Assembly: GCF_025699295.1 (NCBI RefSeq)
Contig: NZ_JAILWB010000007.1
Location: 62,001 to 126,000, forward strand
DNA length: 64,000 nucleotides
Direction: 5' to 3'
Source of the DNA: Hydrogenophaga sp.
Lineage (GTDB): Bacteria; Pseudomonadota; Gammaproteobacteria; Burkholderiales; Burkholderiaceae_C
Shown here: in pieces, positions 1-64,000 of the stretch
Layout: each line of letters begins with the position of its first letter
How positions within the stretch are numbered: position 1 is the stretch's first letter
Notes under the pieces: model-generated
Databases searched by the model: none
What the model was told of the DNA's origin: nothing
Seen by the model: only the letters and a program-made list of their open reading frames with translations
Made by a program: the position numbers and the translations under genes

Positions 1-1033
1 CGTCCGCCCGTTTCGTGGGCCAGCCCTGCAGGTGCCGTTCGGCGATGTCGGTCAGCGCGCGGATCCACTCCGGTGAATCGTTGAGGCAGGGGATGTACTG
101 GAACTGCTGGCCACCCGCGTGCAGGAAGGCTTCGCGTGCTTCCATGTTGATCTCTTCGAGCGTCTCCAGGCAGTCGCTGGTGAAGCCGGGGCACACCAGG
201 TCCACGTTCTTCAGACCTTTCTTCGCCATGGCGACCAGCGTGGGTTCGGTGTACGGCTCCAGCCACTTCGCCTTGCCGAAGCGCGACTGGAAGGTCAGCG
301 TGTAGCGGTCTTTCGCCAGCCCCAGTTCCTGGGCCAGCAGGCGCGCGGTCTTGTGGCATTCGCAGTGGTAGGGGTCGCCCAGGTGCAGCGTGCGCTCGGG
401 CACGCCGTGAAAGCTCATCACCAGGTGCTCGCCCTGGCCGTGCGCCATCCAGTGCGCGCGGATCGCCTTCGCCAGCGCCTTGATGTAGCCCGGGTCGTCG
501 TGGTAGCGGTTCACGAAGCGCAGCTCGGGCAGGTGGCGAACCGGGCGGGACCAGGCCGTCACCGCATCGACCACGCTCGCCGTGGTGGTGCCGCTGTACT
601 GCGGGTAGGCCGGCAGCACCAGGATGCGCGTGGTGCCCTCGGCCTTGAGTTCGTCGAGCACCGACGCGATGGACGGGTTGCCATAGCGCATGGCGTAGCG
701 CACCGTGACCTGATGGCCGCGCTCGCCCAGGTAGCCGCGCAGCAGCGTGGCCTGCCTGTCGGTCCACACCTTGAGCGGCGAGCCTTCGGGCAGCCAGACG
801 CTGGCGTACTTCGCGGCCGACTTCGCCGGCCGGGTGCGCAGGATGATGCCGTGCAGGATCGGCCACCACAGCAGGCGCGGGATCTCCACCACGCGCGGGT
901 CGCTCAGGAACTCCGCCAGGTAGCGCCGCAGGGCCGGGGCCGTGGGTTCGTCGGGGGTGCCGAGGTTGCAGAACACGATGGCCGTGCGCGGCGCCTGGCC
1001 ATGGGGAATCGTGGGTTCCTGGCGAAAGTTCAT
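1..1033 (-). CDS. hemH: Ferrochelatase (partial, 3' end outside window)
   Basis: Read on the minus strand from ATG at 1033, 344 codons run off the left edge without a stop. The family is usually about 350-370 residues, so only a short C-terminus is missing. The protein begins MNFRQEPTIPHG and continues with VFCNLGTPDEPTAPALRRYL, the ferrochelatase N-terminal signature. It carries the MSFHGVPERT motif with the invariant active-site His, then a C-x-C segment (YHCECHKTA) and FQSRFGKAKWLEPYT. It inserts Fe2+ into protoporphyrin IX in the last step of haem synthesis, at or near the inner membrane. It is divergent from the HAD gene, with 19 bases between start codons, so the promoters must overlap the coding starts. 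Identification is firm. Confidence 0.96.
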   Translation of the reverse strand, partial: MNFRQEPTIPHGQAPRTAIVFCNLGTPDEPTAPALRRYLAEFLSDPRVVEIPRLLWWPILHGIILRTRPAKSAAKYASVWLPEGSPLKVWTDRQATLLRGYLGERGHQVTVRYAMRYGNPSIASVLDELKAEGTTRILVLPAYPQYSGTTTASVVDAVTAWSRPVRHLPELRFVNRYHDDPGYIKALAKAIRAHWMAHGQGEHLVMSFHGVPERTLHLGDPYHCECHKTARLLAQELGLAKDRYTLTFQSRFGKAKWLEPYTEPTLVAMAKKGLKNVDLVCPGFTSDCLETLEEINMEAREAFLHAGGQQFQYIPCLNDSPEWIRALTDIAERHLQGWPTKRAD

Positions 1034-1052
1034 GCGCTATTCTCCCGCAGAC

Positions 1053-1799
1053 ATGAATACCCCCGACCCTGCAGCCCACGGCGCCGCGCCCGAAGCGATG
1101 GCGCTGCTGGACGCGCGCCGCATCCGCGCCATCACCATCGACCTGGACGACACCCTGTGGCCGATCTGGCCCACCATCGAGCGCGCCGAGGCCACCCTGG
1201 TGGCCTGGCTGGCGCAGTACGCGCCCGCCACGGCACTGCAGTGGGGCAACCCGGCCGCCCTGCGCGAGGTGCGCAACCAGATGCACCGCACGCGGCCCGA
1301 TCTCGCGCACGACCTGAGCGCGCTGCGCCGCGAGTCGATCCGCCTGGTGCTGTCGCAGGCGGGCGACGACCCGGCACTGGCCGAGCCCGCGTTCGACGTG
1401 TTTTTTGCCGAGCGCCAGCGCGTGGAGCTGTTCGAGGACGCGCTGCCCGCGCTCGAATGGCTGGCGGCCCGCTATCCCGTGGTGGCACTGTCCAACGGCA
1501 ATGCCGACGTGCAGCGCGTGGGCCTGGGCCAGCACTTCAGGGCGGCGCTGAGCGCGCGCGAGTTCGGCGTGGGCAAACCCGATGCGCGCATCTTTCACGC
1601 GGCGGCCAGCGCCGCGGGCGTGGGCGCTGCCGAGGTGCTGCACATCGGTGACGATGCGCAACTCGACGTGGTGGGCGCGCTCGGCGCGGGCATGCAGGTG
1701 GCCTGGCTCAACCGCGCCGGACACGCCTGGGAGCATGCGCCCCTGCAACCCCACGCCACCGTGAGCGATCTGCTGGCCCTGTGCCGGCACATCGGCTGA
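1053..1799 (+). CDS. HAD-superfamily hydrolase (YigB-like phosphatase)
   Basis: 248 residues from ATG 1053 (MNTPDPAAHG). The frame is open further upstream, but those codons overlap hemH. HAD motif I is IDLDDTLW with nucleophile Asp30 and acid Asp32. Motif II is the Ser of VVALSNGN, motif III the Lys of GVGKPDARIF, and motif IV HIGDDAQLDVVGA. The helical cap between motifs I and II places it in subclass IA, closest in layout to E. coli YigB, which dephosphorylates FMN and sugar phosphates. The substrate here is not known. It is cytoplasmic. A GST gene follows after 28 bases on the same strand, so the two may be co-transcribed. Confidence 0.88.
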   Translation: MNTPDPAAHGAAPEAMALLDARRIRAITIDLDDTLWPIWPTIERAEATLVAWLAQYAPATALQWGNPAALREVRNQMHRTRPDLAHDLSALRRESIRLVLSQAGDDPALAEPAFDVFFAERQRVELFEDALPALEWLAARYPVVALSNGNADVQRVGLGQHFRAALSAREFGVGKPDARIFHAAASAAGVGAAEVLHIGDDAQLDVVGALGAGMQVAWLNRAGHAWEHAPLQPHATVSDLLALCRHIG

Positions 1800-1827
1800 C
1801 CTGTCGTTTCCGCTTCCATCCGCCCCC

Positions 1828-2484
1828 ATGAGTCTGACCATCTACGGCATCGCCGCCTCGCGCGCGGTGCGCCCGCTCTGGGCCGCCACCGAACTCGGCC
1901 TGGATTTCCACCACGTGCCCTTGCCCTACCAGGGCGGCGGCACGCGCACACCCGGGTTCCTGGCGATCAACCCCAACGGCCATGTGCCGGCCGTCGTGGA
2001 CGCGCGTCCCGAAGGCGATGTGGTGCTGTGGGAAAGCATGGCCTGCGCGCTGTACATCGCGCGCCACCATGGCCGCGCGGACGGCCAGAGCATCACCCCG
2101 GCCACGCCGCGCGAGGACGCCGAGGCGCTGCGCTGGAGCTTCTGGGCGGTCAACGAAGCCGAGGCCGATGCGCTCACGGTGCTGATGCACCGCATGGTGA
2201 TGCCCGAGCCGCGGCGCAAGCCCGAGCTGGCCAATGCGGCCGAGCGCCGCCTGGCCGTGCCCCTGCGGGTGATCGAGCAGCACCTGCAGGCTCAGCAGGC
2301 GCGTGGGCAGGCCTTCCTGGCTGCCGAACGGTTCACGGTGGCCGACCTCTGCGCAGCCAGCGTGCTCAACTGGGCGCGCCCCTCGCGCACCCTGATGGAT
2401 GCGCATCCGCTCACGCACGGGTGGATCCTGCGCTGCATGGAGCGGCCGGCGCACCGGGCCGTCAAAGCCACGGACACCGCCTGA
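1828..2484 (+). CDS. Glutathione S-transferase family protein
   Basis: 218 residues. The N-terminal thioredoxin-like domain (MSLTIYGIAASRAVRPLWAA) has the early Ser/Arg region where GSTs bind and activate glutathione. It continues with the cis-Pro loop NPNGHVPAVV and the glutathione gamma-glutamyl contact WESMACALYIARHHG. An all-helical C-terminal domain contains the N-capping motif FTVADLCAASVLNWA. Typical single-domain cytosolic GST length. Substrate not predictable. It follows the HAD gene closely and ends before an AT-rich promoter region. Confidence 0.88.
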   Translation: MSLTIYGIAASRAVRPLWAATELGLDFHHVPLPYQGGGTRTPGFLAINPNGHVPAVVDARPEGDVVLWESMACALYIARHHGRADGQSITPATPREDAEALRWSFWAVNEAEADALTVLMHRMVMPEPRRKPELANAAERRLAVPLRVIEQHLQAQQARGQAFLAAERFTVADLCAASVLNWARPSRTLMDAHPLTHGWILRCMERPAHRAVKATDTA

Positions 2485-2530
2485 ACGGTCCCTGTGACAA
2501 TTCGTACCGTTATATGAAAAGTCGCAGTAT

Positions 2531-2560
2531 TTGCGTGCGAATTAGATAAAAAACTATATT
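2531..2560 (+). promoter_or_regulatory. Putative sigma-70 promoter of the proXWV operon
   Basis: The 229-base gap between the GST stop and proX is unusually AT-rich for this window. It holds TTGCGT (2531-2536), an 18-base spacer and TATATT (2555-2560), followed by about 150 bases of leader. Spacing and hexamers fit a housekeeping promoter, and placement fits a regulated osmoprotectant operon. No experimental support. Confidence 0.45.
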
Positions 2561-2572
2561 AGTGGGCTTAGT

Positions 2573-2595
2573 TCAACCCAACGGCTGTTGGTTGA
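2573..2595 (+). other. Stem-loop in the proX leader
   Basis: TCAACCCAAC (2573-2582) can pair with GTTGGTTGA (2587-2595), with one bulged C and a GGCT loop. It lies just downstream of the putative promoter and about 120 bases before the proX start. There is no T-run after it, so it is not an intrinsic terminator. It could be an operator or an mRNA structure. Confidence 0.35.
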
Positions 2596-2713
2596 GCGGC
2601 CGGTCAATTGGTTTGCAGCGGCGTTCGTCTTTCTCTCCAGTTTGTTGGGTGTGTTCCTCACATCCGTTGGCGCAGCGCGCCGGTGGAACCTGCCACCTGA
2701 ACCCGGAGTTGCC

Positions 2714-3778
2714 ATGCACACCACCCCCCGTCTTACCCTGACCGCCCTGGTCGCTCTGGCCTTTCTGGCCGCCTGCGGACAGAAGGAAGAAGCCACCACC
2801 GAGGCGCCCGCCGCAGCACCGGCCATGGCCGCAGCTCCTGCCGAATGCGGCAAGGTCACCGTGGCCGCCATGAACTGGCAGTCGGCCGAAGTGCTGGCCC
2901 ACATCGACAACATCATTCTGTCCAGGGGTTATGGCTGCGAGGTCGAGATCGTGCCTGGCGACACCATGCCCACGCTGACGTCCATGATGGAAAAGGGCCA
3001 GCCCGACGTGGCGCCCGAGGCCTGGGTCAATGCCGTGCGCCAGCCGCTGGACGCGGCTGTGAAGGAAGGTCGCCTGCACTATGCCGCCGAGGCGCTGAAG
3101 GACGGTGGCATCGAGGGCTGGTGGATTCCGAAGTACGTGGCCGACGCGCACCCCGACATCAAGACCATCGATGACGCGCTCAAGCACCCGGAGCTGTTCC
3201 CGTCGGCAGAAGACAAGTCCAAGGGCGCCATCCACAACTGCCCGTCGGGCTGGAACTGCCAGATCACCACGGCCAACGCCTTCAAGGCCTGGGACGCCAG
3301 GGCCAAGGGCTTCGTGCTGCTGGACACCGGCTCGGCCGCCGGCCTGGACGGTTCGATTGCCAAGGCCTACGAGCGCAAGGAAGCGTGGCTGGGCTACTAC
3401 TGGGCGCCCACGTCCATCCTTGGCAAGTACGACATGGTCAAGCTCGACGCAGGCGTGCCGCACGACAAGCAAGCCTGGGAGACCTGCAACTCGATCACCG
3501 AGTGCGACAAGCCGATCAAGAGCGACTGGGCCCGCGCCGATGTCTACACCGTCATCACCGACCGGTTCCAGAAGGCCGGCGGCCCGGCCGTGGAGTACCT
3601 GAACAAGCGCGCCTGGAGCAACGAGACCGTCAACGCTCTGCTGGCATGGATGAGCGAAGGTCAGGCCACGGGCGAAGATGGTGCGCGCCACTTCCTCAAG
3701 ACGCAGCCCGAGATCTGGAGCGACTGGGTGTCGCCCGAGGTCGCTGAAAAGATCAAGACCTCGCTCGACGCGGCATGA
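2714..3778 (+). CDS. proX: ABC transporter substrate-binding lipoprotein, glycine betaine/proline type
   Basis: 354 residues from ATG 2714, preceded by the Shine-Dalgarno CCGGAG; the frame is open further upstream but lacks a site there. A lipoprotein signal (LTALVALAFLAACGQ) gives a mature N-terminal Cys at about residue 22. The remainder matches the OpuAC/ProX fold (VTVAAMNWQSAEVLAHIDNI, VPGDTMPTLTSMMEKGQPDV, WAPTSILGKYDMVKL), which binds quaternary amines in an aromatic cage. It delivers substrate to the permease and ATPase encoded next, with start-stop overlaps. Glycine betaine is the family's usual ligand; choline or another betaine is possible. Confidence 0.88.
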   Translation: MHTTPRLTLTALVALAFLAACGQKEEATTEAPAAAPAMAAAPAECGKVTVAAMNWQSAEVLAHIDNIILSRGYGCEVEIVPGDTMPTLTSMMEKGQPDVAPEAWVNAVRQPLDAAVKEGRLHYAAEALKDGGIEGWWIPKYVADAHPDIKTIDDALKHPELFPSAEDKSKGAIHNCPSGWNCQITTANAFKAWDARAKGFVLLDTGSAAGLDGSIAKAYERKEAWLGYYWAPTSILGKYDMVKLDAGVPHDKQAWETCNSITECDKPIKSDWARADVYTVITDRFQKAGGPAVEYLNKRAWSNETVNALLAWMSEGQATGEDGARHFLKTQPEIWSDWVSPEVAEKIKTSLDAA

Positions 3779-4662
3779 GCTGGCTCGACGCCTTCCCGGC
3801 CCTGGGCGCGGATCAGCTCAGTGCCCTGCGCCGGGGTGTCGACGGCGCATTCCGCGAATTCACGCGCGAACACGGCGACACGCTGGAACGGCTGTTCGAG
3901 CCGCTGCGCGATTTCCTGCTGATTTCCGAACGCCTGCTCACCCAGACGCCCTGGCCGATCGTGGTCGGTGGCATTGCGCTGGTGGCGTGGCTGGCCTCGC
4001 GCTCGTGGAAGATCGTGGCCGGCTCGGTGCTCACGCTGCTGCTGATTGGCTACTTCGGCATGTGGAATGACACCATGAAGACGATCTCGATGATCTTCGT
4101 CTGCACGGTGGTGGCCCTGGTGCTGGGTCTGCCCATCGGCATCGCGATGAGCAGATCCGACCGACTGAATCGCTGGATCAACCCGGTGCTGGACGTGATG
4201 CAGACCATGCCCAGCTTCGTCTACCTGATTCCGGTGGTGATGCTGCTGGGCATCGGTCGCGTGCCAGGCGTGATCGCGGTGGTGATCTACGCGATTCCGC
4301 CGGTGATCCGCTTCACCAACCTGGGCATCCGCCTGGTGGACAAGGACCTGCTGGAAGCGGCCGACGCGTTTGGTTCCTCGATCTGGCAGAAGATGCGCCA
4401 GGTGCAGCTGCCACTGGCGCTGCCCACCATCATGGCGGGCGTCAACCAGACCATCATGTTGTCGCTGGCCATGGTGGTGATCGCGTCCATGATCGGCGTG
4501 CAGGGCCTGGGGCAACCTGTGCTGCGCGCCATCACCAACCAGTACTTCACCATGGGTCTGCTCAACGGGCTGGCCATTGTGGGCATTGCCATCATCTTTG
4601 ACCGCGTGTCGCAAGCCTATGGCAAGCGGCTGCAGAAACACCTGGAGGTTGTCCATGGCTGA
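3775..4662 (+). CDS. proW: ABC transporter permease, glycine betaine/proline type
   Basis: 295 residues; ATGA overlap with proX (3775-3778) indicates translational coupling. An amphipathic N-terminal region precedes several membrane segments (PWPIVVGGIALVAWLA, TISMIFVCTVVALVLGLPI, SFVYLIPVVMLLGIG, IVGIAIIFDRV). The permease EAA loop EAADAFGSSIWQKMRQVQLP contacts the ATPase. The composition and the motif QTMPSFVYLIPVVMLLGIG are typical of ProW/OpuAB inner-membrane subunits. Confidence 0.9.
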   Translation: MSWLDAFPALGADQLSALRRGVDGAFREFTREHGDTLERLFEPLRDFLLISERLLTQTPWPIVVGGIALVAWLASRSWKIVAGSVLTLLLIGYFGMWNDTMKTISMIFVCTVVALVLGLPIGIAMSRSDRLNRWINPVLDVMQTMPSFVYLIPVVMLLGIGRVPGVIAVVIYAIPPVIRFTNLGIRLVDKDLLEAADAFGSSIWQKMRQVQLPLALPTIMAGVNQTIMLSLAMVVIASMIGVQGLGQPVLRAITNQYFTMGLLNGLAIVGIAIIFDRVSQAYGKRLQKHLEVVHG

Positions 4663-5803
4663 AGCGGTATGGCCAGCAGGCCCACAAGCGCAGTCCACGC
4701 AGGCGCACCCCTTGACCGAAGCCCGGCCCCGGGTGGACGCCTCGGTCGGCATCTCCATCCGCCGGCTCTACAAGATCTTCGGGCCCACGCCCGGGAAGTT
4801 CCTGGAGCCGGTTCAGCAGGGCATGAGCAAGCAGGAGCTGCGCGACGTGCACGGCCACGTTCTGGGCCTGAGCAACATCAGCATCGACATGCCGGCCGGC
4901 GGCATACAGGTCGTCATGGGTCTGTCGGGCTCCGGCAAGAGCACGCTGATCCGCCACATCAACCGGCTGATCGACCCGACCGCGGGCGAGGTTCTGATTC
5001 CGGTGGACGGGCGCGAACTGGACGTGGCGAAGATGTCGCCGCGCGAGCTGCTGCGTTTCCGGCGCGAGCAGACTGCCATGGTGTTCCAGAAGTTCGCGCT
5101 GTTTCCGCACCTCACGGTGCTGGAGAACACCGAGTACGGCCTGCAGGTGCAGGGTGTGCCGGGCAGGAAGCGGCGCGAGGCCGCCGCGCGCTGGATCGAA
5201 CGCGTCGGACTCAAGGGCTACGAGGACAGCTACCCCAACCAGCTCTCGGGTGGCATGCAGCAGCGCGTGGGCCTGGCGCGCGCACTGACCAACGACGCCC
5301 CCATCCTGCTGATGGACGAAGCCTTCTCCGCGCTGGATCCGCTGATTCGCGCCGACATGCAGTCGGTGCTGCTGGACATTCAGCAGGAAATCGGCAAGAC
5401 CATCGTGTTCATCACGCACGACCTGGACGAGGCGCTGCGGCTGGGCGACCGCATCGCCATCCTGCGCGACGGTGAGGTGGTGCAGCAGGGCACCGGCCAG
5501 CAGATCGTGCTCAAGCCGGCGGACGACTACATCGAGAGCTTCGTGCGCGACGTCAACCGGGGCCGCGTGATCCGCTGCCGCACGCTCATGCAGGGCGGCG
5601 CTGCGCCGGTGCAGGGGCCCGCGGTGGACCCGAGCCTGGTGATCGAGGAGGCCGCGCGCCTGCTCAGCGCCGAGAGCTGCGAGGCGGCCAATGTGGTCAA
5701 CAGCAAGGGGCGCCATCTCGGCACCATTGCCATGGCCGACATCATCGGTGCCATGGTGCCGCCCCGGCCCGAGGCGCAAGGCGCCCCTGCCGCGGGTACC
5801 TGA
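4655..5803 (+). CDS. proV: ABC transporter ATP-binding protein, glycine betaine/proline type
   Basis: 382 residues from ATG 4655, which overlaps the permease stop by 8 bases and has GGAGG just upstream. Walker A is GLSGSGKST (residues 89-97), the signature LSGGMQQRVGLARAL, Walker B ILLMDEAFSALDP and the switch FITHDLDEAL. The N-terminus has the ProV-specific segment IRRLYKIFGPTPGKFLEP. After the ATPase domain a CBS-like C-terminal region (VIEEAARLLSAESCEAANVV) is present; in OpuA this region senses ionic strength. It energises uptake with the two preceding genes. Confidence 0.92.
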   Translation: MAEAVWPAGPQAQSTQAHPLTEARPRVDASVGISIRRLYKIFGPTPGKFLEPVQQGMSKQELRDVHGHVLGLSNISIDMPAGGIQVVMGLSGSGKSTLIRHINRLIDPTAGEVLIPVDGRELDVAKMSPRELLRFRREQTAMVFQKFALFPHLTVLENTEYGLQVQGVPGRKRREAAARWIERVGLKGYEDSYPNQLSGGMQQRVGLARALTNDAPILLMDEAFSALDPLIRADMQSVLLDIQQEIGKTIVFITHDLDEALRLGDRIAILRDGEVVQQGTGQQIVLKPADDYIESFVRDVNRGRVIRCRTLMQGGAAPVQGPAVDPSLVIEEAARLLSAESCEAANVVNSKGRHLGTIAMADIIGAMVPPRPEAQGAPAAGT

Positions 5804-5807
5804 GGAC

Positions 5808-6269
5808 TCACCAGCCCCAGAGCAGGCGCCGGGCGATCCAGCCGCCGGCGCCCTGTTCGCGTTCCACGCGCACCCAGTCGGCGCGCTTCTCGCGCGTGCG
5901 CAGCAGCTCGCCGTATTCCACCTTGCCGACGATGCGGTGCTTCGTGCCCGGGCCGCTGCGGATGTTGGCAACGCGGGCCTTGACGATGTGGTGGGGCGTG
6001 TTGCCCGTGAGCCGGCGCGCGACCCAGCCCGTATCGCCTTCGAAATCGCGCACCTTGATCCAGCCGCCCTTGCGCTGGGTGATCCGCAACGGGTAGCCTC
6101 GCTTGAGTTCCCACAGCACAGCGGTGTTCGTGCCCGGGCCTTCGCGCATGTTGAGCGTGCTGCCCTTGACGCTGACCATGCTTTGCGCGTGAACCACGCT
6201 GGATGCGATGGCCATCACGCACAGGGTGGCGGCGGCAATGAAGTGGCGTGCGGGGGTTGTGCAGTTCAT
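5808..6269 (-). CDS. Exported protein with two bacterial SH3 domains
   Basis: 153 residues from ATG 6269, with AGGAG 9 bases upstream; a TTG two codons earlier would sit too close to that site. A signal peptide (HFIAAATLCVMAIASSVVHAQS) is followed by two SH3b repeats. Each has the N-M/I-R-S/E-G-P-G-T core (LNMREGPGTNTAVL and ANIRSGPGTKHRIV) and a W-V/I-A-RRL end (TGWVARRLTG, GGWIARRLLW). Such proteins sit in the periplasm and bind peptidoglycan or partner proteins; no catalytic domain is present. It is convergent with proV, 4 bases apart. Role unknown. Confidence 0.8.
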   Translation of the reverse strand: MNCTTPARHFIAAATLCVMAIASSVVHAQSMVSVKGSTLNMREGPGTNTAVLWELKRGYPLRITQRKGGWIKVRDFEGDTGWVARRLTGNTPHHIVKARVANIRSGPGTKHRIVGKVEYGELLRTREKRADWVRVEREQGAGGWIARRLLWGW

Positions 6270-6387
6270 CTGCAAGAGCTCCTTTCCTCAGGTTTCCAGA
6301 AAATCCCAGCCAGTGGGAACGTGCGCGGTCGCAGAGGTTCCGCTGATTTTCGCCTGGGTCTGCGGCTGCGTCGGCATTGCGTGCCGC

Positions 6388-7752
6388 TCAGGGCGGCTGC
6401 GTGGCCAGCGCGGCGGCAGCGTGACCACTGCGCACCGCGCCTTCCAGCGTGGCAGGGTAGGGCCCCTGCACGTAATCTCCGGCAGCCCACAGGCCTGGCG
6501 CCATGGCCGAGGGTGGGCGCACGAGGTTGGGCGTGCAGGCGAAGGTGGCGCGCTTCTCGACCACGGTCTGCACCGGCCGCAGCGTGTTCAGGCCCAGCTG
6601 GCGCGCGGCCTGACGCAGCACGCGCGCCTGAAGTTCGTCGCGTTCGCCCTGGCTGGCGCTCACCACGAAGGCCAGCACGCCCTGCGCCAGCGCGTCCCGC
6701 GGCTGCAGTTGTCCACGGTCGAACACGAACTGGGCTGGCGCGGCCTGCTCGTCGGGCTCTGCGCGCAGCGCCAGCATGGGCGCGCTCAGTCGCGCGCCGG
6801 GGGCATGCGCATACACCGTGGTGAGCGCCGTGAAGGGCAGGCCACGCGCCGTGCGTGCCCAGGCCCGCAGTGGCGTGGCCGTGGCCGCTTCGCAGCCGTC
6901 GGCCACCTGTTCGGCGAGTTTTTCCGCAGGGCTCGCGGCGGTGGCGCAGATGACGGCATCGAACGCTTCCTCGCCGCCCTCGTGTCCCAGCAGCCAGCCG
7001 GTGGACTGCGGGCGCAAACAGCCCACGCGCGTGCCGCTGCGCAAGCGGTATTGCTCGCCGTGGTGCGCGGTCAGCCACTGCGCTGCCGTGTCCGGGAACA
7101 GCCGCGAGAGGTCGACGCGGGGCAACAGCAGGCAGGAAGCATTGAAACCCGCGCTGCCCGGGCCGAACAGCGCATCGCGCAGCACGCGCAGGAACACCGC
7201 CGCGCTGGCGTCCACGGCGGGGGTGTTCAGCGCCGACACGCACAGTGGGTCGATGAGTTCGTGGCGCACTCGGGGCGGCAGACCGGCACACAGATCGGCC
7301 ACGGTGAGCCCGGGTGCGCAGTCGAAACCCGCGCGCTGCCAGCGCAGCGAGGCGCGCAGCAGCGCCAGCCGCTCGTGCCAGCGCCAGCCGCGCGCGGTGG
7401 TGATGGCGGCCAGGGAGTCCAGTGGCGCCGGCCAGCGCGTGGCCCAGCCGGGGGTGCGCAGACCCGAACCATCGGGATAGCGCAGGGCCAGCGGCAGGGG
7501 CAGCAGGGTCTGCGACAGATCGATGCCCACGCGCTGCATCAGCGCGAGCGTTCCGGTGTAGGCGCCGATCAGGATGTGCTGTCCGTTGTCCAGCGTGAGC
7601 GGCAAGCCGTCGTCGCGCGGCACCTGCAGCGCGCGGGCGCGTCCACCCAGTGTGCGGGCGGATTCGAACACCGTCACGTCCGCGCCGCGCGCCACCCCTT
7701 CCACCGCGGCGGCCATGCCGGCCCAGCCCGCACCGATCACGGCCAGCTTCAC
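6388..7752 (-). CDS. hpnE: Hydroxysqualene dehydroxylase (FAD-dependent)
   Basis: 454 residues from a GTG at 7752; the longer open frame upstream lies across hpnD and is not coding. The N-terminal dinucleotide-binding motif VIGAGWAGMAAAVEGVARG and ARTLGGRARAL belong to the phytoene-desaturase/amine-oxidase fold. The C-terminal FAD contact is GLWAAGDYVQGPYPATLEGA. HpnE reduces hydroxysqualene to squalene, the precursor of hopanoids. It starts 2 bases after the hpnD stop, so the two are coupled. In this family HpnC makes hydroxysqualene from presqualene diphosphate; no hpnC is in the window. Confidence 0.9.
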   Translation of the reverse strand: MKLAVIGAGWAGMAAAVEGVARGADVTVFESARTLGGRARALQVPRDDGLPLTLDNGQHILIGAYTGTLALMQRVGIDLSQTLLPLPLALRYPDGSGLRTPGWATRWPAPLDSLAAITTARGWRWHERLALLRASLRWQRAGFDCAPGLTVADLCAGLPPRVRHELIDPLCVSALNTPAVDASAAVFLRVLRDALFGPGSAGFNASCLLLPRVDLSRLFPDTAAQWLTAHHGEQYRLRSGTRVGCLRPQSTGWLLGHEGGEEAFDAVICATAASPAEKLAEQVADGCEAATATPLRAWARTARGLPFTALTTVYAHAPGARLSAPMLALRAEPDEQAAPAQFVFDRGQLQPRDALAQGVLAFVVSASQGERDELQARVLRQAARQLGLNTLRPVQTVVEKRATFACTPNLVRPPSAMAPGLWAAGDYVQGPYPATLEGAVRSGHAAAALATQPP

Positions 7753-7754
7753 GA

Positions 7755-8621
7755 TCAAAGCCTGCCCAGGGCCTGCACGCGCCAGGCCAGCCAGAACTTG
7801 CGCAGCGGCGTCAGACTCACCCGGCGCGTCAGCACCAGCATCGGGTCGGCCGCGATTTCCTGTAGCAGGGTGCGGTAGATGCTGGCCATCATCAGGCCGG
7901 GCTTCTGCGCGCGGCGGTCGGCCTCGGGCAGCAGCGCCAGTGCGTCGCTGTAGGTCTGCAGCGCGCGCGTGCACTGGAATTGCATGAGTGCGGTGAAGCG
8001 CCGCTGGAAGTCGGCCGCGTCGGTGCCGGGCGCCGCGCCGCGCTGGATCAGTTCGTGCGCCTTCACATTGAAGCTCTGCAACTCGTTGACCGGCAGGTAG
8101 ATGCGCCCGCGCGTGGCATCCTCGCCGACGTCGCGCACGATGTTGGTGAGCTGGAAGGCCAGGCCCAGGCGGTGCGCGTAGTCGGTGGTGGCCAGCTGCG
8201 TCTGGCCGAAGATGCGCGCAGCCACCTCGCCCACCACCCCGGCCACCAGGTGGCAGTAGCGCTGCAGGTTGGCGAAATCCAGGTAGCGGTTCTGCTCCAG
8301 GTCCATCTGGCAGCCGTCGATCACGGCCATGAGGTGGCGGGCTTCGATCTCGTAGGTCCGGGCCAGCGGCATCAGCGCGCGCATCACCGGGTGGGTGGGC
8401 TCGCCGGCAAAGGCCTTCGCGACCTCGCCGCGCCACCAGGCCAGCTTGGTCTGCGCCACGCCGGGGTCGCTCACCTCGTCGACGACGTCGTCGACCTCGC
8501 GGCAGAAGGCATAGAAGGCGGTGATGGCGGCACGGCGTTCCGCGGGCAGGAACAGGAAGGCGTAGTAGAAGCTGCTGCCAGAGGCCGCGGCTTTTTGCTG
8601 GACGTAGTCTTGGGGGCTCAT
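7755..8621 (-). CDS. hpnD: Presqualene diphosphate synthase
   Basis: 288 residues from ATG 8621 (MSPQDYVQQKAAASGSSFYY); a TTG 24 bases upstream is also in frame. It is a trans-isoprenyl diphosphate synthase of the squalene/phytoene synthase fold. The two Mg2+-binding Asp-rich motifs are FCREVDDVVDE and NIVRDVGEDATRGRIYLP, and there is a CQMDLEQNRY segment. HpnD condenses two farnesyl diphosphates into presqualene diphosphate at the membrane face. It is immediately upstream of hpnE and divergent from the HiPIP gene. A phytoene synthase role is less likely given its hpnE partner. Confidence 0.9.
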   Translation of the reverse strand: MSPQDYVQQKAAASGSSFYYAFLFLPAERRAAITAFYAFCREVDDVVDEVSDPGVAQTKLAWWRGEVAKAFAGEPTHPVMRALMPLARTYEIEARHLMAVIDGCQMDLEQNRYLDFANLQRYCHLVAGVVGEVAARIFGQTQLATTDYAHRLGLAFQLTNIVRDVGEDATRGRIYLPVNELQSFNVKAHELIQRGAAPGTDAADFQRRFTALMQFQCTRALQTYSDALALLPEADRRAQKPGLMMASIYRTLLQEIAADPMLVLTRRVSLTPLRKFWLAWRVQALGRL

Positions 8622-8713
8622 GCGTGGGGGCGGTTTGGGGGTCAAGTGTACGCACCGCGCCAGGGGGCGGTGTACGATGAACCGGCCATTCCGCCGCCCC
8701 CACGAGGTTTCAC

Positions 8714-9031
8714 ATGAACGATCAGAATCGTCGCGTCTTCCTGCTGTCGCAGGTGGCCACGGGCAGTGCCTTGCTGCTGAGCGCCGGCGCTGCCCATGCC
8801 CAGCCGGTCATGGTGAGCGAGAAGGACCCCACGGCCGTCGCGCTGGGCTACACGGCGGACTCCGCCAGGGTGAATCCCAAGCGCTTTCCCAACCACACCA
8901 GCGCGCAGAAGTGCGGCAGTTGCCAGCTTTATGCCGGCCGGGCCGGGGATGGCTTCGGGGACTGCCGCATCTTCACCGGCAAGCAGGTCCCGGCCATCGG
9001 CTGGTGCAGCGCCTACGTGCTCAAGTCTTGA
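8714..9031 (+). CDS. High-potential iron-sulfur protein (HiPIP)
   Basis: 105 residues with a GAGG ribosome site. A Tat-like signal (NRRVFLLSQVATGSALLLSAGAAHAQ) is followed by a small mature domain holding four Cys in the HiPIP pattern. These are C-x2-C in KCGSCQLYAG, then DCRIFTGKQV and GWCSAYVLKS, which bind a [4Fe-4S]3+/2+ cluster. HiPIPs are soluble periplasmic electron carriers between the bc1 complex and terminal oxidases or reaction centres. The twin Arg suits export of a folded cluster protein. Confidence 0.93.
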   Translation: MNDQNRRVFLLSQVATGSALLLSAGAAHAQPVMVSEKDPTAVALGYTADSARVNPKRFPNHTSAQKCGSCQLYAGRAGDGFGDCRIFTGKQVPAIGWCSAYVLKS

Positions 9032-9058
9032 GAGGCGCGCGCGGCGGGGCCTGGCGTC

Positions 9059-9709
9059 TCAGTGCGCATGGCCGCTGTGGTCGCTCCCGCCGGTGCCGAG
9101 TTCGCCACGCGCCTGGCGCAGTACCTGCCAGCCGCCATGCAAGGCCAGCGTGGCCATGAGGCTGGCGACCAGCAGGTCGGGCCAGGCGCTGCCGGTGCCG
9201 AACACGCCGAGCGCGGCCAGCATCACCGCCACATTGCCGATGGCGTCGTTGCGCGAACACAGCCACACGCTGCGCATGTTGGCGTCGCCTTCGCGAAACG
9301 CATAGAGCATCCAGGCCACCGCCACGTTGGAGACCAGCGCGAGCACGCCGATGGCGCCCATGGTCGCGGCGTCGGGCACGTCGCCGCGCCACACCGACCA
9401 GGCCGCGCTGCCCAGGATGTACAGGCCGAAGCTCATCATGCTCAGCGCCTTGAGCACCGCCGCGCGGGCGCGCCAGGCCAGTGCCGAGGCCAGCACCGCG
9501 AGCGAAACCGCGTAGTTCAGCGCGTCGCCGGCGAAATCGATCGCATCGGCCAGCAGCGAGAGCGAGCCGGCCTGCCAGCCGGCCGCGATCTCGACCACAA
9601 ACATGGTGGCATTGACCCACAGCGCGATCCAGAGGATGCGGCGGTAGCGCTTGAGGTTGGCGATGCCGGTGGCATCGGGGGTGTCGTGGTTGCAGCAGTG
9701 GGCGGACAT
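9059..9709 (-). CDS. Cation diffusion facilitator (CDF) metal exporter, short form
   Basis: 216 residues with His/Cys at both ends (MSAHCCNHD and SDHSGHAH). The transmembrane core shows CDF features: SLSLLADAIDFAGDALNYAV with the paired Asp metal site in TM2 and SVWLCSRNDAIGNVAVMLA with the matching site in TM5. There is no C-terminal cytoplasmic metallochaperone-like domain. It probably exports Zn2+, Cd2+ or Pb2+ from the cytoplasm using the proton gradient. It diverges from a MerR regulator of the Cd/Pb type and is preceded by a MerR-type promoter, so induction by the same metal is expected. Confidence 0.87.
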   Translation of the reverse strand: MSAHCCNHDTPDATGIANLKRYRRILWIALWVNATMFVVEIAAGWQAGSLSLLADAIDFAGDALNYAVSLAVLASALAWRARAAVLKALSMMSFGLYILGSAAWSVWRGDVPDAATMGAIGVLALVSNVAVAWMLYAFREGDANMRSVWLCSRNDAIGNVAVMLAALGVFGTGSAWPDLLVASLMATLALHGGWQVLRQARGELGTGGSDHSGHAH

Positions 9710-9730
9710 GGCCTTCCTTTCGATGGCTCT

Positions 9731-9761
9731 ATTGAAAACCCTGAAGCCGCTACAGTGTCAA
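9731..9761 (-). promoter_or_regulatory. MerR-controlled promoter for the CDF gene
   Basis: On the minus strand TTGACA (9761-9756) and TTCAAT (9736-9731) are separated by 19 bases instead of the optimal 17. Between them lies an imperfect dyad, ACTGTAG-CGG-CTTCAGGGT. A stretched spacer carrying the operator is the hallmark of MerR, CadR, PbrR and ZntR promoters, where metal-bound regulator untwists the DNA to align the hexamers. It points at the CDF gene and lies between the two divergent starts. Confidence 0.8.
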
Positions 9762-9803
9762 GACACCACGGCCGCAGGGCCGCAACGCTTTCAAGGACAT
9801 GCC

Positions 9804-10235
9804 ATGCAGATCAAGGAACTGGCCCGCGCCACCGGCGTGGACGTGGAAACCATCCGCTTCTACGAGAAGGAAGGCCTGCTGCCCGCGCCCGCGCGGCGGG
9901 ACAACGGCTACCGCGACTACGCACAGCCCCACCTGGAGCGCCTGTCCTTCATCCGCCACTGCCGCGCGCTGGACATGCCGCTGTCGGACGTGAAGCGCCT
10001 GCTCGGCTTCGTGGACGACCCCGCGGCCCATTGCCTGAACGTGGACCAGCTGGTGGACGAGCAGCTCAGCCGCGTGCGCGCGCGCCTCAAGAGCATGCGC
10101 GCGCTGGAGAAACAATTGCTGCAACTCCGTTCGCGCTGCGACGGCCACCACCCCGATGGCGCTTCCTGCGGCATCCTCGACGAGCTGGTCTCGGCCGCGC
10201 ACGGCGAGGCCTGCGCCTGCCATCCGGTACGCTGA
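9804..10235 (+). CDS. MerR-family metal-responsive regulator, Cd(II)/Pb(II) type
   Basis: 143 residues from ATG 9804. The winged-helix start MQIKELARATGVDVETIRFYEKEGLLP is canonical MerR, followed by RDNGYRDYAQPHLERLSFI and a long dimerisation helix (QLVDEQLSRVRARLKSMRALE). The C-terminal metal loop has Cys in RSRCDGHHPDGASCGI and a Cys/His tail (GEACACHPVR), the CadR/PbrR arrangement. It should activate the divergent CDF promoter when metal binds. Start chosen by homology; upstream codons would overlap the promoter. Confidence 0.88.
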   Translation: MQIKELARATGVDVETIRFYEKEGLLPAPARRDNGYRDYAQPHLERLSFIRHCRALDMPLSDVKRLLGFVDDPAAHCLNVDQLVDEQLSRVRARLKSMRALEKQLLQLRSRCDGHHPDGASCGILDELVSAAHGEACACHPVR

Positions 10236-10345
10236 GCCGCGCGGATCCGTTGGGACCTGCCGCGGCGACCGGCAGACCTTCTCATGAGCACGAAAAGCCC
10301 CTCTAATCCGGACAGTCGAGAACTTCTTGCAGAGGGAGCGCGGCG

Positions 10346-11248
10346 ATGAACCTTCAACTTGCCCAGATCGATCTGGGGGATATCGGCAGCCTGCACACCT
10401 ATGACGTGTCCGGTGGGGAAGGTGTGCTGCAGCACGAGTTCGCACCCTTGCACGACAACGCAGACCGTGTGGCCATCTTCATAGCCGAAGGGCTCCACCT
10501 CAGCGAGGCGCTGACCCTGGAGCAGGGGGGCGAGCGGGTGGCGCTGAACGCCGACCGTTACCAGGCCCGCCGGCACGCGGCTGAAGACAGGGTTTTCTCC
10601 CTGGTGTCTGCGCCGTTGTCGGCATCGGGCATGGTGGCGCGTGTGGCGTTTCCGGGTGGCCAGCCGGTCGGACTGCATGTGCTGGTGGTCGACAAGTCGG
10701 CGCGCACCCTGCGCAGGCTGATCAAGGAGGTGAAAGGCCGAATCCTCGAACCGGTTTTCGCCAGGTTCAAGGACAAGTGCTGGCTGTGCATGCGGCTGGT
10801 GCGCGCGCTGTGCTCGGCACTCATCGGCGGCGTGGACATCGACGCCGACGACATTGCCGAGGCGCTGAGACGGATATTTCCCGAGGAATGGATACCGGAG
10901 CTTCCGGACACGGACCTGGGCCAGTTGCTCAAACGCATCCTTGATCTCCTGCGCCAGTATGACCCCCGCAACGTCATCGCGCGAAAGCTGTGCGAGGAGC
11001 TGGGCTACTGTCGGGCGCCGGCAGACCAGGGCGCAGGCGCCGCTGCCACCGATGTTCGACTGGCCCAGTTTCAGTACCTGATCTCTGTGGGGGTGGCGGA
11101 CCCTGATGTGGCGCTCTGGGTGGCGATGCTCTCCAATGACCCGGCGGGCATATCGCGGGCCTTGTCACAAGGCGCCAACGTGAACGTCACCGACTCCGCG
11201 GTGCTGCAGCGCCACCAGGACACCCTGCGGCGCATGCCCAAGTCTTGA
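10346..11248 (+). CDS. Uncharacterised protein with a Cys-framed helical segment
   Basis: 300 residues, ribosome site GAGGGAG. Not recognised. There is no signal peptide or obvious membrane segment. Residues 145-222 form a mostly helical block that begins C-x2-C (KCWLCMRLVRALC) and ends DPRNVIARKLCEELGYC (Cys216, Cys222). This Cys spacing at both ends recalls saposin-type domains, but the middle Cys pair of that fold is missing. Residues 262-288 (AMLSNDPAGISRALSQGANV) resemble the end of one ankyrin repeat. The gene stands alone between the MerR gene and the convergent CoA-transferase. No function is proposed. Confidence 0.6.
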   Translation: MNLQLAQIDLGDIGSLHTYDVSGGEGVLQHEFAPLHDNADRVAIFIAEGLHLSEALTLEQGGERVALNADRYQARRHAAEDRVFSLVSAPLSASGMVARVAFPGGQPVGLHVLVVDKSARTLRRLIKEVKGRILEPVFARFKDKCWLCMRLVRALCSALIGGVDIDADDIAEALRRIFPEEWIPELPDTDLGQLLKRILDLLRQYDPRNVIARKLCEELGYCRAPADQGAGAAATDVRLAQFQYLISVGVADPDVALWVAMLSNDPAGISRALSQGANVNVTDSAVLQRHQDTLRRMPKS

Positions 11249-11277
11249 AGACAGAGGCGCGGCGCCGGAGCCGGTGC

Positions 11278-11922
11278 TCAGACCGCGATCGGCAGCCCTG
11301 CGAGTTTTTCCAGTTCCGCATGCGCCAGGCCGTCCACGGCATCGATGAGCCGCAGGCCCTGCGGCGTGCATTCCAGCGTGGCCAGGTCGCTGTAGATGCG
11401 CTTGACGCAGCCGATGCCGGTGAGCGGGTAGGTGCACTGCGCCACCACCTTGCTCGCGCCCTGCTTGGTGAGCAGGTCCATCATCACCCAGGTCTGCTTG
11501 GCGCCGATGGCCAGGTCCATGGCCCCGCCCACGGCAGGGATGCTGCCGGGCTCGCCCGTGCTCCAGTTGGCCAGGTCGCCCGTGGCCGAGACCTGGAAGG
11601 CGCCGAGCACGCAGATGTCCAGGTGGCCGCCGCGCATCATGGCGAAGCTGTCGGCGTGGTGGAAGTACACGCCGCCGGGCAGCAGCGTCACCGGCTGCTT
11701 GCCGGCGTTGATGAGGTCGTAGTCTTCCTCGCCGGCCGCAGGTGCCGGGCCCATGCCCAGGATGCCGTTCTCGCTGTGCAGCACCACCTCGATGCCCGCG
11801 GGCAGGTGGTTGGCCACCAGCGTGGGCTGGCCGATGCCCAGGTTCACGTAGGCGCCGTCGTGGATGTCCTGCGCCACGCGGCGCGCGAGTTCGTCCTTGG
11901 TTCTTCGGGTGTAGCTGCTCAT
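11278..11922 (-). CDS. pcaJ: 3-oxoadipate/3-oxoacid CoA-transferase subunit B
   Basis: 214 residues from ATG 11922 (MSSYTRRTKDELARRVAQDI). The frame is open far upstream, but that part crosses subunit A. It contains the subunit B signature with the catalytic Glu that forms the glutamyl-CoA thioester (LHSENGILGMGPAP), then GQPTLVANHLPAG and GAMDLAIGAKQTWVMM. With subunit A it moves CoA from succinyl-CoA to a 3-oxo acid. Because a maleylacetate reductase and hydroxyquinol dioxygenases lie nearby, 3-oxoadipate is the likeliest substrate; acetoacetate (scoB) is the alternative. Confidence 0.88.
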   Translation of the reverse strand: MSSYTRRTKDELARRVAQDIHDGAYVNLGIGQPTLVANHLPAGIEVVLHSENGILGMGPAPAAGEEDYDLINAGKQPVTLLPGGVYFHHADSFAMMRGGHLDICVLGAFQVSATGDLANWSTGEPGSIPAVGGAMDLAIGAKQTWVMMDLLTKQGASKVVAQCTYPLTGIGCVKRIYSDLATLECTPQGLRLIDAVDGLAHAELEKLAGLPIAV

Positions 11923-11936
11923 GGTGTTGTCTGCTT

Positions 11937-12653
11937 TCAGGCGGTGGCCTTGAAGCCGCCGGCCTGCGTGGCCACGCGGGGAATCCGCACGATGGCGCTG
12001 ACGTGGATGCCGGGTGTGACCACGGCCTCGGGGTCGAAGCTGCCGAGTTCGGCGATGTCGTACACGCTGGCGATGGTGCGTTTCGCGGCGGTGGCCATCA
12101 CCGGGCCGAAGTTGCGCGCGGCCTTGCGGTAGGTGAGGTTGCCCCAGCGGTCGCCGCGCTCGGCCTTGATGAGGGCCACGTCGCCGAAGATCGGGTACTC
12201 CAGCACATACGGTTTGCCGTTGATCACGCGCGTTTCCTTCGGCGTGCCGTCGGCGTTCTTCGCCAGTTCGGTGCCGAAGCCCGTGGGCGTGAAGAAGGCG
12301 CCGATACCCGCGCCGGCGGCGCGCAGGCGCTCGGCCAGATTGCCCTGCGGTACCAGTTCGAGCTCGAGTTTTCCGCTGCGGTAAAGCGCGTCGAACACAT
12401 GGCTGTCGGCCTGGCGCGGAAAGCTGCAGATGACCTTGCGCACGCGCCCGGTCTGGAGCAGCGCGGCCAGGCCGGTGTCGCCGTTGCCGGCGTTGTTGTT
12501 GACCACGGTGAGGTTTCGCGCGCCCTGGTCGATCAGGCCGTCGATGAGTTCTCCGGGGATGCCGGCGGTGCCGAAGCCGCCGATGAGCACGGTGGCACCG
12601 TCTTCGATGCCGGCGAGCGCCTCGTTCACCGAGGCCGCGATCTTGTTGATCAA
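11937..12653 (-). CDS. pcaI: 3-oxoadipate/3-oxoacid CoA-transferase subunit A
   Basis: 238 residues from a TTG at 12653. The site AGGAG lies 8 bases upstream of that codon, and the family normally begins M-I-N-K-I, matching (M)INKIAASVNEALAG; an in-frame codon 7 residues earlier would place the ribosome site inside the gene. Subunit A motifs are present: TVLIGGFGTAGIPGELIDGL, VVNNNAGNGDTGLAALL and the CoA-binding KADRGDRWGNL-like segment (KAERGDRWGNLTYRKAARNF). The subunit B gene follows after 14 bases, forming one transcription unit opposite to the catabolic genes that start at 12857. Confidence 0.87.
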   Translation of the reverse strand: MINKIAASVNEALAGIEDGATVLIGGFGTAGIPGELIDGLIDQGARNLTVVNNNAGNGDTGLAALLQTGRVRKVICSFPRQADSHVFDALYRSGKLELELVPQGNLAERLRAAGAGIGAFFTPTGFGTELAKNADGTPKETRVINGKPYVLEYPIFGDVALIKAERGDRWGNLTYRKAARNFGPVMATAAKRTIASVYDIAELGSFDPEAVVTPGIHVSAIVRIPRVATQAGGFKATA

Positions 12654-12856
12654 GGCGAAGTCTCCTGCTTGCACAGTGGAAAGAGAGGGCGATTATGGGC
12701 CGCAGCCGGCCTGCATCACCCCTGCGCCAAGCGTATGCGCAGAGGCAATCTCCGACTTTTCGCGGACCGGAAAACTGATTTCCAGCCAGTCCGTTGCACC
12801 GCGCCGGCCGCGGCGGGACACTCGACGCCCAACCTACACAAGAGACGGAGACACGA

Positions 12857-13780
12857 GTGAGCAAGCGCATTGGATGGATCGGATTGGGTCGCATGGGCGA
12901 GGCCATGGTCAAGCGGCTGACGAAGGCGGGCCACGCGGTGGAGGTGTGGAACCGCACTGCAGCCAAGGCCGCGCCCCTGGCCGAATACGGAGCCGTGGTG
13001 GTCAACAGCAAGCAGGATCTGGCCGCCTGCGACACCGTGTTCACCATGGTCTCCACCACGAACGACCTGAAGGACGTGCTGTTCGGCGAGGGCGGCCTGG
13101 TCGCCAGCGCGCAGCGCCCGCGCGTGGTGATCGACAGCTCGTCGATCTCGCAGGAAGGCTCGGCCGAGATCCGCGCCCGGCTCGAAGCCCTGGGCGTCAT
13201 CTACCTGTGCGCGCCGGTTTCGGGCAACGCCAAGGTGGCCAAGGCCGGCAAGCTGCTGGTGGTGGCCTCGGGCCCGAAGGCGGTCTACGACGAGGCCGAG
13301 CCGCTGCTGGCCGCGATGTCGCGCAAGGCCATGTGGGTGGGAGAGGGCGAGCTCGCGCGCGTGTGGAAGATCGCGCACAACACCATGTTCGGCGTGATCA
13401 TCCAGAACCTGTGCGAGATCACGGTGCTGGCCGAGAAGGCGGGCATTCCCCGCAACGTGTTCCTGGAGAGCATCAACGACTCGGTGCTGGGCAGCATGTA
13501 CACGCGCTACAAGACGCCGGTGCTCACCAACCTCACCTTCGATCAGGTCACCTTCACGCCGAAGCTGCTGCTGAAAGACATGGACCTGGGCCTGGGCGCG
13601 GCCAAGGCCCACGGCGTGGCCATGCCGGCGGCGGCGGCCACGCGCGAGAGCATCGCGCGCGTGGTGGGCCGGGGCTACGAGGACATCGACTTCGCCGTGC
13701 TGCTCAAGGAGACGGCGGCCGACGCGGGTCTGGACATCCAGCCGCTGAACGTCGAGGTCAGCGACGGCCTGAGCAGCTGA
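12857..13780 (+). CDS. NAD(P)-dependent oxidoreductase, 3-hydroxyisobutyrate dehydrogenase family
   Basis: 307 residues from GTG 12857, with GGAG 6 bases upstream (the open frame before it has no site). The N-terminal Rossmann motif IGWIGLGRMGEAMVKRLTKAG is followed by the substrate-contact segment SSSISQEGSAEI and the catalytic Lys region RVWKIAHNTMFGVI. The family reduces or oxidises beta-hydroxyacids and semialdehydes. It begins a four-gene unit with an amidohydrolase, a second enzyme of this family and maleylacetate reductase. The substrate cannot be read from sequence. Confidence 0.82.
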   Translation: MSKRIGWIGLGRMGEAMVKRLTKAGHAVEVWNRTAAKAAPLAEYGAVVVNSKQDLAACDTVFTMVSTTNDLKDVLFGEGGLVASAQRPRVVIDSSSISQEGSAEIRARLEALGVIYLCAPVSGNAKVAKAGKLLVVASGPKAVYDEAEPLLAAMSRKAMWVGEGELARVWKIAHNTMFGVIIQNLCEITVLAEKAGIPRNVFLESINDSVLGSMYTRYKTPVLTNLTFDQVTFTPKLLLKDMDLGLGAAKAHGVAMPAAAATRESIARVVGRGYEDIDFAVLLKETAADAGLDIQPLNVEVSDGLSS

Positions 13781-13789
13781 GGGCGGGGC

Positions 13790-15130
13790 ATGGCACAGCG
13801 CACGCTCATTCGCGGTGCCACCATCGTCACCATGGACGCGCAGGGCGACCTGCCGCGTGGTGACCTGCTGGTGGCGGGCGACACCATCGAGGCCATCGCG
13901 CCGCAGCTGTCGGCGGATGGTGCGCAGGTGGTCGATGCCACCGGCTGCATCCTCATCCCGGGCCTGATCAACGCGCACATGCACACCTGGCAGACGGCGC
14001 TGCGCGGCGTGGCCGCGAACTGGACGCTGCTGCAGTACTTCAAGAACATGCACGCCGGCCTGGCCACGGTGTTCACACCGGACGACCTGCACATCGCCAC
14101 CCTGGTGGGTGCGCTCAACCAGATCAACTGCGGCACCACCACGCTGGCGGACTGGTGCCACAACAACCCCACGCCCGCCCACAACGACGCGGCCGTGGCC
14201 GCGCTGCTGCAATCCGGCATCCGCGCGGCCTTCTTCCACGGCACGCCCAAGCCCGACCCCAGGCCCGGCGAGACACCGTTCTGGGAACAGCCGCACCCGC
14301 GCGCCGAGGTCGAGCGCCTGCTCAAGGCCCATGCGGGCCAACCGCTGCTGAGCATCCACGCCGCCGTGCTCGGGCCGCACTACAGCACGCTTGAGGTGGC
14401 GATGCACGACTTCCGCATGGCGCAGGATCTGGGGTTGATCGCCTCCATGCACCAGGGTGGCGGCCCCGCGCGCACGCCCGACGGCTGGGAACGGCTGGAG
14501 GCCGCCGGCCTGCTCGGGCCGCACATCAACATCGTGCACGGCCACGCGCTCAGCGACGCGCAGCTGCAGCGCTTCTGCGAACTCGGCATGAGCTTTTCCG
14601 CGGCGGCCGAGAGCGAGATGTCGCAAGGCCATGGCCATCCGCTCACCGGGCGCCTGCGCGCGCTGGGCCGCGCGCCCTCGCTGGGCGTCGACCTGGAGAG
14701 CGTGATGAGCGGCGACATGCTCAGCCAGGCGCGCATCGCCCTGGGCATCCAGCGCAGCCTGGACAACGTGGCCCACCGCGAGGCGCACGGCAGCATCCCG
14801 CCCACGTCCACCATCACCACGCGCGAGGCGCTGGCCTGGGTCACGATCGAGGGCGCGCGCATGCTCAAGCAGCAGGAGCGCATCGGCAGCCTGGCACCGG
14901 GCAAGCAGGCCGACCTCGTGCTGGTCCGCGCCGACGAACTCAACATGCAGCCGGTGCACGACCCGGTCAGCGCCGTGGTGTTGCAGGCCTCGCTGGCCAA
15001 CATCGAGAGCGTGATGGTCGCTGGCCAGTGGCGCAAACGCGGGGGGCGCGTGCTCGATGCCGACATCCCTGCGCTGCTGGAGCGCCTGCGGCAGTCGGGC
15101 CGCAAGATCACGCAGGCCATGGGCCTTTGA
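13790..15130 (+). CDS. Amidohydrolase family protein (cytosine deaminase/ATZ-TRZ-like)
   Basis: 446 residues. It has the small beta-sandwich of metal-dependent hydrolases at both ends (IRGATIVTMDAQGDLP and GKQADLVLVRADEL) around a TIM barrel. Metal ligands appear as HMHTW (INAHMHTWQTALRG), a His in SIHAAVLGPH, SMHQGGGP, HGHALSD and an Asp in LGVDLESVMSGD. The layout fits the subgroup that removes amino or chloro groups from heterocycles and aromatics (AtzB, TrzA, guanine deaminase). It lies 9 bases after the first reductase. Within this cluster it may deaminate or hydrolyse an intermediate; the substrate is unknown. Confidence 0.82.
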   Translation: MAQRTLIRGATIVTMDAQGDLPRGDLLVAGDTIEAIAPQLSADGAQVVDATGCILIPGLINAHMHTWQTALRGVAANWTLLQYFKNMHAGLATVFTPDDLHIATLVGALNQINCGTTTLADWCHNNPTPAHNDAAVAALLQSGIRAAFFHGTPKPDPRPGETPFWEQPHPRAEVERLLKAHAGQPLLSIHAAVLGPHYSTLEVAMHDFRMAQDLGLIASMHQGGGPARTPDGWERLEAAGLLGPHINIVHGHALSDAQLQRFCELGMSFSAAAESEMSQGHGHPLTGRLRALGRAPSLGVDLESVMSGDMLSQARIALGIQRSLDNVAHREAHGSIPPTSTITTREALAWVTIEGARMLKQQERIGSLAPGKQADLVLVRADELNMQPVHDPVSAVVLQASLANIESVMVAGQWRKRGGRVLDADIPALLERLRQSGRKITQAMGL

Positions 15131-15150
15131 ACACGCAGGAACCAACCCGC

Positions 15151-16020
15151 ATGAGCGAAACCATCCATTTCATCGGCGTCGGCAAGATGGGCCTGCCCAT
15201 GGCCACGCACCTGCATGCCGCGGGACACACCGTGACCGTGAGCGACCCGGATGCGGCTCGCCTGCAACTGGCGGCCGCGCGGGGCCTCAAGCCCGCCAGC
15301 CCGGACGCGCTGGCGTCTGCCGGCGTGGTGATGTCGTCCCTGCCGCACGACGGCGCACTGCGCAGCGTCGGCGCCGCCGTGGCGGCCACGCTGCCGCGCG
15401 GCGCGGTGTACGTGGACACCAGCACCGTGTCGCAGGCCGCATCGGCCGAGGTGGCGCAGGCCTGCGAGGCGGCGGGCGTGCACTACCTGCGCGCCACCGT
15501 CTCGGGCAACAACCACATGGCCGAGGCGGCGCAACTCACGGTGATGGCCTCCGGCCCCATGGCCGTGCACGAGCGCCTGCTGCCACTGCTGCGCTGCTGG
15601 GGGCCGAACCACTTCTACCTGGGCAGCGGCGAGCAGGCGCGGCTGATGAAGCTGGTGGTGAACCTGCTGATCGCGCAGACCAGCGCCATGCTGGCCGAAG
15701 GCCTCACGCTCGGGCAGAAGGGCGGCCTGGCCTGGGAAGACATGTGGGCCGTGCTCGGCGCCAGCGCCGTGGCCTCGCCCATCCTCAAGGCCAAGGCGGT
15801 ACAACTCTCAAAACGCGACTTCTCGCCCACCTTCACCGTGACCCAGATGAACAAGGATCTCGACCTCATCCTCGGCGAAGCCGCCGCCTGTGAAGCCCCC
15901 GTGCCGCAGACCGCGATGACGCGCCAGCTCATGGCTGCCGCACAGGCCCAGGGCGACGCAGGAGACGACTACGCCGCCATCATCAAGGCCGTGGAACGCA
16001 GCGCGGGGCTGGTGCCATGA
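15151..16020 (+). CDS. NAD(P)-dependent oxidoreductase, 3-hydroxyisobutyrate dehydrogenase family (second copy)
   Basis: 289 residues from ATG 15151. Rossmann motif FIGVGKMGLPMATHLHAAGH; substrate motif DTSTVSQAASAEVA; the catalytic Lys lies in QARLMKLVVNLLIAQ; a C-terminal dimerisation domain contains FTVTQMNKDLDLIL. It is clearly different in sequence from the enzyme at 12857, so this is not a recent duplication. It overlaps the maleylacetate reductase start by ATGA. It probably works in the same pathway on a related 3-hydroxy or semialdehyde compound; substrate unknown. Confidence 0.82.
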   Translation: MSETIHFIGVGKMGLPMATHLHAAGHTVTVSDPDAARLQLAAARGLKPASPDALASAGVVMSSLPHDGALRSVGAAVAATLPRGAVYVDTSTVSQAASAEVAQACEAAGVHYLRATVSGNNHMAEAAQLTVMASGPMAVHERLLPLLRCWGPNHFYLGSGEQARLMKLVVNLLIAQTSAMLAEGLTLGQKGGLAWEDMWAVLGASAVASPILKAKAVQLSKRDFSPTFTVTQMNKDLDLILGEAAACEAPVPQTAMTRQLMAAAQAQGDAGDDYAAIIKAVERSAGLVP

Positions 16021-17075
16021 GATCGTTCGTCTACCAGGGCCTGCCCTCGCGCGTGGTGTTCGGCGCCGGTGCGCTGGCGCAGCTGCCACAGGCCATCGAG
16101 GCCATGGGCGCGCACCGCGCGCTGGTGCTGTGCACACCCGAGCAGCGCGCCTCGGCCGAACGCGTGGCGGCCTTGCTGGGCGATCGCGCCGCCGGCATCT
16201 TCGACCGCGCGGTGATGCACGTGCCGATCGAGACCGCGCGCGAAGCGCGCGAAGAAGCACGCCGCCTGGGAGCCGACTGCGCCGTGGCCATTGGCGGCGG
16301 CTCCACCACGGGCCTGGGCAAGGCCATCGCGCTCGACTCGGGCCTGCCCATCCTGGCCATCCCCACCACCTACGCCGGTTCGGAAATGACGCCCATCTAC
16401 GGCATCACCGAAGCCGGCCTGAAGAAAACCGGCAAGGACCTGCGCGTGCTGCCGCGCAGCGTGATCTACGACCCCGAACTCACCCTGACCTTGCCCGTGG
16501 GCCTGAGCGTGACCAGCGGCATCAACGCCATTGCCCACGCGGCCGAGGGGCTGTACTCGGTCGAGGGCAACCCGGTGGTGGACCTGATGGCCGAGGAGGG
16601 CATCGCCGCCATCGGTCGCGCACTGCCGCGCATCGTCGCCGACCCCCAGGATGTGGACGCACGGGGCGACGCGCTCTATGGCGCCTGGCTCTGCGGCATC
16701 GTGCTCGGCTCGGTCGGCATGGCCCTGCACCACAAGCTCTGCCACACCCTGGGCGGCAGCTTCAACCTGCCGCACGCCGAAACGCACACCATCGTGCTGC
16801 CGCACGCGCTGGCCTACAACGCGGCTGCCGCGCCGCAGGCCATGGAGCGCATTGCGCGCGCCCTGGGTGGTGCAAGCGCGGCGCAGGCGGTGTACGACCT
16901 GGCGAAGAACAACGGTGCGCCTGTGGCGTTGCGCGACATCGGCATGAAGGCCGAGGACCTCGACAAGGCGTGTGACATCGCCATGAGCAACCAGTACCCG
17001 AATCCGAGGCCGCTGGAGCGGGGGGCCATTCGGACGTTGTTGCAGGAGGCGTTTGAGGGAAAGAGGCCGGAGTAA
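16017..17075 (+). CDS. Maleylacetate reductase
   Basis: 352 residues, an iron-type alcohol dehydrogenase fold. The N-terminus (VYQGLPSRVVFGAGALAQLP) and nucleotide motif AVAIGGGSTTGLGKAIAL match maleylacetate reductases, as do IPTTYAGSEMTPIYGITE and HHKLCHTLGGSFNLPHAETH, which holds the conserved His residues. It reduces maleylacetate to 3-oxoadipate with NAD(P)H. Maleylacetate is what hydroxyquinol 1,2-dioxygenase produces (via its keto form). Both dioxygenases and the CoA-transferase for the product are in this region, so the function is well supported by context. Confidence 0.9.
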   Translation: MRSFVYQGLPSRVVFGAGALAQLPQAIEAMGAHRALVLCTPEQRASAERVAALLGDRAAGIFDRAVMHVPIETAREAREEARRLGADCAVAIGGGSTTGLGKAIALDSGLPILAIPTTYAGSEMTPIYGITEAGLKKTGKDLRVLPRSVIYDPELTLTLPVGLSVTSGINAIAHAAEGLYSVEGNPVVDLMAEEGIAAIGRALPRIVADPQDVDARGDALYGAWLCGIVLGSVGMALHHKLCHTLGGSFNLPHAETHTIVLPHALAYNAAAAPQAMERIARALGGASAAQAVYDLAKNNGAPVALRDIGMKAEDLDKACDIAMSNQYPNPRPLERGAIRTLLQEAFEGKRPE

Positions 17076-17095
17076 TGTTGCGTACTGCGGACTCC

Positions 17096-17755
17096 TTATT
17101 CCGAACGAACACCGAATCCAACGTCAAGAAAGATCTTTCCAATTGAAGAGTAACGGTAGTCTGCAGAGCCGTTGATCAAGCCGGATTGCTCCAAGCTCAC
17201 GGTCAACAAACCGCACAAGCTGAACTCGTGCTGCAAGTCCTCGGAGACCTCAAGAGGAGTTCCTTGACGGGTGTAGTACCACCGCAACTGCGGCAGAAGC
17301 GCAATGTTGAATCTTTCCAGTGAGCGCCATAGACGACTGAAAGTGGGGTAGTCGAACTGGTCCGCCATGTAAGCCGTGAAAAATCGTGCCAGTACAACTG
17401 GCTTTTCCACAGAATCGATGCGGTCAAGCGCCAGTAGCAAGTTCTCGCCAAGATCGTGTTGTTCAGGTGAGCCGTCAGGATATTTCTGCAACAGCATGGA
17501 TCGCTCTTTCGGGGTCACATCCTTTAGCTCAGAGAGGAATCGATGCAGCTTTCGAACAAAAAGCTCCTCCCTGACATGTCGCACCGCTCGAAGAGCCTTG
17601 GCGCCTATTCCGTAAACCGGTATCTCTCGCAAAAATTCTTCCTGAGCGACTTTGTCGGTAGCAACTTCTGCGACCTCAAGGAGAAGGTCTGCGAGGTCGG
17701 GACCTGCCAGGGCTCGAAAAAACGACCGGCCGTTTGATAGATGCTTCGAACTCAT
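17096..17755 (-). CDS. Uncharacterised protein, likely acquired
   Basis: 219 residues from ATG 17755. Not recognised. It is helical and charged, without signal peptide or clear membrane segment. Notable stretches are LADLLLEVAEVATDKVAQEE, VYGIGAKALRAVRHVREELF and a C-terminal FSLCGLLTVSLEQSGLING. Its base composition is visibly less GC-rich than the neighbours, with codons rare elsewhere in the window. It lies next to a decayed toxin-antitoxin pair, so this patch probably arrived by transfer. No function is proposed. Confidence 0.6.
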   Translation of the reverse strand: MSSKHLSNGRSFFRALAGPDLADLLLEVAEVATDKVAQEEFLREIPVYGIGAKALRAVRHVREELFVRKLHRFLSELKDVTPKERSMLLQKYPDGSPEQHDLGENLLLALDRIDSVEKPVVLARFFTAYMADQFDYPTFSRLWRSLERFNIALLPQLRWYYTRQGTPLEVSEDLQHEFSLCGLLTVSLEQSGLINGSADYRYSSIGKIFLDVGFGVRSE

Positions 17756-17792
17756 TGAAGGACCTGTGAATCCTGGCCTTGGAAAGGCGACA

Positions 17793-18113
17793 CTAGTTCA
17801 CCACCACATCCAACCCTCGCTGCTGCACCAAGTGCAGCAATTTCAACGCCGTCCCCGTGGGCTTCTTCTGCCCGATCTCCCACTTCTGAACGGTAGACAG
17901 ACTGGTGTTCAGCAGCTTGGCAAACACCGCCTGACTGACGTGAGCGGCCTCGCGGATGTGTTTGATCTCCGCTGGCTCCAGGGGCTCAACGGGTGGCACG
18001 CACAGCTGGTCGAACTCGCGCAGCGTGATCTGGTCCATCACGCCCGCTTTGTACAAGCCCCTGGCCGTTTCATGGACGGCCGCGAGGAGGGGAGACTTTG
18101 TTTTCTTCGTCAT
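17793..18113 (-). CDS. HTH (XRE-type) antitoxin
   Basis: 106 residues. The C-terminal half carries a helix-turn-helix (IKHIREAAHVSQAVFAKLL, NTSLSTVQKWEIGQKKPTG) as in HigA/NadS-type antitoxins that follow their RelE/HigB-type toxin gene. The N-terminal half (LAAVHETARGLYKAGVMDQ) would wrap the toxin. The start codon sits inside the 3' end of the toxin remnant, the usual overlapping toxin-first order. The gene looks intact, so it can still bind the palindrome upstream of the operon. Confidence 0.85.
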   Translation of the reverse strand: MTKKTKSPLLAAVHETARGLYKAGVMDQITLREFDQLCVPPVEPLEPAEIKHIREAAHVSQAVFAKLLNTSLSTVQKWEIGQKKPTGTALKLLHLVQQRGLDVVVN

Positions 18114-18344
18114 GGCAGTTCACCTCGATCAATTCGCCTTCGTGTTGCGCCACGCTGATTGCCTGCGGAACCCGCTGCTCTTGCCCTGTCCGGGTCGTGC
18201 GATCCGCTTTTTGAACAATCCGCTGCCCAGATCGGCATCGAACAGTCCTTTGGTCATCTCGTTCACGGCATCGCACAAACTGGATGTCGCCAAATCTTGT
18301 TTGCGCGCCCAACGGTCAAACCACCGAGTCTTGTAAATCGGCAT
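18070..18344 (-). pseudogene. Decayed RelE/HigB-type toxin (internal deletion with frameshift)
   Basis: From ATG 18344 (ribosome site GGGAGTGAGGG) the frame reads MPIYKTRWFDRWARKQDL and continues to LGSGLFKKRIARPGQGKSSG, the start of a RelE/HigB-type toxin of about 110 residues. It then turns into FRRQSAWRNTKAN and stops at 18129. In the next frame the expected toxin C-terminus appears (HEGELIEVNCHDEENKVSP). The central part of the toxin, which normally holds the beta-sheet and catalytic residues, is missing. The simplest reading is an internal deletion that also shifted frame, leaving an inactive toxin in front of an intact antitoxin. Confidence 0.75.
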
Positions 18345-18370
18345 ATCCCTCACTCCCCTGCGTTTTTGCA

Positions 18371-18400
18371 TTTATAGCACTTAGTGCTATGAATTGACAA
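18371..18400 (-). promoter_or_regulatory. Toxin-antitoxin promoter with palindromic operator
   Basis: On the minus strand TTGTCA (18400-18395), an 18-base spacer and TATAAA (18376-18371) form a promoter for the toxin-antitoxin pair. A near-perfect palindrome, ATAGCACT-T-AGTGCTAT (18374-18390), covers the -10 side of the spacer. Such dyads over the core promoter are the usual sites for antitoxin autorepression. Confidence 0.75.
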
Positions 18401-18474
18401 GGGACAGATGTAGAGACCAGTGCTTGGGGCCTGAGTACTTGGGATGCTGGTCGGCTGTTGGGCTGCCGCCTGGC

Positions 18475-19005
18475 CTATTGCGCTGGAGCGGTCGTGCGCG
18501 AGAGTCGGGAGAGCGCCGCGCGCACAAGCACGCGCGAGTACAGCTTGTGAAACCCGAGCAGCGCCCGGAACGGCCATCCCATCGTCGCCTGGCCGGTGCG
18601 CCGGTCCCGCACAGGCACCACCGCCGAGCCGAAGTACAGGCGGGTGCCCGGCGATCCGTTGACATCGACCGGTGCACTCATCAGCCAGGAGCGCGTGCGA
18701 CTCTGGAAGTCACAGAGCAGCAATTGATGGGCCGTGCGGCCCTCCACCGTCCAGGCCGAGAAGGCGTCCAGCTGGCCGCTGGCGAGCAAGCGCGCTTGAT
18801 GATCGGTGGCCGGCTTCGACACGAACCAGGCCAGCAACTGCCGCTCCACTTTGAACACCGTCGAGGTGTAGAAGGCCTCGACGTACGCAGCCTGCGAGAC
18901 CACCCGACCCACGTCCACGGCATAGCAGTCGGTGTAGGCGCCGCCCTCGCGGTATCTGGCGAGCAGGGCATTGGCCGGAAATTCGCTGGTGCGTATGGAA
19001 GGCAT
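18475..19005 (-). CDS. Uncharacterised conserved protein
   Basis: 176 residues from ATG 19005. I do not recognise a named family with certainty. It begins MPSIRTSEFPANALLARYRE and has hydrophobic patches (VEAFYTSTVFKVERQLLAWF), then LLLCDFQSRTRSWLMSAP, GTRLYFGSAVVPV and a C-terminal LLGFHKLYSRVLVRAAL. No signal peptide. The composition suggests a compact soluble alpha/beta protein, possibly a lipid- or ligand-binding fold; no catalytic motif is visible. It is 19 bases downstream of the GNAT gene and probably co-transcribed with it. Confidence 0.65.
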   Translation of the reverse strand: MPSIRTSEFPANALLARYREGGAYTDCYAVDVGRVVSQAAYVEAFYTSTVFKVERQLLAWFVSKPATDHQARLLASGQLDAFSAWTVEGRTAHQLLLCDFQSRTRSWLMSAPVDVNGSPGTRLYFGSAVVPVRDRRTGQATMGWPFRALLGFHKLYSRVLVRAALSRLSRTTAPAQ

Positions 19006-19024
19006 CGTGGTCCTGGCGTGGTGA

Positions 19025-19510
19025 TCAGCCCGGAGCCTGTCGGGTCAGGGTCTTGCGCATGAGCGCATTGGGAATGGTGACGCCCTGTCGCACGGGGAAG
19101 CGTTGCTCCACGATCTGGAAGCCGAAGCGGGTGAAGAAGGGTTGTGCGGTCTTGCTGACGTCCGAAGTGAGCTCTGTGACCCCGAGGCGGTCGGCCTCCT
19201 CGTGGATGCGGTCCATCAGCATGCGGCCCACCCCCTGGCGCGGGAAGTCGGCGGACACGAAGAAATGGACGATGTAGCCGGAGGGCTGCACATCGGCATA
19301 GCCCACGATCACGCCGTCGACCTCGGCCACGAACGGGCGGAGGGTGCGCATCTTGATCGTCCAGGCATCGTGGTCAGGCTCGGGTGGTGCCCAGGCGTTC
19401 AATTGCTCGGGCGTGTAGTCGCGCGAGGCAACGCGGTGGACGGCGCCGTGGTGCACCCGGTAGAGGGCGGCTTCTTCGCCCATGCGGAAGGGGCGGACAG
19501 TGGCATTCAT
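19025..19510 (-). CDS. GNAT-family N-acetyltransferase
   Basis: 161 residues. It shows the GNAT order: N-terminal VRPFRMGEEAALYRVHHGAV, central strand FVAEVDGVIVGYADVQPSGY and the acetyl-CoA pyrophosphate loop SADFPRQGVGRMLMDRIHEE (R/Q-x2-G-x-G/A form). It ends with QPFFTRFGFQIVEQ, the C-terminal family signature. The acceptor amine is unknown. It lies upstream of the conserved gene at 18475 and downstream of the LysR gene on the same strand. Confidence 0.87.
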   Translation of the reverse strand: MNATVRPFRMGEEAALYRVHHGAVHRVASRDYTPEQLNAWAPPEPDHDAWTIKMRTLRPFVAEVDGVIVGYADVQPSGYIVHFFVSADFPRQGVGRMLMDRIHEEADRLGVTELTSDVSKTAQPFFTRFGFQIVEQRFPVRQGVTIPNALMRKTLTRQAPG

Positions 19511-19522
19511 GTGGGCACGGCC

Positions 19523-20452
19523 TCAATACACCACAAACCGCCCCGTCCACTTCCGCTCGTAGTCCATCTTCTTGAAGTGCGCGGCCATGAAGTCGATGAA
19601 GGTGCGCACCTTGGCGCTGAGGTGCTTGCGGCTGGGGTAGGCCAGGTTGATCGTCAGGTGGGGCAGGTCCCAGTCGTCGAGCATGGGCACCAGGCGACCG
19701 GCCACGACGTCGTCGTAGACGATGTAGCTGGGCTGGATGAGGATGCCCATGCCGTCGAGCGCGGCAGCGCGCAGGATCTGGCCGTCGTTGCTCTCCAGCA
19801 GGCCTTTCACGATGACCGTGCGCTGTTCGTCGCCGCGCGCGAAGCGCAACTCGTTGGGGTTGTTGGCGTGGATGTAGATCAGCAGCTTGTGCCGCTGCAG
19901 GTCGTCCAGCTCCTTGGGCACGCCATGGCGTGCGAGGTAGCCCGGTGAGGCCACGAGGATGCGCCGCGTCTCCGCCAGGCGGCGGATGGTGATGTTGCTG
20001 TCGGGCTCGTACTCGCGGTTGCGGATCGCCACGTCGATGTTGTTGTCGATGATGTCCAGGTAGCGGTTGGCCGCTTCCACGTGCACCGTCACGTTGGGGT
20101 AGCGCTCGGTGTATTCGCGCAGCAGTGGCGCGATGTGGTGCATGGAGAACGAGAGCGAGGCCGTCACGCGCAGCACGCCGGTGGGGTTGAGCGCGGCGGC
20201 GTTGACGTCGGACTCGGCGTCGCGCAGGTCGCTCAGGATGTTGCGCGCGCGCTGGAAGAATTCCTGCCCGGTGTCGGTGAGGTAGAGCCGGCGCGTGTTG
20301 CGCTCCACCAGGCGCACGCCCAGGCGCTCCTCCAGGGCCGCGAGATGGCGGCTGGCGCTGGCGTTGGAGAGGTTGAGCAGCTCCGCCGCACGGCTCAGGC
20401 TGCCGGTCTCGGCCACCTGCACGAACAGTTCGATCTCGGTCCAGCGGTCCAT
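19523..20452 (-). CDS. LysR-family regulator, divergent from the first hydroxyquinol dioxygenase
   Basis: 309 residues from ATG 20452 (MDRWTEIELFVQVAETGSLS); a GTG three codons earlier is also possible. The helix-turn-helix is SRAAELLNLSNASASRHLAA, followed by LGVRLVERNTRRLYLTDTG. The periplasmic-binding-like effector domain contains LRVTASLSFSMHHIAPLLRE. It is transcribed away from the dioxygenase-TRAP operon at 20575, the classic arrangement for a LysR activator responding to a pathway intermediate. GCCTGA (20470-20475) and TCAGGC (20495-20500) in the gap form a spaced dyad that could be its site. Confidence 0.88.
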   Translation of the reverse strand: MDRWTEIELFVQVAETGSLSRAAELLNLSNASASRHLAALEERLGVRLVERNTRRLYLTDTGQEFFQRARNILSDLRDAESDVNAAALNPTGVLRVTASLSFSMHHIAPLLREYTERYPNVTVHVEAANRYLDIIDNNIDVAIRNREYEPDSNITIRRLAETRRILVASPGYLARHGVPKELDDLQRHKLLIYIHANNPNELRFARGDEQRTVIVKGLLESNDGQILRAAALDGMGILIQPSYIVYDDVVAGRLVPMLDDWDLPHLTINLAYPSRKHLSAKVRTFIDFMAAHFKKMDYERKWTGRFVVY

Positions 20453-20574
20453 GGTCTCCACTTTGTTGCGCCTGACGGAAAAGTCATTTTTGTCTCAGGC
20501 ATTGGTCCCTGCGCGCCCAGGCTCTACATTGTGCCGGCACTGCACATCGCGTGCAGGCGATCAGGAGACACGCG

Positions 20575-21417
20575 TTGAGAAACCTCGACCAGTACAACAT
20601 CACCCAGGCGGTTCTGGCGCGCATGGCGCAGACGCCGGACCCACGCCTCAAGCAGATCATGACCAGCCTCGTGCAGCACCTGCACGCTTTCGCGCGCGAG
20701 GTGAAACTGACCGAGGCCGAGTGGATGCAGGGCATCGAATTCCTCACGGCTACCGGCCACATGTGCGACGGCCAGCGCCAGGAGTTCATCCTGCTGTCGG
20801 ACACGCTGGGCCTGTCCATGCTCACCGTGGCGCTGAACAACGACAAGCCCGCTGGCTGCACCGAATCCACCGTGTTCGGACCTTTCCATGTGGAAGGTGC
20901 GCCGCACTACGCGCATGGCGAGGACGTGGCCAACGGCGCGCCGGGCGTGCCCTGCGTGGTGCGTGGCAGTGTGCGCGGCCTCGGCGGCGAGGCGATTGCC
21001 GACGCCGAGATCGATGTGTGGCAGGCCGACGCCGGCGGCAACTACGACGTGCAGCGCGAGGGCCTGGACCACGCGCAGGGGCGCGGCGTGCTCCACAGCG
21101 GCCCCGACGGGCGTTTCCACTTCCGCAGCGTGGTGGCCGAGTCGTACCCGATTCCGGACGATGGCCCGGTGGGCGACATGCTCAAGGCCACCGGCCGCCA
21201 CCCATGGCGGCCCGCGCACCTGCATTTCATGATCAAGGCGCCGGGGTACCAGACCCTGGTGACCCATGTGTTCCGCAACGGCGACCGCTACCTGGATTCC
21301 GACGCGGTGTTCGGCGTGCGCCAGTCGCTGGTGGCCGACTGGCTGGAGCAGCCCGACGGCAGCTTCACCCTCGATTTCGATTTTGTGCTCAACCCGGTGC
21401 AGAAAACCACGGCCTGA
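20575..21417 (+). CDS. Hydroxyquinol 1,2-dioxygenase (intradiol), copy 1
   Basis: 280 residues from TTG 20575, which has AGGAG 7 bases upstream; an in-frame GTG at 20551 would put that site inside the gene. The N-terminal dimerisation domain (ITQAVLARMAQTPDPRLKQI, RQEFILLSDTLGLSMLTVAL) is typical of catechol/hydroxyquinol intradiol enzymes. The Fe3+ ligands are Tyr157 (GGNYDVQ), Tyr191 (ESYPIPDDGP), His215 and His217 (HPWRPAHLHF). It opens 1,2,4-trihydroxybenzene between the vicinal hydroxyls to give maleylacetate. It heads an operon with a TRAP transporter. Catechol as substrate is less likely given the maleylacetate reductase. Confidence 0.88.
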   Translation: MRNLDQYNITQAVLARMAQTPDPRLKQIMTSLVQHLHAFAREVKLTEAEWMQGIEFLTATGHMCDGQRQEFILLSDTLGLSMLTVALNNDKPAGCTESTVFGPFHVEGAPHYAHGEDVANGAPGVPCVVRGSVRGLGGEAIADAEIDVWQADAGGNYDVQREGLDHAQGRGVLHSGPDGRFHFRSVVAESYPIPDDGPVGDMLKATGRHPWRPAHLHFMIKAPGYQTLVTHVFRNGDRYLDSDAVFGVRQSLVADWLEQPDGSFTLDFDFVLNPVQKTTA

Positions 21418-21445
21418 GAGGCCTACGACTACAGGAGACAAGACC

Positions 21446-22546
21446 ATGATGAAGATGCAGAAACGAGCTTTCGTGACGACCGCGCTGGTGGCGGCCCTGA
21501 GCGCGGCGGGCCTGGGCAGCGCGCAGGCGCAGCAGACCTTCAAGCTGACGATCGCGTCCAGCCACCCGACCACGCTGCCCTGGGTGGGTCTGATGAGCAC
21601 GCTGTTCGTGCCCGAGGTGAACAAGCGCGTGGCCGCGCTGGGCAAGGGCTACAAGATCGAGTGGAAAGAGGCCTACGGTGGCCAGCTCTACAAGATGAAC
21701 GCCACGCTCACCAGCGTGGGCTCGGGCATTGCCGATGTGGGCTGGGTGTTCGCCAACCTCGAGGCGGCCAAGATGCCGCTGACGCAGTACGCGACGGTGG
21801 TTCCGTTCGCATCGGGAGATGTGCGCACCGTGCTGCAGGTGGCCAACGAGATGAACGAGAAGGTGCCCGCGCTCAAGGCCGAGTGGGACCGCAACAACGT
21901 GGTGTTCCTGGGCGCCAGCGGCGTGGATACCTACCACCTGTTCACCAAGACCCCGATCGCCACCTACGCCGACCTCAACGGCAAGAAGATATCGGCCCCG
22001 GGCGCGGTGGGCGTGTGGCTGCGCGGCTCGGGCGCGGTACCGGTGGACGGCTCGCTCACCAGCTATTACACCGACATCCAGACCGGCGTCAGCGAGGGCA
22101 CGATATCGATCTCCACCGGCATCCTGCCCAACAAGATCTACGAGGTGGCGCCCTACGTCACCACGGTGGATATCGGCGCGCTCTACAACGGCGGCATGGC
22201 CATGAACAAGGACAGCTTCGGCGCGCTGCCACCGGAGGTGCAGAAGATCGTGAAGGACGTGGGACTGGAGTACTCGCGCGTGCTGGGCGAAACCCTGATG
22301 CAGCGCTACGAGGCCGCGCTCAAGGCCATTGGCGAGCAGGGGGCGAAGCAGGCGGTGCCGGTGAAGATCGCGCCCATGGCCGGCGGCGAGCGCGAGAAGT
22401 GGGCCAGGACCATGCCCAACATCACGGCCGACTGGGTCAAGACCAATGCCTCGCGCGGACCGGCGGGCGACATCGTGAAGACCTACATGGAGGAGCTGCG
22501 CAAGCGCGGCGCAAAACCCCTGCGCGACTGGGACAAGGAATTGTGA
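21446..22546 (+). CDS. TRAP transporter substrate-binding protein (DctP-like), 1
   Basis: 366 residues from ATG 21446 with AGGAG upstream. A signal peptide (FVTTALVAALSAAGLGSAQAQQ) directs it to the periplasm. The mature protein has the DctP fold: LTIASSHPTTLPWVGLMSTL, WKEAYGGQLYKMNATLTSVG and YTDIQTGVSEGTISISTG. It delivers an anionic substrate to the DctQ-DctM pair encoded directly downstream. It is very similar to the receptor at 32926, suggesting related ligands. Likely an aromatic or dicarboxylic acid. Confidence 0.9.
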   Translation: MMKMQKRAFVTTALVAALSAAGLGSAQAQQTFKLTIASSHPTTLPWVGLMSTLFVPEVNKRVAALGKGYKIEWKEAYGGQLYKMNATLTSVGSGIADVGWVFANLEAAKMPLTQYATVVPFASGDVRTVLQVANEMNEKVPALKAEWDRNNVVFLGASGVDTYHLFTKTPIATYADLNGKKISAPGAVGVWLRGSGAVPVDGSLTSYYTDIQTGVSEGTISISTGILPNKIYEVAPYVTTVDIGALYNGGMAMNKDSFGALPPEVQKIVKDVGLEYSRVLGETLMQRYEAALKAIGEQGAKQAVPVKIAPMAGGEREKWARTMPNITADWVKTNASRGPAGDIVKTYMEELRKRGAKPLRDWDKEL

Positions 22547-22553
22547 TCTCGGC

Positions 22554-23111
22554 ATGAGCTTTGAAGCCAACACCAACCTCGACGAGGGGCCGCCGCCCTC
22601 GGCGGCGCGGTCCAGCCCGCTGGGCCATCTGATTGATGGGCTCAACGGGCTGGGCTCCCTGGTGATCGCGGCCACCATGGTGCTGATGTGCGCCGACGTG
22701 TTCATGCGCAACCTGTTCAACCAGCCGATCGAGGGCGTGTCCGAGATGGTGGCCACGTCCATCATCATCATCGTCTTCCTGCAGCTGCCCGCCACGTTGC
22801 GCCATGGCCGCATGTCGCGCGCCGACCTGTTCCTGGACCCATACCTGCTGCGCAACCCGCGTGGCGGGCGGCGCCTGCGCGCGGTGTTCTCGCTGTTCGG
22901 CGTGTTCGCCTGCGGCGTCATCGCCTACGCCACCTGGCCGCTGCTGCTGCGTTCGTGGACCAACAACGAGTTCCTGGGCATCGAGGGCCTGTTCACCTTC
23001 CCCACCTGGCCGATGCGGCTGGTGGTGGTGGTGGGCGCGTCGCTGGCGACGTTGCAGTACCTTCTGCTGGCCTGGCAGGACATGATCGACAGCCGCAGGA
23101 GCACGGCATGA
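22554..23111 (+). CDS. TRAP transporter small permease (DctQ-like), 1
   Basis: 185 residues with four predicted membrane segments, beginning LIDGLNGLGSLVIAATMVLM. It has the DctQ motif CADVFMRNLFNQPIEGVSEM, then LRAVFSLFGVFACGVIAYAT and MRLVVVVGASLATLQYLLLA. It sits between the receptor and the large permease, overlapping the latter by ATGA. DctQ forms a scaffold for the DctM transport subunit in the inner membrane. Confidence 0.9.
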   Translation: MSFEANTNLDEGPPPSAARSSPLGHLIDGLNGLGSLVIAATMVLMCADVFMRNLFNQPIEGVSEMVATSIIIIVFLQLPATLRHGRMSRADLFLDPYLLRNPRGGRRLRAVFSLFGVFACGVIAYATWPLLLRSWTNNEFLGIEGLFTFPTWPMRLVVVVGASLATLQYLLLAWQDMIDSRRSTA

Positions 23112-24430
23112 GCGACCTCGGCATCGGTTTCATGGCCATCGGCGTCATGCTCGTGGCCATCGTGCTGGGCATGCACATCGGCGTGGCGCTCATCGTCACC
23201 TCGTTCGTCAGCGTGCTGTTCATCCGCTCGCCCGAGATCGCCGCGCGCTTCGTGGGCGCCTCCGCCAACGACGCGATCCGCGACTACCTCTTCGGCGTGG
23301 TGCCGCTGTTCGTGCTCATGGGCATGTTCGTGAGCGTCTCCGGGGTCGGGCGAGACACCTTCGATGTGTTCCAGTGGTTGCTGCGGCGGCTCAAGGGTGG
23401 CCTGGGCCTGGCCACGGTGGGGGCCAATGCGGTGTTCGCCGCGATCACCGGCATCTCCATTGCCTCGGCCTCGGTGTTCACCAAGGTGGCGGTGCCCGAG
23501 ATGATGCGCCACGGCTACACGCCACGCTTCTCGGTGGGCGTGGTCGCGGGCTCCTCGGTGCTGGGCATGCTGATCCCGCCGTCGCTGCTGATGATCATCT
23601 ACGGCGTGATCGCCGAGGAATCGATCGGCCGCATGTTCCTCGCCGGCATCCTGCCGGGCCTGTGCCTGGCCCTCGGCTTTGCCGCGCTCATCCTCGGGTT
23701 TGCCTACTTCTGGCCGACCAAGATCTTCACCGGCGGTGTGCAGCGCGCCCCGGACGGGGAGGAACAGCAGGAGACGGCGGCGACGGCGGCTGTGAAGTTC
23801 CTGCCCATCCTCACGCTGGTGGTGCTGGTGCTCGGTGGCCTTTACGGCGGCATCTTCACGCCCACCGAGGCCGGCGCCGTGGGCGCGGCGGGCGCGTTCG
23901 CCATCGCGCTGCTGCGCCGGCGCCTGACCTGGCGCAAGCTGTGGAACGTGCTGGTGGAGACGGGCTACGTCTCGGTCTCGGTGCTGTTCCTGATCGCGGC
24001 CGCGTCGCTCTACAGCCGCATGCTCGCGCTCACCGGCATGCCCGCGGCCATCACCACCGGCATCACCGAGATGGGGCTGGGCCCCTGGGCATTCCTGCTG
24101 GCCTACCTGGTCATCGTGATCGCACTGGGCTGCATCATCGATTCGGTCTCGATCATGCTCATCATGCTGCCCATCGTGCTGCCGGTGGCGCGCGAGTTCG
24201 GCATGGACCTGATCTGGTTCGGCGTGCTTACGGTGGTCGCGGTGGAGATCGGCCTGCTCACGCCACCGTTCGGGGTCTCGGTCTACACCGTGAAGTCGGC
24301 GCTGAACGATCCGCGCATCACCATCCGCGACATCTTCGCCGGCACGCTGCCCTTCGTGCTGGTGATGATCTCCGCGCTGTTCCTGTTTGCCATGTTCCCG
24401 GGCCTGTCCATCTGGCTGGCCCGCATGTGA
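23108..24430 (+). CDS. TRAP transporter large permease (DctM-like), 1
   Basis: 440 residues from ATG 23108; the frame is open upstream but overlaps DctQ. About a dozen membrane segments. DctM features are ATVGANAVFAAITGISIASA, SVLGMLIPPSLLMIIYGVIA, GGIFTPTEAGAVGAAGAF and VEIGLLTPPFGVSVYTVKSA. It imports the solute with Na+ or H+ symport from the receptor at 21446. This completes one full TRAP system in the dioxygenase operon. Confidence 0.92.
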   Translation: MSDLGIGFMAIGVMLVAIVLGMHIGVALIVTSFVSVLFIRSPEIAARFVGASANDAIRDYLFGVVPLFVLMGMFVSVSGVGRDTFDVFQWLLRRLKGGLGLATVGANAVFAAITGISIASASVFTKVAVPEMMRHGYTPRFSVGVVAGSSVLGMLIPPSLLMIIYGVIAEESIGRMFLAGILPGLCLALGFAALILGFAYFWPTKIFTGGVQRAPDGEEQQETAATAAVKFLPILTLVVLVLGGLYGGIFTPTEAGAVGAAGAFAIALLRRRLTWRKLWNVLVETGYVSVSVLFLIAAASLYSRMLALTGMPAAITTGITEMGLGPWAFLLAYLVIVIALGCIIDSVSIMLIMLPIVLPVAREFGMDLIWFGVLTVVAVEIGLLTPPFGVSVYTVKSALNDPRITIRDIFAGTLPFVLVMISALFLFAMFPGLSIWLARM

Positions 24431-24446
24431 CCTTTGCGAGACATCG

Positions 24447-24749
24447 ATGATCTACATCTTCCACCTGCTCGACAAACCCGCCGCGGGCGAGCTGCGCCAG
24501 ACCGTGCGGCCGCAGCACAAGGCCTACCTGGCACAGCAGGCCGAGCGCATGGCCTTTGCCGGCCCGTTGCTGGCCGACGACGGCGTGACCATGGTGGGCA
24601 GCCTGCTGGCCATCGACTTCCCCGACCGCGAGGCCGCGCAGCACTGGCTGGCGCAGGAGCCGTTCTTCATGGCCGGCCTGTATGCGAGCACCACGGTGCA
24701 CGCCTTCGCCAACCTGTGGCCGCAGAAGGCCGGGTTTCCGCCAGCATGA
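24447..24749 (+). CDS. YciI-family protein
   Basis: 100 residues. The dimeric alpha/beta-barrel YciI fold is indicated by YIFHLLDKPAAGELRQTVRP, then QHKAYLAQQAE with the conserved His and AGPLLADDGVTMVGSLLAID. YciI proteins resemble muconolactone isomerase in fold; some hydrolyse or isomerise small aromatic-derived acids, and many are uncharacterised. The position between a TRAP transporter and a Dabb protein in a ring-cleavage operon suggests work on a pathway intermediate. The stop overlaps the next start. Confidence 0.82.
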   Translation: MIYIFHLLDKPAAGELRQTVRPQHKAYLAQQAERMAFAGPLLADDGVTMVGSLLAIDFPDREAAQHWLAQEPFFMAGLYASTTVHAFANLWPQKAGFPPA

Positions 24750-25048
24750 TCAAGCACATCGTCATGTGGAACCTCCTGGGCGACAACGCCGAGGAGAAGC
24801 AGCGCAACGCGCTGCGCCTCAAGTCCGCATTCGAGGGCCTGGGTGCGCGCATCCCCGGCCTGCTGCGGCTGGAGATCGGCCTGGACGTGAGCCGGGTCGA
24901 CTACGCCTGCGACGTGGTGCTGTATTCCGAGTTCGAGTCGCGCCAGGCGCTCGACGCCTACGCCGACCACCCCGAACACCTGCGCGTGCGCCGCGAACTC
25001 GAAGGCCTGCGCATCACACGCCACCAGGTCGACTTCGAGAGCGATTGA
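24746..25048 (+). CDS. Dabb (stress-responsive alpha/beta barrel) protein
   Basis: 100 residues from ATG 24746, overlapping the YciI stop. The Dabb start MIKHIVMWNLLGDNAEEKQR is clear, followed by GLLRLEIGLDVSRVDYACDV and DAYADHPEHLRVRRELEGLR. Dabb proteins are small dimeric barrels related to ferredoxin-like folds; some are cyclases or isomerases of polyketide or aromatic compounds, others unknown. Two small barrel proteins in tandem in a catabolic operon is notable. Exact role not predictable. Confidence 0.85.
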   Translation: MIKHIVMWNLLGDNAEEKQRNALRLKSAFEGLGARIPGLLRLEIGLDVSRVDYACDVVLYSEFESRQALDAYADHPEHLRVRRELEGLRITRHQVDFESD

Positions 25049-25084
25049 AGAACCCCCCATTTCAACCACAAGAGGAGCAGAGAA

Positions 25085-25723
25085 GTGCAGGAAGACGATG
25101 CGATGAAGGACGAGCTGTTGATCCGCCAGATGGTGGAGCGCTGGGCCGTGTGGCGCGACGCCGGCGACTGGGAGCGTTTCGCCACCGTGTGGCATCCGCA
25201 GGGCGTGATGATGGCCACCTGGTTCCAGGGGCCCTTCGCCGATTTCATCCGTGTGACGCAGGAGGGCTGGGCCAAGGGCGTGAGCATCCTGCATTTCCTG
25301 GGCGGTTCTGCGGTGGAGGTCGCGGGCGACCGCGCCATCGCGCAGACCAAGATGACGATTTCGCAGCGCGGCATGGTGGACGGCGTGGACGGCCCCGTGC
25401 TGTGCGACGTGGTCTGCACCGGCCGGTTCTACGACTTCGTGGTGCGCCATGAAGGCCGGTGGAAGCTGCTGCACCGCCAGCCGATCTACGAGAAGGACCG
25501 CATCGACCCGGTGGATTCGACCGCCGTGCTCGCGCTCGACCAGAAAGCCCTGGCCGCCATGCCCGAGGGCTACCGCCACCTGGCCTACATCCAGACCCGC
25601 ATCGGCTACACGGTGAAGATGGACATGCCCATGCTCAAGGGGCCGGTGGTGGACGAGCTGTACCGGCGCGGCGCGCGCTGGCTCGCCGGTGGCGCGCTCG
25701 AGCGCGAAGTGAACCCGGCCTGA
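25085..25723 (+). CDS. NTF2-like/SnoaL-type protein
   Basis: 212 residues from GTG 25085, with AGGAG about 8 bases upstream; an in-frame ATG six codons later is possible. The first 140 residues fit the cone-shaped NTF2/SnoaL fold (QMVERWAVWRDAGDWERFAT, VWHPQGVMMATWFQGPFADF, GRFYDFVVRHEGRWKLLHRQ). A longer C-terminal tail follows (TRIGYTVKMDMPMLKGPVVD). Members include isomerases, dehydratases and the small subunits of Rieske oxygenases. No Rieske alpha gene is adjacent; the nearest is at 39067. It may be a dehydratase or isomerase of the pathway. Confidence 0.78.
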   Translation: MQEDDAMKDELLIRQMVERWAVWRDAGDWERFATVWHPQGVMMATWFQGPFADFIRVTQEGWAKGVSILHFLGGSAVEVAGDRAIAQTKMTISQRGMVDGVDGPVLCDVVCTGRFYDFVVRHEGRWKLLHRQPIYEKDRIDPVDSTAVLALDQKALAAMPEGYRHLAYIQTRIGYTVKMDMPMLKGPVVDELYRRGARWLAGGALEREVNPA

Positions 25724-25792
25724 TTCCGCGCGGCGGGCCGACGATGCCCGACTGCCTTCTTTTTTCCAACGACAACGACGAGGAGACACGAC

Positions 25793-26803
25793 ATGAACCA
25801 CACCGAAACCAGGCAGCACCTGTTGTCCCGCCGCCAGCTGCTGGGGATCGCACCCTGCGCCGCCTTCGCCGCCACCCTGGCGCCCATGGCCTGGGCGCAG
25901 GCGGATTTCCCGAACCGGCCGATCCGTGTGATCGTGCCGCAGCCGCCCGGTGGTGGTTTTGATTTCGTGGGGCGCCAGCTCGCCGAGCGGCTGGCCAAGG
26001 GCATCGGCCAGGCCGTGGTGGTGGAGAACCGCACTGGTTCGGGCACCCTGGTGGGCACAGACGCGGCGGCCAAGGCCGCGCCCGACGGCTACACGCTGCT
26101 GACGGGATCGGTATCCAACATGGTGCTGAACATGGGCCTGTACAAGCAGCTGTCGTACGACAGCCTGAAGGACTTCGAGCCCGTGGGCCTGGCGGTGAGC
26201 TACAGCTACACCCTGGTGGCGCGCAACGGCATGCCGTTCAACAACCTGGCCGAGCTGGTGGCCTACGCCAAGGCCAACCCGGGCAAGCTGACCTACGCCT
26301 CCGCCGGCAACGGTTCAGGCCAGCATGTGCTGGCAGCGGCCCTGTGGAACCAGGCCGGCGTGGACGTGGTGCACGTGCCGTACCGTGGCGCGCAGGCCGC
26401 CTACGCCGACCTGCTGGGCGACCGCGTGGACCTGTTCTTCGACCTCACGCCCACCACGCGCGGCCATGTGGAGTCGGGCAAGCTCAAGGCGATCGCGGTC
26501 TCTGGCGCCGAGCGCAATGCCCTGCAGCCGAACGTGCCGACCATCAACGAGTCCGGTGTGGTCCAGCTTGATCTGGAGTCCTGGTTCGGCTATTTCGCGC
26601 CCAGCAAGACGCCGGCCGACGCACTGGAGCGCCTGCGCACGGAACTGGCGAAGGTGATTGCCACGCCCGAGCTGCAGGAGACCTTCCGCAAGGCCGGTGG
26701 CACGCCCATGAAGGTGAGCGTGAGCCAGGCCCGCACCATGCTGCAGCGCGACGTCACGCGCTGGACCGGCCTGATCCGCGCGGCCAACATCAGCCTGGAT
26801 TGA
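25793..26803 (+). CDS. Bug/TctC-type tripartite tricarboxylate receptor, 1
   Basis: 336 residues. A Tat-like signal (SRRQLLGIAPCAAFAATLAP) ends near AWAQADFPNRP. The mature part has the Bug family pattern: IRVIVPQPPGGGFDFVGRQL, VENRTGSGTLVGTDAAAKAA and VDVVHVPYRGAQAAYADLLG. Bug proteins are periplasmic binders of carboxylates, aromatic acids or amides, and usually lack a cognate membrane gene nearby, as here. Probably a receptor or sensor for the growth substrate or a relative. Confidence 0.9.
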   Translation: MNHTETRQHLLSRRQLLGIAPCAAFAATLAPMAWAQADFPNRPIRVIVPQPPGGGFDFVGRQLAERLAKGIGQAVVVENRTGSGTLVGTDAAAKAAPDGYTLLTGSVSNMVLNMGLYKQLSYDSLKDFEPVGLAVSYSYTLVARNGMPFNNLAELVAYAKANPGKLTYASAGNGSGQHVLAAALWNQAGVDVVHVPYRGAQAAYADLLGDRVDLFFDLTPTTRGHVESGKLKAIAVSGAERNALQPNVPTINESGVVQLDLESWFGYFAPSKTPADALERLRTELAKVIATPELQETFRKAGGTPMKVSVSQARTMLQRDVTRWTGLIRAANISLD

Positions 26804-26825
26804 GCGCCCACCGTTTTCCTTTCCT

Positions 26826-26848
26826 TCTCTCTCTCTCTCTCTCTCTCT
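26826..26848 (+). repeat. (TC)n dinucleotide tract
   Basis: An uninterrupted run of 11 TC units plus a T lies 11 bases before the nitroreductase ATG, where a ribosome site should be. In the frame of an upstream TTG (26800) it would encode repeated Leu-Ser. Such tracts are prone to slipped-strand changes. Confidence 0.9.
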
Positions 26849-26859
26849 TCCACATCACC

Positions 26860-27444
26860 ATGACCATCGACGCGAAAGCCCTTGACCAGATCTTCCTCAA
26901 GGCGCGCACCGCCAACGGCTTCATCGACAAACCCGTGCCCGACGAGCTGCTGCGGCAGGTCTACGACATTGCCCGCATGGGACCAACCTCGATGAACACG
27001 CAGCCCACGCGCTATGTGTTCCTGAAGACGGCCGGGTCGCGAGCGCGCCTGCTGCCCGCGCTCACGCCGGGCAACCTGGACAAGACGCGCGCCGCGCCGG
27101 TGACGGTGATCGTGGCCACCGACACGCGCTTCTATGAGTTCATGCCCAAGGTGTGGCACCGCGAGGGCGCGAAGGAAAACTTCGAGGGCAACCCGGCGCT
27201 GGCCGAGGCCACGGCCACGCGCAACGGCACGCTGGGCGGCGCCTACTTCATCATCGCCGCGCGCGCGCTCGGGCTGGACTGCGGGCCCATGAGCGGCGTG
27301 GACCTGGCCAAGGTGAACGCGGAGTTTTTTCCCGACGGGCGCTGGCGCGCCAATTTCCTCATCAACCTGGGCTACGGCGACGACGCCAAGCTGTTCGATC
27401 GCAATGCGCGGCTGGGGTTTGACGAGGCGTGCCAGGTGCTCTGA
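26860..27444 (+). CDS. Nitroreductase-family protein, RutE-like (malonic semialdehyde reductase type)
   Basis: 194 residues from ATG 26860; a TTG at 26800 extends the frame through the TC tract. The FMN-binding nitroreductase fold is shown by FLKARTANGFIDKPVPDELL, ARMGPTSMNTQPTRYVFLKT and the SGVDLAKVNAEFFPDGRWRA-NFLINLGYGDD end. This is the pattern of RutE, which reduces malonic semialdehyde to 3-hydroxypropionate in pyrimidine breakdown. Here, last in the dioxygenase-TRAP operon, it may reduce a semialdehyde or enone intermediate. It ends at the structured repeat pair. Confidence 0.82.
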   Translation: MTIDAKALDQIFLKARTANGFIDKPVPDELLRQVYDIARMGPTSMNTQPTRYVFLKTAGSRARLLPALTPGNLDKTRAAPVTVIVATDTRFYEFMPKVWHREGAKENFEGNPALAEATATRNGTLGGAYFIIAARALGLDCGPMSGVDLAKVNAEFFPDGRWRANFLINLGYGDDAKLFDRNARLGFDEACQVL

Positions 27445-27472
27445 GCGTTGTTGCGCGCTGCCGCCTCGCGAC

Positions 27473-27679
27473 GAGGGGCAGGGCTCTGCCGCCGAGGGCT
27501 TCAGGTGCGTGGCCCGGTGCAATGCACCGGGTACCCTGCGGTGCTCGCTGCCCGGGGCGATCGCGCAAACTCGCTTCGCTCAGACATGCGCGATCGACCG
27601 CGCGTGCCGCGCGGCAACCCCGGTCAACTGCGCTCCTCGGCCACGCACAGGCGCCCCCGGCGGCAGAGCCCGGCCCCTC
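27473..27679 (-). ncRNA. Structured repeat element, copy A (unnamed; RNA or DNA palindrome)
   Basis: Read on the minus strand. A basal stem pairs 27473-27494 with 27658-27679 (21 of 22 positions) and continues inward. Then come an 8-bp stem (27505-27512/27641-27648), the motif CCGAGGAGCGCAG (27640-27628) and a 6-bp stem CCGGGG/CCCCGG (27623-27618/27557-27552). A GC hairpin with GCA loop follows, then a 10-bp hairpin (27596-27587/27567-27558) with a 19-nt loop. Last are GAGCACCGCAGGG (27546-27534) and a 9-bp hairpin (27531-27523/27521-27513). Copy B shares the motifs and order, not the stem sequences. I do not recognise a named family. Open frames across it look like artefacts. Confidence 0.7.
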
Positions 27680-27691
27680 TGGACGACCTTG

Positions 27692-27703
27692 TTGGCGCGC
27701 CAA
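27692..27703. repeat. Palindrome at the centre of the element pair
   Basis: TTGGCGCGCCAA, a perfect 12-bp palindrome, sits in the 34-base gap between copies A and B, within a base of the midpoint of the whole inverted block. It could be the tip of a cruciform formed by the two copies, a protein site or a junction scar. Confidence 0.6.
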
Positions 27704-27713
27704 AGCCTCCCTC

Positions 27714-27921
27714 GTCAGGGATGGGCACAGGGTCTTGGCGGCGCATGTGCGGCGCCGAGGAGCGCAGGGGACTCAGGTAGCCGCGCGCAGCGCGGTCAAG
27801 TTCGCATGTTTGAGCGAAGCGAGTTTGCGAACTTGCCTGAGGCCGAGAGCACCGCAGGGCAGTCCTCGCGCAGCGAGGGCCGCTGCATTCAAGCCGTCAA
27901 GGCCCTGTGCCCATCCCTGAC
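27714..27921 (+). ncRNA. Structured repeat element, copy B (unnamed; RNA or DNA palindrome)
   Basis: Read on the plus strand, 208 nt. The basal stem 27714-27742/27893-27921 pairs over 29 positions with two G-T pairs. A second stem is 27745-27753/27879-27888 with a bulge. Then come CCGAGGAGCGCAG (27755-27767), stem CTCAGG/CCTGAG (27772-27777/27836-27841), hairpin CCGCGC-GCA-GCGCGG (27781-27795) and a 10-bp hairpin (27797-27806/27826-27835). The last hairpin's 19-nt loop matches copy A at 18 of 19 bases. GAGCACCGCAGGG (27847-27859) and hairpin CCTCGC-GCA-GCGAGG (27864-27878) follow. Stems differ from copy A yet pair, which implies selection for structure. It lies 27 bases from the LysR stop. 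Confidence 0.7.
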
Positions 27922-27948
27922 ATGCCAACCCGCCATGGCAGAAGGCCA

Positions 27949-28836
27949 TCACCCCGCATGCCCCGACGCAGCCCGCCGGATCACGGACGCCATGTGTTTG
28001 ACCGTTGGCGAGCGGTTGCCACCCTTTTTCCACAGCAGGCCGGGCGTGCGGATCGGCGTCGGGTCTTCCAGCGGCACCATGCGCAGACCGGCCGACGGCG
28101 AGACGGCGGTCTCCGCGATGATGCCGGCCAGGTCGGTCTGGCGGATGAGTTCGAGCATGGGTGCGATCGAGTTGAGCTGCGCGATCACCAGCGGCTGCGC
28201 GCCCGCGGCCTCGAAGCAGTCGTCCAGCAGCTTGCGGGTGGAGAACTGCGGTGGCAGCAGCACCATGCGGCAGCGGTTGAGTTCGATCATGCGCACGCGC
28301 CGCCGCTTCGCGAAAGGGTGCTTGTCGGCCACCACCAGGCGCAGTTCCTCGTTGTAGAGCGGCTCGAACCACAGCTCGGGTCGGTCCTGCGGCCGGTACG
28401 ACACACCCAGATCCAGGTGGCCGCTGGCGATGCGCCGGGCGATCAGCTCGGCCGAGAGCTCCTCGACCGTCACGCGCATGCCGGGGTGGTAGGCCAGGAA
28501 GGACGACACGCACAGCGGCACCAACCGCGTGTTGAAGCTGTGCGTGGTGCCGATGCGCAGCTCGCCCGAGATGGCCTCCGGTTCGCGGCTGAGCGCCTGC
28601 AGGCCCCGGTCGATCTGCTGCAGCGCCGGCACCAGGTGGCTGCGCAGCATCTCGCCCGCCTCGGTCAGCGCTACACGCTTGTGGCCGCGGTCGAACAGCA
28701 CCAGGCCCAGTTCCTCCTCCAGCTGCCGGATCTGGTGCGACAGGGTGGATTGCGTCACGTGCAGGCGTTCGGCCGCGCGCGTGAAGTTGAGCGTGTCGGC
28801 CACGGCGTCGAAATAGCGGACGTGTCTGAGTTCCAT
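27949..28836 (-). CDS. LysR-family regulator, divergent from the second hydroxyquinol dioxygenase
   Basis: 295 residues from ATG 28836 (MELRHVRYFDAVADTLNFTR), the standard LysR start; in-frame Met codons further upstream would lie across the operator. HTH: RAAERLHVTQSTLSHQIRQL. The effector domain begins LRIGTTHSFNTRLVPLCVSS. The closest family pattern is CynR/CbbR/BenM-like. It is transcribed away from the dioxygenase at 28946, with a perfect palindrome in the gap. It probably activates the second module in response to a ring-cleavage intermediate. Confidence 0.9.
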   Translation of the reverse strand: MELRHVRYFDAVADTLNFTRAAERLHVTQSTLSHQIRQLEEELGLVLFDRGHKRVALTEAGEMLRSHLVPALQQIDRGLQALSREPEAISGELRIGTTHSFNTRLVPLCVSSFLAYHPGMRVTVEELSAELIARRIASGHLDLGVSYRPQDRPELWFEPLYNEELRLVVADKHPFAKRRRVRMIELNRCRMVLLPPQFSTRKLLDDCFEAAGAQPLVIAQLNSIAPMLELIRQTDLAGIIAETAVSPSAGLRMVPLEDPTPIRTPGLLWKKGGNRSPTVKHMASVIRRAASGHAG

Positions 28837-28852
28837 GGCATATCCCATTTGC

Positions 28853-28873
28853 ATCATCGATGACATCGATGAT
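28853..28873. promoter_or_regulatory. Perfect 21-bp dyad, likely LysR operator
   Basis: ATCATCGATG-A-CATCGATGAT is a perfect inverted repeat around one base, 16 bases upstream of the LysR start codon and 73 bases upstream of the dioxygenase. It contains the T-N11-A core typical of LysR recognition sites. Its position suits both autorepression and activation of the divergent operon. Confidence 0.75.
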
Positions 28874-28945
28874 AGCGGTCGAAAAACATCACTTCCATCG
28901 CCACCACCAATTCCCTAGACTGCCCCCACAACAAGGAGACAAGCC

Positions 28946-29842
28946 ATGGCTCAACTCGAAGCCGACGACATCACACAGGCGGTCCTGGACCGCATGACCG
29001 ACTGCCAGGACCCCCGCTTCAAGCAGGTGATGACGGCACTGGTGCGCCACGCCCACGCCTTCGTGCGCGAGGTCGAACTCAGCGAGAGCGAATGGATGGA
29101 GGCCATCGGTTTCCTCACCGCCACCGGCAAGACCTGCGACGACAAGCGCCAGGAGTTCATCCTGCTGTCGGACACGCTGGGCATCTCCATGCTGGTGGTG
29201 GCCCTCAACCAGCTCAAGGCGGCGCGCGCGTTCGAGGCGCGTGGCGCCAGCGCGGTCAAGCCGACCGAAGCGACCGTCCAGGGCCCCTTCTACTGGGAGG
29301 GCGCGCCCGAGATGGCGCTGGGCAGCGACATCGGAGAAGAAATGCCGGGCGAGCCGGCCTACTACCACGGCGTGGTGACCGACACCGAAGGCCGGCCCAT
29401 CGCCAACTGCTGCCTGGACGTGTGGTCCGGTGACGGCGACGGCGTCTACGACATGCAGATGGGCGACGACGCGGGCATGCGGCTGCGCGCGCGCTTCCAC
29501 AGCGACGATCAGGGCCGCTACCGCTTCTGGTCGATCAAGCCCTCGTTCTACCCGGTGCCCGACGACGGCCCGGTGGGGGCCATGTTGCGCCGCATGGGGC
29601 GGCATCCGAACCGCCCCGGCCACATCCATATGAAGGTGTACGCGCCCGGCCACCAGACCGTAACCACCCACCTGTTCGTGGCCGACAGCCCCTACCTCGA
29701 TTCGGACGCCGTCTTCGGCGTGCGCAACAGCCTGATCGTGCCGTTCGCGCGGCACGCGCCCGGCACCGCGCCAGACGGCCGCCAGATGAGCGTGCCGTAC
29801 CACAGCGCCACCTACGACTTCCGCCTCGTGCCGCAGGCCTGA
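28946..29842 (+). CDS. Hydroxyquinol 1,2-dioxygenase (intradiol), copy 2
   Basis: 298 residues from ATG 28946 with AGGAG upstream. N-terminal domain ITQAVLDRMTDCQDPRFKQV and RQEFILLSDTLGISMLVVAL, strongly resembling copy 1. Fe3+ ligands are Tyr168 (DGVYDMQ), Tyr202 (PSFYPVPDDGP), His226 and His228 (HPNRPGHIHM). A longer C-terminus follows the core. Compared with copy 1 it has an insertion near residue 95 (LKAARAFEARGAS) and differs around the active site, so the two may prefer differently substituted trihydroxybenzenes. It heads the second operon. Confidence 0.88.
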   Translation: MAQLEADDITQAVLDRMTDCQDPRFKQVMTALVRHAHAFVREVELSESEWMEAIGFLTATGKTCDDKRQEFILLSDTLGISMLVVALNQLKAARAFEARGASAVKPTEATVQGPFYWEGAPEMALGSDIGEEMPGEPAYYHGVVTDTEGRPIANCCLDVWSGDGDGVYDMQMGDDAGMRLRARFHSDDQGRYRFWSIKPSFYPVPDDGPVGAMLRRMGRHPNRPGHIHMKVYAPGHQTVTTHLFVADSPYLDSDAVFGVRNSLIVPFARHAPGTAPDGRQMSVPYHSATYDFRLVPQA

Positions 29843-29873
29843 GGTGCATGCACACCCCCCAACGGAGAACCCC

Positions 29874-30689
29874 TTGAAGATTGGCAAGGCCACCGTGCCC
29901 CATTCGGCGATCTGCGCCCACAACCCCGATGCCATCGTGGTGCGTGGCCAGGACCTGTGCCAGGACCTGATCGGCCAGGTGAATTTCGCCGACTACTTCT
30001 ACCTGCTGCTCACCGGCCAACGGCCCGACGCGCCAGCCAGCGCCGTGCTCAACGCCACCCTGGTGGCGATCGCCGAGCACGGCCTGGTGCCCAGCGTGCA
30101 GGCCGCGCGCATGACACTGGCCGCCGCGCCCGACGCGCTGCAGGGCGCGGTGGCAGCCGGCATCCTGGGCTGTGGCTCGGTGATCCTGGGCGCGTCCGAA
30201 ACCGCCGGGCGCCTGTTCGACGAGATCCACCGCGCAGCCCCTGCGCACGGCGACGACCTGCGGGCGACCGCGCGCGCCGTGGTGGGCGAGTGGCGTGCGC
30301 GCAAGCAGGCCGTGCCCGGTTACGGCCACCCCGTGCACAAGGACCGCGACCCGCGCGTGGCCGCGTTGTTCCGGGTGTCAAAGCAGGCCGGAGGCGGGCA
30401 ACGTTTCGTGCAGATCGCCGAAGCGGTCGAGGCCGTGCTGCCCGAGGTGCTGGGCAAGGCGCTCAAGCTCAACGTGTCGGCCGCCATCCCCGCGGTGCTG
30501 CTGGGCGTGGGCTTCCCGCTCAATGCGCTCAAGGGCGTGCCCATGCTGGCGCGCTGCGCCGGGCTGATCGCCCACATGAGCGAGGAGCTGGAGCAGCCCA
30601 TCGGCTTCGCGCTGTCGTACCAGGCCACGCGCGAGCAGCGCTACACCGGCAGCGTGCCGGCCGGCTTCGTACCCGACCAGAAGCTGTGA
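29874..30689 (+). CDS. Citryl-CoA lyase/citrate synthase-like protein
   Basis: 271 residues from TTG 29874, with CGGAG 6 bases upstream; a GTG at 29844 is in frame but lacks that spacing. It is the short citrate-synthase-fold form. LTGQRPDAPASAVLNATLVA and EHGLVPSVQAARMTLAAAPD include the first catalytic His region, and the second lies in VPGYGHPVHKDRDPR. IGFALSYQATREQRYTGSVP carries the Arg/substrate end. Full synthases are about 430 residues; this length fits citryl-CoA lyases that only cleave. It is placed before a CaiB-type CoA-transferase, suggesting that an activated hydroxy-acid is made and split. Confidence 0.78.
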   Translation: MKIGKATVPHSAICAHNPDAIVVRGQDLCQDLIGQVNFADYFYLLLTGQRPDAPASAVLNATLVAIAEHGLVPSVQAARMTLAAAPDALQGAVAAGILGCGSVILGASETAGRLFDEIHRAAPAHGDDLRATARAVVGEWRARKQAVPGYGHPVHKDRDPRVAALFRVSKQAGGGQRFVQIAEAVEAVLPEVLGKALKLNVSAAIPAVLLGVGFPLNALKGVPMLARCAGLIAHMSEELEQPIGFALSYQATREQRYTGSVPAGFVPDQKL

Positions 30690-30699
30690 GGCACACGGC

Positions 30700-31878
30700 A
30701 TGACCCAGGTACTCAAAGGTCTGCGTGTCGTCGAGCACGGCACCTTCATCACCGGCCCGGCCGCTTCCATGGTGCTGGCCGACATGGGCGCCGAGGTGGT
30801 CAAGGTGGAACTGCCCGGCACCGGCGACCCGTTCCGAGCCTTCAAGGGCGGCCTGTACAGCCCGCACTACCAGACCTACAACCGCAACAAGCACAGCGTC
30901 GCGCTGGACACACGCAAGGACGCGGACCGCGAGACCTTCGACAAGCTCGTGGCCGGCGCGGACGTGTACATCCAGAACTTCCGGCCCGGCTTTGCCGCGC
31001 AGATCCACGCGGGCGAGGAGCGCCTGCGCGCGCTCAACCCGCGCCTGATCTACTGCGCCATCAGCGGTTTCGGGCAGGACGGCCCGGCCGCCGCGCGCCC
31101 GAGCTACGACACCGTGGCCCAGGCCGCCAGCGGCTACCTGCGCCTGCTGGTGAACCCGGCCAACCCGCGCGTCGTCGGACCGGCGATCGCCGACGCCATG
31201 ACCGGCTACTACGCCGCCTTCGGCATCCTGGGCGCGCTGCACGAGCGCCACGCCACCGGGCACGGGCGCCTGGTGGAGGTGTCGATGTTCGAGGCCATGG
31301 CGCATTTCAACCTGGACGCCTTCACCCACCTGTTCTCGGAGGGCGAAGTCATGGGCCCCTACAGCCGGCCCAGCGTATCGCAGAGCTACGTGCTCGAATG
31401 CGCCTGCGGCGACTGGATCGCGCTGCACATGTCCTCGCCCGAGAAGTTCTGGCAGGGCCTGGCGGTGGCGATGGACAAGCCCGACATCTTCGATGACGAG
31501 CGCTTTTGCGACCGCTTCGCGCGCATCGCCAACCAGGACGCGCTCATCGTCGTCCTGCGCGACATCTTCAAGCGCCGCCCGCGCGCCGAATGGTGCGAAC
31601 GCCTGCTGGCGCAGGACGTGCCGCACGCGCCCATGTACCGCACCGATGAGGTGCCCGACGACCCGCAGGCCCGGCACTTGCAGCTGTTCGTGGACACGCA
31701 GCACCCGACGATGGGCGCCTCGCGCACGGTGCGCTCGCCCATCAGCTTCGACGGCGAGCGTTGCCTGCACGTGAACCCGCCACCCACCCTGGGCGAGCAC
31801 AACGCCCTGTTCGCCAATGGCTGGCCGGCGGCCGGCACCGGTGACACCAACACCCCACCCAAGAAGGAGACTGCATGA
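30700..31878 (+). CDS. CaiB/BaiF-family CoA-transferase
   Basis: 392 residues. Class III CoA-transferase features: LKGLRVVEHGTFITGPAASM, VLADMGAEVVKVELPGTGDP, YNRNKHSVALDTRKDADRET and the catalytic Asp in GPAIADAMTGYYAAFGILGA. These enzymes move CoA between carboxylates through an aspartyl anhydride, without a covalent Glu-CoA. It overlaps the next Bug gene by ATGA. With the lyase-like gene before it, it could activate a carboxylate derived from an aromatic or branched acid; the acyl group is unknown. Confidence 0.87.
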   Translation: MTQVLKGLRVVEHGTFITGPAASMVLADMGAEVVKVELPGTGDPFRAFKGGLYSPHYQTYNRNKHSVALDTRKDADRETFDKLVAGADVYIQNFRPGFAAQIHAGEERLRALNPRLIYCAISGFGQDGPAAARPSYDTVAQAASGYLRLLVNPANPRVVGPAIADAMTGYYAAFGILGALHERHATGHGRLVEVSMFEAMAHFNLDAFTHLFSEGEVMGPYSRPSVSQSYVLECACGDWIALHMSSPEKFWQGLAVAMDKPDIFDDERFCDRFARIANQDALIVVLRDIFKRRPRAEWCERLLAQDVPHAPMYRTDEVPDDPQARHLQLFVDTQHPTMGASRTVRSPISFDGERCLHVNPPPTLGEHNALFANGWPAAGTGDTNTPPKKETA

Positions 31879-32864
31879 CCGAGCGATTCCAACGACCCTC
31901 CCGCCGAGACGCCTTGCTGGCGCTGGGCGCGGCCGCCAGCGGCCTGGCGCTGCCCGCCTGGGCCCAGGCCTTTCCGGACAAGCCGGTGCGCATGGTCGTG
32001 CCTTTCGGGCCGGGCACCACCACCGACATCATCTCGCGCGTGGTGGGCGACGCCATGGCGCGCGAGCTCGGTCAGCCCATGGTGATGGAGAACCGCGCCG
32101 GCGCGGGCGGCACCGTCGGCAGCAGCCAGGTGGCGCGTGGCGCGGCCGATGGTTACCAGATCCTGATGGGCACAGTGGGCACCCACGCCATCAACGCGAC
32201 GCTGTTCCGCAGCCTGAGCTACGACCCGTTGAAGGACTTCGCACCGGTGGCGCTCGTGGGCTACACGCCGACCATGCTGGTCGTCTCGGCGCAGGGTCCG
32301 ATGAAGACACTGGCCGACCTCAAGGCGCGCGCCGCGCAAGGGCAGGGCGTGAGCTTTGCGTCCGCCGGCAACGGCACCTCGGGCCACCTCGCGGGCGAAC
32401 TGCTCAAGGCGCGCCTGGGCGGCCAGATGCTGCACGTGCCCTACAAGGAGGGCGGCATGGCGATGAACGACGTCATGGGCGGTCGCGCCGATTTCATGTT
32501 CTACCACCCGGCCGCGGTGCTGCCGCACATCCAGGCCGGGCGACTGCGCGCGCTGGGTGTCTCCAGCGCGCAGCGCAGCGCGGCCGCGCGCGACCTGCCG
32601 TCGATCGCCGAGCAGACGGGGAGCGACTTCGACCTCGTGGCCTGGTTCATGTTGTACGCCCCGGCGGCCACGCCCGAGCCCGCGCTGGCGCGGCTGCGCC
32701 AGGCAGCTGCGACCACGCTGGCCAGCGCCGAGGTGGCCGGCAAGCTGGCCACGCAGGGGGTGGAACAGCGTCCGCTCTCGCCCGCGGCCATGGCCGAGTT
32801 CGGCCGCGCCGAGGTGGCCAAGTGGGCCGCGCTGGTGCGCCAGTCGGGCGCGCAGGTGGATTGA
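31875..32864 (+). CDS. Bug/TctC-type tripartite tricarboxylate receptor, 2
   Basis: 329 residues. A Tat-like signal (SRRDALLALGAAASGLALPA) ends at AWAQAFPDKP. The mature part has the family landmarks VRMVVPFGPGTTTDIISRVV, ENRAGAGGTVGSSQVARGAA and LHVPYKEGGMAMNDVMGGRA. The periplasmic receptor has no TctA/TctB gene nearby. It sits between a CoA-transferase and a TRAP receptor in the second dioxygenase operon, implying uptake or sensing of a pathway carboxylate. Confidence 0.9.
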   Translation: MTERFQRPSRRDALLALGAAASGLALPAWAQAFPDKPVRMVVPFGPGTTTDIISRVVGDAMARELGQPMVMENRAGAGGTVGSSQVARGAADGYQILMGTVGTHAINATLFRSLSYDPLKDFAPVALVGYTPTMLVVSAQGPMKTLADLKARAAQGQGVSFASAGNGTSGHLAGELLKARLGGQMLHVPYKEGGMAMNDVMGGRADFMFYHPAAVLPHIQAGRLRALGVSSAQRSAAARDLPSIAEQTGSDFDLVAWFMLYAPAATPEPALARLRQAAATTLASAEVAGKLATQGVEQRPLSPAAMAEFGRAEVAKWAALVRQSGAQVD

Positions 32865-32925
32865 TCCGTTTTCCGTCGGCCTGGCGGTGGCCCACACCGC
32901 CCATGAAACACAACAGGAGACAAGC

Positions 32926-34023
32926 GTGAAAACTTCGATGAGCCGTTCCCGGTTCGTGCGCGCGGGGGCTGCGGCCGCCGTGGCGCTGGCACTGCCCGCT
33001 GGCGCCCTGGCGCAGCAGGTGATCAACCTCACGGTGGCGTCCAGCCACCCGACCACCATTCCCTGGGTGGGTTTCATTCCCCAGGTCTTCATGCCCGAGG
33101 TCGACAAGCGCCTGGCCGCGGGTGGCAAGTACAAGATCCAGTGGAAGGAAGCCTTCGGCGGCCAGCTCTACAAGGCCAACGCCACGCTCACCAGCGTGGA
33201 GCAGGGCATCACCGACATCGGCTGGGTGTTCAGCTACCTGGAGCCCGCGCGCATGCCGATCAGCCAGCTCAGCGTGCACACGCCCTTCGTCACCAGCGAC
33301 ACGCGCATCGTGCTCGGCGCCATGAACGAGCTGATCGAGAAGAACCCGGTGTTCCGCGCCGAGTGGGACAAGTACAACCTGGTGTTCCTGGGCGCGACCG
33401 GTTCGGACACCTACGACATCTTCACCAAGTTCCCGGTGAAGTCGGTGGACGACCTCAAGGGCCGCAAGATCTCTGCGCCCGGCATCCTGGGCCAGTGGCT
33501 GCGCGGCGTGGGTGCCACACCGGTGGACGGCGCGCTCACCACCTTCTACACCGACATCCAGACCGGCGTGTCCGAAGGCGTGGTCTCGCTGGCCACCGGC
33601 GTGCTGCCGACCAAGATCTACGAGGTGGCGCCCTACATCACCAAGGTCAACATGGGCGTGGTGTTCTCGGGCGGCCTGGCGATCAACAAGGACACCTGGG
33701 CCAGGCTGCCCCCCGAGGTGCAGACCGCGATGCGCGAAGCCGGTGCCGAGTACTCGCGCCGCCACGGCGAGGACCTGGTGACGCGCCACCAGGCCGCGAT
33801 CGACCGCATGGTGGAAGTGGGGAAGACGCAGAACCCGCCGGTGACCGTGACCCCGCTGTCCGAGGCCGACCGCCGCAAGTGGATCGACCAGCTGCCGCCG
33901 CTGTCGCAGGAATGGGTGAAGAACAACGAAGGCCGCGGCGTGCAGGCCAAGGCCCTGCTGTCGCAGTACATCACCGCTGTGAAGGCGCGCGGCGCGAAGC
34001 CCGAGCGCGACTGGGAACGCTGA
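32926..34023 (+). CDS. TRAP transporter substrate-binding protein (DctP-like), 2
   Basis: 365 residues from GTG 32926 with CAGGAGA upstream. Signal peptide RAGAAAAVALALPAGALAQQ. The mature protein matches the receptor at 21446 closely (LTVASSHPTTIPWVGFIPQV, WKEAFGGQLYKANATLTSVE, YTDIQTGVSEGVVSLATGVL). No DctQ/DctM follow on this strand. The convergent pair at 34057-35919 begins 33 bases away on the other strand, so this receptor may use that pair or the first one. It probably binds a similar acid to receptor 1. Confidence 0.9.
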   Translation: MKTSMSRSRFVRAGAAAAVALALPAGALAQQVINLTVASSHPTTIPWVGFIPQVFMPEVDKRLAAGGKYKIQWKEAFGGQLYKANATLTSVEQGITDIGWVFSYLEPARMPISQLSVHTPFVTSDTRIVLGAMNELIEKNPVFRAEWDKYNLVFLGATGSDTYDIFTKFPVKSVDDLKGRKISAPGILGQWLRGVGATPVDGALTTFYTDIQTGVSEGVVSLATGVLPTKIYEVAPYITKVNMGVVFSGGLAINKDTWARLPPEVQTAMREAGAEYSRRHGEDLVTRHQAAIDRMVEVGKTQNPPVTVTPLSEADRRKWIDQLPPLSQEWVKNNEGRGVQAKALLSQYITAVKARGAKPERDWER

Positions 34024-34056
34024 GCAGAAGACCTTGATCTTGGCCTGCCGCGTCGC

Positions 34057-35358
34057 TCAACGCATCACCGTGGGCAGCCAGGTCGCGATCAAGGGGAACG
34101 CCACCAGCAGCCCCAGGCGCAGGAAGTCGGCCAGCAGGAAGGGCAGCACGCCGACGTACATGCGCCGCAGCGGGACGTTGCGGACCAGGCCGTGCATCAC
34201 CATCACGTTCAGGCCGATCGGCGGGCAGAACAGGCCGATCATGATGACGGTGACGTTGACGATGCCCCACCACAGCGGGTCGTAGCCCCAGGAGACGATC
34301 AGCGGCAGCACGAAGGGCAGGGTGATCAGCATGGTGGCGACCTCGTCGAAGAAGGCGCCGAGCACGACGTAGACCACCAGGATCATGGCGATCACGCCCC
34401 AGGGCGGCAGGCTGGTGGCGTTGACCGCGTTCATGAACAGATCGGCCACGCCGCTGACGGTGACGAAGTAGTTGAACGCCGAAGCGCCGATCACCATCAC
34501 GTAGATCATGCCGGTGACGCTGGCTGTGTCGCCGATGAGCTTGAAGGCCTCGGCCCGGTTCCAGCCACGGCGCAGCAGGTAGGCCGAGAAGGACAACACG
34601 GCACCCACCGAAGCCGCCTCCAGCGCGGTGAAGATGCCGGCGTAGATGCCGCCGATGACGATACCCGCGAGCGCGATGACGAACAGCGACTGGCGCACCG
34701 CCTGCAGCCGCTCGGGCCCGCTCAGGCGCGGGCCGGCAGGCATGGCGTCGCGGCGGATGAGGCCGTAGATGAGTACGGCCGCGCCGTAGAACGCCACGGC
34801 CATGAGCGCGGGCAGCAGCGCGGCGATGTAGAGGTCGATGACAAAGGTTTCGGCCAGCACCGAGTACACCACCAGGATGATGGACGGTGGCACCAGGATG
34901 CCCAGGGTGCCGCCCACGGCGATGGTGCCGGCCGCGAAATGAGGCGGGTAACCACGCGCGATCATCTCGGGGTAGGCCACCCGGTGCATGGTGCCTACGG
35001 TGGCCAGTGATGAACCGCACAGCGCGCCGAAACCTGCGCAGCCGCCCAGCGTGGCCAGCGCCAAGCCACCGCGCCGGTGGCCCACGAAGGCGTCGGACAG
35101 GCGATACAGGTCGGTGGACAGCCCCGCTGCGCTGGCGAAGTTTCCCATGAGGAGAAAGATGGGAATGAGCGCGAGGTCGGCGCTGGCGAAGGAGGACGAC
35201 ACCTCGCCACCGAACATGGACAGTGCGGGTTGCAGACCCACAAGGGCGGCGAAGCCGGCACCGCCCGAGATCATCATGGCGATGCCGATGGGCACCTGCA
35301 TGAGGATGAGTGTGAACAGACCCGCGAAGCCGAGCAGGATGATGGTGGTGGAGGACAT
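34057..35358 (-). CDS. TRAP transporter large permease (DctM-like), 2
   Basis: 433 residues with about twelve membrane segments. DctM features: LATLGGCAGFGALCGSSLAT, LGILVPPSIILVVYSVLAET, GGIYAGIFTALEAASVGAVL and GLFCPPIGLNVMVMHGLVRN. It differs from the permease at 23108, so it is a separate lineage rather than a recent copy. It follows its DctQ partner by 15 bases. The candidate receptor on the same strand is at 37962; the convergent one at 32926 is an alternative. Confidence 0.92.
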   Translation of the reverse strand: MSSTTIILLGFAGLFTLILMQVPIGIAMMISGGAGFAALVGLQPALSMFGGEVSSSFASADLALIPIFLLMGNFASAAGLSTDLYRLSDAFVGHRRGGLALATLGGCAGFGALCGSSLATVGTMHRVAYPEMIARGYPPHFAAGTIAVGGTLGILVPPSIILVVYSVLAETFVIDLYIAALLPALMAVAFYGAAVLIYGLIRRDAMPAGPRLSGPERLQAVRQSLFVIALAGIVIGGIYAGIFTALEAASVGAVLSFSAYLLRRGWNRAEAFKLIGDTASVTGMIYVMVIGASAFNYFVTVSGVADLFMNAVNATSLPPWGVIAMILVVYVVLGAFFDEVATMLITLPFVLPLIVSWGYDPLWWGIVNVTVIMIGLFCPPIGLNVMVMHGLVRNVPLRRMYVGVLPFLLADFLRLGLLVAFPLIATWLPTVMR

Positions 35359-35373
35359 GGGCGCGGTCTCTGC

Positions 35374-35919
35374 TCAGAGCATGTTGGGCGTGTCGGTGGG
35401 CGATGCGGGCGCTGCTTGCGCCGGCGCGATCCATCCGAGCGCGACGCGCCCGAAGCGCAGCAGGTTGAGCGCTTCGAGCAAGGCGTTGAAACTCATGGTC
35501 AATGCCACAAAGGTCCAGAAGGGCGCCACGCGCACGTTCCGCAGTTGCGACAAGGTCTGGCCTGTGGCTTCCATCTCCGCCGCATGAACCCAGAGCTGCC
35601 AGGCCAGCACCACCCATACCGCCAGCTTCAGCAGGGAGGCGATTCCTTCGACCATCGCATAGGGACGTGGCGCCAGGCGCTCCTCGAAGGGCTTGATGGT
35701 GATGTGCCGCAGCTGCGCCGTGGCTGCGGGTACGCAGCACGCGGCGGCCAGGATGTAGATCAGCCCCGAGATGTCACTGAGGCGGTCGATGGGTGTGGCA
35801 AACAGCGCGCGGCCGAGCACGTCGAGCACGGTCGCGATGGCGTTGAGAAACAGCAGGCACAGGCCGCCCGCCGCCAGCAGGTAGGCGGCGCGGCGCAGCG
35901 CAGCGTCGATGGCGTTCAT
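35374..35919 (-). CDS. TRAP transporter small permease (DctQ-like), 2
   Basis: 181 residues with four hydrophobic segments: AAYLLAAGGLCLLFLNAIAT, ISGLIYILAAACCVPAATAQ, ASLLKLAVWVVLAWQLWVHA and the last near FWTFVALTMSFNALLEAL. It has the DctQ sequence LDVLGRALFATPIDRLSDIS near residue 40. It is upstream of the large permease and downstream of the reductase gene, with 28 bases between, so transport and oxygenase genes may share a transcript. Confidence 0.85.
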   Translation of the reverse strand: MNAIDAALRRAAYLLAAGGLCLLFLNAIATVLDVLGRALFATPIDRLSDISGLIYILAAACCVPAATAQLRHITIKPFEERLAPRPYAMVEGIASLLKLAVWVVLAWQLWVHAAEMEATGQTLSQLRNVRVAPFWTFVALTMSFNALLEALNLLRFGRVALGWIAPAQAAPASPTDTPNML

Positions 35920-35947
35920 GGGTCTCCTCGTGGGGTGGTTCTTGTGT

Positions 35948-36910
35948 TCAGAGATCGAGCACGAGCTCTGGCGAACGCGCGCGTGAGCAGCAGATCATCA
36001 TGGTGTCGCCGCGCTCGCGCTCTGCTTCGGAGAGCACCAGATCGCGGTGGTCTGGTAAGCCATCGAGCACGCGTGTCTCGCAAGCGCCGCACACACCCTG
36101 CAGACAGGAGCATGGCACGTCGATGCCGGCACTCTGCAGGGCATCCAGGATGGTCTGCTCCGGCGCCACCGCGATGCAGCGGCCGTCCCGCGCCAGGCGC
36201 ACCTGGAACACGGTGCCGCTGGTGTCAGGCGGTGGCAGATCGGCGCCGAAGCGCTCCAGGTGCACGCGCGCGGGGTCCAGGTTGCGCGTGGCGTCTTCGT
36301 AGGCCGCGAGCATGGGCGATGGCCCGCAGCAATACAGGTGGGCATCGCCCGGCAGGCCCTGCACCAGCGCGGTCCAGCCGTTCCACACGCCGCCGTCGCG
36401 CGCGTCCACGTGCAGGTCGATGCGATCGGCGTGCTGCGCCAGCCAGTCGCCAAACGGCAGGTGATCGAGGTCGCGCACGCACCAGCGCAGCCGCCATGCT
36501 CGACCCAGCGCGCTCAGGCGCTCTGCCATGGCGATCATCGGTGTGATGCCGATGCCGCCGGCCACGAGCTGCGTGAACGGCGCGGTCTCCACCAGCGGGA
36601 AGTGGTTGCGCGGCGCGCTGGCCACGAGCACGTCGCCAGGCCGCAGTTCCCGGTGCACGTGCGCCGAGCCGCCGCGCGAGCGCACGTCCAGCGCAACGCC
36701 CACGCGGTAGCTGGCGGGTTCGGGGCCTGGGCAGCCGTCCAGCAGCGAATAGCTGCGCGTGAGGCCGGGCGCGAGTGTGAGGTCGATGTGCGCGCCAGGT
36801 TCGTAGGAGGGCAGCACTGCGCCGTCTTTGGCGCGCAGACGCAGACTGAGAATGCCCTCGGCCTGCCATTCGAGCGCGGTCACGCGCAGCACGAGTGAAG
36901 GCAGGGTCAT
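35948..36910 (-). CDS. Ferredoxin-type oxidoreductase of a Rieske oxygenase (PDR/VanB class)
   Basis: 320 residues from ATG 36910; the open frame before it extends into the LysR promoter. Domains in order: flavin domain (RSYSLLDGCPGPEPASYRVG), NAD-binding domain (LVAGGIGITPMIAMAERLSA, YCCGPSPML) and a C-terminal plant-type [2Fe-2S] domain (CSCLQGVCGACETRVLDG, with the last Cys in MMICCSRA). This is the phthalate-dioxygenase-reductase layout, passing electrons from NAD(P)H to a Rieske oxygenase. The matching oxygenase is probably at 39067, two genes away on the same strand. Confidence 0.9.
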   Translation of the reverse strand: MTLPSLVLRVTALEWQAEGILSLRLRAKDGAVLPSYEPGAHIDLTLAPGLTRSYSLLDGCPGPEPASYRVGVALDVRSRGGSAHVHRELRPGDVLVASAPRNHFPLVETAPFTQLVAGGIGITPMIAMAERLSALGRAWRLRWCVRDLDHLPFGDWLAQHADRIDLHVDARDGGVWNGWTALVQGLPGDAHLYCCGPSPMLAAYEDATRNLDPARVHLERFGADLPPPDTSGTVFQVRLARDGRCIAVAPEQTILDALQSAGIDVPCSCLQGVCGACETRVLDGLPDHRDLVLSEAERERGDTMMICCSRARSPELVLDL

Positions 36911-36984
36911 GCCCGATTCCCCTGAAAGCGCGTTATGGCCCAGAATCGCCGCTCCCCTACGAACGCCCACACGCCAGCGCTTTC

Positions 36985-37932
36985 ATGAGCAAGCCCTCCC
37001 GAACCGATCTTCGCGCCCTCGACATCGGCATGCTGCGCACCTTCGACGCGTTGATGCGCGAGCGCAGTGTGTCGCGGGCGGCGGCGCGCCTGTTCCTGAG
37101 CCAGCCCGCGGTGAGCGGCTCTCTTGCCAAACTGCGCCGCACCTTCGGTGACCCGCTGTTCAAGCGCACGCCGCATGGCGTGTCGCCCACGCCGCTGGCC
37201 CTTTCCATGGCCGATCAGGTGGCCGACCTGTTGATGCGCATGAGCCACCTGCTGGAGAACGGCCACCGCTTCGATCCTACGAGCTCCGATCGCATCTTCC
37301 GCATCGCTGGCAGCGACTACAGCAGCCGCCTGATCCTGGCGCCGCTGATGTCGCGGCTTCAGACCATGCAGGCGAGTGTGCGCATCGCCTGGGAGCCTCC
37401 GCAGTTTCACAACCTGTTCGAGCGCATCCGCCGCGGCGATGTCGACCTGGGCTGCGCGCCAGCGCCCAGCATGCGATCCGGCCTTAACTCGGCGGTTCTG
37501 TTCGAGGAGCACTTTGTCCTCGTCACGCGCAAGGGGCACCCGGGGTTCACGGGCACGGAAGACCCGGTGGAAGCGTTCTGCAAATGGCCGCATGTGTTCT
37601 TCGGTTTTCGGTATCCCAACATCGAGAGCGTGCTGGAGGACAGCGTGGCGCGCTACGGACGCCACTGTCTGGTGCGTCTGTCCATGCCTAGCTTCGACCA
37701 GGCGGCCGATGTGGTGTCGCGCAGCGACATGATTTCTGTGTTTCCCGCCCGGCTGGCACGCCTGTTCGGCGACCGGCTTCAGAGCTTGCCGCTGCCGGTG
37801 CACCTGGAGGGCTACCGTTCCTGCCTGTACTGGGACCGTGGTACCGAGGACGATCCGGGCCTGCGCTGGCTGCGCGAGGAAATCGTGCAGGTGGCGGCGC
37901 ACGCCGCCGCCACCGAACCAGTCCCCTCCTGA
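36985..37932 (+). CDS. LysR-family regulator, third
   Basis: 315 residues from ATG 36985 (MSKPSRTDLRALDIGMLRTF); the frame is open a little further upstream. HTH: SVSRAAARLFLSQPAVSGSL, then LRRTFGDPLFKRTPHGVSPT, the pattern of NodD/NahR/DntR-like regulators of aromatic degradation. The effector domain includes FRIAGSDYSSRLILAPLMSR. It is divergent from the reductase gene. GAAAGCGC and GCGCTTTC (36924-36931, 36977-36984) form a spaced inverted pair in the gap that could be half-sites. It likely controls the oxygenase-reductase-TRAP set. Confidence 0.9.
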   Translation: MSKPSRTDLRALDIGMLRTFDALMRERSVSRAAARLFLSQPAVSGSLAKLRRTFGDPLFKRTPHGVSPTPLALSMADQVADLLMRMSHLLENGHRFDPTSSDRIFRIAGSDYSSRLILAPLMSRLQTMQASVRIAWEPPQFHNLFERIRRGDVDLGCAPAPSMRSGLNSAVLFEEHFVLVTRKGHPGFTGTEDPVEAFCKWPHVFFGFRYPNIESVLEDSVARYGRHCLVRLSMPSFDQAADVVSRSDMISVFPARLARLFGDRLQSLPLPVHLEGYRSCLYWDRGTEDDPGLRWLREEIVQVAAHAAATEPVPS

Positions 37933-37961
37933 GCCGACGCCGGGCCCGTGCCCGGCTTGCC

Positions 37962-39020
37962 TCACTTCATGCCCAGTTCGCCGCGCACCTTCGTGCGCGT
38001 CGTTGTGAAGGCCTGCCACAGGCGCTCGTTGGCGGTATCGCGTTGGCGCCACTGCTCCACCACCGTGCCCATGGCCTTGTCCCAGCGTGCGCGTTCACCA
38101 GGTGGCAGCGTGACCACGCTGCGCTGCTTGTCGTCCATCGTGACCTTGTACTTGGCGTCGGTGTACTCGTCGAACATCTTGCCGGCCAGGCGCACGAAGG
38201 GCTCGCCGCTGAAGCGGTCGATGGCCTCGCGCGCCTTGGGCGGCAGGCTGTCGTACTTGGCGCGGTTGAGTGCGAACATGATGGTGGACGCGCCCATGGG
38301 GATGTTCACGTGGTTCGCGGCCGCATCGGCGATGCGAAAGGAGTGCAGCGCCAGCCAGTCCTTGGGGGTGCCGTCGACCACGCCGCGGCTGATGGCCTCG
38401 GCCGCTTCACGCACCGACACCGTGCCCACCGGTGTGGCGCCCAGGGCACGTACCAGCTCCTGCTGCTCCGCACCGCTGGCCTGCAGGCGCAGGCCACGCA
38501 GGTCTTCCACCTTTTTCACCGGGCCCTTCGTGTGCAGCACGTTGGGCGGGTTCACCAGCAGGCCGATGATGTAGAAGGACTTGTCGTCATAACCGCGCAT
38601 GAGACCTTGCTCGTGCAATTTCCAGAACGTGAGCGAGCCTTCGGCCGCGCTCTCGGTCACGGGCAGGCCGAAGAGGTTGTCGTCGGGAAAACGCCCCGGG
38701 GTGGTGGAAGGGATGACAAAGGCGATGTCGGCGATGCCATCGGTGACGAGCTTGAGTTGTGCACCCGGGTTGCGGCCTGCGGCGCCCAGTGTGCCGCCCG
38801 GCAGGATCTGGATCTTCACAAGCCCACCCGAGGCTTCCTCGACCGACCTGGCCCACCGACCCATCACACCGTCAGGGGCTGTGAACAGGCCACCCGGCGG
38901 CAGAAAGGTGGCGTAGCGCAGCGTGACCGGCTCCTGCGCATGGGCGGTGCTGGTGCCGATGAGGCCTGCGCAGGCGGTCGCTGCCGCGAAGGCGGCCCCC
39001 ATGAGATGGCGTCTTTGCAT
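37962..39020 (-). CDS. TRAP transporter substrate-binding protein (DctP-like), 3
   Basis: 352 residues from ATG 39020 with AGGAG upstream; the open frame further upstream enters the Rieske gene. Signal peptide MGAAFAAATACAGLIGTSTA-HAQ. The mature part (LRYATFLPPGGLFTAPDGVM, KIQILPGGTLGAAGRNPGAQ, EAISRGVVDGTPKDWLALHS) is a DctP-family receptor of a different branch from those at 21446 and 32926. It lies directly downstream of the Rieske oxygenase, so it probably binds that enzyme's substrate and works with the DctQM pair at 34057-35919. Confidence 0.9.
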   Translation of the reverse strand: MQRRHLMGAAFAAATACAGLIGTSTAHAQEPVTLRYATFLPPGGLFTAPDGVMGRWARSVEEASGGLVKIQILPGGTLGAAGRNPGAQLKLVTDGIADIAFVIPSTTPGRFPDDNLFGLPVTESAAEGSLTFWKLHEQGLMRGYDDKSFYIIGLLVNPPNVLHTKGPVKKVEDLRGLRLQASGAEQQELVRALGATPVGTVSVREAAEAISRGVVDGTPKDWLALHSFRIADAAANHVNIPMGASTIMFALNRAKYDSLPPKAREAIDRFSGEPFVRLAGKMFDEYTDAKYKVTMDDKQRSVVTLPPGERARWDKAMGTVVEQWRQRDTANERLWQAFTTTRTKVRGELGMK

Positions 39021-39066
39021 GTCTTGTCTCCTGTCGTGTGTTTGTGGTGGGGCGGGATAGCGGAAA

Positions 39067-40272
39067 TCAGTTGGTCGGCTCGACGTATTGCCCCGCCTCG
39101 AGCCGCACGTAGGCCGAGGCTTCGTCGAAGTGCACGCCGATCGGGTCTTCACCGCGCTCGACGGCATCGACCTGGCGCGCGAGCAGGCGGCGCAGCATGA
39201 CGATGCCGCGGTCGCTGGTGGCCAGGTGCTCCTCGCCGTGCAGGGTGATGGCGCCCTGGCCGACCTGTGCCTCCCAGTCGTTGGGGAAGTCGCGGCGCTG
39301 CTCGGGCGTCATCTGGTCCCAGCGCGGGCGCGTGGCGGCATCGGGCGCGCGCGGCAGAATTTCGCCCTTCTTCGTCACGCGCGCGGCGGTGTAGATGCGG
39401 TAGTGGGTGTCGTCGATGGGTAACGTCCAGCCGATGGACTCGACCTTGCCGTACTTGCCCACGTACGGGTTGGGCACCACGCGCAGCGTGGGCAGAACCA
39501 CTTCGGTGGTGCGCTTCATGATCTTTCCGCCGTCGAGCCCGCGCGTGCTGAAGACCTTGACGCCGCGATCGGTCACGTCGAACTGCACCTGGGGCATGAG
39601 GTTCATGGTGGGTGTGAACTGCGTGCCACTGAAGTTGCCATGCAGGATGGGCACGTGGAACGGGTCGACGACGTTCTCGTAATGTTGCAGCCAGTTGCAG
39701 GGTGCGACGGGGCCACCACCGCTGCCGATGCTGGTGTCGTCCACGTCGATGAACTCGCCGGGGTCGAGTTCCTCCAGCGCGTCGTAGCGCGGCAGCACGG
39801 GCTTTTTCCCCGGCGGGCCCATGTAGGCAAAGATCAGGCCGTAGCGCTCCAGCACCGGGTACCAGGGCTGGCGCGCGCGGTGGCGGTGCGCTGCGCCGCC
39901 GTCGGGCTCGCAGGGCTGGTCCAGGCAGTGGCCCTCGGCGTCGAACAGCCAGCCGTGGTAGCAGCAGCGGATGCCTTCTTCCTCCACGCGGCCGTAGTAC
40001 AGCGTGGTGCCGCGGTGGCAGCAGCGGTTGTGCAGCAGACCGGGGCGGCCCTTCTTGTCGCGGTAGAGCACCAGGTCCTCGCCGAGCAGGCGCACCTCGC
40101 GCGGGGTGTCGGTGGCGTGGGACGAGAGACCCACCGGATGCCAGTAGCGCCGCAGCAGTTCACCCATGGGGGTTCCGCGGCCCACCTCGGTGAGGCGCCC
40201 TTCATGCGACACGCGCTTGCGCTCGTAGCCGGTGCCGTCGTCCAGCGGGACGGGGTGGATGGGGATGTTCAT
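39067..40272 (-). CDS. Rieske non-haem iron oxygenase, alpha subunit
   Basis: 401 residues from ATG 40272 with AAGGAG upstream. N-terminal Rieske domain with C-x-H (Cys84, His86 in NRCCHRGTTLYYG) and C-x2-H (Cys103, His106 in GIRCCYHGWLF). The catalytic domain carries the mononuclear iron motif NWLQHYENVVDPFHVPILHG. The start region MGELLRRYWHPVGLSSHATD groups it with phthalate-4,5-dioxygenase/VanA/LigX-like enzymes that use a two-component electron supply. The reductase at 35948 fits. It hydroxylates or O-demethylates an aromatic acid; substrate unknown. Confidence 0.9.
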   Translation of the reverse strand: MNIPIHPVPLDDGTGYERKRVSHEGRLTEVGRGTPMGELLRRYWHPVGLSSHATDTPREVRLLGEDLVLYRDKKGRPGLLHNRCCHRGTTLYYGRVEEEGIRCCYHGWLFDAEGHCLDQPCEPDGGAAHRHRARQPWYPVLERYGLIFAYMGPPGKKPVLPRYDALEELDPGEFIDVDDTSIGSGGGPVAPCNWLQHYENVVDPFHVPILHGNFSGTQFTPTMNLMPQVQFDVTDRGVKVFSTRGLDGGKIMKRTTEVVLPTLRVVPNPYVGKYGKVESIGWTLPIDDTHYRIYTAARVTKKGEILPRAPDAATRPRWDQMTPEQRRDFPNDWEAQVGQGAITLHGEEHLATSDRGIVMLRRLLARQVDAVERGEDPIGVHFDEASAYVRLEAGQYVEPTN

Positions 40273-40447
40273 GTCGCAGGGTCTCCTTCGCATCGTTGTG
40301 GCGATGGAGTCTAGGAGGCGCCCCGACCGGAACCAAGTCGGAATTTCGGATAAGAGATATGGCCCGCGCCGATATCACCCCGTCACACCGAGCCATCCGC
40401 GCACGATCGGCGTCGGCGTGGTGGAGGTGGTGGCGGGCCCGGGCTGG

Positions 40448-40699
40448 TCAGCCGAAAGTGGTATCGCTCGGCGCGTGGGCGTCGCCCACGTACAGCTTGA
40501 GCAGCGGGCCTTCGCCGTCGTGTTCCCACACCCGGCCGAGGATGGGGAACTGCCGGCCGCCGACGCGCACGAGGTCTCCCTTGGCGGGGGGCACCGCGTG
40601 GTCGCGCCAGAAGTCCGGCACGGTGACGGGCGTGCGGCGGATCCAGGCCTGGTCGTCGGCGCTGAAGACCAGGACGGTGCGCAGGGGTTGCTGGGTCAT
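40448..40699 (-). CDS. Small uncharacterised protein
   Basis: 83 residues from ATG 40699 with AAGGAG just upstream, which picks this start. Sequence landmarks are TVLVFSADDQAWIRRTPVTV, PDFWRDHAVPPAKGDLVRVG and VWEHDGEGPLLKLYVGDAHA. No signal peptide or membrane segment; soluble and beta-rich. Not recognised. It stands alone between the Rieske gene and the His-tailed exporter. The good ribosome site and typical codon use support a real gene. Confidence 0.65.
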   Translation of the reverse strand: MTQQPLRTVLVFSADDQAWIRRTPVTVPDFWRDHAVPPAKGDLVRVGGRQFPILGRVWEHDGEGPLLKLYVGDAHAPSDTTFG

Positions 40700-40800
40700 G
40701 GGGACTCCTTGGATGGTCTCGCTGGCGGCGATGGTGGCAGCTTGTCGCGAGCGGCACTCGCTGGCGCCGAAGGTGCCATTCTGCATGGAGGGGCACGCGC

Positions 40801-41856
40801 TCAGTGCCGGTGCGCGTGGTGGGCGTCGGGCACGTGGGGGTGGGCGTGGCGCAGCGGTGTGTGCGTGTGGGCGTGGCTGTGCGGGCCCGCGGGCATGGGG
40901 TCGTGTGTGTGGTTGTGGTGGCCGTCGTCGTGCGTGTGCGCGTGTTCGTGTTCCAGCGCTTCGTGCTCGTGCGGGTGCTCGTGGCGCTCGGCCAGGTGCA
41001 GCCACACGCCCGACAACATCAGGGCCCCGCCCACCAGGACCAGGGCGGAGATCGCACGCTCCCCCAGGGCAAACGCACCGAGGGCGCCGATGAAGGGCGC
41101 AAACGCGAATACCGAGCCGGTGCGCGCCGCACCGAAGGCGCGCTGCGCGAGCAGGTAGAAGCGCAGGCTCAGCCCGTAGCCGCTGGCGCCCACCGCGAGC
41201 AGCGCGAGCGCGGCCCACGCACCGGGCAGCGGTTCGCCCCACAGGAAAGCCAGCACGGTGGTCGCGTTCGCACCCAGCAGTGCCTTGACCCAGACGACCT
41301 GGCCCGGATCGCGCTCGGCCACGCCGCGCGAAAGCGTGTTGTCCACGCCCCAGGCCGCGGTGGCCAGCAGCACCGCGAGCAGGCCGAGCAACTGCACGCG
41401 TCCCGCCAGACCCTGCTCGACCACCAGCACCGCGCCGCCGGCCAGCAGCAGGAGCATGGCCGTGGCAACGCGCCGGTCCAGCGTCTCGTGGTACCAGCGC
41501 CAGGCCAGTACCGCGGTGAACACGGCTTCGAGCGTGAGCATCAGCGAGGCGCTGGAGCCGCTGGTGCGCTGCAGGCCCCAGGCCAGCGCCACCGGCCCCA
41601 CCACCGCGCCCATTCCGGCCATGGCGAGCAGGCGCGGCAGGTCGGTGCGGCGCAGCTGGGCTTCGCGGCTGGCCGGCCGCCGCAACACGATCGCCACGAC
41701 CGCCGCGCCGATGTACAGCAAGGCGGCGGTGGAAAAAGGCCCCAGGCCCGCCCCGAAGCGCTGGACCAGGGGCGTGCTCAGGCCGAACAGTGCCGCAGCG
41801 AGCAGGGCGAGCAGGCCGCCTTGCAGCGCGGGGCTGGAGAGGCGGTCCGCGCCCAT
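40801..41856 (-). CDS. DMT-superfamily (EamA) exporter with His-rich tail
   Basis: 351 residues from ATG 41856; a TTG nine codons earlier would overlap the upstream gene. Two EamA repeats give about ten membrane segments (GLLALLAAALFGLSTPLVQR, GMGAVVGPVALAWGLQRTSG, ATAAWGVDNTLSRGVAERDP). The last 65 residues are a cytoplasmic tail of His-acidic repeats (HEHPHEHEALEHEHAHTHDD and HSHAHTHTPLRHAHPHVPDA). Such tails bind Ni2+, Co2+ or Zn2+. The transported solute is not clear. The tail and the HupE-like and chromate genes nearby suggest a metal-linked role. Confidence 0.83.
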   Translation of the reverse strand: MGADRLSSPALQGGLLALLAAALFGLSTPLVQRFGAGLGPFSTAALLYIGAAVVAIVLRRPASREAQLRRTDLPRLLAMAGMGAVVGPVALAWGLQRTSGSSASLMLTLEAVFTAVLAWRWYHETLDRRVATAMLLLLAGGAVLVVEQGLAGRVQLLGLLAVLLATAAWGVDNTLSRGVAERDPGQVVWVKALLGANATTVLAFLWGEPLPGAWAALALLAVGASGYGLSLRFYLLAQRAFGAARTGSVFAFAPFIGALGAFALGERAISALVLVGGALMLSGVWLHLAERHEHPHEHEALEHEHAHTHDDGHHNHTHDPMPAGPHSHAHTHTPLRHAHPHVPDAHHAHRH

Positions 41857-41857
41857 G

Positions 41858-42208
41858 TCATTGCCCGGTGAAGTTGGCGGCAATGAAGTTGCCCGGTGGT
41901 GTGAAGAACATGTACAGCGTTTCCTTGCTCTTGTCTGCGGCAGCCGGGTTCCGGAAGGTCACGCGCCACTCCTTGCCCTTCTTGCCATCGACGGTTTCGA
42001 TCGTGTCGTGTTTCACGGCGCGCCAGCTCGCGTCGAGCTTGCCGCCCTTGACGAGCGCGTCCTTGCGCTGGAGGGCGCAGCCGGTCACGGTGGCTTCGGC
42101 GGCGGGCTTGTTGCCATGGAAGTGGCAGTTTCCGCCTTCTGCGGCGAAAACGGCGGGCGCACAGAGGGCGGCGGCGACAACGGAGGTGGCGATGAAATGG
42201 TTCTTCAT
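41858..42208 (-). CDS. Small secreted protein (DUF6488-like)
   Basis: 116 residues from ATG 42208. Signal peptide FIATSVVAAALCAPAVFAAE. The mature part is HFHGNKPAAEATVTGCALQR, then a Lys-rich region (IETVDGKKGKEWRVTFRNPA) and YMFFTPPGNFIAANFTGQ. Two Cys (NCHFHG, TGCALQ) may form a disulphide or bind metal. I believe this is the DUF6488 family but cannot confirm it here. It sits 34 bases after the HupE/UreJ-like gene and 1 base before the exporter, as part of one unit, and is probably periplasmic. Confidence 0.7.
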   Translation of the reverse strand: MKNHFIATSVVAAALCAPAVFAAEGGNCHFHGNKPAAEATVTGCALQRKDALVKGGKLDASWRAVKHDTIETVDGKKGKEWRVTFRNPAAADKSKETLYMFFTPPGNFIAANFTGQ

Positions 42209-42242
42209 GATGGTGTCCTGGATGAATGGGGAGGGATGGGAT

Positions 42243-43034
42243 TCACTTGAGCGTGTTGCGGCTGTCGTCGGTGGTGTCCTCGATGGCCATGTCTTCGTGG
42301 GCATGCTGGTGCTCGGCGGCGGGGAAGCGGAAGCTGTCGGGATGTGCGTCGTGCTGGTAGCCGTGCAACTGCGTGAACAGCAGGTACACCCCGGCGTAGA
42401 TCAGCGCCAGATTGGCCGCGTGGCTGAAGCGCCGGAACGACGGCCGGTGCCGCCACGCGGCGAGCATCGCCACCATCACCACCAGTGCCGCGATCTGGCC
42501 CACCTCCACGCCCACGTTGAAACTCAGGATGCGCCACAACATGGCGACGGGGTCGTCGCCCAGGGGCAATTGCTGCAAGCGGGTGGACAGGCCGAAACCG
42601 TGCAGCAGCCCGAAGCCGAACACCGCCATCAAGAGGTTGGGTGACTTCATGTCGAAGTGCTTCTGGAAGCCGCCGTTGTTGTCGAAGCCCTTGTAGATCA
42701 CGCTGATGGCGATGATGGCGTCGACCAGGTAGTAGTTCCAGGTGATCTTGAAGTAGGTGGCGAAGATCAGCGTGATGCAGTGGCCGATGGTGAAGACAGT
42801 GACGAACCTGGCCACGTCCCTGAACGTGGTCAGGAAGAACACCACGCCGAAGAGGAACAGCAGGTGGTCGTAGCCGGTGAGCATGTGGCTGGCGCCGAGA
42901 CCGATGTACTGGAGGTAGCCGCCTTCGAGCATGCGCTGGCGGTCTTCCTCCGAAATGCCATGTGCGAGGGCGACCAGTGGCAGCAGCGCCAGCAGGCCCA
43001 GGGCCACGGTCCGCCGGGAAAAGGGAAGTTTCAT
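42243..43034 (-). CDS. HupE/UreJ-like membrane protein
   Basis: 263 residues from ATG 43034. After a signal-like segment (TVALGLLALLPLVALAHGIS) the protein has about six membrane helices with the HupE/UreJ pattern (GLGASHMLTGYDHLLFLFGV, TVFTIGHCITLIFATYF, GFGLLHGFGLSTRLQQLPLG, FNVGVEVGQIAALVVMVAM). Paired His and Asp lie in the membrane. HupE proteins are nickel permeases linked to hydrogenase or urease, but this longer subgroup is uncharacterised. The C-terminus is His-rich (EHQHAHEDMA). No hydrogenase or urease gene is in the window. Confidence 0.83.
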   Translation of the reverse strand: MKLPFSRRTVALGLLALLPLVALAHGISEEDRQRMLEGGYLQYIGLGASHMLTGYDHLLFLFGVVFFLTTFRDVARFVTVFTIGHCITLIFATYFKITWNYYLVDAIIAISVIYKGFDNNGGFQKHFDMKSPNLLMAVFGFGLLHGFGLSTRLQQLPLGDDPVAMLWRILSFNVGVEVGQIAALVVMVAMLAAWRHRPSFRRFSHAANLALIYAGVYLLFTQLHGYQHDAHPDSFRFPAAEHQHAHEDMAIEDTTDDSRNTLK

Positions 43035-43151
43035 GTGAATCCGATGGATGAGAGCAGGGTCTGCGCCACCGGGTGCGAACGCGGTCGCACCCATGCCGGC
43101 GGGCGCAGAACGGGAAGGGGGAGGCGGGCCCGGTTGCCACCGGGCCGGGGT

Positions 43152-43505
43152 TCAGGCCAGTGCCCGGGGTGGCCGCAAGAGGCCGTCAAGGTCGGCGGAC
43201 GGTCTGTCCTCCTCCATGCGGGCCGTGGGCAAGGGCGGTGGCAGGTGCACCGGTGCCGCCGTCGTCACCGGCTCCAGGCCGGAGGGCTGCATGCCGTCGC
43301 TGGCATGGTGGTGCACCGGGGTGCTGGCATCCGCATCGAGGTGCAGTGAATCGTCATCGTGGTGGTGGTGGTCGACGTCCTGGGTGTGCACCACCAGGTG
43401 TGCGATCGCGTCCGTCTGCAACTGCAGCAGTCCCGGTGTGAGCCAGGCCATGGCTTGCCACAGCATGACCAGCATCAGGCAACGGGCTCGGGCGGGGATC
43501 GACAT
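43152..43505 (-). CDS. Small His-rich exported protein, CzcI-like
   Basis: 117 residues from ATG 43505 (MSIPARARCLMLVMLWQAMA). One hydrophobic segment at the start acts as signal or anchor. A His/Asp cluster follows (QDVDHHHHDDDSLHLDADAS, HHHASDGM), and the end is Pro-rich (LPPPLPTARMEEDRPSADL, LLRPPRALA). The layout recalls CzcI-type periplasmic proteins beside metal efflux systems, though similarity is weak. It lies upstream of the HupE-like gene on the same strand and divergent from chrB. Confidence 0.55.
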   Translation of the reverse strand: MSIPARARCLMLVMLWQAMAWLTPGLLQLQTDAIAHLVVHTQDVDHHHHDDDSLHLDADASTPVHHHASDGMQPSGLEPVTTAAPVHLPPPLPTARMEEDRPSADLDGLLRPPRALA

Positions 43506-43558
43506 GCGGCGGATTGTAGGCGGGGTGGAGATTGCGTCGACATCATCCATGATCCGTA

Positions 43559-43595
43559 TGTAATTGTTGATTCAATTAATGTGATGTATATTACA
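43559..43595 (+). promoter_or_regulatory. chrB promoter and operator
   Basis: An AT-rich island: TTGTTG (43564-43569), a 17-base spacer and TATATT (43587-43592) end only 8 bases before the chrB ATG, so the transcript may start at or near the start codon. Two dyads overlap it: AATTG-N6-CAATT (43562-43577) and TGTAAT-N25-ATTACA (43559-43595). ChrB proteins are DNA-binding, chromate-responsive regulators, so these are candidate ChrB sites. Confidence 0.6.
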
Positions 43596-43599
43596 AAGC

Positions 43600-44537
43600 A
43601 TGTTCTCGATGCTGCTCGTCACCCTGCCCACCCAGCCCAGCGCGGTTCGGGTGCGCATCTGGCGCGCGCTCAAGGCGCTGGGCTGCGCGGCTTTGCGCGA
43701 CGGGGCTTATCTGCTGCCCGAGGCGCAGCAGGCGCTGTTCGAGCCACTGGCAGAGGAGGTGCGCGAACACGGCGGCTCGGCCATGGTGCTGCGGCTGGAG
43801 GCGACGGACGAGGGCCAGCGCGCCGAACTGCTGGCGCTGTTCGACCGGGGGGAAGCCTATGCGGCCTGGCGCACCACGGCCGAGGCGCTGCACACGGAGC
43901 TCGCCGCGCTGGGCGAGGCCGTGGCCCGCCGGCGCTGGCGTGGTCTGGCGCAGGCGCTGGAGGAGGTGCAGCGCACCGACTACTTTCCCGGCGAAGCGGC
44001 GCTGCAGGCCCAGGCCACGCTGGCCGACCTGCGCGACGCGCTGGATGCGCACTACTCGAAGGGTGAACCCCGCGCACTGCCCGACCACGGCATCGCGCCG
44101 CTCGACGCGCGCCAGTTCCAGGGCAAACGCTGGGCCACCCGTGCGCGGCCCTGGGTGGACCGCCTGGCCAGCGCCTGGCTGATAGCGCGTTTCATCGATG
44201 CACAGGCCGAGTTCGTCTGGCTGGCCGACGTGGCGCGGCTGCCGCGCGGTGCGATCGGCTTCGACTTCGACGGCGCGCGCTTCAGCCATGTGGGCGCGCG
44301 CGTGACCTTTGAGGTGCTGCTGGCCAGCTTCGGGCTCGACCACGACGCCCGGTTGCTGCGCATCGGCGCCATGGTGCACTGCCTCGACGCGGGTGGCATC
44401 CCGGTGCCCGAGGCGGTTGGCCTGGAGGCCGTGCTGGCCGGGCTGCGCGAGATGCACGGCGACGACGACCGTTTGCTGGCCGCCGCGGCGGGCGTGTTCG
44501 ACGCCCTGCTGGCCACCCCCACCGAAGGAAGAACCCC

Positions 44538-44541
<4 letters not shown>
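43600..44541 (+). CDS. chrB: ChrB, chromate-sensing regulator
   Basis: 313 residues from ATG 43600; Met4 is an alternative. The N-terminal PaaX-like winged helix (LVTLPTQPSAVRVRIWRALK, ALGCAALRDGAYLLPEAQQA) is followed by the ChrB C-terminal domain (KRWATRARPWVDRLASAWLI, DFDGARFSHVGARVTFEVLL). In characterised chr operons ChrB represses or senses chromate upstream of chrA. It overlaps chrA by ATGA. Family length is about 300-320, so it is complete. Confidence 0.93.
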
Positions 44542-45884
<1,343 letters not shown>

Positions 45885-45894
45885 TCGGAACACC

Positions 45895-46593
45895 ATGAAC
45901 CTGAATACTTTGCCGTTTGCCTCTGGCGTCATGCAGCTGCACGAGCTCCACCTCGGCAGCCTGGGCGGCGACGGCCAGACCATGGAGTCCGCGATGAGGC
46001 TCGCACTGGACGCGAACTTCGGCGGCTTCGAGCGCTGGCGCGAAGACTTTGTTGCCTTGCTCACCGCGCATGGCGTGGATGCGCGCTGGGCCTTGCTGAC
46101 GTTTCTGCCGTGCGAGGGGCGTCTGGAAAACCTGGGCGTGGCCCCCGACGCCGGATGGCCGGACGGCGGTGTGCCGCTGCTGGCACTGGACCGCCACGCA
46201 CCGGCCGGCGCCGGGCTGGACCGCATCGACTGGGCCGGCGTGTACGCGCGATACCAGGCGGCGGTGCATGCGGCGAGCGAGCCCTTCGGCTGTGTCCCCG
46301 CGGACATTTCGGGCGCGCTGGTGATCGACGTGCGCCGGGCCGGGGTGTTCGAGCAGGCCACGCAGATGATGGCGGGCGCGCGCTGGCACGACCCCGCCGC
46401 CGTGGGGCAATGGGCCACCGACCTGCCCCGGGACCAAGCCGTGGTGGTCTATTGCGTTCATGGCCACGAAGTGAGCCGGGCCACGGCGCTGCGCCTGCGT
46501 GCGGCCGGGGTGGACGCGCGTTACCTGCGCGGCGGTCTGGAGGGCTGGAAGGCCGCCGGGCAGGCCCTGGTGGCGAAGGAGAATGCACCATGA
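45895..46593 (+). CDS. SOD-like/rhodanese fusion of the chromate operon
   Basis: 232 residues from ATG 45895. Residues 12-120 follow the C-terminal half of Fe/Mn superoxide dismutase (LHELHLGSLGGDGQTMESAM, GVPLLALDRH, LDRIDWAGVYARYQAA). The segment that should read D-x-W-E-H-A-Y and bind the metal is replaced by LALDRHAPAG, so the site looks lost. Residues 138-232 form a rhodanese domain (ALVIDVRRAGVFEQATQMMA) with active-site Cys187 in VVYCVHGHEVSRAT. chr operons often hold a SOD (chrC) and a rhodanese (chrE); here both are joined. A sulfur-transfer role is likelier than dismutation. Confidence 0.85.
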   Translation: MNLNTLPFASGVMQLHELHLGSLGGDGQTMESAMRLALDANFGGFERWREDFVALLTAHGVDARWALLTFLPCEGRLENLGVAPDAGWPDGGVPLLALDRHAPAGAGLDRIDWAGVYARYQAAVHAASEPFGCVPADISGALVIDVRRAGVFEQATQMMAGARWHDPAAVGQWATDLPRDQAVVVYCVHGHEVSRATALRLRAAGVDARYLRGGLEGWKAAGQALVAKENAP

Positions 46594-47045
46594 AATGGGT
46601 TACCCGCGAACGCCCCAAGATCGACCGCATCGCCTGCCCCTGGCTGATCCAGCGTTTCATCGACCCGGCGGCCGAGTTCCTCTACGTGCCGGCGGGTGAG
46701 GTGCTGCGCGTGGCCACGGCGACGGGTGCCACGCCCTACGACATCCCGGGCGTGGAAATGAGCCACGTGGGGGAGTTGTGCAGTTTCGACGCCTTCCTGT
46801 CGAAGCACCGGCTGGACGATCCGGCGCTGGCCCGGCTGGCTGCCATCGTGCGCGGTGCCGACACCTCGCGGCCCGATCTCACGCCGCAGTCGGCCGGCCT
46901 CTTTGCGATATCGCTGGGCCTGTCGCTTGTGTTCTCGGACGACCACGAGATGCTGCGTCATGGCATGGTGCTGTACGACGCCCTCTACGCCTGGTGCCGC
47001 GATGCCCAGGAAGAAACCCACGCATGGCCACCGGTCATGCCATGA
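46590..47045 (+). CDS. ChrB C-terminal-domain protein
   Basis: 151 residues from ATG 46590 (ATGA overlap with the fusion gene). It consists only of the ChrB C-terminal domain: RERPKIDRIACPWLIQRFID, YDIPGVEMSHVGELCSFDAF and GLFAISLGLSLVFSDDHEML. There is no winged helix, so it cannot act as a DNA-binding regulator alone. The function of this domain is unproven; chromate or metal binding is suspected, with the Cys of IACPW conserved. It is a second paralogue beside full-length ChrB. Confidence 0.88.
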   Translation: MKWVTRERPKIDRIACPWLIQRFIDPAAEFLYVPAGEVLRVATATGATPYDIPGVEMSHVGELCSFDAFLSKHRLDDPALARLAAIVRGADTSRPDLTPQSAGLFAISLGLSLVFSDDHEMLRHGMVLYDALYAWCRDAQEETHAWPPVMP

Positions 47046-47055
47046 ATCGGACCCC

Positions 47056-47976
47056 ATGAACAAAAAAATCTGGCTGGGCGCTCTTGCGCTGTGCAGCGCG
47101 GCCCTGTGCCACGCACTGGATGTGAAGTTCGAGCCCGTCGCACCGGGCGTGTACGCCCACATCGGTGACCTGGGCGGGCGCAGCGCCGACAACGAAGGGC
47201 TCAACGCCAATATCGGGCTCGTGGTCACGCCGCAGGGCGCGGTGCTGATCGACAGTGGCGCAACGCACCAGAGCGCGCGCCGCATCCATGACGCGGTGCG
47301 GGCGGTGACGGCGCAGCCGGTGCGCTGGGTCATCAACACCGGCGGGCAGGACCACCGCTGGCTGGGCAACGGCTACTTCGCATCGCAGGGGGCCGAGCTG
47401 ATCGCGCACGCCAACGCCGCGCCCGACATGCGCTCCCGCGGTGGCGACCAGCTGGCCGCGCTGCGCAGCGTGCTGGGTGACAAGGCCTCGGGCACGGTGC
47501 CGACGCTCGCCACCCGCTGGATCGATGCAGACGACAGCCGCATCGATCTGGGTGGCGTGGTGTTCGAGCTGCGGCACCGGGGCGGTGGCCACACACCGGG
47601 CGACATGATGGTGTGGCTGCCGGGAAGCCGGGTGCTGTTCACCGGCGATATCGTCTATGTGCAACGGCTGCTGGGTGTGCTGCCGGTGAGTCACACGCGC
47701 CACTGGCTGGAGACGTTTGCGCTGATTGAACCGCTGGCGCCGGCGCACATCGTGCCCGGGCATGGACCGGTGACCGATCTCTCGACGGCGCAGGCCCACA
47801 CGCGGGACTATCTGCTGGCACTGCGCGCCCACATGGCACAGGCGGTGAGCCGGCTGGACGATATCGGCGTCGCGGTGCGCAGTTTTGACGGCCGGCCGTT
47901 CGAGAAGCTGCTCAACGCAGCCGAACTCATGCCCGGCAACGCCAACCGGGTGTACCTGGAGATGGAACGCGAATGA
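47056..47976 (+). CDS. Exported MBL-fold hydrolase with altered metal motif
   Basis: 306 residues from ATG 47056. Signal peptide MNKKIWLGALALCSAALCHA. Metallo-beta-lactamase fold: GLVVTPQGAVLIDSGATHQS, then WVINTGGQDHRWLGNGYFAS, GGGHTPGDMMVWLPGSRVLF-TGDIVYV and HIVPGHGPVTD. The usual H-x-H-x-D-H is T-G-G-Q-D-H (Asp99, His100 kept; the two His before them missing), so the first zinc site should be absent or altered. It ends the chr operon and is near quinoprotein-relay and SoxH-like MBL proteins in layout. Substrate unknown. Confidence 0.82.
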   Translation: MNKKIWLGALALCSAALCHALDVKFEPVAPGVYAHIGDLGGRSADNEGLNANIGLVVTPQGAVLIDSGATHQSARRIHDAVRAVTAQPVRWVINTGGQDHRWLGNGYFASQGAELIAHANAAPDMRSRGGDQLAALRSVLGDKASGTVPTLATRWIDADDSRIDLGGVVFELRHRGGGHTPGDMMVWLPGSRVLFTGDIVYVQRLLGVLPVSHTRHWLETFALIEPLAPAHIVPGHGPVTDLSTAQAHTRDYLLALRAHMAQAVSRLDDIGVAVRSFDGRPFEKLLNAAELMPGNANRVYLEMERE

Positions 47977-48006
47977 CGCGCCCCGGCTGGAACGGGCGGG
48001 CCGGTG

Positions 48007-49710
48007 TCAGGCAGTGACCACGTTGCGCAGGCCCAGCTTTTTCGTCATCGCGTCGCGCAGCACGAACTTCTGGATCTTGCCGGTGATGGTCATGGGAAAG
48101 GCGTCGACGAACTCGACGTAGGCCGGCACCTTGTAGTGCGCGATGCGGCCGCGCGCGAAGTCCTGCAGCTCCTGCATGCTGGCCTTCTCGCCGGGCTTGA
48201 GCACCACGCAGGCACACAGCACCTCGCCGTACTTCGCGTCGGGTACCCCGACCACCTGCACGTCCTGCACCTTGGGGTGGCTGTAGTAGAACTCCTCGAT
48301 CTCGCGCGGGTAGACGTTCTCGCCCCCGCGGATCACCATGTCCTTGAGGCGGCCGACGATGTTCACATACCCCTCGGCGTCCATGGTCGCGAGGTCGCCC
48401 GTGTGCATCCAGCCCTCGGCGTCGATGGCCTCGCGCGTCTTCTCCGGGTCGTCCCAGTAGCCCTGCATCACCGAGTAGCCGCGCGTGCAGAGTTCACCGA
48501 CCACGCCGCGCGGCACCGCGCGGTTGTCGGCGTCGACGATCCGCACCTCCAGGTGCGGCTGCACCCGGCCCACCGTGGAGACGCGCCGGTCCACCGGGTC
48601 GTCCACCGCGCTCTGCGTGGACACGGGCGAGGTCTCGGTCATGCCGTAGGCGATGGTGACCTCGTGCATGTGCATCTGCGACTGCACGCGCTTCATCACT
48701 TCGATGGGGCAGGGCGAGCCGGCCATGATGCCGGTGCGCAGGCTGGAGAGGTCGGTGGCGGCGAATTCCGGATGGTCCAGCGCCGCGATGAACATCGTGG
48801 GCACGCCATAGAGCGCGGTGCAGCGCTCGGCCTGCACGGTGCGCAGCACGGCCTGTGGGTCGAAGGCCTCGGACGGATAGACCATCGCGCAGCCGTGCGT
48901 GACGCAGGCCAGGTTGCCCATGACCATGCCGAAGCAGTGGTACAGCGGCACGGGGATGCACAGGCGGTCGTCGGGCGTGAGGCGGATCGCCTCGCCGACG
49001 AAGAAGCCGTTGTTCAGGATGTTGCGGTGTGTCAGCGTCGCGCCCTTGGGAAAACCGGTGGTGCCCGAGGTGAACTGGATGTTGATCGGGTCGGCGGGCG
49101 CGAGCGTGGGCCCGGTGGCGGCGAGCTGCGCCTGCTGCGCGGCGCCGGCCATGGCGGGCAGCTCGTCGACGTTCAGCATGCCGGCGGTGTGCTCGGCGCC
49201 CAGGCGGATCACCCAGCGCAGATGTGGCAGGGCTGCGGCCTGCAACTGACCGGGCACGCTGGCGTCGAGCTCGGGCGCCAGGCCGCGCAGGATCTCGATG
49301 TAGTTGCTGGTCTTGAGCGCTGGCGCCAGCACCAGCGCCTTGCAGGCCACCTTGTTCAGTGCGTAGGCCAGTTCGCTGTCGCGGTAGGCGGGGTTGATGT
49401 TGACCAGAATCAGGCCGGCGCGCGCCGTGGCGAATTGCAGCAGTGTCCATTCGGCCCGGTTGGGTGCCCAGATGCCGACCCGGTCCCCGGCCTGCAGGCC
49501 GAGCGCGAGCAGGCCGGCGGCCAGGGCGTCAACCCGCTGCAGCAATTGCTGCCAGCTCCAGCGCACACCCTGGTGGGGAATCACCAGGGCCTCGCGTTCG
49601 TCCCAGCGCTGAGCGGCGGATTCGAGCGCGGCACCGATGGTGAGGTCCAGCAGAGGCGGGCTGTCCATGCCCCGGGCGTATGAGGCAGACGGTGTGTGTT
49701 TCTGGTCCAT
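48007..49710 (-). CDS. AMP-binding acyl-CoA ligase (fatty-acyl-CoA synthetase type)
   Basis: 567 residues. Adenylate-forming enzyme motifs: P-loop [31 protein letters not shown] (A5), [20 protein letters not shown] (A7) and the catalytic Lys in [14 protein letters not shown] (A10). The N-terminal [20 protein letters not shown] resembles medium/long-chain acyl-CoA synthetases. It forms an acyl-AMP then acyl-CoA in the cytoplasm. Fatty acids are most likely; an aryl or branched acid cannot be excluded. It is convergent with the MBL gene and divergent from the hydrolase. Confidence 0.9.
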
Positions 49711-49881
49711 GGGGTTCCTCGGTGCGGTGGGGTGGCGCGGTCATCATGACCATCACCAGCCGCGCGCACACGCCCGGGATTTCCCTGAGGCCGCGCTGTT
49801 CCGTTGCGGAGCACCTGCCAGGCGGCGCGGTACCATGCGCGCTGCCCGATCCACCCCACCTCGCCCGGAGGCCTGCGCACG

Positions 49882-50712
49882 ATGAACAACAGCTTGCAGA
49901 TCGACGACGTGGACGTGCTCGTGGAGGGCGCGGGTGCGCACACCGTGGTGATGCTGCACGGCTGGCCCGATACGCCCGCACTGTGGGACAACACGGTGGC
50001 CGCCTTGCGCGACGGCTACCGTTGCGTGCGCTTCTGTCTGCCGGGCTACGACCTGACCCGACCACCGCGCCCGGTGTCGGTCGACGCCATGTGCGGCCTG
50101 GTGCGCAAGATCGTCGATGCGGTGAGTCCGCACGAGCCCGTCACCCTGCTGCTGCACGACTGGGGCTGCTTCTTCGGCTACGAGTTCGCCGCCCGTCATC
50201 CGGACCGTGTGGCGCGCGTGATCGGCGTGGACATCGGCGACACCAGTTCGGGTGCCTACCTCAAGGGCTTGAGCGGGAAGGAAAAACGCATGATCGCGTA
50301 CTACCAGATCTGGCTGGCCCTGGCTTGGAAGATCGGACCGTGGTGGCCCGGGCTGGCCAACCGCATGTCGCGCTACATGGCGCGCAGCATCGGCTGCCGC
50401 AGCGAGCCGGCGCGCATCGGCTGGCAGATGAACTATCCGTACGCCATGCAGTGGTTCGGCGCCCATGGCGGCCTGCGCGGCGTGGCACGGGTGGACAAGC
50501 TGCTGGGCGTGGACATGCCCGCGCTGTTCATCTACGGCCGGCGCAAGCCCTTCATGTTCCATTCGGCGCGCTGGATCGAGCAACTGACCCAGGCACCGGG
50601 CTGCGAGGTGCTGGCGCTCGACACCGGCCACTGGGTGATGCGCCAGAAGCCGGCCGAGTTCAACGCCTGCGTGCGCGCCTGGCTGGACCGCGCCACCGCC
50701 ACGTCCGCATGA
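49882..50712 (+). CDS. Alpha/beta-fold hydrolase
   Basis: 276 residues from ATG 49882. The fold is shown by VVMLHGWPDTPALWDNTVAA (oxyanion region HGWPD), the nucleophile elbow LLLHDWGCFFGYEFAARHPD with Asp as nucleophile and the late catalytic His in LALDTGHWVMRQKP. An Asp nucleophile in H-D-W-G resembles epoxide hydrolases and haloalkane dehalogenases. Natural substrate unknown. ATGA overlap with the next gene. Confidence 0.85.
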   Translation: MNNSLQIDDVDVLVEGAGAHTVVMLHGWPDTPALWDNTVAALRDGYRCVRFCLPGYDLTRPPRPVSVDAMCGLVRKIVDAVSPHEPVTLLLHDWGCFFGYEFAARHPDRVARVIGVDIGDTSSGAYLKGLSGKEKRMIAYYQIWLALAWKIGPWWPGLANRMSRYMARSIGCRSEPARIGWQMNYPYAMQWFGAHGGLRGVARVDKLLGVDMPALFIYGRRKPFMFHSARWIEQLTQAPGCEVLALDTGHWVMRQKPAEFNACVRAWLDRATATSA

Positions 50713-50921
50713 AGCCCGAGGACCTGGAGCGCCTGCTCACGGTCGAGATGCCGTACGGCAAGTACAAGGGCCGGCCCATCGCCGATCTGCCGGGCAACTA
50801 CCTGAACTGGTTCGCGCGCGAAGGGTTTCCGGCGGGTGAGATCGGTCGGCTGCTGGCGCTGATGCACGAGATCGACCACAACGGCCTGGGGGACTTGCTC
50901 ACGCCGCTGCGGCGGCGCTGA
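50709..50921 (+). CDS. DUF3820-family protein
   Basis: 70 residues from ATG 50709, overlapping the hydrolase stop. It contains VEMPYGKYKGRPIADLPGNY and LNWFAREGFPAGEIGRLLAL, the DUF3820 signature (M-P-F/Y-G-K-Y-x-G). This domain is also found fused to 3'-5' exonucleases, and a DEDD exonuclease gene lies convergent just downstream at 50934. It probably helps bind nucleic acid, but the role is not established. Confidence 0.85.
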   Translation: MKPEDLERLLTVEMPYGKYKGRPIADLPGNYLNWFAREGFPAGEIGRLLALMHEIDHNGLGDLLTPLRRR

Positions 50922-50933
50922 ACGCGGCGGATT

Positions 50934-51536
50934 TCAGTCCAGCCCGAGTGCGTGGTACACGCGCAGCGCGGCCCAGGCGTCGTTGGCCGCGTAGATGAGC
51001 TGTGCTTCACTCAGGCGCGGGTTGGCCCAGTTCGAGGTGGCCGCCTTCTTCGATTTGATGAAGCGCCGGTTGAACAACACCGCCACCGCGCCTTTCACGC
51101 CCATGTCCTTGCGGTAGCCGCGCGCGCGGAACACGGCATTGAGCTCCATCACCGCGGCGGGCTCCACCGCCAGCTTGGCCACGATGCGCCGGGTGTCGTC
51201 GCCCAGCCCGAAACCAGCCTTGATGTGACCACCGTGCGCCAGCAGGGCTGCGACCTGGGCCCGGCAGTCCGGCTCGTGCAGCTGGAACACCCAGGCGCGT
51301 TCCAGTGTGGCCAGCTGCACGATGTGCGGCCCGTCGGACACCTGGTCCTTGTGAAAGGTGGGTTTGGACTCGGTGTCGAAGCCCCACACGGTGTGATCGA
51401 TCAGCGCCGCGCAGGCCTCGCGGGCCTGTGCGGCCGTGCTCACGAGCGAGATGCGATCGAGGTCCAGGCGCTCGAAGGGTTCAAGCAGGGCGATCTCGTC
51501 CTTGTCGGGCGTGGGGCGGTGTTCGCGCGCGTTCAT
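50934..51536 (-). CDS. 3'-5' exonuclease, RNase D-like DEDD fold
   Basis: 200 residues. ExoI: WGFDTESKPTFHKDQ with the D-x-E pair. ExoII: HIKAGFGLGDDTRRIVAKL with its Asp. ExoIII: LIYAANDAWAALRVYHALGL with the Y/N-D arrangement. A single DEDD catalytic domain without the HRDC domain of RNase D, similar to Werner-type and YhaM-like small exonucleases. It degrades DNA or RNA from the 3' end; substrate preference unknown. It is convergent with the DUF3820 gene. Confidence 0.87.
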   Translation of the reverse strand: MNAREHRPTPDKDEIALLEPFERLDLDRISLVSTAAQAREACAALIDHTVWGFDTESKPTFHKDQVSDGPHIVQLATLERAWVFQLHEPDCRAQVAALLAHGGHIKAGFGLGDDTRRIVAKLAVEPAAVMELNAVFRARGYRKDMGVKGAVAVLFNRRFIKSKKAATSNWANPRLSEAQLIYAANDAWAALRVYHALGLD

Positions 51537-51613
51537 GAGCGGCCGAGGATACCCCGGCGCGCATAATCGCGCCCTTCCTTTCCCGACTTCATGCCGCCCA
51601 CGCGCCCGATCCC

Positions 51614-51979
51614 ATGAGAAAAACCTTTGCCCTGACCCAGGAAGGTCGCCACCGCGACCGCGTGCTCGAGGCCGTGAAACACGAAATCCGCAAGTACCTC
51701 AAGCGCGAACGCCGCCGCGACCTGCCCGAGGGCGTCGATTTCCTGGACTTCGACTGCCGTCTCGGCGCGACGAAGGAGGCGGCCGAGGTCGTGCACCTCT
51801 CAGCGCTGATCGGCCAGCTCGACGCGATCGCGAAAGAAGGCGGCGAACAGGCCTATGTGGAAATCCTGGCCAAACCCGGGGTGCGCAGACCGAGGACCGA
51901 TACTGTCCGCGACCATCCGGCACAATCGTCCGATGCCCCAGACGACCTTGCCTCCGACGCCGAAAAATCCGCTGATTGA
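51614..51979 (+). CDS. DUF6172-family protein
   Basis: 121 residues. Core: [60 protein letters not shown] and [29 protein letters not shown]. This small conserved proteobacterial protein has been numbered as DUF6172. The last 30 residues are low in order. The 3' end overlaps the uvrB start by 47 bases in another frame. No known role. Confidence 0.82.
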
Positions 51980-54053
51980 AGGGGTGGGTGAAGCGCCCCC
52001 CGAGGGCGAATTCCTCAAGTTTCCCGGCTCACCTTTCGAGCTGTTCCTGCCGTACCCGCCCGCCGGCGACCAGCCCGAGGCGATCCGCCAGCTGGTGGAG
52101 GGGGTGAACGACGGCGAGGTGTTCCAGACCCTGCTGGGCGTGACCGGTTCGGGCAAGACCTTCACCATGGCCAACGTGATCGCCCGCCTGGGCCGCCCGG
52201 CCATCGTGTTCGCGCCCAACAAGACGCTGGCCGCGCAGCTCTACAGCGAATTCCGGGAGTTCTTTCCGAGGAACGCGGTCGAGTACTTCGTCAGCTACTA
52301 CGACTACTACCAGCCCGAGGCCTACGTGCCGCAGCGCGACCTGTTCATCGAGAAGGACAGCGCGATCAACGAGCACATCGAGCAGATGCGGCTCTCGTGC
52401 ACCAAAAGCATCCTGGAGCGGCGCGACGTGGTCATCGTCGCCACCGTCTCGGCCATCTACGGCATCGGCAAGCCCGAGAGCTACCACCAGATGGTGATGA
52501 CGCTGCGCACCGGCGACAAGATCGGCCAGCGCGACCTCATCGCGCAACTGGTGCGCATGCAGTACGCGCGCAACGAGCAGGACTTCTCGCGCGGCAAGTT
52601 TCGCGTGCGCGGCGACACCATTGACGTGTTCCCGGCCGAGCATTCCGAGATGGCGATCCGCATCGAGCTGTTCGACGACGAGGTCGAGACGCTGCAGTTG
52701 TTCGACCCGCTCACCGGCAAGGTGCGTCAGAAGATCCCGCGATTCACCGTCTACCCCAGCAGCCACTACGTGACGCCACGCGAACAGGTGTTGCAGGCGG
52801 TGGAGGCGATCAAGCTGGAGCTGTCCGACCGCCTCAAGGAACTGGTGAGTGCAGGCAAGCTGGTGGAAGCCCAGCGGCTGGAGCAGCGCACCCGCTTTGA
52901 CCTGGAAATGCTCAGCGAGGTCGGCCACTGCAAGGGCATCGAGAACTACTCGCGCCACCTGGCCGGCAGCGCGCCTGGGGAGCCACCGTCGACACTCACC
53001 GACTACCTGCCAAGGGACGCGGTGATGTTCCTGGACGAGAGCCACGTGCTCATGGGCCAGTTCGGCGGGATGTACAACGGCGACCGCGCGCGCAAGACCA
53101 CGCTGGTGGAGTACGGTTTTCGCCTGCCCAGTGCGCTGGACAACCGGCCCCTGAAGCTCGAGGAATTCGAGCAGCGCATGCGCCAGGTGGTGTTCGTCTC
53201 GGCCACGCCGGCCGACTACGAGAAGACCCATTCCGGCCAGGTGGTGGAGCAGCTGGTGCGCCCGACCGGCCTGGTCGATCCTGAACTGGAGGTGCGCCCT
53301 GCAGTGCACCAGGTGGACGACGTGCTCCAGGAGATCCGCGTTCGCGTCGAGAAGAACGAGCGCGTGCTCATCACCACGCTGACCAAGCGCATGGCCGAGC
53401 AGCTCACCGACTACCTGACCGAAAACGGCGTGAAGGTGCGCTATCTGCACAGCGATGTCGACACTGTGGAGCGGGTCGAAATCATCCGCGACCTGCGTCT
53501 GGGCGCGTTCGACGTGCTGGTGGGCATCAATCTGCTGCGCGAGGGCCTGGACATCCCCGAGGTGTCGCTGGTGGCCATCCTGGACGCCGACAAGGAAGGC
53601 TTCCTGCGCTCCGAGCGCAGCCTGATCCAGACCATCGGGCGCGCCGCGCGCAACCTCAACGGCCGCGCCATCCTCTACGCTGACCGGGTCACCGACTCGA
53701 TGAAGAGGGCGATGGACGAAACCCTGCGGCGGCGCGACAGGCAGGTCGCCCACAACCTGGCCATGGGGATCGAGCCGCGCAGCATCAACAAGCGCATCAA
53801 AGACCTGATCGACGGTGTCTACAGCGAGAAGGCGGGCAAGGAGGCCGACCGCCTGGCCGCCGAGAGCGCGCACCGCGCCAGCATCGAGGAGATGAGCGAG
53901 AAGGACGTGGCGCGCGAGATCAAGCGGCTGGAAAAGCTCATGCTGGAACACGCGCGCAACTTGGAGTTCGAGAAGGCCGCTGGCGTGCGCGATCAGCTGG
54001 CCCGGCTCAAGGCCCAGGTGTTCGGGGCGCCGGGCACCGACAGCCTGGTCTGA
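51933..54053 (+). CDS. uvrB: Excinuclease ABC subunit B
   Basis: 706 residues from ATG 51933 ([20 protein letters not shown]). Walker [17 protein letters not shown], the damage-probing beta-hairpin region [25 protein letters not shown] Walker B ([20 protein letters not shown]), helicase motif [20 protein letters not shown] and a C-terminal UVR domain ([20 protein letters not shown]) that binds UvrC. UvrB loads onto damaged DNA with UvrA and recruits UvrC for nucleotide-excision repair. It overlaps the DUF6172 gene. Confidence 0.97.
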
Positions 54054-54134
54054 GCGACCCCGGCCGGGCGATACCCTGCCGGGGTTGGGCAGGGTAAACC
54101 AGTAAGATGCCGAGCAAATCACTGGGGCTTCGGG

Positions 54135-54160
54135 TATACTCGACGAAAACAGTCGGGAAA
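54135..54160 (+). promoter_or_regulatory. iscR promoter -10 with IscR type 1 box
   Basis: TATACT (54135-54140) is a good -10. It overlaps ATACTCGACGAAAACAGTCG (54136-54155) plus the following GGAAA, matching the type 1 IscR consensus ATASYYGACTRWWWYAGTCRRSTAT at most positions. Cluster-loaded IscR represses its own operon from such sites. About 115 bases of leader separate it from the start codon, and the upstream -35 is weak. Confidence 0.75.
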
Positions 54161-54275
54161 GCCTTCGGCAAACAGATCCGCAACGGATCGGGGCGGGTGG
54201 AGAAGGGGGTTTACCGGGTTTGTTGCCCGTTGGACCATGCCACGACAGTCAAGCCAACACTTCAAGGAGCTTGAG

Positions 54276-54812
54276 ATGCGCCTCACGACCAAAGGCCGCT
54301 TTGCGGTCACCGCCATGATCGATCTGGCCCTGCGCCAGAACAACGGTCCCGTCACGCTCGCGGCTATCAGCCAGCGTCAGCAGATTTCTTTGTCCTATCT
54401 GGAGCAGCTGTTCGGCAAGCTGCGTCGCCACGAACTGGTCGAATCCACCCGCGGCCCCGGTGGCGGCTACACGCTGGGCCGCAAGGCCGCCGAGATCACG
54501 GTGGCCGACATCATCGTCTCGGTGGACGAGCCGATCGATGCCACCCAGTGCGGCGGCAAGGAAAACTGCCTGGGCGACGGCCACCGCTGCATGACCCATG
54601 AACTCTGGGCCCAGCTCAATGCCCGGATGGTCGATTTCCTGGACTCGGTGTCCCTGCAGTCGCTGGTGGACGAGCAGCTCGCCAAGGGGGTTGTGGTGGA
54701 AAACGCGCCCCTGATCAAGCGCGCGATCTCCAGCGCGCCGGTGGTCAAGCCGATCCGCGTGAACGCACCCAATTCGGTCTTTGCCCTCGGAGGCGCCGCG
54801 TTCTCGAAATGA
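54276..54812 (+). CDS. iscR: Fe-S cluster regulator IscR
   Basis: 178 residues from ATG 54276 with AAGGAG upstream. Rrf2-family winged helix: MRLTTKGRFAVTAMIDLALR, ISQRQQISLSYLEQLFGKLR and RGPGGGYTLGRKAAEITVAD. Three Cys in TQCGGKENCLGDGHRCMTHE ligate the [2Fe-2S] cluster. Loaded IscR represses the isc operon; apo-IscR activates other genes. First gene of the operon. Confidence 0.96.
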   Translation: MRLTTKGRFAVTAMIDLALRQNNGPVTLAAISQRQQISLSYLEQLFGKLRRHELVESTRGPGGGYTLGRKAAEITVADIIVSVDEPIDATQCGGKENCLGDGHRCMTHELWAQLNARMVDFLDSVSLQSLVDEQLAKGVVVENAPLIKRAISSAPVVKPIRVNAPNSVFALGGAAFSK

Positions 54813-54883
54813 CACCGGCCTGACCGGGGCATACGGCCCCGCTGTTGCCTCTTTCCACAGACAAGCCCACGAACCGTCCTTCC

Positions 54884-56101
54884 ATGAGCACTCCGCACTT
54901 TCCCATCTACATGGACTACAGCGCCACCAACCCCTGCGATCCGCGGGTGGTGGACGCCATGATTCCCTGGTTGCGCGAACACTTCGGCAACCCGGCCTCG
55001 CGCAGCCATGCCTGGGGCTGGGAGGCGGAAAAAGCCGTGGAGACCGCGCGCGAGCAGGTCGCCGCCCTGATCGGTGCCGATCCGCGCGAAATCGTCTGGA
55101 CCAGCGGCGCAACCGAGTCGAACAATCTCGCTCTCAAGGGCGCGGCCCATTTCTACAAGACCAAGGGCAAGCACCTCATCACCGTCAAGACCGAACACAA
55201 GGCCGTGCTCGACACCATGCGCGAGCTCGAACGCCAGGGTTTTGAGGTCACCTATCTCGACGTGCAGGCCGATGGCATGGTCGATCTGGATGTCTTCAAG
55301 GCCGCGATCCGCCCCGACACCATCCTGGCTTCGGTCATGTTCGTGAACAACGAGATCGGCGTCATCCAGGACATCGCCGCCATCGGTGCGGTCTGCCGCG
55401 AAAAGGGCGTGATCTTCCATGTCGACGCCGCGCAGGCCACGGGCCGGGTCGACATCGACCTGCAGGCGCTGCCGGTCGACCTGATGAGCCTGACTTCGCA
55501 CAAGACCTATGGTCCCAAGGGCATTGGCGCCCTGTACGTGCGCCGCAAGCCACGCATCCGCATCGAGGCGCAGATGCACGGCGGTGGCCACGAGCGCGGC
55601 ATGCGCTCGGGAACCCTGCCCACGCACCAGATCGTGGGCATGGGCGAGGCCTACCGCATTGCCAAGGCCGAGATGCACGACGAAAACGTCCGCATCCGCG
55701 CGCTGCACGACCGCATGGTCGCTGGGCTCAAGGATGTGGAAGAAGTGTTCATCAACGGCCATGAGACGCAGCGCGTGCCGCACAACCTCAACATGAGCTT
55801 CAACTACGTCGAAGGCGAGTCGCTCATCATGGGCATCAAGGGCCTGGCGGTGTCGTCGGGTTCGGCCTGCACCTCGGCCAGCCTGGAGCCCAGCTACGTG
55901 CTGCGCGCCCTGGGCCGCAGCGACGAGCTCGCGCACAGCAGCCTGCGCATGACCATCGGTCGCTGGACGACCGAGGAAGAAATCGACTACGCGGTCTCCA
56001 CGATCAAGGAGAACGTGGCCAAGCTGCGCGAGCTGTCCCCGCTGTGGGAGATGTTCAAAGATGGTATTGACCTGTCCACCATCCAGTGGTCAGCGCATTG
56101 A
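54884..56101 (+). CDS. iscS: Cysteine desulfurase IscS
   Basis: 405 residues from ATG 54884. PLP-dependent class V aminotransferase fold: [20 protein letters not shown], the PLP Lys in [18 protein letters not shown] and the mobile active-site Cys in [20 protein letters not shown]. IscS takes sulfur from cysteine and passes a persulfide to IscU, and also feeds tRNA thiolation. Follows iscR by 71 bases. Confidence 0.97.
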
Positions 56102-56113
56102 AGGAGAAACACC

Positions 56114-56500
56114 ATGGCTTATTCTGAAAAAGTTGTTGACCACTACGAAAACCCGCGCAACGTCGGCTCCTTTGAAAAGGGCGACGACTCGGTGGGTACC
56201 GGCATGGTGGGCGCGCCCGCCTGCGGCGACGTGATGAAGCTGCAGATCAAGGTCAATCCCGCTACAGGCGTGATCGAGGACGCGCGCTTCAAGACCTACG
56301 GTTGCGGCTCGGCGATCGCCTCGTCGTCGCTGGTGACCGAGTGGGTCAAGGGCAAGACGCTGGACCAGGCCGCCGCGCTCAAGAACAGCCAGATTGCCGA
56401 AGAGCTGGCCTTGCCCCCGGTGAAGATCCACTGCTCGATCCTGGCCGAGGACGCCATCAAGGCCGCGGTGGACGACTACCGCAAGAAACACGTGAACTGA
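56114..56500 (+). CDS. iscU: Fe-S cluster scaffold IscU
   Basis: 128 residues. [20 protein letters not shown] is the IscU signature. The three cluster Cys occur in [25 protein letters not shown] and [14 protein letters not shown], and the HscA-binding motif LPPVK is present. New [2Fe-2S] clusters assemble here before transfer by HscB/HscA. It has a strong ribosome site (GGAGAAACACC) 12 bases after iscS. Confidence 0.97.
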
Positions 56501-56505
56501 TTCCG

Positions 56506-56829
56506 ATGGCCATCTCGATCTCAGAAGCCGCCGCAAGGCACGTCAACCGCTACATCGCCAAGCGCGGCAAAGGCGTGGGTGTGCGCCTGGGCGTGAAGAC
56601 CACGGGTTGTTCCGGCATGGCCTACAAGCTGGAATATGCCGACGAGATCGCCCCGGAAGACGTGGTGTTCGAGGACAACGGCGTGAAGGTGCTGGTCGAT
56701 CCCAAGAGCCTGGCCTACATCGACGGCACCCAGCTCGACTTCGTGCGCGAAGGCCTGAATGAAGGCTTTCGCTTCAACAACCCGAACGAGCGCGACCGTT
56801 GCGGTTGCGGCGAGAGCTTCAGGATCTGA
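56506..56829 (+). CDS. iscA: A-type Fe-S carrier IscA
   Basis: 107 residues from ATG 56506. Cys35 in [16 protein letters not shown] and the C-terminal pair in [12 protein letters not shown] form the A-type metal-binding set. Fold landmarks [20 protein letters not shown] and [18 protein letters not shown]. IscA accepts clusters or iron and passes them to apo-proteins, especially [4Fe-4S] targets. Five bases after iscU. Confidence 0.96.
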
Positions 56830-56890
56830 TGCCCCTGCGTTCACCCATCGAGCCGCCCGTGCTGTCCAGCGCCGGCGGTTTTTGCTTTCC

Positions 56891-57415
56891 ATGACTCTGA
56901 ACCTGCAATCGAACGACTTCGAGATCTTCGGGTTGAACCCGCTGTTCGCGCTGGACCGCGCCGCGCTCGATGCGCGCTGGAAAGACCTGCAGCGCGAGGC
57001 CCACCCGGACCGTTTTGCCACCGCCGACGCGCAGGCCCAGCGCCAGGCCATGCAGTGGTCGGTGCGCATCAACGAGGCCTATCAGCGCCTGAAGGACCCG
57101 CTCAAACGCGCGGCCTACCTGTGCGAGCTCCATGGCGCGCCCATCGAGGCCGAGAACAACACCGCCATGCCGAAGGCCTTCCTCATGCAGCAGATGCAGT
57201 GGCGCGAGGAGCTCGAAGAGGCCGACAGCCTAGCCGATCTGGAGCGCATGGCCGATGAGGTGGCCGCCGCGCGGCGCACGATGCTGCAGGAACTGCAGAC
57301 CACCGCCGATGATTTGCGCGACTGGCCGGCGCTGGCGCAACAGGTCAGAGCCCTTATGTTCGTTGAGCGCTTTGCCCGCGATGTGGAGAGTCGCGTCGAT
57401 CTGCTGGGACAATAG
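56891..57415 (+). CDS. hscB: Co-chaperone HscB
   Basis: 174 residues from ATG 56891. N-terminal J-domain with the HPD motif (LQREAHPDRFATADAQ) and RLKDPLKRAAYLCELHG, then the C-terminal three-helix bundle that binds IscU (MPKAFLMQQMQWREELEEAD). HscB brings IscU to HscA and stimulates its ATPase. Lies 61 bases after iscA in the operon. Confidence 0.95.
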   Translation: MTLNLQSNDFEIFGLNPLFALDRAALDARWKDLQREAHPDRFATADAQAQRQAMQWSVRINEAYQRLKDPLKRAAYLCELHGAPIEAENNTAMPKAFLMQQMQWREELEEADSLADLERMADEVAAARRTMLQELQTTADDLRDWPALAQQVRALMFVERFARDVESRVDLLGQ

Positions 57416-57457
57416 CCGGTTCCCGCATTTGTTTTTTGATGAGACCGTTGACGACCC

Positions 57458-59329
<1,872 letters not shown>

Positions 59330-59338
59330 AACGCCCCC

Positions 59339-59677
59339 ATGCCCACGATCAAGATCCTGCCCCATCCCGAATACTGCCCCCAGGGTGCGAGCGTCACTGC
59401 ACCCACGGGCACCTCGATCTGCGAAGCGCTGCTCGACAACCAGATCAACATCGAGCACGCCTGCGACATGAGCGCGGCCTGCACCACCTGCCACGTGATC
59501 GTGCGCGAGGGCTTCAACAGCCTGAACGAACTCGACGAAACCGAGGAAGACCTGCTGGACCGCGCCTGGGGCCTGGAGCCGAACTCGCGCCTGTCGTGCC
59601 AGGCCATCCTGGCGCAGGCGGACGTGACGGTTGAAATACCGAAGTACTCGATCAACCACGCCAAGGAAAACCACTGA
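59339..59677 (+). CDS. fdx: ISC-type [2Fe-2S] ferredoxin
   Basis: 112 residues. The adrenodoxin-like cluster motif is C-x5-C-x2-C in EHACDMSAACTTCHVIVREG, with the fourth Cys in SRLSCQAILAQ. N-terminal strand TIKILPHPEYCPQGASVTAP. It supplies electrons to the isc machinery. Last gene of isc; the stop overlaps the dnaQ start. No iscX follows. Confidence 0.95.
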   Translation: MPTIKILPHPEYCPQGASVTAPTGTSICEALLDNQINIEHACDMSAACTTCHVIVREGFNSLNELDETEEDLLDRAWGLEPNSRLSCQAILAQADVTVEIPKYSINHAKENH

Positions 59678-60384
59678 TGCGCCAGATCGTCCTCGACACC
59701 GAAACCACCGGCCTGTCGGCCGAGAACGGCGACCGCATCATCGAGATCGGCTGCGTGGAGTTGCTCAACCGCAAGCTCACCGGCAACAACCTGCACTTCT
59801 ACGTCAACCCCGAGCGCGACAGCCACGAGGACGCGCTCAAGGTCCACGGCATCAGCAACGAGTTCCTGCGCGACAAGCCGAAGTTCGCCGAGATCGCCGA
59901 CGAACTGCTCGACTACCTGCGCGATGCCGAACTGATCATCCACAACGCGCCGTTCGACATCGGCTTCCTCAACAAGGAGCTGGAGCGGCTCGGCCGCGCG
60001 CCCATCAAGACCGTGATCGGCCAGGTGACCGACAGCCTGGTGATGGCCAAGGAAATGTTCCCCGGCAAGCGCAATGGTCTGGACGCCCTGTGCGACCGCC
60101 TGGGCGTGGACAACTCGGGCCGCACGCTGCACGGCGCGCTGCTCGACGCCGAGCTGCTGGCCGATGTCTACATCAACATGACGCGTGGACAGGACGCGCT
60201 GCTCATGGACCTGGGCGACGCGCCCGGCGAGAACGGCCAGGTCGAAGCCATCGACCTCAGCCGCTTCGAGCTGCCGGTGCTGCGCGCCAACGAACAGGAA
60301 GCCCAGGCGCACGAAGGTGTGCTGGCGGATCTGGACAAGGCCAGCAAGGGCAAAACCGTGTGGCGCGCGCTGCAGGCGGCCTGA
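59677..60384 (+). CDS. dnaQ: DNA polymerase III epsilon subunit (proofreading exonuclease)
   Basis: 235 residues. DEDDh exonuclease motifs: IVLDTETTGLSAENGDRIIE (ExoI), LIIHNAPFDIGFLNKELERL (ExoII) and LHGALLDAELLADVYINMT with catalytic His and Asp (ExoIII). A C-terminal tail after residue 190 resembles the alpha-binding tail. It removes misincorporated 3' nucleotides during replication. Overlap with fdx by one base suggests cotranscription; tRNA-Val follows. Confidence 0.95.
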   Translation: MRQIVLDTETTGLSAENGDRIIEIGCVELLNRKLTGNNLHFYVNPERDSHEDALKVHGISNEFLRDKPKFAEIADELLDYLRDAELIIHNAPFDIGFLNKELERLGRAPIKTVIGQVTDSLVMAKEMFPGKRNGLDALCDRLGVDNSGRTLHGALLDAELLADVYINMTRGQDALLMDLGDAPGENGQVEAIDLSRFELPVLRANEQEAQAHEGVLADLDKASKGKTVWRALQAA

Positions 60385-60402
60385 AACGGGGCAAAATCTG
60401 GC

Positions 60403-60408
60403 TATAAT
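60403..60408 (+). promoter_or_regulatory. Promoter -10 of tRNA-Val
   Basis: A consensus TATAAT sits 33 bases before the tRNA. The -35 is weak (CCTGAA at a 17-base spacer), but a perfect -10 within 20 bases after the dnaQ stop fits a strong, growth-regulated tRNA promoter. Confidence 0.6.
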
Positions 60409-60440
60409 CTGAGGCTTCCGAGAGATCGGCCAGATCAATC

Positions 60441-60515
60441 GGGCGGTTAGCTCAGTGGTAGAGCACTGCCTTCACACGGCAGGGGTCGCAGGTTCGAACC
60501 CTGCACCGCCCACCA
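60441..60515 (+). tRNA. tRNA-Val (anticodon CAC)
   Basis: 75 nt with encoded CCA. The acceptor stem pairs GGGCGGT with ACCGCCC. The D-arm is GCTC-AGTGGTA-GAGC. The anticodon stem is CTGCC/GGCAG with loop TTCACAC (anticodon CAC, reading GUG). The T-arm is GCAGG-TTCGAAC-CCTGC. All canonical features are present. tRNA-Val genes are common integration sites for islands. Confidence 0.97.
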
Positions 60516-60533
60516 AAAATAGCGTTACAGATC

Positions 60534-60569
60534 AAGGCCTTACGAGAAATCGTAAGGCCTTTTTCTTTT
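60534..60569 (+). terminator. Intrinsic terminator after tRNA-Val
   Basis: AAGGCCTTACGA (60534-60545) pairs perfectly with TCGTAAGGCCTT (60550-60561) around a GAAA loop, followed by a T-rich tail. A 12-bp stem plus the T-run is a textbook rho-independent terminator. The stem symmetry allows it to work in both directions. Confidence 0.93.
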
Positions 60570-60949
60570 CTTCGGTGAGCTGGACTCCGACTGGGACTCC
60601 GTGAGGGTTTAACGCTCTTTTTCAAACCTCCCGCGCCGCGCGGCGTTGATCGGTTGGCGGCGCCACTTCCAGGTCCTGGGGCAGGCGTCCACGACGCTGA
60701 CTTCGCTTGGGGCATTTCGGCTCGGTCACGTTTTACTGGCGCATGCCTGACACCCTGGTGGCTAGGCTGATCTCTCGGATGAACTACCCAGCGCTCTGGT
60801 GCGTTCGCCTAAGTTTGGCCAATATGCCCACGTTATTCAATCCTGGCCCCTTGCTCAGCCATTGAGCAGGGCAGTGTCTACACATGTAACAGATATGCTC
60901 TGTATTGCCCCTTACAGGCCATTCAGTATCGGGTAATTGTCAACAGGCA
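60570..60949. other. Intergenic stretch at the island boundary
   Basis: About 380 bases with no convincing gene. The G+C content looks lower than in the isc region. It holds a tandem GGACTCCG pair near 60583-60600 and a short hairpin TGCTCA-GCCAT-TGAGCA (60852-60868, without a T-run). I see no integrase or clear attachment repeat of the tRNA end inside it. It may be remnant DNA from integration. Confidence 0.5.
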
Positions 60950-61102
60950 TCAGTTCGAACGCTCGGCATTGGCGCGTTGGGCGGCTTCGTACTGGGCGGC
61001 GGTTAGGCGATGGGCGACGGTCATGGGGGCGATCCCGAGAGTGGGTGAGACCCTCATCAGGCCGCTGTCGGGCTCTAGAACCAAGACCGCGTGGTCTTGC
61101 AT
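60950..61102 (-). CDS. Possible small protein divergent from the helicase gene
   Basis: 50 residues from ATG 61102 (MQDHAVLVLEPDSGLMRVSP, ending YEAAQRANAERSN). No family recognised. Composition is protein-like and it is transcribed away from the helicase gene, sharing the promoter region at 61097-61126. It could be a genuine small island protein or the tail of a decayed gene. Confidence 0.35.
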   Translation of the reverse strand: MQDHAVLVLEPDSGLMRVSPTLGIAPMTVAHRLTAAQYEAAQRANAERSN

Positions 61103-61126
61103 TCCAGATATATCGTGTGATATAAA
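61097..61126 (+). promoter_or_regulatory. Promoter with palindromic operator before the SNF2 helicase
   Basis: TTGCAT (61097-61102), an 18-base spacer and TATAAA (61121-61126) form a promoter 28 bases before the start codon. The dyad TATATC-GTGT-GATATA (61109-61124) covers the spacer and -10. Because the protein begins with an HTH domain, autorepression through this dyad is plausible. Confidence 0.55.
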
Positions 61127-61153
61127 CAGGCCTACAGAGCACACGAGCAAACC

Positions 61154-64000
61154 ATGAAGCCCGAGCAGATCCGCCACCTTCGCAAGACACTGGACCTCAC
61201 GCAGCAGCAGTTTGCAGAGCTGCTGGGGGTCTCGTTCGTCACGCTGAATCGATGGGAGAACGGGCAGTCAAAGCCTTCTTCGATGGGGGTTGCCAAGCTG
61301 CAGCACCTTGCAACGCGATCCGATGGCCGAGCGGCGGATGCCGCAGCTGTCGGTGGCGGCTCCTGTGTCGCCGATGGGCACGCTGAAGTTCCCCGCCTGG
61401 ACTTCCTGGGTGACGCCAACGCCCTTCGCGTACTCGTCGAAGGCGAGCGGCTGTCCTATGGACACCTGTTTAACCCTGCGTTTGCGACCGAGATCAGCGA
61501 GATCGATCCCCTGCCGCATCAGAGGATCGCGGTCTACCAGCGCATGCTGCCCCAGCACCGCTTGCGCTTCCTCCTGGCCGACGATGCCGGCGCCGGTAAA
61601 ACCATCATGACGGGGCTCTACGTCCGCGAGAGCTTGTCTCGGCGGACTATCCGGCGCGTCATGGTCGTGGCGCCGGCCGGTTTGGTGGGCAACTGGTACC
61701 GCGAACTGCACAAGCTCTTTCAGCTGCAGTTCAAGATCGTGACGGGCGCTGACACCAAGGACGGCAATCCATTCGTCGGCCCTGGCAGCGACCTCATCGT
61801 GGTGAGCATCGACAGCCTGCGCTCCCCGCGCTTGTTCAACGCCCTGCGCGACTCGCAGGTCGCGCCCTACGACCTCGTCGTGTTCGACGAGGCGCACAAG
61901 CTTTCCGCCAACCGCGACCTGGACGGGTCGTTCCGCGCGACCGACCGCTACCGCCTGGCCGAGGCGATTGCCGGCGTGCGGGATCTGCCCGAGGAGTGGC
62001 GCATGCCCTGGGCAGCGCACCACCTGTTGCTGCTCACGGCAACGCCGCACATGGGCAAGGAGTACCCCTACTACTGTCTTTGGCGGCTGCTGGAGCCTGA
62101 GATCTTCAGCACCGAGACCGCCTGGGCAAAGTTCCCGCGCGAGTCCCGTGACCGCTACTTCGTTCGCCGCGTCAAGGAGGAGATGGTCGACCTGCGCGGC
62201 AAGCCCTTGTATGCCCAGCGGCTCTGCGACACGGTCAGCTACGACCTCTCGCAGGGCGAGATCAGCGAACAGGCGCTGTACGACCGCACCACGGCCTACA
62301 TCCGTCACTACTACAACCAGGCCCGACTGCTGAACCGTCAGGCCGCACGGTTCGCCATGACCGTGTTCCAGCGGCGCATGGCCAGCAGCACCTGGGCCTT
62401 GCTCTGCTCGTTCCGGAACCGCCTCGCCAAACTCAACGCCCTGATCGATGACATCCAGTCCGGCCGAGTGCCCGAGGACGAACTCCGCAGTCAGCAGGAG
62501 CGCCTGAACCGCAAGGTGCGCGAGGGCCGGTTGGTGGACGTCCTGGCCGCGAAGACAGCAGACGAGGAGACCTCGACAGCCGGCGCCGAGGAACACGAAG
62601 AGAGTGAGGCCGAGGCGCTCGGGGCGTTCATCGCCACCAGCCTGGCGGAGCTGATGGACGAGCGCGGCCAGGTGCAAGAACTGATTGCCCTGGCCGAAAC
62701 CGTGCATGCGAGCGGCCAAGAGTCGAAGTTCGAGCGCATGGCTGAGCTGCTGCGCGCGCCGCAGTACCGCGACCAGAAGGTCATCATCTACACGGAACAC
62801 CGGGACACCCTGGAGTTCCTCACTCGGCGTCTCGAAGGCATGGGCTACGCCGACCAGGTGGCCTACATCCATGGCGGGCTGGGCTTCGAGGAGCGCGACG
62901 CCCAGGTCGAGCGCTTCCGCAGACCCCACGACGCCGAAGGCAAAGGGGCGCGCTTCTTCATCGGCACCGACGCTGCGGCTGAGGGCATCAACCTCCAGTT
63001 CTGCTGGATCCTGTTCAACTACGACGTGCCATGGAACCCGGCGCGGCTTGAGCAGCGCATGGGCCGCATCCACCGCTACGGCCAGAAGCGGGATCGCGTC
63101 GCCATCGTCAACCTTGTCGCCGGCAAGACCCGCGAGGGCCGGGTCATCAAAACCCTGCTGGACAAGCTGGAGGAGATCCGCAAGCAGCTCGGCTCAGACA
63201 AGGTGTTCGACGTGGTGGGCCGCATCTTCGAAGGCATGGCCATCACCGACTACATCCAGCGGGCGGTCGTGTCCGACGACGAAGCGGACAAGAAGGCCCT
63301 GGAGCTGGCCGGTCAACTGACGTCGGAGCAGATCAAGGCCATCGAAGCGCGCGAGGCGTCCATCTACGGCACCGGCGGTGATGTGCTGAGCGATCTGCCC
63401 CAGCTCCGCGAGGCCATGGCCATCGAGGAAATGCGCCGCCTGCTGCCCGGCTATGTGCGCCGCTACCTCGAACACGCCGCTCCGGTCGTCGGCATCGACT
63501 TCGTCGGGGATCTCGATGAGCACTTTTTCATGCGGCCACGCAAGCGCGGCGTGCTCGACAGCATCCTCCCCTTGCTCGAAACCTACCCTGAGTCGGCGCG
63601 TAACCGGTTCACGGTGTACCGCCCCGCCGACGGGCGCGATGCCATCTTCCTGCATCCCGGTGAGCCCGTCTTCGAGCGGCTGTCGGCAATTGCCATCGAC
63701 AGCGCCCGCAACCAGGCGCTGCGCGGCGCGATCTTCACCGACGTCAGCGCCACCGCCCCGTACTTGTTCCATGTGGCGCGCGTCAGCGTCGAGCGCGGTG
63801 TCGACCCGGGGCTGCCGGCATTCCACAGCCCGGATGCCATCGAGCAGCGCCTGGTCGGGCTCAAGCAGTACGCCGATGGGCGTCTGATTGAGACGCCTGT
63901 CGAACACCTGCTGCTCCTGAAACCGACCCCGAAGCCTAGCCCCGGCAGCGTCGTTTTCCTGGCTCAAAGCGACACCTGGCGCCTGGCCGCGCAGGACCAC
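61154..64000 (+). CDS. drmD: HTH-SNF2 helicase, DISARM DrmD-like (partial, runs off right edge)
   Basis: 949 codons from ATG 61154 without a stop. Residues 1-55 form an XRE-type helix-turn-helix ([35 protein letters not shown]). The SNF2 ATPase follows: Walker [18 protein letters not shown] (Lys149), DEAH at 245-248 ([14 protein letters not shown]), [13 protein letters not shown], and the C-lobe [20 protein letters not shown], ending [20 protein letters not shown]. The HTH plus SNF2 layout fits DrmD, the helicase that opens class 1 DISARM operons (methylase, DrmA, DrmB, DrmC follow). Those partners lie outside the window, so DISARM is an inference; a lone SNF2 defence helicase is the alternative. 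Confidence 0.75.

Follow-up and report, generated by a model that had tools for sequence, protein, structure and literature searches.

REPINs are inverted pairs of REP sequences that occur with RAYT (Y1) transposases, and they offer the nearest precedent for the locus described here. Integrons supply a second point of reference, with one direct attC site for each gene cassette. In the portion of the literature drawn on here, REP sequences are 20-40 bp long (PMC3733652). The Betaproteobacterial repeat element, BRE, is described in the excerpt consulted as intergenic and ~90 bp long, with some copies in tandem clusters and a number per locus that varies by strain (PMC3110155). Burkholderiales-1 appears in the part of its source used here as a candidate structured RNA of the Burkholderiales, in a table that gives it no Rfam number (PMC2864571). 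In the literature searched we found no description of the element reported below, BRE and Burkholderiales-1 being compared by description alone.

The locus lies within a 64,000-nucleotide stretch of Hydrogenophaga sp. DNA, hereafter the window, and consists of two inverted hairpins placed between two convergent open frames. Its features are listed below; the spacer, the centre palindrome and the loop motifs are read directly from the sequence.

26800..27444, plus strand: left neighbour, an open frame whose 3' end faces the pair
27473..27679, minus strand: hairpin A, the left half, with basal stem, P2, loop motif, P3 branch and P4 hairpin
27534..27546, minus strand: loop motif 2 of A
27628..27640, minus strand: loop motif 1 of A
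27680..27713, no strand: spacer of 34 nt between the heads, the position of cargo in 13 other pairs
27692..27703, no strand: centre palindrome TTGGCGCGCCAA, common to both heads
27714..27921, plus strand: hairpin B, the right half, with a basal stem ending GTCAGG...CCTGAC
27755..27767, plus strand: loop motif 1 of B, CCGAGGAGCGCAG
27847..27859, plus strand: loop motif 2 of B, GAGCACCGCAGGG
27924..27929, plus strand: tail GCCAAC of B, which complements the head GTTGGC at 27691-27696 to give the outermost short stem
27949..28866, minus strand: right neighbour, an open frame whose 3' end faces the pair

We take the left neighbour to be a nitroreductase-like gene, and the right one is presumably a gene for a LysR-type regulator. 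A first-pass annotation of this DNA had proposed two inverted copies of one unnamed element, and the coordinates it gave for both proved correct. The two copies fold strongly, with energies of -150.7 and -138.5 kcal/mol and z-scores of -8.4 and -10.5 against 200 dinucleotide shuffles, none of which folded as well as either copy. The basal arms are 93% complementary both in A (27473-27499 with 27653-27679) and in B (27714-27742 with 27893-27921), and the basal stems of the two halves are unlike each other. When A and B are aligned, 130 of 205 letters are alike and the two single-stranded motifs are identical, as the annotation had said. Its assignment of the copies to one family was borne out by a hold-out covariance model, for which 26 copies from elsewhere served as the training set and the window was left out; this model retrieved both at an E-value of about 1e-20. 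By this model, for which the tool's E-values are rough, A matches at 27500-27653 (E 9.8e-21) and B at 27742-27893 (E 1.8e-20), and the next-best match in the window has an E of 0.17. The genome to which the window belongs has exactly two GAGCACCGCAGGG sites, those of A and B; tails like the GCCAAC of B were seen in other Hydrogenophaga copies. The annotation had recognised no riboswitch or ribozyme in the element. In agreement with this, no family of Rfam release 15 matched the window copies at gathering score, nor positions 27300-28100 at E ≤ 1, and the hairpins of 10 other loci gave no match at gathering score; on this ground a riboswitch or ribozyme identity was rejected. The sole Rfam match in those 10 loci, a xanthine riboswitch (RF03054) at L113:2374-2428, lies away from the hairpin pairs of the same locus.

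The element is dispersed well beyond this genome. Matches to a pattern of the two motifs were found in 18 of 66 Hydrogenophaga genomes, in 70 of 399 genomes of the family (38 of 141 genera) and in 3 of 369 genomes across the class, and a reversed-pattern control gave 0 in the genomes listed. Two of the three class-wide matches are Hydrogenophaga; the third, G630, belongs to another family of the class and carries a distant head-to-head pair at L319:1788-2244, with covariance-model E-values of 3e-13 and 0.001. Named genera among the matches listed are Rubrivivax, Pelomonas, Roseateles, Aquabacterium, Thiobacillus, Ramlibacter, Ideonella and Methylotenera, and one match (L201) lies in a record labelled Spongiibacteraceae. 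Across copies each half measures ~204-253 nt and has several branches, whose order is conserved across genera. Carriage by phage or plasmid was set aside, there being no exact pattern match in viral contigs and no match in plasmids for one unit at E 1e-8.

We examined the structure in an alignment of 58 copies (A2), two from locus L220 and 56 from 78 representatives of the 149 good copies among 216 found. The 71 predicted pairs, arranged in 12 helices, are paired in 92.0% of 4000 cells, compared with 63.7% in shuffles and 37-44% when the partners were slid, a comparison inflated for the slid versions by the derivation of the structure from the same 58 sequences. Both sides have changed in 64 of the 71 pairs, and covariation is 0.648 versus 0.176. 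In the helix formed by loop motifs 1 and 2, three pairs are invariant and one covaries (A-U in 32 copies, G-C in 25 and C-G in 1).

In long palindromes one arm can be made to match the other, and such homogenisation would mimic double changes. On this account the hairpins would be inert palindromes with arms kept alike by template switching and a structure under no selection. However, homogenisation is strand-symmetric and does not predict what we observed in the inner P3 helix, where 202 distinct copies hold 117 G.T and 5 A.C oppositions, a count inflated by related copies and to which strand-biased deamination could contribute. These copies were chosen by their loop motifs and not by P3, and 2 with <5 of 9 Watson-Crick pairs were dropped. 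Over all helices the numbers are 143 and 36, a biased count in that the stem finder scored G.T as neutral and other mismatches as -2. Because a G.T on one strand of double-stranded DNA is an A.C on the other, neutral decay would yield the two equally; the excess therefore places the sense strand under selection as a folded single strand, either RNA or single-stranded DNA. Nor does the account of inert palindromes predict the invariant loop positions or the conserved branch order, and we disfavour it, assigning it a probability close to negligible.

The same 117 to 5 imbalance fits an RNA, as do the three pairs of the loop-motif helix that never vary. The hairpins could thus be structured RNAs at transcript 3' ends, acting as an insulator, a terminator or an RNA protector, in which case their spread would be slow and incidental and their conservation would reflect RNA function. 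The arrangement of the hairpins bears on this possibility. Among 317 hairpins, a deduplicated set from which 26 repeats were dropped, 243 have an opposite-strand head partner, 216 of them within 400 nt and 27 at 400-3000 nt. A same-strand neighbour at the head was seen for 3 hairpins and an opposite-strand neighbour at the tail for 2; for 58 no partner was detected, and 13 lie at sequence edges. The gap is <400 nt in 111 of 125 pairs (a count that still includes one repeat, L300 being L091), with a median of 53 nt among the 111. Given this head-to-head layout, a transcript starting inside the pair would exit through a sense hairpin. A rough orientation count points the same way, with 27 of 101 units between convergent genes versus 89 of 542 background gene pairs; we rejected a convergent-gene terminator on the strength of so mild an enrichment. 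Left out of the count were 32 clusters at edges, 17 far ones, 5 with no gene and 5 duplicates. It also places 63 of the 101 units between tandem genes, which weighs against the RNA explanation, although the heuristic behind the calls put at least one known site (L075) in the wrong place.

In the motif searches alone, 73 of the 83 pairs of neighbouring matches had faced each other head to head, and many apparent motif singles turned out to have a partner ~46 nt off, with a plain helix in place of the loop motifs. One half is without the two loop motifs in 33 of the 125 pairs. Since so many motif singles pair head to head with a motif-less partner, we set aside the single hairpin as the unit. 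Twelve further loci of the family, picked with one motif match, gave 9 head-to-head pairs, along with a single (L287), a locus at an edge (L294) and one arranged tail to tail (L299); the 8 loci picked for two motif matches were all pairs (L281 being L146 again). These arrangements point to the inverted pair, not the lone copy, as the apparent unit. Its two ends are mostly unlike, in that the basal arms are <60% identical in 29 of the 34 pairs with both stems measured and random arms have a median of 52%. Two stem types recur in Hydrogenophaga, GTCAGG...CCTGAC and GCCGAGGGC...GCCCTCGGC.

A second, smaller and unlike hairpin, AGCGAAATAAAGG..GGAGG / GGRGGACATTCGCG (also AGCGAAATAAAGG / GGACATTCGCG), is present in 22 of 66 Hydrogenophaga genomes, with examples at L253, L254, L257-L259, L317 and L318. 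One of its positions is a covarying purine-purine pair, with A facing G in some copies and G facing A in others, as exemplified by AAAGGAGG/GGGGGAC and AAAGGGGG/GGAGGAC. Among the matches listed, this family has 16 neighbours within 400 nt, and all are minus then plus, that is, head to head. The sequence TTGGCGCGCCAAC, found in the centre palindrome of the window pair, also occurs in the spacer of the second family at L317. That unlike hairpins adopt the same head-to-head layout argues that the layout is the functional feature.

Comparison of orthologous sites revealed occupied and empty versions. Of 66 genomes searched, 5 have a contiguous window site, the joined flanks matching across the junction with unaligned gaps of 11-59 nt in the four inspected; the second site of the window's own genome (site 2) is contiguous in 12 of 66, with gaps of 30-122 nt in the five inspected. 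Genome G009 has one hairpin with the GTCAGG stem at the window site. In G052 the orthologous site holds an unrelated CTTCGACAGGCTCAGCCCGAACGG-type repeat cluster instead (L246:687-1095). Seven other loci at site 2 include five with second-family hairpins and two with neither family, and the second family also occupies the L076 site, like site 2, in other species. Elsewhere, the ~555-nt unit of L074 (G008) is represented in L304 (G033) by 2 nt between flanks 95% and 89% identical, and the L090 unit is represented in L312 by 15 nt between flanks 98% (left) and 91% identical. Empty counterparts were also found for L076, L077/L079 and L091. Eight loci (L301, L302, L306, L308-L311 and L313) have extra DNA at the same anchors and no hairpin, which means that hairpin units are not the sole source of variation at those sites, and part of the cargo variation described below may be ordinary gene turnover. 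L302 (G033:C9:234400-243000), which has the anchors of L091, holds ~7.4 kb of such DNA.

Dispersal within a genome is seen in one Rubrivivax MAG. The sequences at both ends identify 17 units there, which are 93% alike on average over the 60 pairs compared out of 136 and have left flanks 37.5% alike. The Rubrivivax ACE_PRO12 loci (for example L114, L121 and L137) have an outer inverted repeat, CGGYTTGCGGCGCNTTGCGGNCGTTCG, which stands 29-65 nt to the left of 16 of the 17 units and 34-37 nt to the right of 13. No target-site duplication was evident by eye at the 17 Rubrivivax units or the clean empty sites, the exact ends of the units being uncertain. The RNA explanation leaves unexplained these 17 near-identical units in unrelated flanks, the clean presence and absence at single sites, and the inverted pairing; we judge it unlikely.

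The first-pass annotation had suggested a search of related genomes with a covariance model and a comparison of the site between relatives. Copies are indeed common among relatives, and the same sites do exist in occupied and empty form. It had also named two outcomes that would count against it, an absence of copies elsewhere and stems gathering unpaired changes. Neither was seen, the stems staying paired through double changes. Its suggestion that the element may be a structured RNA, or else a palindromic repeat able to relocate from one intergenic site to another, is supported by the copies, the covariation and the empty sites; it was incomplete in that the unit appears to be an inverted pair and that some pairs enclose genes.

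Most units, including that of the window, have no cargo. Thirteen pairs enclose 418-2399 nt, and the GC content of the enclosed DNA is below that of the flanks in all 13. Protein matches inside pairs include putAbiC, MauJ, DUF1963, DUF6678 and a weak MalM, along with unnamed ORFs, and one cargo has a YoeB-like toxin with a DUF642/PEP-CTERM protein. One cargo protein is present in 1 of 66 genomes, and defence models gave weak AbiP/AbiC matches for 1 of 10 proteins. Beyond the 13 pairs, L252 has OmdA and HTH genes inside and a right hairpin that is internally deleted. One of the 13 pairs, that of L216, holds nothing but a disrupted IS110 transposase (L216:4373-5359), flanked by one truncated and one intact hairpin; given the broken frame and the truncated hairpin beside it, we rejected it as an autonomous form.

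The second pair of the window's own genome (L220:2916-4051) surrounds a low-GC frame of 150 aa without a Pfam match, and its flanking genes are presumably GST-like and cupin-like. At this GST/cupin site three species (G000, G008 and G033) agree in stem types and orientation and hold three different cargoes, and ~80 nt beside the left head are common, by eye, to two of the three variants. Both observations would be expected if the pair were a landing pad residing at set intergenic positions, its cargo swapped between pads by homologous recombination in the hairpin arms. However, the pair itself is absent from the same site in other genomes, so that such pads would have to come and go, and the great majority of pairs have the short gaps (<400 nt) noted above. 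We consider such cassette exchange very unlikely.

Our search for a mover covered Y1 transposase genes and yielded no mover. Of the 66 Hydrogenophaga genomes, 57 have a Y1 gene, usually single copy and RAYT-like (for example L260:1638-1931); many of these lack the element, whose pattern occurs in 18 of the 66. None of the 20 Y1 loci examined has a hairpin beside the gene. A Y1/RAYT transposase as the mover is unsupported, as it neither tracks nor adjoins the element.

Collectively, these data lead us to propose, with moderate confidence, that the window pair is a non-autonomous, REPIN-like mobile unit with two hairpin ends and a putative trans-acting mover. In this model, the two hairpins (207 and 208 nt here) would be the ends of a unit that moves as a pair, and an enzyme would act on it in trans. 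The folded strand would be what this mover recognises, and accessory genes would ride between the heads in a minority of units. Several results count against the model: no target-site duplication was evident by eye, no mover emerged from the search of Y1 genes, 58 of 317 hairpins have no detected partner, eight loci hold extra DNA but no hairpin at shared anchors, the searches of viral contigs and plasmids gave no match, and one cargo protein is confined to 1 of 66 genomes. A further reading starts from the 3' ends of the unit, where either strand terminates in a fold-back hairpin selected in that very strand, and from the two unlike hairpin families with the same head-to-head layout in one genus. 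The unit could then be a mobile gene cassette with two different hairpin telomeres, copying itself from its 3' ends like the terminal repeats of rolling-hairpin replicons, within a bacterial chromosome; we regard this as distinctly unlikely. If the model of a REPIN-like unit is true, the Burkholderiales carry a widespread unit whose accessory genes lie between two folded, strand-specific ends. Such a unit would link palindromic intergenic repeats, structured RNA or single-stranded DNA, and gene-cassette traffic, subjects that now stand apart. Material for its test is ready: one genome offers 17 near-identical units, and close relatives offer empty sites.

How far the element resembles described systems differs from one system to the next. 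It shares with BRE the character of an intergenic repeat of Betaproteobacteria, but its halves are 204-253 nt long and only 3 of 317 hairpins have a same-strand head neighbour, which sets it apart from BRE as the excerpt describes that element. With Burkholderiales-1 it shares the standing of a candidate structured RNA of the Burkholderiales; set beside the description in the excerpt, identity is neither shown nor excluded. MITEs and other non-autonomous transposons are likewise dispersed, with inverted ends and presence or absence at sites, and most Rubrivivax units have a short outer inverted repeat of this kind. In contrast to MITEs, no target duplication is evident here (by eye, the ends being uncertain) and no parent transposase was found in the search of Y1 genes, and the ends are long structured hairpins selected as one strand. 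The likeness to REPINs is closer: both consist of palindromes set in inverted orientation across a short spacer, both are intergenic and dispersed, and most copies have no enzyme gene inside. The two inverted palindromes that define a REPIN are found here as well, in the 243 hairpins, out of 317, whose heads face a partner on the opposite strand. The halves, however, are ~204-253 nt, multi-branched and co-varying, as opposed to REPs of 20-40 bp in the source portion cited above; the basal stems are unlike, some pairs enclose genes, and the element is not linked to a RAYT/Y1 gene. Finally, like integron attC sites, these are structured single-strand palindromes beside small accessory genes of deviant composition, but each unit has two inverted hairpins where a cassette has one direct attC.
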